Assembly: GCA_036939755.1 (NCBI GenBank) | Contig: JALLAZ010001015.1 | Span: 1 to 16,277 of the forward strand | Direction of reading: 5' to 3' | Length of the DNA stretch: 16,277 nt | DNA from: Stephanodiscus triporus | Taxonomy: Eukaryota > Bacillariophyta > Thalassiosirophyceae > Thalassiosirales > Thalassiosiraceae | Position numbers and translations under genes: made by a program | Notes under the pieces: generated by a model | The model's input: only the letters and a program-made list of their open reading frames with translations | Told to the model about the DNA's origin: nothing | Databases searched by the model: none | Shown here: positions 1 to 16,277 of the stretch, piece after piece | Position numbering within the stretch: the stretch's first letter is position 1 | Layout of the letters: each line of letters opens with the position of its first letter

Positions 1-1
1 T

Positions 2-691
2 CTTCCTCCGAACCTTTGCATGATGGGATTGGCGGGACAGATGCATAAGAATGCGCGCGCAAGGGTGAGAGAGGTCCTACCTCGGGTGGCTCGACGGTTG
101 GCATGGCACCAGGATGATTGGCCGCCGGCTTCGCCAGTAATTCAGGGTTATCCTCTCCCACAGGTATACCGGACGGACACCCCTCGTGATCGCTCGGTAT
201 ATGGCCAAGGGGGTGGGGTGAGAACTCCCGACCACCGTAACGTGTCACGCGATTATGGGCGACGGACACCTCGTGCTGGGGATACTCCGGAGCCTGGACG
301 GGATCGTCCTGGTCCCAGAGGCCGATATGCTCGACCAGATCACAATCGTCGATCGTGGGACCCGGACATTACGTGCCAGGCGTGCAAGCGCCGAGGACAC
401 CCTGCGTCCAGTTGTGATATGCTTGCCATGGCCCTCTTCCTCGACAAGTATAACCGGTCCATGACGACTGCGGATCGAGACAAGGTCGAGGCTGCATGGC
501 TTCAGCGTTGGAAGGATAAACTCGGCAACCCGAGTCGCCTTCCTCGCAAGGTAATGAAGGCTTACCTTGATTACATGGATATCTCGGCGGAGGTGCTAGA
601 CAACCAAATGGATTGGGAATGCTGGCCGGTGGATGACGAGGTTGAGGACTTTGGCTTGGACGGTGCATCACACGAGTCTCCGGCCTTATGA
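2..691 (+). CDS. Copia-type Gag, 3' part (open at left edge)
   Basis: This is the C-terminal part of a Ty1/Copia nucleocapsid-like Gag. The frame is open from base 2 with no stop, so the true start lies outside the window; the ATGs at 20 and 23 are internal or at most possible starts. Numbering from the ATG at 20, a basic region rich in R, G and P (about residues 50-115) precedes a CCHC zinc knuckle, C119-x2-C122-x4-H127-x4-C132 (bases 374-415), the RNA-binding motif of retroelement Gag. The tail (about 180-223) is acidic. The frame ends in a single TGA at 689-691, and the codons after it stay open in the same frame into Pol. Gag would normally form the virus-like particle in the cytoplasm and package element RNA. 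Identity is secure from the knuckle plus the adjoining Pol. Confidence 0.8.
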   Translation, partial: LPPNLCMMGLAGQMHKNARARVREVLPRVARRLAWHQDDWPPASPVIQGYPLPQVYRTDTPRDRSVYGQGGGVRTPDHRNVSRDYGRRTPRAGDTPEPGRDRPGPRGRYARPDHNRRSWDPDITCQACKRRGHPASSCDMLAMALFLDKYNRSMTTADRDKVEAAWLQRWKDKLGNPSRLPRKVMKAYLDYMDISAEVLDNQMDWECWPVDDEVEDFGLDGASHESPAL

Positions 692-728
692 CTAGGGTAC
701 GATCCGTCTCGATGCGTTGGGACGGGTC
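689..728 (+). promoter_or_regulatory. Probable programmed UGA readthrough signal between Gag and Pol
   Basis: The Gag stop reads TGA CTA G at 689-695, the UGA-CUAG context known from efficient readthrough genes such as mammalian OPRL1 and AQP4. Nine bases after the stop, 701-712 pairs with 717-728 around a four-base loop (TGCG): 12 uninterrupted pairs, three of them G-U wobbles. The frame on both sides is the same. A stop, a permissive 3' context and a hairpin at about 8-9 bases is the arrangement of retroviral and alphaviral readthrough cassettes. That it works in this host is inferred. Confidence 0.65.
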
Positions 729-3700
729 ATAAGTTGACACAGCACCCGTTATCTGCAAACCAGCCAGGGGATTCCTCGCCGGTTGTTACTACAATTGGTC
801 TCACGTCCAGCGCTCCCCCCACCTTTCATGATTCCCCAGCGAGCTCTAGGGTAGACCTCGGTTTTGAGCCTGCCCGCGCTCTTCCGCCTCCGCAACCACC
901 TCCGAGGGGGACTCAACGACTAACTGTTGCCACGATCAAGAGTCGTGCGGAACCTACGCGTCCAATGACACCTTTGGTGTCGTACCACGTTCCACTAGAT
1001 AAGGCACGCCCGGTGGCGGCTGTGGATGATGACTGTTGTATCCCCCCCGGCTCTTCGGCGGATCCTAGCATCCTCCTCCGTCCTGCGTCTCCGACGACAC
1101 CGTTCGAGTTTCCATTTCACGGCCCAGAGAAAACGTATTGTGATTATAACGTGACAGGCGGGCTCCCTAGTGAAACGCTCATGGATAGCGTCACTCATGT
1201 CGTCGGTTTGCCACGGGTGTGTGGCCTGGCTCTGGACAGTGACTTGGTTGTGTCTGTGTCACGTGCAAGTACTTCTTTGGAGCATGGGGACAACACGTCG
1301 CTGATGGATGGCGGGGCCAACATTTGTTTAACGGGAATTTTAGACCTACTGGTGGATGTCGTTCCCATTGCCCCTCTCCCTATCTCAGTGGCTACGAAGA
1401 CAGGAGTTGTATCCTTGGATGATTGTTGCACTAAGAAGGGCCTGATGCCACTGACACTGGCCGATGGCTCCGTCTATTACCAGCCATGCTATTATTGCAA
1501 GAATGCGGTTGAAACCATTATTTCTCCTCAGGCTGTTCTCGCGTCCAGTGATATTCTCGTTCGTTGGACACAAACGGGTCACAAGGACGGTAGCCATGGC
1601 ACAATTCGATTTGACAGTGATAGTGGGCTCTACTCCATCGAGATGACATTAGAGAATCGGGATGGTCTATATTACTGTCCTACTGATGTTTTCACGGTCG
1701 ACAAGGACCCAGTTCGGTGCAATACTCCGGTGATTCGACGGACACTTATACCGCCACCGCCGGTCACCCGGCGGCCCAAAGATTACGTACCAGTGTCACG
1801 GACTCGCCTCACCGAATCCGAGCTCTGGATGTTACGGCTGGGATCCCCGGGAGAAGACCAGCTCGACCTACTCCATGGCCGTGTAACTGGGATCCCTCAC
1901 AGTTTCCAGTATCACCCATTCCGATATATCGACTGGAAAGAGGAGGCCCGGGTACAGAAGCAAGCCGCCGGGAAAGCTGTTGCGCGGACTACGGAAAATG
2001 GCCGCCGTTTTTATATGGACTTTGGTTTCATGCGGGCGTCGGCTACGGACTACTCCACACCAAATAAGAAACTTGATCGGGTTGTCGACTCTTGGGATGG
2101 GTATTCGTCGTATCTCCTAATCGTGGACGAGGCGTCACGGTATATTTGGGTCTTTCTCACAAAGTCTAAGGAGCCTCCCCTGGACATTATCGATACCTTC
2201 TTAGACCGATTCGGCCATGCTGATGGGGGATCAGTCCGTTCGGATCAGGGTGGGGAACTCGCACGTTCTTTTGCATACTCCGACATGCTCTTACGGAAGT
2301 ACAAATATGTTGTTGAACCCACCGGCGCGGATAGCCCATCACAAAATGGTGCTGTGGAGATATACAATGCCAAATTGGCCGTGCGAACACGCACTTTGCT
2401 TTTCGGATCGGGCTTACCCGCTAAGTACTGGTCGTCTGCTTTGGTTCATGCTGTGTACTTGCACAACAGGCTGGTCCATACGGTGTCACGGACGACGCCT
2501 TTTGAGGCCTTCTTTGGGGCGCGACCGGATCTGTCGTGTCTTAAAGTCTTTGGGTCGAGGGTTTGTGTGAAGCGTTCGGGCTCCCGTCGTAGCAAATTGG
2601 ATCGACATGACTTCAAAGGCATCTTCTTAGGGTACACCGCCACGGATCAGAATATTATATATCTTGATCTGGACTCGGGTATGGTAAAATCGAGCCACCA
2701 TGCTCAATTTGATGAGGCCTGGTATCTCCAGTCTTCTCGTCCCCCGGCCGCTCAACTTTTATATGATTTGGGTGTCCTTCCCGAGGACGACCCCTTGGGC
2801 GATCCTCTGGTGGCTCACCATCCTGGTGATTCTACCATCAGTCCTGTCGGTTCACATAAGCCGGTCGCGGTGCCATGGCCCCCTATGGCAGCTACAGGAG
2901 ATTATAGTAAAAAGTGGTCTGTCCCTCCGACGAGCCGCCATATGCACTTACCCCTCCGATCTATCACGGAGACGCCTCCGAAACCTATTCGGGCTCGGGC
3001 TGCACGGACAAAGCCGGCACGGGGTCGCAATTTGGCTGCGGAACTGGTCGCGGATTTTAACATCGGACTACAGGACATGGCGATGGTTTACATGTCTCCT
3101 GACCCTTATCACGAAGCATTTGAACAGACGGTCGACCTCCGGAAATTTGATTTGTCACATATTAAAACGGGGGGTCTCAATCTCTATGAACGAGACGGTC
3201 GGGTCCATCTTGCATCCATCTCACCCGGTACCCCGGCTGCTCGAATTCATGGCTGGCGTGCACGGGTCCGTGGTGCTTGGCTTATTAAGGTTGGCGCCAC
3301 TTGTGTAACGAGTATTGCCGATGTGGTTACGGCTTTTGATACTCTCCGGGACTCCAAATCTCCTTCGGTGACTTTGCTGTTCTCACATCCGGAGATCCGC
3401 CCCAATCTATCTCAGGACGGGATTCCTATATTGTCTTCGGCCCCGTTCTCGCAACTCACTCACGACCAGCTCAATAATCGATGGGAGTTCTCCACTGTGG
3501 CCGACCACCTCAGGACGTGCAAACCGTCGTCCAAATATGTGGATTCAGGTGGGGTCCTCAATCTCGTAACCAGGGTGATGCGCCTGACACGAGGTAAACT
3601 ACTAAAGCAACAAGATTGGGACGAATGGCAGTCTTCTGAATACTTGCAACTGGATCAATATGACGCGCAAGGGATGTTTGGCCTACCAGTCCCATATGAC

Positions 3701-5485
3701 AAGGATGAGGATAAGGATACTATGTCTGTCTTCCACTCGGTGTGGACATATGCAATAAAGGCGTTGGACTCACGCAAGAAGGCGCGTTGGGCTTGCGATG
3801 GCTCGCCTCGTTCCGGACAAGCCAGGATATTGGATGAGACCTATGCTAATTGTGTGGATCAAACAAGCTCTCGACTCTTTTATGCTGTCTCGGCTGCTGA
3901 GAACCTCATGATTTTCGGTGCTGATGTATCGAACGCTTTTGCCGAAGCTCCCCCTCCCAAGCAAGGTTTTTACATATATCCAGATCGAGCCTTCCGCGAA
4001 TGGTGGGTCAATCACAAACGGCGTTCTCCTATTCCAGAGGGTACGGTCATACCTATCTTATCTGCTATGCAAGGGCATCCTGAATCTCCTCGGTTGTGGG
4101 AAAAACACGCTGATGCTATATTACGAGAATGCGGCCTTGTACCGACTGTTCATGAGCCATGTCTATATTCTGGTTTTATTTGTGGTAAACGGGTGATATT
4201 TAAGCGCCAGGTCGATGATTTTGCTATTGCTGCTCCTGATGAACACACGGCGACTGTGCTCTTAGATATGATCGACGACAAGCTTACTATCCCGATGAAA
4301 CGTCAGGGTTTCCTCGACATGTACAATGGTATTGATGTCTTACAGACTCGACATTATGTTAAGATTTCGTGCACTACATACATCGAGAAAATATGCGACA
4401 AATACCTTCAGACATGGATGCGCAATTACACCAGTCCGGATAATCGTCCTACACCACTTCCTACGGACCCAGCTTGGATGAAGAAATTCAATGCTGCAAC
4501 TGGTGATCCTGATCCTAAGGTTCAAGCACTATTGGCTAAAAGTATGAACATCGGATATCGTAGTGGGGTCGGTGAACTGATTTGGGCGATGACGACATGT
4601 CGGCCCGACGTATCATTTGCAGGTGTCAAATTATCGCAAGCGAACTCTTGTCCCCATGAGCATCATTTCCATGGTTTAAAACACGCCCTGAAATTTCTTT
4701 ACAGCACGAAAAATGATGGGTTATATTATTGGAGAACAGCTCCTCGCGCCGAGTTTCCGGAAGGCCCCCTCCCGCATATCCATAGCAATAAGCATGACCT
4801 TCTCTTAGATAACCGACCAGAACACGACGCGAACGTTCTTCATGCATACGCGGACTCTGATTGGGCTTCTTGCGTCAAGACACGGCGATCTTTTGGCGGC
4901 TCGTGCATCCGCCTCGCGGGAGGTACAATTGCCTACAAATCTAAATTTCAACCGACGGTTGCGGGCTCGTCTACCGAAGCGGAATTCATGGCTGCCTATG
5001 ACACTGGTAAGATGATACTATTTGTTAGAAGCATTTTGTGGGACTTGGATATACCACAGGAAGCTGCTACTATTCTATACGAGGATAATGACGCGTGCAC
5101 TGCAATGGGAAATGCGCAGAAGCCAACACCGCGCACACGTCACATTGATATTAAGTATTTCTCGATTTGTGAATGGATCGAACGAGACCTGATGATTTTG
5201 GAGCGAATTGACACCACGATTAATATGTCAGACCATTTTACGAAAGGTCTATCTCGGGCTCTGTTTCATCGACATGCGGATTATTTACTGGGGCATGTTC
5301 CTCCAGCGTACTCGCCAATTTACAAGTCTACTATTGGGACGTACACAAATCAACATGTCGACTTTGAGCAATTTGTTCCTTTCTCATTCACAACACCCAT
5401 GACTGCGGCCGCTGCTAGAGTATTTGCCCCGATTACAGAAGATTACATGGGGAACCCTTGGTTGGTGATTCTCTGGCATGGTTAG
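692..5485 (+). CDS. Copia-type Pol polyprotein (PR-IN-PDZ-like-RT-RNase H)
   Basis: This is the full Pol of a CoDi-like Copia element, in frame with Gag after the TGA at 689-691. No ATG lies in this frame before 965, so expression probably depends on readthrough. Residues are numbered from the codon at 734. A proline-rich linker leads to the protease site D192-G-G-A, where Ser or Thr is usual after Asp. The integrase core has D429, D504 (RSDQGGE) and E542, spacing DD37E; no canonical HHCC zinc finger is obvious before it. A PDZ-like segment sits at about 812-887. RT shows motif A D1064 (GADVSNAF) and motif C Q-V-D1161-D1162. RNase H has D1374 (YADSDW), E1415 or E1417 (STEAEF) and D1451/D1453. 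A 50-residue tail follows. No frameshift or internal stop is seen, so the coding part looks young. Family assignment is firm; the exact lineage is not. Confidence 0.92.
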   Translation, partial: LGYDPSRCVGTGHKLTQHPLSANQPGDSSPVVTTIGLTSSAPPTFHDSPASSRVDLGFEPARALPPPQPPPRGTQRLTVATIKSRAEPTRPMTPLVSYHVPLDKARPVAAVDDDCCIPPGSSADPSILLRPASPTTPFEFPFHGPEKTYCDYNVTGGLPSETLMDSVTHVVGLPRVCGLALDSDLVVSVSRASTSLEHGDNTSLMDGGANICLTGILDLLVDVVPIAPLPISVATKTGVVSLDDCCTKKGLMPLTLADGSVYYQPCYYCKNAVETIISPQAVLASSDILVRWTQTGHKDGSHGTIRFDSDSGLYSIEMTLENRDGLYYCPTDVFTVDKDPVRCNTPVIRRTLIPPPPVTRRPKDYVPVSRTRLTESELWMLRLGSPGEDQLDLLHGRVTGIPHSFQYHPFRYIDWKEEARVQKQAAGKAVARTTENGRRFYMDFGFMRASATDYSTPNKKLDRVVDSWDGYSSYLLIVDEASRYIWVFLTKSKEPPLDIIDTFLDRFGHADGGSVRSDQGGELARSFAYSDMLLRKYKYVVEPTGADSPSQNGAVEIYNAKLAVRTRTLLFGSGLPAKYWSSALVHAVYLHNRLVHTVSRTTPFEAFFGARPDLSCLKVFGSRVCVKRSGSRRSKLDRHDFKGIFLGYTATDQNIIYLDLDSGMVKSSHHAQFDEAWYLQSSRPPAAQLLYDLGVLPEDDPLGDPLVAHHPGDSTISPVGSHKPVAVPWPPMAATGDYSKKWSVPPTSRHMHLPLRSITETPPKPIRARAARTKPARGRNLAAELVADFNIGLQDMAMVYMSPDPYHEAFEQTVDLRKFDLSHIKTGGLNLYERDGRVHLASISPGTPAARIHGWRARVRGAWLIKVGATCVTSIADVVTAFDTLRDSKSPSVTLLFSHPEIRPNLSQDGIPILSSAPFSQLTHDQLNNRWEFSTVADHLRTCKPSSKYVDSGGVLNLVTRVMRLTRGKLLKQQDWDEWQSSEYLQLDQYDAQGMFGLPVPYDKDEDKDTMSVFHSVWTYAIKALDSRKKARWACDGSPRSGQARILDETYANCVDQTSSRLFYAVSAAENLMIFGADVSNAFAEAPPPKQGFYIYPDRAFREWWVNHKRRSPIPEGTVIPILSAMQGHPESPRLWEKHADAILRECGLVPTVHEPCLYSGFICGKRVIFKRQVDDFAIAAPDEHTATVLLDMIDDKLTIPMKRQGFLDMYNGIDVLQTRHYVKISCTTYIEKICDKYLQTWMRNYTSPDNRPTPLPTDPAWMKKFNAATGDPDPKVQALLAKSMNIGYRSGVGELIWAMTTCRPDVSFAGVKLSQANSCPHEHHFHGLKHALKFLYSTKNDGLYYWRTAPRAEFPEGPLPHIHSNKHDLLLDNRPEHDANVLHAYADSDWASCVKTRRSFGGSCIRLAGGTIAYKSKFQPTVAGSSTEAEFMAAYDTGKMILFVRSILWDLDIPQEAATILYEDNDACTAMGNAQKPTPRTRHIDIKYFSICEWIERDLMILERIDTTINMSDHFTKGLSRALFHRHADYLLGHVPPAYSPIYKSTIGTYTNQHVDFEQFVPFSFTTPMTAAAARVFAPITEDYMGNPWLVILWHG
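3167..3394 (+). other. PDZ-like domain embedded in Copia Pol
   Basis: Between integrase and RT (about residues 812-887 from base 734) lies a segment with the layout of a PDZ domain. It has a glycine-rich start (GGLNLYERDG), a strand followed by ISPGTPAA as in the I-x-x-G-S/T-P-A-A step of many PDZ domains, then GAWLIKVGATCV, a helix-like IADVVTAFDTL, and a closing strand VTLLFSHPE. No Copia catalytic motif falls here. The assignment rests on pattern reading, not an alignment; a degenerate linker with chance similarity is the alternative. Confidence 0.55.
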
Positions 5486-5526
5486 TCCAATCTTACATGT
5501 TGGGACATATAAGATTGTGGGGGAGG
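5486..5526 (+). other. 3' end of (+) Copia element: hairpin, polypurine-like tract, junction
   Basis: Right after the Pol stop (5483-5485), 5488-5500 and 5505-5517 form a 13-base inverted repeat with 12 matches and a TGGG loop. It is followed by GTGGGGGAGG (5517-5526), which fits a plus-strand polypurine tract. A 3' LTR should begin immediately after such a tract, but instead the opposing element's RT coding sequence starts at about 5522. The element therefore lost its 3' LTR at this junction, by deletion, recombination or an assembly join. Confidence 0.5.
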
Positions 5527-7222
5527 CGCCCAGTACCAGAGGACGGATGTTATCTCTCCTCAAGTATTCAATCAGGTGCCTTAATTTCTCCCAATCATCC
5601 CTGTCAGGAGCCCTCACCCTCGTAGTTAGGAATGCAACAGACAAGCACGTATCTGGCCTTGCCCTCTTAGTCACATACAATGTCTTTGCAACGACGGTGT
5701 GGAAATCTGCTGCCATGTCTTCTGGCAACTTCTCACAGTCTTCATTAACCATGAACAAGTTCTCGGGAGCTGGTGTCTCATAACGCTGCTTGGTGACAGG
5801 TAGGAACCCATCATCATATTTCGCAATGGCCACATCATATGCCTTCACAATCTCAGCCACATAGTCATTCATCGTAACGATACACTGTCCCTTGTTGGTG
5901 AAATCCAGAGACATCCCTAGGTATTTGTGAACCCTGCCTCTGTGTACTTTCATCTCGCCTGAGCCATCCTCAAAGATGCTCTCGTATTCAGCCTTAAGCC
6001 AAACGATGGTCTCATCAATTACTTCAGGGACCTCATGAGATATCTTGCAGTCATCAACATGGAAACAAATTGTAATCTGCTTGCCCTTGATGATCTTGTT
6101 AGCCACGCACCCATCATACGGGTTGAGCTTGAATCCTTGGTTCTTGAGGCTCTTGACGAACTTCTTGTAGTATAATAACGCTGCCACCATTGTTCCATAA
6201 ACCGCATTCAGGCATTCGACAATCAAAACCTTCTGGCCGGTCTTGGTGACAGAAACATAGGGGCCATAGACGTCTGGTGCCATTGACACCAGGATATCCA
6301 CCAGTGGTCCCCTGATACGCACCGTCACACGGTGCTCTGCATCCTCCTCACTCACAACTGTTTGGATGAATGCATTTGGGATATCAACAACAGCAACATC
6401 CCTATTCTCTTGTGCATCAATTACACATGTGAGCATGACTGCTTCAGCCGTCACAGTTGGGGAGCTTACATCCTCTTTAGTAATGTAGTCACGTTGCTTG
6501 TTGCCACCAATCACCTTCCGTGCTTTGATGGTCCCGTCCCGTTTCTCTTCAACAAAGATATGGGACTCAAGTAGCTGTTCCTTCTGCTTCTTGGTTAGTG
6601 TGTGGTAATGCTTCGGCACGTAGGAGTTACGCCAGTGGAGTTGCTTCATCTCCTTTGATATGGCAAATCTCGCTTTCTCCCCCCACTTCTTAATGGCAGC
6701 CTTCATTGATAGTTGTGCCATAATCATGCCGACAATATCAGCTCTTCTATGTTCTCCTTTGGACATGAGTTTCACAGACATCTGAGCCATTGCTAGTCCA
6801 TGCTTTGATTCCTTGAGGGATTCAGCAATCTGCGTCATTGCAACTGCATACTTCTTCCCCTTCATGGCAGGGGCATACTTCTCAGGAGGCTTCCTCACCC
6901 TAGCATTCCTTGCTGCCATTCCTTGGCTGGGCGGTGCAGGGTCCAGCACGGGCGCTTCGTTGGGCTCGCCGGTTGGTAGGCGCGCGGTTTCACACTCGTG
7001 GGACGTTTCTTGAGGCTCCTGTTTGAGTCCATCTTGTAGATCAAAGTTAGTTTCGTTGGGGACATGTTCTGGGTCCACCTCCACTCCTGTGGGCTCTACA
7101 AGGGACTCCTCAGGCACTCCTGGGATTTCGTTGTCATCCTGCAATTCCACTAGGAAATCATCAGTATAATCATATACAACATCTGAGCCATCATCATCTG
7201 CCACCGGTAGATCTGTCGCAGC
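5522..7222 (-). pseudogene. Truncated Copia Pol fragment, RT module only
   Basis: A second Copia element, on the opposite strand and from a different lineage. Numbered from the GTG at 7204, residues 1-100 are the acidic and proline-rich linker that normally lies between integrase and RT. RT follows with V-V-D274-I-P-N-A-F (motif A) and F-H-V-D384-D385 (motif C). RT-connection sequence runs to LVLGAS at about 5522, where homology stops just before RNase H. Gag, protease, integrase, RNase H and both LTRs are missing. No stop or frameshift lies within the retained part. The frame runs open on the 5' side to a stop at 7244-7246 and on the 3' side to 5384, but both extensions are junction read-through (into the palindrome array, and antisense to the first element's end). 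The RT identity is firm; the exact edges are within about 20 bases. Confidence 0.85.
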
Positions 7223-7767
7223 TAAAATCGAATATTTGGATTTTCAATAATCGGTGCCGATAATTGATTTTACATGATTTGGCTAGCCATGTAAAATCGA
7301 ATATACATACCCAAAAATCTTATTACGTAAGTCATATTTGATATTACATGGCCAGCGATCGTGTAAAATCGAATATACATGACGTGGCAGGCCAAGTAAA
7401 ATCGAATATGGAATTCCCATATTGGATATTACATGGCCAGCAATCATGTATATTCGATTTTACACGAGGATCGCTGGCCATGTATTATCGAATATGGGAA
7501 TTCCATATTTGATATTACATGGTGCGAAAACCATGTAATATCGAAAATGGGAATTTCATCCACATATTCGATATTACATGGTTTTCGCGCCAAGTAATAT
7601 CGAATATGGAATTCCCATATTCGAAATTACATGGCATACGTGCCATGTATATTCGAATATATATGGTCTATTCTAGCCATGTATATTCAAAAATAGCCAA
7701 TGTTCAATATTTGTACCTGTAAAATTGAATATCGGCATGTAAAATCGAAAATCCGAATATTCGATAT
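7222..7767. repeat. AT-rich array of alternating inverted 18-bp repeats
   Basis: About 18 copies of the motif ATATTCGATATTACATGG, or its reverse complement CCATGTAATATCGAATAT, occur with small changes (the central ATA often becomes TTT). Examples: 7263-7276, 7287-7304, 7334-7351, 7361-7376, 7392-7409, 7419-7436, 7478-7495, 7505-7522, 7531-7548, 7564-7581, 7590-7607, 7617-7634, 7643-7660, 7716-7732, 7735-7752. Copies face each other in pairs around spacers of roughly 8-10 bases that differ between pairs, and pairs are joined by linkers centred on GGAATTCC. The result is a string of foldback units. No coding capacity is seen. It could be a foldback or MITE-like element, or a palindromic satellite. 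Confidence 0.85.
7405..7509. repeat. Long palindrome inside the array
   Basis: Bases 7405-7441 are the reverse complement of 7473-7509 at 35 of 37 positions, with a 31-base loop. Each arm contains one array motif plus the GGAATTCC linker and the block TTACATGGCCAGC or its complement, so the unit is a higher-order inversion of the array. Confidence 0.85.
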
Positions 7768-7870
7768 GAGATTGGTGGAAACATAGTTTTCTAAGATTTT
7801 TTGCAAGAGGAATTGAACCAAAACAAGTAAATATTATTTTTAGTATCGTACTATTTTCGAGACAATTGGT

Positions 7871-7920
7871 GGCAGTGTGGTGGTGGAGGAGGATGGCAGC
7901 GTGGTGGTGGCAGTTGTGGC
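7871..7920. repeat. GTG-rich minisatellite
   Basis: A G-rich tract holds two copies of GGCAGYGTGGTGGTGG at 7871-7886 and 7895-7910, followed by a shorter related stretch to 7920. It stands out against its AT-rich surroundings. No function is visible. Confidence 0.6.
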
Positions 7921-8055
7921 GATTTCCACTCACCACTGCCATTGCCATGTTAAAGATAGATGTTGACTTCTTGAAAGTGTGTACTACCCTCTCTCTAGAG
8001 GTTTTTTAGTGTGTATGGTATGTCGGTACGATACTACCACCATTTTTAGAGTTTT

Positions 8056-8235
8056 GTTAACCTCGATATTAGAGTTAACCGAGATATTAGATGTTAAAAA
8101 CTCTACGTAGGAATAATACTAAAAATATCAGAGTAACCGAGATATTAGATGTTAAGTAAAATATCAGATGTTAACTAACGCGGTTAACATCTGATATTTT
8201 TCGTATTATTCCTACGTACAATTTTTAACATCTGA
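8056..8235. repeat. Second foldback region with direct and inverted repeats
   Basis: A perfect 22-base direct repeat occurs at 8076-8097 and 8134-8155. A perfect 18-bp hairpin is formed by 8158-8175 and 8183-8200 with a 7-base loop. A competing inverted repeat pairs 8104-8132 with 8190-8218 at 28 of 29 positions, and weaker complementarity extends outward (about 8088-8103 with 8219-8234). The recurring word is ATCAGATGTTAA or ATTAGATGTTAA. It is unrelated to the array at 7222-7767. No coding capacity is seen; a MITE-like or foldback remnant is likely. Confidence 0.8.
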
Positions 8236-9466
8236 AAACACGTGAAAATCGACCGCGCGGGAATGAAAACTTTCAAAACGTTACATTTTCGCGTGTGCAA
8301 CATGTGCTATCACACATAACCATCGCCCGGGTCTCAATGAGAGGGTTAGGCTAATTAATTTTCATTTGACAAGCAAGGATAGTAGAGCATAGAGTATCGT
8401 AGTCTAATTTGTTTTTTAACAAAATTTCCTCTGCTCTCTATAACATGGGCAGCTACAATCGAAAGTCGGGGATTATCAATTTTAGCTGCGCCAGATCCTT
8501 TGGGAGGGAAGGATAATGACGTTCGTACAACATAGTACTCTAGGTATGTCGTAACATACGTATGTACGCCAATGTCTTCTGTGACTGTCCGAGAGGGCGG
8601 CAGACTGAGATTGAATGACGTGTTACTTTTTGAGAACTTATATCGTAGTCGTGAAGAACAAAAGATGTCGGAATGACACAATTCACGAACAAATATAATA
8701 TTCATAAGACGCCGTCTGAAAAAATGTTCTGTTTCAGCAGTTCAATATTCAAAAGAAAATCACGGCCTCAACATATTTTATGTGAACATAAAAAAATAAA
8801 CTCACGAAGAGATGAGAATGAGCATAAATAAATACGATCAGCTCGTATGGTAGAGGCAAAAAAGTCTCTGGGATAAAAGACTGGCAGCAAGCACAAGGCA
8901 CAATCATTTTAGAAGAAGAAAGGTAAGCATCTCATGCTAGCGAGATCCTGGTTTTGTGCGTCAATTGGCTTGTAGTGGGCGATGATGTGAATCAACAGCA
9001 TGAGAATTGATGAAGAAATATGATGATGGTCTGTTTATCAGCCATGTTTTCGTAGCGTGGACAATTAATTATTAGGCCACCTTCAGCGGATAATTCGCTA
9101 CTGGGTCTCTATGTTATTTGTTCCTCGTTTTATCACTGAGATGTCGAGGGCAGAATCATTGCACAGGCGTTGCCCCTTGCTAGCATGTGCCGTAATGGAT
9201 AGCGATATTAACTTCGTTTTTCATGTATGTAGATTCGGTTGACTCGGCTTTGCGGATTTTTAATAGGGGTGGTGTGGGGAAGATAATTGACATTGTATTA
9301 TTTTGTCTCACCATGTCGTCCCGAATCTGGTTGTTATTGCCGCAATCAAATAATCTGTATCTGTTGAGACTAGGACTAGTAGAGCCGTGAGCCCTGACGC
9401 CAGAGCATACACAGCTACTTAATGCTGCACACATAATTTGCACAGATCAAGAATATTCCCGCATCA
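8236..9466. other. Spacer upstream of the NTPase-TPR gene
   Basis: About 1.2 kb without a recognisable gene or RNA. A reading frame at 8355-8705 (-) and another at 9180-9443 (-) have no familiar motif and are not called. A small perfect hairpin, ATACGA-TCAGC-TCGTAT, lies at 8832-8848 next to an AT-rich stretch (AAATAAATA). The promoter and 5' UTR of the gene at 9467 should be here, but no clear core promoter element can be named. Confidence 0.5.
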
Positions 9467-12400
9467 ATGAAGCGAAGCAGCATATCAGTCACCCGCTTTG
9501 TCAGTAAACGCAATTCTGACGCAAACGACGATGACAATTCTAAAAGTTCCGACGACAGCGACTACAATAAACTTGGTGAAACCTTTTCCCGAGCGACAAA
9601 ATTCCTCGGCACAATTGTAAAGGGTCAGAATAGCAATGGTGACAGTTATCATGATTCCAACCTCGACATTGATCAATATCTTAATGAAAGATACAAAGAG
9701 GTGAACGATTATAATCTTTACAATAACTTTAGGAGAGAAAGTGGTGCGACGATGACGAACAATTATTCGAAGAACGAGAATATGGCCACGGTAGACGACG
9801 TTTATTCCGATGATGCAAGTCAGGTGACAATGCCACCACTTGACGAGGGAAACCTGGGCGATATTGCGAAAGCTGAAGAAAATGATCGTGGCCGTGTCAA
9901 TGACTGGGCATCTGATGTATTGTCACAGTCCGCCGAGATCGTTGCTACGGGTTCGACCGCGCGGCGTCGTTCGTCTGAAATATCCTCTAGCTATTCAAAT
10001 CCACTCGTACAGTCCTGCGTGAACGTTGGTACGATATCGACCGCTCGGCGACGTTCGTCTGAAATATCTTCTGGCGTAAAGAATTCCGTTTGGTCATATA
10101 TTGCTGGTGACAGCGTGTCTGCAAGCGCCACTCTGGATAGCCCTGGTGATATGGATTCTTCCGATTCTCTCCTAATAGATCACCATGCGAAGTCACGTGC
10201 CTCTTTTGTGAGACGCAACATGTCCCAAGCTGCGACCGGAACGAAATCGTTTCGGGATGTACAAAAATTAATGAAAGACAAAGGCGCTGTAACTGGGAAT
10301 GCGATCAGATACATGTTGCAGGAGGCGGCCGAGGAGCATGCTGCCAAAAATGTGACGAGTGTTTTTGATGAGATTGAACCATCAAAACAACAGACACCAC
10401 GGTTCAATGGGGGTGAGACTGCCAATGATTGTTCTGACAACAATTATCTTGGAGATGCTGTCTCGAAAATTGAAGAACGATCATTACAACAACACGAAGC
10501 ACAACAACTGCGTCTCGAGCGAGACCCGATGTTTGGAAAATTCAGCGATACTGTCATAAGGCCATACATTTCAATACCGTCACGTGAATCAAAGGTTGAG
10601 ACATTAATGGTCCTCCTTCGCAATGTTGCAGATTTTGGCGAGAGCCGATTACTGACGGTGCATGGGACGAAGTTTGTGGGGAAAACGAAGCTTATAAAAC
10701 ATGTCATCGACACGGTGCAGAGTCAAGGCTTGGGATATACAGTGCTTTCATCGGTGCGGTCGGCAAATGATATACTTACATCATTCTTCTGCTTTCGTGA
10801 GATTACGAGTGCAGCATTGAGGGCGTGTGATTCAGTGACTGAGTCCTTTGATGAAAATAATGACCTTGAACAAGCTGGAGACATCCAGCGAGAGTTGAAA
10901 GGGGACGAAGATGACGAATTAAAATTGATATTAGAACGGCTCAAAAGTAGGAAGATTCTGAACAAATCGGATCAATTGATGATCAGCCGGATCTTACCCG
11001 CGGTAATGGATGACCAGCTGCTTAGTTTGCTCAAAGGTCGTAACCCTACAGCATTGATCAAGGACATTGCATCCTCCTTATTCAAGATATTAATTCCACT
11101 GCAACCTTTCTGCTTTGTTTTCGAGGCAGATGGAGATGATTGCGATATTGATCCAAGCTCGTGGGATTTAATTGAAGAAATGCTGCTTTCGGCAGGGACT
11201 CAATGTCCTCAAATGTTAATGATTGCAATGTCCCGACATTCACTTTTGGATCATGTCCCTCCAAGTGTCATTGCCACTCAACTTGTCAATATCCATATCG
11301 AAAAAATGGATAAATGTGACACTGCATACTACATCCGAGCCTTATTTTGCGACACAAATATCGATCGAAACATGCAGATAGATCCTCATGTGGCAGATGC
11401 GGTGTATCACCGTGCAAACGGCTGTCCTCTCTTTACAGAACGGATTGTTTTGTGGTCGCAAGGGAAGGATTTAATTGAGTTGGATGAAACACGGAACTCT
11501 GTGGCATTGAATTTACCCATGATCGTTCGTAATGATCATGAGCATGGCTGTGATTCATCCAATCACGAGGTGTTGCTGCTAAATACTCTACCCGCAAATT
11601 TGAACGAAGAAATCTTGGAGAAAATCAATAATCTACCACATCAGTTACTAGATGCGTTGAAAATCGCGGCCCAAATAGGGATCACGTTTGATGTTGACAA
11701 GTATGCATCACTATGTCTCCATGGTTTCCACGACTCCTTGCAGGAGTTAATCACTAGCCATGGTATATTTTACAAATTGAATGGCCACTGCTACAGGTGG
11801 AGACACGTTGCCGTGTACGAAGCGGTTTTAACTATCATCATCTCAAACGAACGATTTGAGATACAGAGCCGTATTGCCGATTCGTTGCAGGATTTGCCCC
11901 TGTCTCGTATGTGCAATAATGGTGTTCAGTACGCTAGGCATTATGTATTGGCAGAGCGATGGGATGAAGCTTTCGATCGATACATGGAGGCCGGGGATAA
12001 CGCAGAAAAGAAACACGACTTCGCTGGCGCCGTTGGAATTTACCAACAAGCAAAAATATGTCTGACGAAGACAATAAATAATCATTCGTTGCAACGCAGA
12101 TTGTCCCCTCACGCCGCATTGGGTTTGTGCCTAAGAGAGCTCATGAGATATGACGATGCGGAGGCAGAGTTAGAGTTTTGCCTGAGTCAAATCATGACTG
12201 TGCCAGAACACCTGCGGAATGCCGATATTGAACTTGAAGTGGTTACAACCCTCGCGATGCTGAAACAATATCAAAGCAAATATTCTGAGGCATTGGCGAT
12301 GTATGCACGCGCCCTGCCATTAGCCCGTGCCAACAAAGAGAGGCACACCAAAGTATGGCTCGCGCATCATGTCGCTTCGTGTGCAGAAATACATCGAAAA

Positions 12401-14227
12401 GCAGGTGACCTTTTGCAGGCCAAGACCTTGCACACGGAGGCGTTGGCGTATCGTGAGCTGGCAGTAAAAGAAAAGTCTTGCACGGTTCTTGAACTGGCGA
12501 TATCGTTCACCCAGCTGGGATGCACCATGTCGGGCCTTGGTGATAATTCGTGCGCCTTCAATCTTCATAGAAAGGCTCTTGCTGCACGTGTTGGTCATCT
12601 TGACTTTTATCACAGTCTCGTTTCAGAATCGTGAGTTCTGTAATGTTGGTTGTGTTCGTTGACCAGATGGATGCTTTTGTTCAATAAAATGCTTTTGATT
12701 TTTTCCCACAGCCTGAACTATTGCGCAGATGCACTTCAAGCGTTGGATAGAGGCTGTGAAGGAGTTCCATTGAGTATGCACGCGGTCAAGATAAGAAAAT
12801 TTGTATTCGGATCTAATCACCCTGCCTACGCTCATGCGCTGTCGGTTCTTGCGTCATGCTACCACCAAGTAGGGCGATCTGTCGACGCGCTGGGTCTCCT
12901 TGAGGAGTGCTTAGAGATATGCGAGAAATCATTCTCCAAGAACCACGCCAACATGATCCCGAATCTCATGCTCTATGGAGCAGTTTTAAGTGTGATGGGC
13001 AATTGTGAAAAGGCCAGGGTTGCTTATACAAGAGCTCTCGATATTCACAACATGAACTTCACAGAAGAACAGAACACAAACCAATTAGCCAGATTGCAGA
13101 ATGCGCTATCATCCGTTTGCGTAGAGCCACAAACAAAGGAAAATGCAATTCTTGGTATGCCTATTTCATTCGAGAGCTCAAAGACGAATGTTGTAGTTTG
13201 TGCGGATTTTGGACATCGCTCCAGTGATGAGTACATGTTATGTTGCGCATCATCTTTACAGAGAATGGGCATCCTCAAGCTTGTGTCCATTGTAGCCGTC
13301 AGCCCTCCTCAGGTAGCGCAAGCGAACATTGCACGTGAAGCATTGGACAGCCTGCTGTTATCAAACGTTCCCGTTGCTTATGGTACATCATCGACATCAG
13401 AAAGTAGGACAGCTAACGATGCAACATTAAGTGCCAACTATGGCACACATTCTGCCCGCATGAGTAATACTGGAGCCGAGCTGCTAAGACAAGTCTTGCT
13501 GAAGATGCCAGAGAAGTCTCTTGTTATCATGTGCACCGCTTGCTTCGATGTTGTTAGCGAAGTGATTGACACCCACCGTGATTTGTTTGCCAGCAAGGTG
13601 AAAGAAGTTGTTATAATTGGTTCTGTCAAGCCCGTGAGAAAAAGAGTTTTCATTGAACCTGAAGATTTTGGCGGGGATAAGGAAGATATATTCGCAAAGG
13701 ATGTGTATTCGGCTTGTCAAGAATTGAATATTCCAACTGTTACCTTATTCAAAAACGTTGCACGAGGTTTCCCATTTTCAAGCTCGCTAGTTGATACCTT
13801 GGTGTTGTCAAATCACATGGTGAGCACCAAAATCCAACAAGCCGAAGAAATGCACATGAATTCTGTTTGGGAAGTGATTAAGCAACTCAAGTCAGAGACG
13901 AGTTACTTTTCACCAAATAATGTGGACGTAAAAAGATTTCACAAGTATTCGCTCGGGGGGGAGCCCCCAACTGCCGGTCAACGTAATATTTGGCCATCAA
14001 TCAAGTCTATCAATCTTGAGTTAGTATTTGGGCTCTTATGCTGCATCTCCACTTATCAAAATGCTCACTTCCGATGGGAAAGTCATCAAGTGAAGGGCAC
14101 AGTACACAAAGTTTGTCGTCATTCCAACTCCAAAGTTGGCATTATCAATGCCGAAGCACTTTCAAATGAAATTTATATGCTCATTGGATTTGCATTGCGA
14201 GTATCACTCGCCAACACTTCTTGTTAG
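9467..14227 (+). CDS. STAND/AAA_16-like NTPase with TPRs and nucleoside-hydrolase-like C-terminus
   Basis: Spliced CDS 9467-12630 joined to 12712-14227, predicted 1559 residues. Residues 1-340 are low-complexity and acidic, with RRRSSEISS twice (166-174, 194-202). The NTPase spans about 360-670. RESKVETL (373-380) sits where AAA_16 proteins have the GRE-E-L entry motif, the Walker A is G400-x4-G405-K406-T407, a hydrophobic strand F548-F552 ends in E553 at the Walker B place, and NGCPLFTERIV (651-661) resembles the G-N-P-F-x-x-E motif of adenylate-cyclase-10-like and MalT-like NTPases. TPR-like repeats cover about 826-1150. From about 1213 to 1435 the order of motifs follows nucleoside hydrolases: V-V-V-C-A-D1220-F-G with D1227-E1228, then VPVAYGT, LVIMCTACFDVV and EVVIIGSV. 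An unassigned tail includes W1482 and ends in ANTSC. Inferred role: a ligand-gated switch with a nucleoside- or nucleotide-directed or pseudoenzyme output. Domains are called by eye; NTPase and TPR are firmer than the C-terminus. Confidence 0.8.
9947..10075 (+). repeat. Duplicated Arg-Ser motif in the NTPase-TPR protein
   Basis: The encoded peptide STARRRSSEISS occurs at residues 163-174 and 191-202 (DNA about 9953-9988 and 10037-10072), conserved at base level apart from third-position changes. R-R-R-S-S fits basophilic kinase sites of PKA, AMPK or CaMK type and possible 14-3-3 docking. The kinase assignment is inference. Confidence 0.7.
12631..12711 (+). other. Spliceosomal intron (81 bases) in the NTPase-TPR gene
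   Basis: The donor is GTGAGT at 12631-12636. The acceptor follows a pyrimidine tract, TTTTTTCCCACAG, ending at 12711. Removing it joins TC to C (a Ser codon) and keeps the frame, continuing a TPR helix pattern across the junction (SLVSES then LNYCADALQ). Without splicing a TGA is met at 12632-12634, two codon positions into the intron. The length is typical of short protist introns. Confidence 0.88.
13187..13830 (+). other. Nucleoside-hydrolase-like domain (possibly degenerate)
   Basis: Within exon 2, the segment at residues about 1214-1427 copies the motif order of inosine-uridine nucleoside hydrolases: an N-terminal strand with an Asp motif, a helix, then LVSIVAVSP, IAREALDSL and VPVAYGT, a long helix, a strand LVIMCTAC where the family has a G-P-L-T-N-like turn, and KEVVIIGSV. 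The calcium-binding signature DxDxxxDD is altered: Cys-Ala-Asp replaces Asp-x-Asp, and Asp-Glu follows after a short insert. Catalytic His-Asp near the C-terminus is not evident. It may have lost or changed activity. Confidence 0.5.
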
Positions 14228-14697
14228 CTCGTGCATTATTGACACTGTTCGTCTACATGATTACTTAGATCCTCCCAATTTGGAGGTCCCTGTGCTAACT
14301 ATTCATGCAATCAATCTGACTAGTTATGCGCTACACAACATTTCCTTGTGGGCGGGCAGCGGAAGCTTAGTGATTTTATTTTTGTCGACTCATGGCTCCC
14401 CCAATCAAAAATCATTCTAAGGTATCCCCCTCGACGTTTCATCGTCCCGAGGACGCGTTTCGCTAGGTACTGTGTTCCTCTATGTATTATTTTGTCATCT
14501 TTAACCTGCGCCCATAAAAATGGAGAAATACTATTGAATAGTGACTCTAGAAAGTAGTTGTAATTCGGTGAGTACTACTATCTTTCTAGCGTCGCTAAAA
14601 AAAAACTAACCGATTTAAATATTCGGCTTCGAATTCTGAATGCACAAACAGACATGTTAACACACCCTTGCAGAAAACTTCGGAAACATGATTCCGT
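14228..14697. other. Host gene 3' flank and putative Copia LTR
   Basis: No gene is seen here. Read on the minus strand, the third element's Pol stop (14698-14700) is followed by a short leader with CAAGGGTG and then TGTTAACATGTC from 14662 downward, a plausible polypurine tract and LTR edge (LTRs usually start TG). The far LTR edge cannot be fixed without the partner LTR. An imperfect hairpin (14547-14558 with 14574-14589, three-base bulge) lies inside it. The host gene's poly(A) site must also be within this stretch or the LTR. Confidence 0.4.
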
Positions 14698-16277
14698 CTA
14701 TTTTCGATCATTTTTTGTCAAAAATTCCTGACGTATGCGCTGCAATTCTGCAATCCTTGTCAAAAATTCTCCCCGCATGTTCCGGTGATGTGCCAGTGGA
14801 TGATGCTTTGTAAAGTAATCTGCCAGATTTGTTTTACCGGGCTTCCAATAAATTTTGAATTGTCCCTGTTGCTCCCTATCCAACAGCCACTCAAATCGAA
14901 TGTCCATCGATTCGGTTCACCTCGGTCGGACTTGTGAGTTTATTACTCCCTCCGCCATCGAATTATCGGTTTGGATTGGTGTTCGTGGTTGGGGGTGCCC
15001 CATCTCGGATAATATTTGTCGCATGTGAACTGCCTCTTTTGCATTAATAAATAATGCACCCAATTTGGCTTCCGCCGCAGAGGACATCACCGCATCAATA
15101 ATCTGAGTAATGGTAAGTACGGCACCATTATTTTGGCTGTCATTGGAGAGGAAAAAATGACCCCCCGCTCTGCTCCATGCTCTGCTTTCATTCAAATACC
15201 CCGCGCCACTGTGAACATTTAATATTAAATCACTCGCGTGGTAAGTTATTACCACTTCTTCCTGACTTGCACAATAGTCGAGTAATTGTCTGACCCTTTC
15301 CATTGTCTTCTGCGTGGGGGAAGCCTGCTGCATTGCAATTGCATTCAAGGCAAGGAGCATAGTTGGATCCACAGCACGAGCATAATTCAACAAAGTTCCA
15401 GTGACAGCTTGGACATATTTTTGTCCCTCTTTGTCCAGTGGTGCACTCAGCGTTTCTGCTTCGACATATTGAGCTTTTGTGCCATATGTTGGGGCAACAT
15501 GTGGATGTGGAGAGTTTTGGATTCGCTGTGGACGTTCATGCCCAAAACGTAGCAATGTCTGGTGATATATCCGGGCATTGACAAGTGGACTCTCTGATTG
15601 GCATAGTCCCAGTCAAAGATAATGCCAATGTATTTAGCACCCGTCCAATCCTCTGAAATTTCATAGTGTTGCTTGAGTATGCTAATCAAATGCATCGCAT
15701 TTTCTTTCCCAACATATTTGACCCCAAAATCGTCAACGACGAGTGTGAATGATATTGGACGGGTTTTGTGAGTCCACAAACCCAGTACTGCCCGACTCTG
15801 TGAATATCCATGCTTGTTTAAATGCTTTTCTAACAATTCTTGTGCTAATATTCCTGCTTGGGGCAAGCCATACATCCCCTTTTGGATTTCAACATAAACA
15901 AAGCCATCAGGAGTTACTTTCTCTTTCAAATTGTACTCAACAATGATCTCCTCTGGAATATCGTCAATTTTTATCTTGACATACTCAAACCGAACCATTG
16001 GCATGTTGAGATAAAAGTTTTTAACGTCCAAAGTCATGTAATGGGCATCCCTCGTGGAGATTACACTGTGCAGTCGGGGTTCTGACATCACCTGGATAGT
16101 GTACTTTGTCGCCCCCCACCATCAAGCAAGTTCGATTGACCTCTGCTTTGTTTGGCTTTAATTCAACAACAAATTTTGCATAAGTGACATCCTTGAAGCA
16201 ATCACTTGGCACTTGGTTTTTGTTTTAAAAAAATATGGTGTCGGTGCCTTGGATTTGGCCTCTTACTCCTTGTGCAA
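14698..16277 (-). pseudogene. Decayed Copia Pol (RT and RNase H), open at right edge
   Basis: The 3' part of a third Copia lineage, read right to left. It begins outside the window with GTDTIFF-type RT sequence. Then come DVTYAKFVV and GGDKVHYPGDV, motif A YMTLDVKNFYLNM, GMYGLPQAG, motif C LVVDDFG, RNase H with SSAAEA and QTDNS, and the end KPGKTNLADYFTKHHP. The lesions are a frameshift at about 16214-16233 near a T/A run, a break at about 16067-16069 that loses roughly ten family residues and shifts frame, a frameshift at about 15556-15562, and an in-frame TGA at 14917-14919. The first catalytic RNase H Asp is also replaced: VHSGAGY has Gly where the family has Asp. It is certainly non-functional as read. 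Confidence 0.88.

What the first reader, a model, noticed from the sequence alone, without database searches (positions are those of the whole stretch)
9467..14227. NTPase-TPR-nucleoside-hydrolase-like fusion: a candidate NLR-like signalling protein
A P-loop STAND/AAA_16-like NTPase, a TPR superstructure and a C-terminal nucleoside-directed domain in one 1559-residue protein is the sensor-switch-effector plan of NLR and STAND immune proteins. Fungal NLR-like proteins carry nucleoside phosphorylase effectors, and nucleotide depletion is a known antiviral strategy. A nucleosidase-type effector at the C-terminus in a diatom would be a new arrangement. Its location among transposon debris fits a rapidly evolving family. 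The immune role is inference only.
Basis: partly seen in the sequence, partly recalled or inferred. Interest (0 to 1): 0.75.

Follow-up and report, generated by a model that had tools for sequence, protein, structure and literature searches.

The report
Diatom switch ATPase with nucleosidase-like tail
A diatom gene makes one large protein that joins a molecular-switch ATPase, a repeat region and a tail shaped like a nucleoside-cutting enzyme whose key catalytic residues have changed; it looks like a conserved single-copy gene, so a signalling role is likelier than a fast-evolving immune role.

The parts
9467..12630 (+). exon 1: N-terminal region, NTPase, winged-helix region, first TPRs (residues 1-1054 plus two bases)
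12631..12711 (+). 81-nt GT-AG intron
   Evidence: relatives continuous across it
12712..14227 (+). exon 2: last TPRs and nucleoside-hydrolase-like domain, stop at 14225-14227
9467..10519 (+). Ser/Asp-rich N-terminal region (residues 1-351), no Pfam hit, least conserved part (29-45% identity to 8 relatives)
9962..9979 (+). first RRRSSE basophilic motif (residues 166-171)
10046..10063 (+). second RRRSSE basophilic motif (residues 194-199)
10520..11251 (+). P-loop NTPase, AAA_16/STAND type (residues about 352-595)
10664..10687 (+). Walker A GTKFVGKT (residues 400-407)
11114..11134 (+). Walker-B-like strand FVFEADG, Glu553 in place of the usual Asp
11231..11236 (+). Ser-Arg motif, S589-R590, invariant in the alignment
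11420..11428 (+). GxP motif (Gly-Cys-Pro, residues 652-654), invariant in the alignment
11252..11956 (+). helical/winged-helix region after the NTPase (residues about 596-830; boundaries approximate, set by eye)
11957..12630 (+). TPR array, part in exon 1
12712..13138 (+). TPR array, part in exon 2
13139..14224 (+). nucleoside-hydrolase-fold domain, XopQ-like (residues 1198-1559; model covers 1200-1559)
13205..13228 (+). rewired Asp motif: D1220, R1224, S1226, D1227
14018..14023 (+). E1491-L1492, aligned with the Tyr-Asp pair of XopQ/HopQ1

Best explanation
It is a conserved STAND-class signalling ATPase of Thalassiosirales diatoms. Nucleotide exchange or hydrolysis in the NTPase-winged-helix part flips the protein between closed and open (probably oligomeric) states; the kinesin-light-chain-like TPR superhelix and the C-terminal nucleoside-hydrolase-fold domain form the input side. 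The C-terminal domain has lost residues that define nucleoside hydrolases and works as a binding module, for a ribosylated small molecule or for a protein partner, not as a nucleosidase. The Ser-rich N-terminus with basophilic kinase motifs is a phospho-regulated output or docking arm. Shown: gene model, module identity and order, conservation, one locus in this genome, residue changes. Inferred: switching, oligomerisation, non-catalytic role, ligand, phosphorylation.
For: Modules and order. STAND features: Walker A, S-R and G-C-P invariant in 17 of 17 aligned proteins; Foldseek's top match of the 702-aa NTPase-TPR model is a solved STAND-TPR protein, 6mfv (E 7.8e-10), then CED-4, with Avs3 at rank 5 and Apaf-1 at rank 22. 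Binding rather than catalysis: of 44 readable members, D101 position D 36, N 4, S 3, K 1; D105 position R 43, H 1; D107 position S 36, C 6, A 1, T 1; D108 position D 44; and D384 position Leu in 45 of 45 read by pattern, also in P0017, which the pattern missed. Roles of these HopQ1 residues: passages of PMC3608555. The domain is nevertheless as conserved as the NTPase (51-67% against 49-69% for 8 relatives), and its distances track those of NTPase-TPR (r 0.98, 136 pairs, 0 of 1000 permutations as high), so it is under constraint. One locus. The N-terminal motif R[RHKQ]x?[ST] exceeds shuffles (at most 17 of 500 as high) in 10 of 15 proteins.
Against: No ligand or ATPase data, and no expression data for this gene itself. 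AAA_16 is below its Pfam cut-off in the window. The NTPase-TPR model has pTM 0.53 and a TM-score of only 0.28 to 6mfv; Cdc6/Orc AAA+ proteins appear from rank 6, and the VIA-align rows lie in the TPR and helical part only. Walker B carries Glu in 16 of 17. A conserved acidic residue sits next to the lost D384 position (E 44, D 1 of 45) and the D108 position keeps Asp in 44 of 44, so an altered metal site, and an altered activity, is possible. The D101 equivalence is by spacing only: the alignment starts after it, and 7 of 44 members have one residue less in the motif. The N-terminal motif excess was weaker or absent in 5 of 15 proteins (29 to 228 of 500 shuffles as high).
Confidence: 0.55

Rival explanations
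1. The C-terminal domain is an enzyme with a rewired active site, acting on a non-standard ribosyl substrate, and is the effector that the STAND switch turns on.
For: The D108 position keeps Asp in 44 of 44 readable members and an acidic residue stands beside the lost Ca ligand in 45 of 45; [quoted passage not shown]
Against: D101 position N, S or K in 8 of 44; D107 and D384 positions changed in all readable members; in the classical STAND layout the N-terminal domain signals and the C-terminal side senses (passages of PMC12881547).
Confidence: 0.2
2. It is a housekeeping scaffold or trafficking protein (kinesin-light-chain or nephrocystin-3-like), with no signalling switch; the NH fold is a protein-interaction surface.
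For: TPRs resemble kinesin light chain (best E 1.1e-12); TPR_NPHP3 and NPHP3_N models match below cut-off; one conserved locus.
Against: Walker A and two further NTPase motifs are invariant in 17 of 17, so the ATPase part is kept; AAA_16 scores better than NPHP3_N.
Confidence: 0.2
3. A rapidly evolving NLR-type immune receptor with a nucleosidase effector, as first proposed.
For: The STAND-TPR layout is shared with NLR-like immune proteins (PMC12881547 passages).
Against: One locus in own genome, conserved domains whose distances go together, catalytic residues changed, only weak TPR hits in the anti-phage library (E 0.034 and 0.0027).
Confidence: 0.05

Closest known systems
HopQ1/XopQ-like proteins (HLPs; solved as 4p5f, 4kl0, 7jlu)
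   Different: The DXXXDXDD motif that defines HLPs is absent in 44 of 44 readable members; the domain is fused to NTPase-TPR, and the main text of PMC6019455 has 0 occurrences of TPR, fusion or multidomain.
Classical nucleoside hydrolases (PF01156)
   Different: No DXDXXXDD motif in 44 of 44 readable members, no curated-level Pfam hit.
STAND-TPR ATPases (6mfv; MalT-type and Apaf-1/CED-4 more distantly)
   Same: NTPase motifs, following helical/winged-helix region, TPR superstructure.
   Different: C-terminal NH-fold domain after the TPRs; N-terminus without a recognisable domain.
Fungal NLR-like proteins with nucleoside phosphorylase domains (recalled)
   Same: Similar general idea of NTPase, repeats and a nucleoside-enzyme fold.
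   Different: Different enzyme fold, usually at the N-terminus, in expanded families (all recalled, not tested here).

Membership tests
STAND NTPases | Walker A GxxxxGK[ST] | tested here: met
   G400, G405, K406 invariant in 17 of 17 aligned proteins; pattern found in 17 of 48 family proteins, the other 31 being shorter pieces
STAND NTPases | Walker B hydrophobic strand ending in Asp | tested here: inconclusive
   Glu in 16 of 17, Asp in 1
STAND NTPases | hhh-[TS]-R strand and GxP motif (motifs recalled from the STAND literature) | tested here: met
   S589-R590 and G652-C653-P654 invariant in 17 of 17
STAND NTPases | overall fold: NTPase, winged helix, superstructure repeats | tested here: inconclusive
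   6mfv is Foldseek's top match (E 7.8e-10) but TM-score 0.28; AAA_16 below Pfam cut-off in the window
NLR / NOD-like receptor | NB-ARC or NACHT domain | tested here: inconclusive
   NB-ARC E 0.2, 11.4 bits against cut-off 23.5; NACHT not listed
NLR immune gene family | family expansion with variable domains | tested here: not met
   one locus by four queries in own genome; distances of the two halves correlate; other genomes not countable
NLR immune gene family | role in immunity or cell death | not testable with these tools
   no phenotype data
Nucleoside hydrolases (PF01156) | NH fold | tested here: met
Nucleoside hydrolases (PF01156) | DXDXXXDD motif | tested here: not met
   0 of 44 readable members
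Nucleoside hydrolases (PF01156) | Pfam curated cut-off | tested here: not met
   no hit in window domain; relatives that hit stay below 34.2 bits
HopQ1-like proteins | DXXXDXDD motif | tested here: not met
   0 of 44 readable members
HopQ1-like proteins | C-terminal Tyr-Asp (HopQ1 Y383-D384) | tested here: not met
   Glu-Leu in 44 and Asp-Leu in 1 of 45 read by pattern, Glu-Leu also in P0017; P0037 and P0047 lack the stretch. Equivalence from the sequence-profile alignment to XopQ, carried to HopQ1 numbering by inference
HopQ1-like proteins | closest structural similarity | tested here: met

The most novel reading that the evidence does not exclude
A STAND receptor with a built-in degenerate HopQ1/XopQ-type domain that senses a ribosylated signal (ADP-ribose, cyclic ADP-ribose or 2',3'-cNMP) and so couples NAD-derived danger signalling to an ATPase switch in diatoms: receptor and nucleotide-signal reader in one chain.
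Probability: 0.1. Interest if true: 0.8.

Novelty: new variant of a known kind. Interest (0 to 1): 0.45.

Why it matters
HopQ1/XopQ-type domains are best known as effectors injected by plant pathogens; I know of no assigned role in algae. A conserved diatom protein that carries such a fold with rewired catalytic residues, joined to an ATPase switch, gives a testable native function for the fold in a eukaryote (ligand reading or docking) and a candidate single-copy signalling protein in ecologically important centric diatoms.

Tried and rejected
A nucleoside phosphorylase fold: the 50 rows shown and are nucleoside/riboside hydrolases or XopQ; those lists alone do not exclude others. Paralogues with other C-termini: none found. 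In one search (P0019, E up to 1) 16 matches came back: the two exons of this gene, 13 weak ones in the TPR stretch (E 1.3e-5 to 0.41; contigs C19, C204, C312, C1060, C621) and one on C78 in the NTPase stretch (E 0.16), not followed. The AAA_16 search of the genome gave 17 matches, not including this gene itself, so it is insensitive; 9 of the 17 loci were scanned with Pfam: several are Cdc48-, Clp- or other AAA-type proteins, and L003 and L004 are AAA_16 proteins with no TPR or NH hit in the 931 and 791 residues read; loci reach only about 1.5 kb beyond each match. tblastn of the full protein against the 19 loci then held gave nothing better than E 1.4 outside its own two loci. PF01156 finds nothing in the genome, not even this gene. 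No relative in viral contigs (3 pattern matches, none confirmed). Relatives outside diatoms: the profile search returned 28 proteins at E up to 10, all of this family, but only the 7997 candidates sharing most words were scored, and the algal HLPs of other lineages named in PMC6019455 did not surface, so absence elsewhere is not shown. NTPase-TPR and NH trees share 5 of 14 splits; most conflicting NH-tree branches have support below 0.45, but one NH branch (0.888) goes against P0002+P0005+P0006 (0.996) of the other tree, and WINDOW+P0004 (0.95) is not recovered; I rest on the distance correlation, which shared ancestry inflates. No Rfam hit in the window. The counts come from a pattern that requires R or H and D at two positions; the 4 unreadable proteins (P0035, P0044-P0046) start downstream of the motif, and the alignments show the same columns without that requirement. 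Literature: searches, judged by their listings (titles and starts of abstracts), showed no paper on this architecture; the library holds open-licence papers only. I saw passages only of PMC8910321, PMC11685791, PMC6019455, PMC3608555, PMC12881547, PMC6856769 and PMC7192161.

Full report
Gene model. The window lies in an unnamed 21.65-Mb genome in 1324 contigs. All 16 long relatives aligned cross the junction without a gap, and one is from a transcriptome collection (P0001). Four short relatives are gene predictions that begin inside a diverged intron and enter the conserved exon at the same point.

Modules. Residues 1-351 have no Pfam hit and are Ser/Asp-rich, with basophilic R-R-x-S motifs above shuffle expectation in 10 of 15 proteins and not clearly in 5, including two RRRSSE copies here. 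Residues 352-595 form a P-loop NTPase: AAA_16 E 2.8e-5, below cut-off; Walker A, an S-R strand and a G-C-P motif are invariant in 17 of 17, Walker B has Glu in 16 of 17. The AlphaFold2 model of 702 residues (pLDDT 78.7, pTM 0.53) has a STAND-TPR protein, 6mfv, as top Foldseek match (E 7.8e-10), with CED-4, Avs3 and Apaf-1 further down, but also Orc/Cdc6 proteins and a TM-score of only 0.28; VIA-align's rows lie in the TPR and helical part. TPRs are kinesin-light-chain-like.

Catalytic residues. Published roles for HopQ1 are D101, D108 and D384 for Ca2+, D107, A263 and N265 for ribose, and Y383/D384 for substrate (passages of PMC3608555); HLPs carry DXXXDXDD, classical enzymes DXDXXXDD (passages of PMC11685791). 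Of 48 family proteins (47 relatives and the window) 44 are readable at the first motif: D101 position D 36, N 4, S 3, K 1; D105 position R 43, H 1; D107 position S 36, C 6, A 1, T 1; D108 position D 44. At the second motif 45 are read by pattern: Y383 position E 44, D 1; D384 position L 45; P0017, missed by the pattern, has E and L too, and P0037 and P0047 lack the stretch. The equivalences for D105, D107, D108, Y383 and D384 rest on the profile alignment to XopQ, not on inspected coordinates; that for D101 rests on spacing. A263 and N265 were not assessed. The set argues against nucleosidase chemistry; the kept Asp and the adjacent acidic residue leave an altered metal site open.

Evolution. 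One search found 19 relatives at E up to 1e-3 with 47-66% identity over the C-terminal part; 16 of the 19 carry the P-loop as well, the other three are 1037-1116 aa long and show none. Names are given for few: Thalassiosira sp., T. exigua, Mediolabrus comicus and a CCRYP locus that I read as Cyclotella cryptica; the three species looked up belong to Thalassiosirales. Identity to 8 full-length relatives is 55-77% for TPRs, 51-67% for the NH domain, 49-69% for the NTPase, 44-67% for the winged-helix part and 29-45% for the N-terminus. NTPase-TPR and NH distances correlate at 0.98 over 136 pairs among 17 proteins, 0 of 1000 permutations as high; tree topologies agree in only 5 of 14 splits. In its own genome the gene is alone: exon 1, the C-terminus and the relative P0041 find only this locus; the relative P0019 also finds 13 weak TPR-stretch matches and one weak NTPase-stretch match (E 0.16). 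The Pfam models PF01156 and AAA_16 do not list this gene in a genome-wide search, so they are too insensitive to exclude distant paralogues.

Interpretation. The layout is that of a STAND receptor, but the family behaves like a conserved gene with one fixed architecture. In the classical STAND layout the N-terminal domain signals and the C-terminal side senses (PMC12881547 passages). XopQ binds ADP-ribose without nucleosidase activity, although it retains its Ca2+ site (PMC8910321 passages). I therefore favour a switch ATPase whose C-terminal NH-fold domain reads a ribosylated ligand or docks a partner. The immune role remains possible but has no evidence here.

Print. Searches, judged by their listings, showed no account of this architecture. 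PMC6019455 reports HLPs in Thalassiosira sp. and its main text has no occurrence of TPR, fusion or multidomain; that protein may belong to this family, which I could not check.

Noticed in passing
window 734-5485 +: Long open frame of a Ty1/Copia-type retrotransposon (integrase core, SH3, RVT_2); a protein search lists 39 match places in this genome, its own included, the best other one 85% identical on contig C739 (30 of 142 candidates scored, so a lower bound).
   Followed up: partly
window 5384-7204 -: Second, oppositely oriented RVT_2 frame overlapping the end of the first.
   Followed up: no
window 7300-8500: Repeat-derived stretch with internal inverted self-matches and many diverged fragments elsewhere in the genome (88 match pieces for query 7300-9300, those other than the full self-match all within 7300-8510), perhaps a non-autonomous element upstream of the gene.
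   Followed up: partly
window 14917-16091 -: Downstream of the gene: a frame with a sub-cut-off RVT_2 match (15447-16091) overlapping another frame without a convincing Pfam hit (14917-15555), probably a Copia-type remnant.
   Followed up: no
window 14213-14224: The protein ends in Asn-Thr-Ser-Cys, and 46 of 48 family proteins end in Thr-Ser-Cys; I know no targeting or modification signal of this form.
   Followed up: no
G000 contigs C19, C204, C312: Clusters of other kinesin-light-chain/NPHP3-like TPR stretches in the same genome.
   Followed up: no
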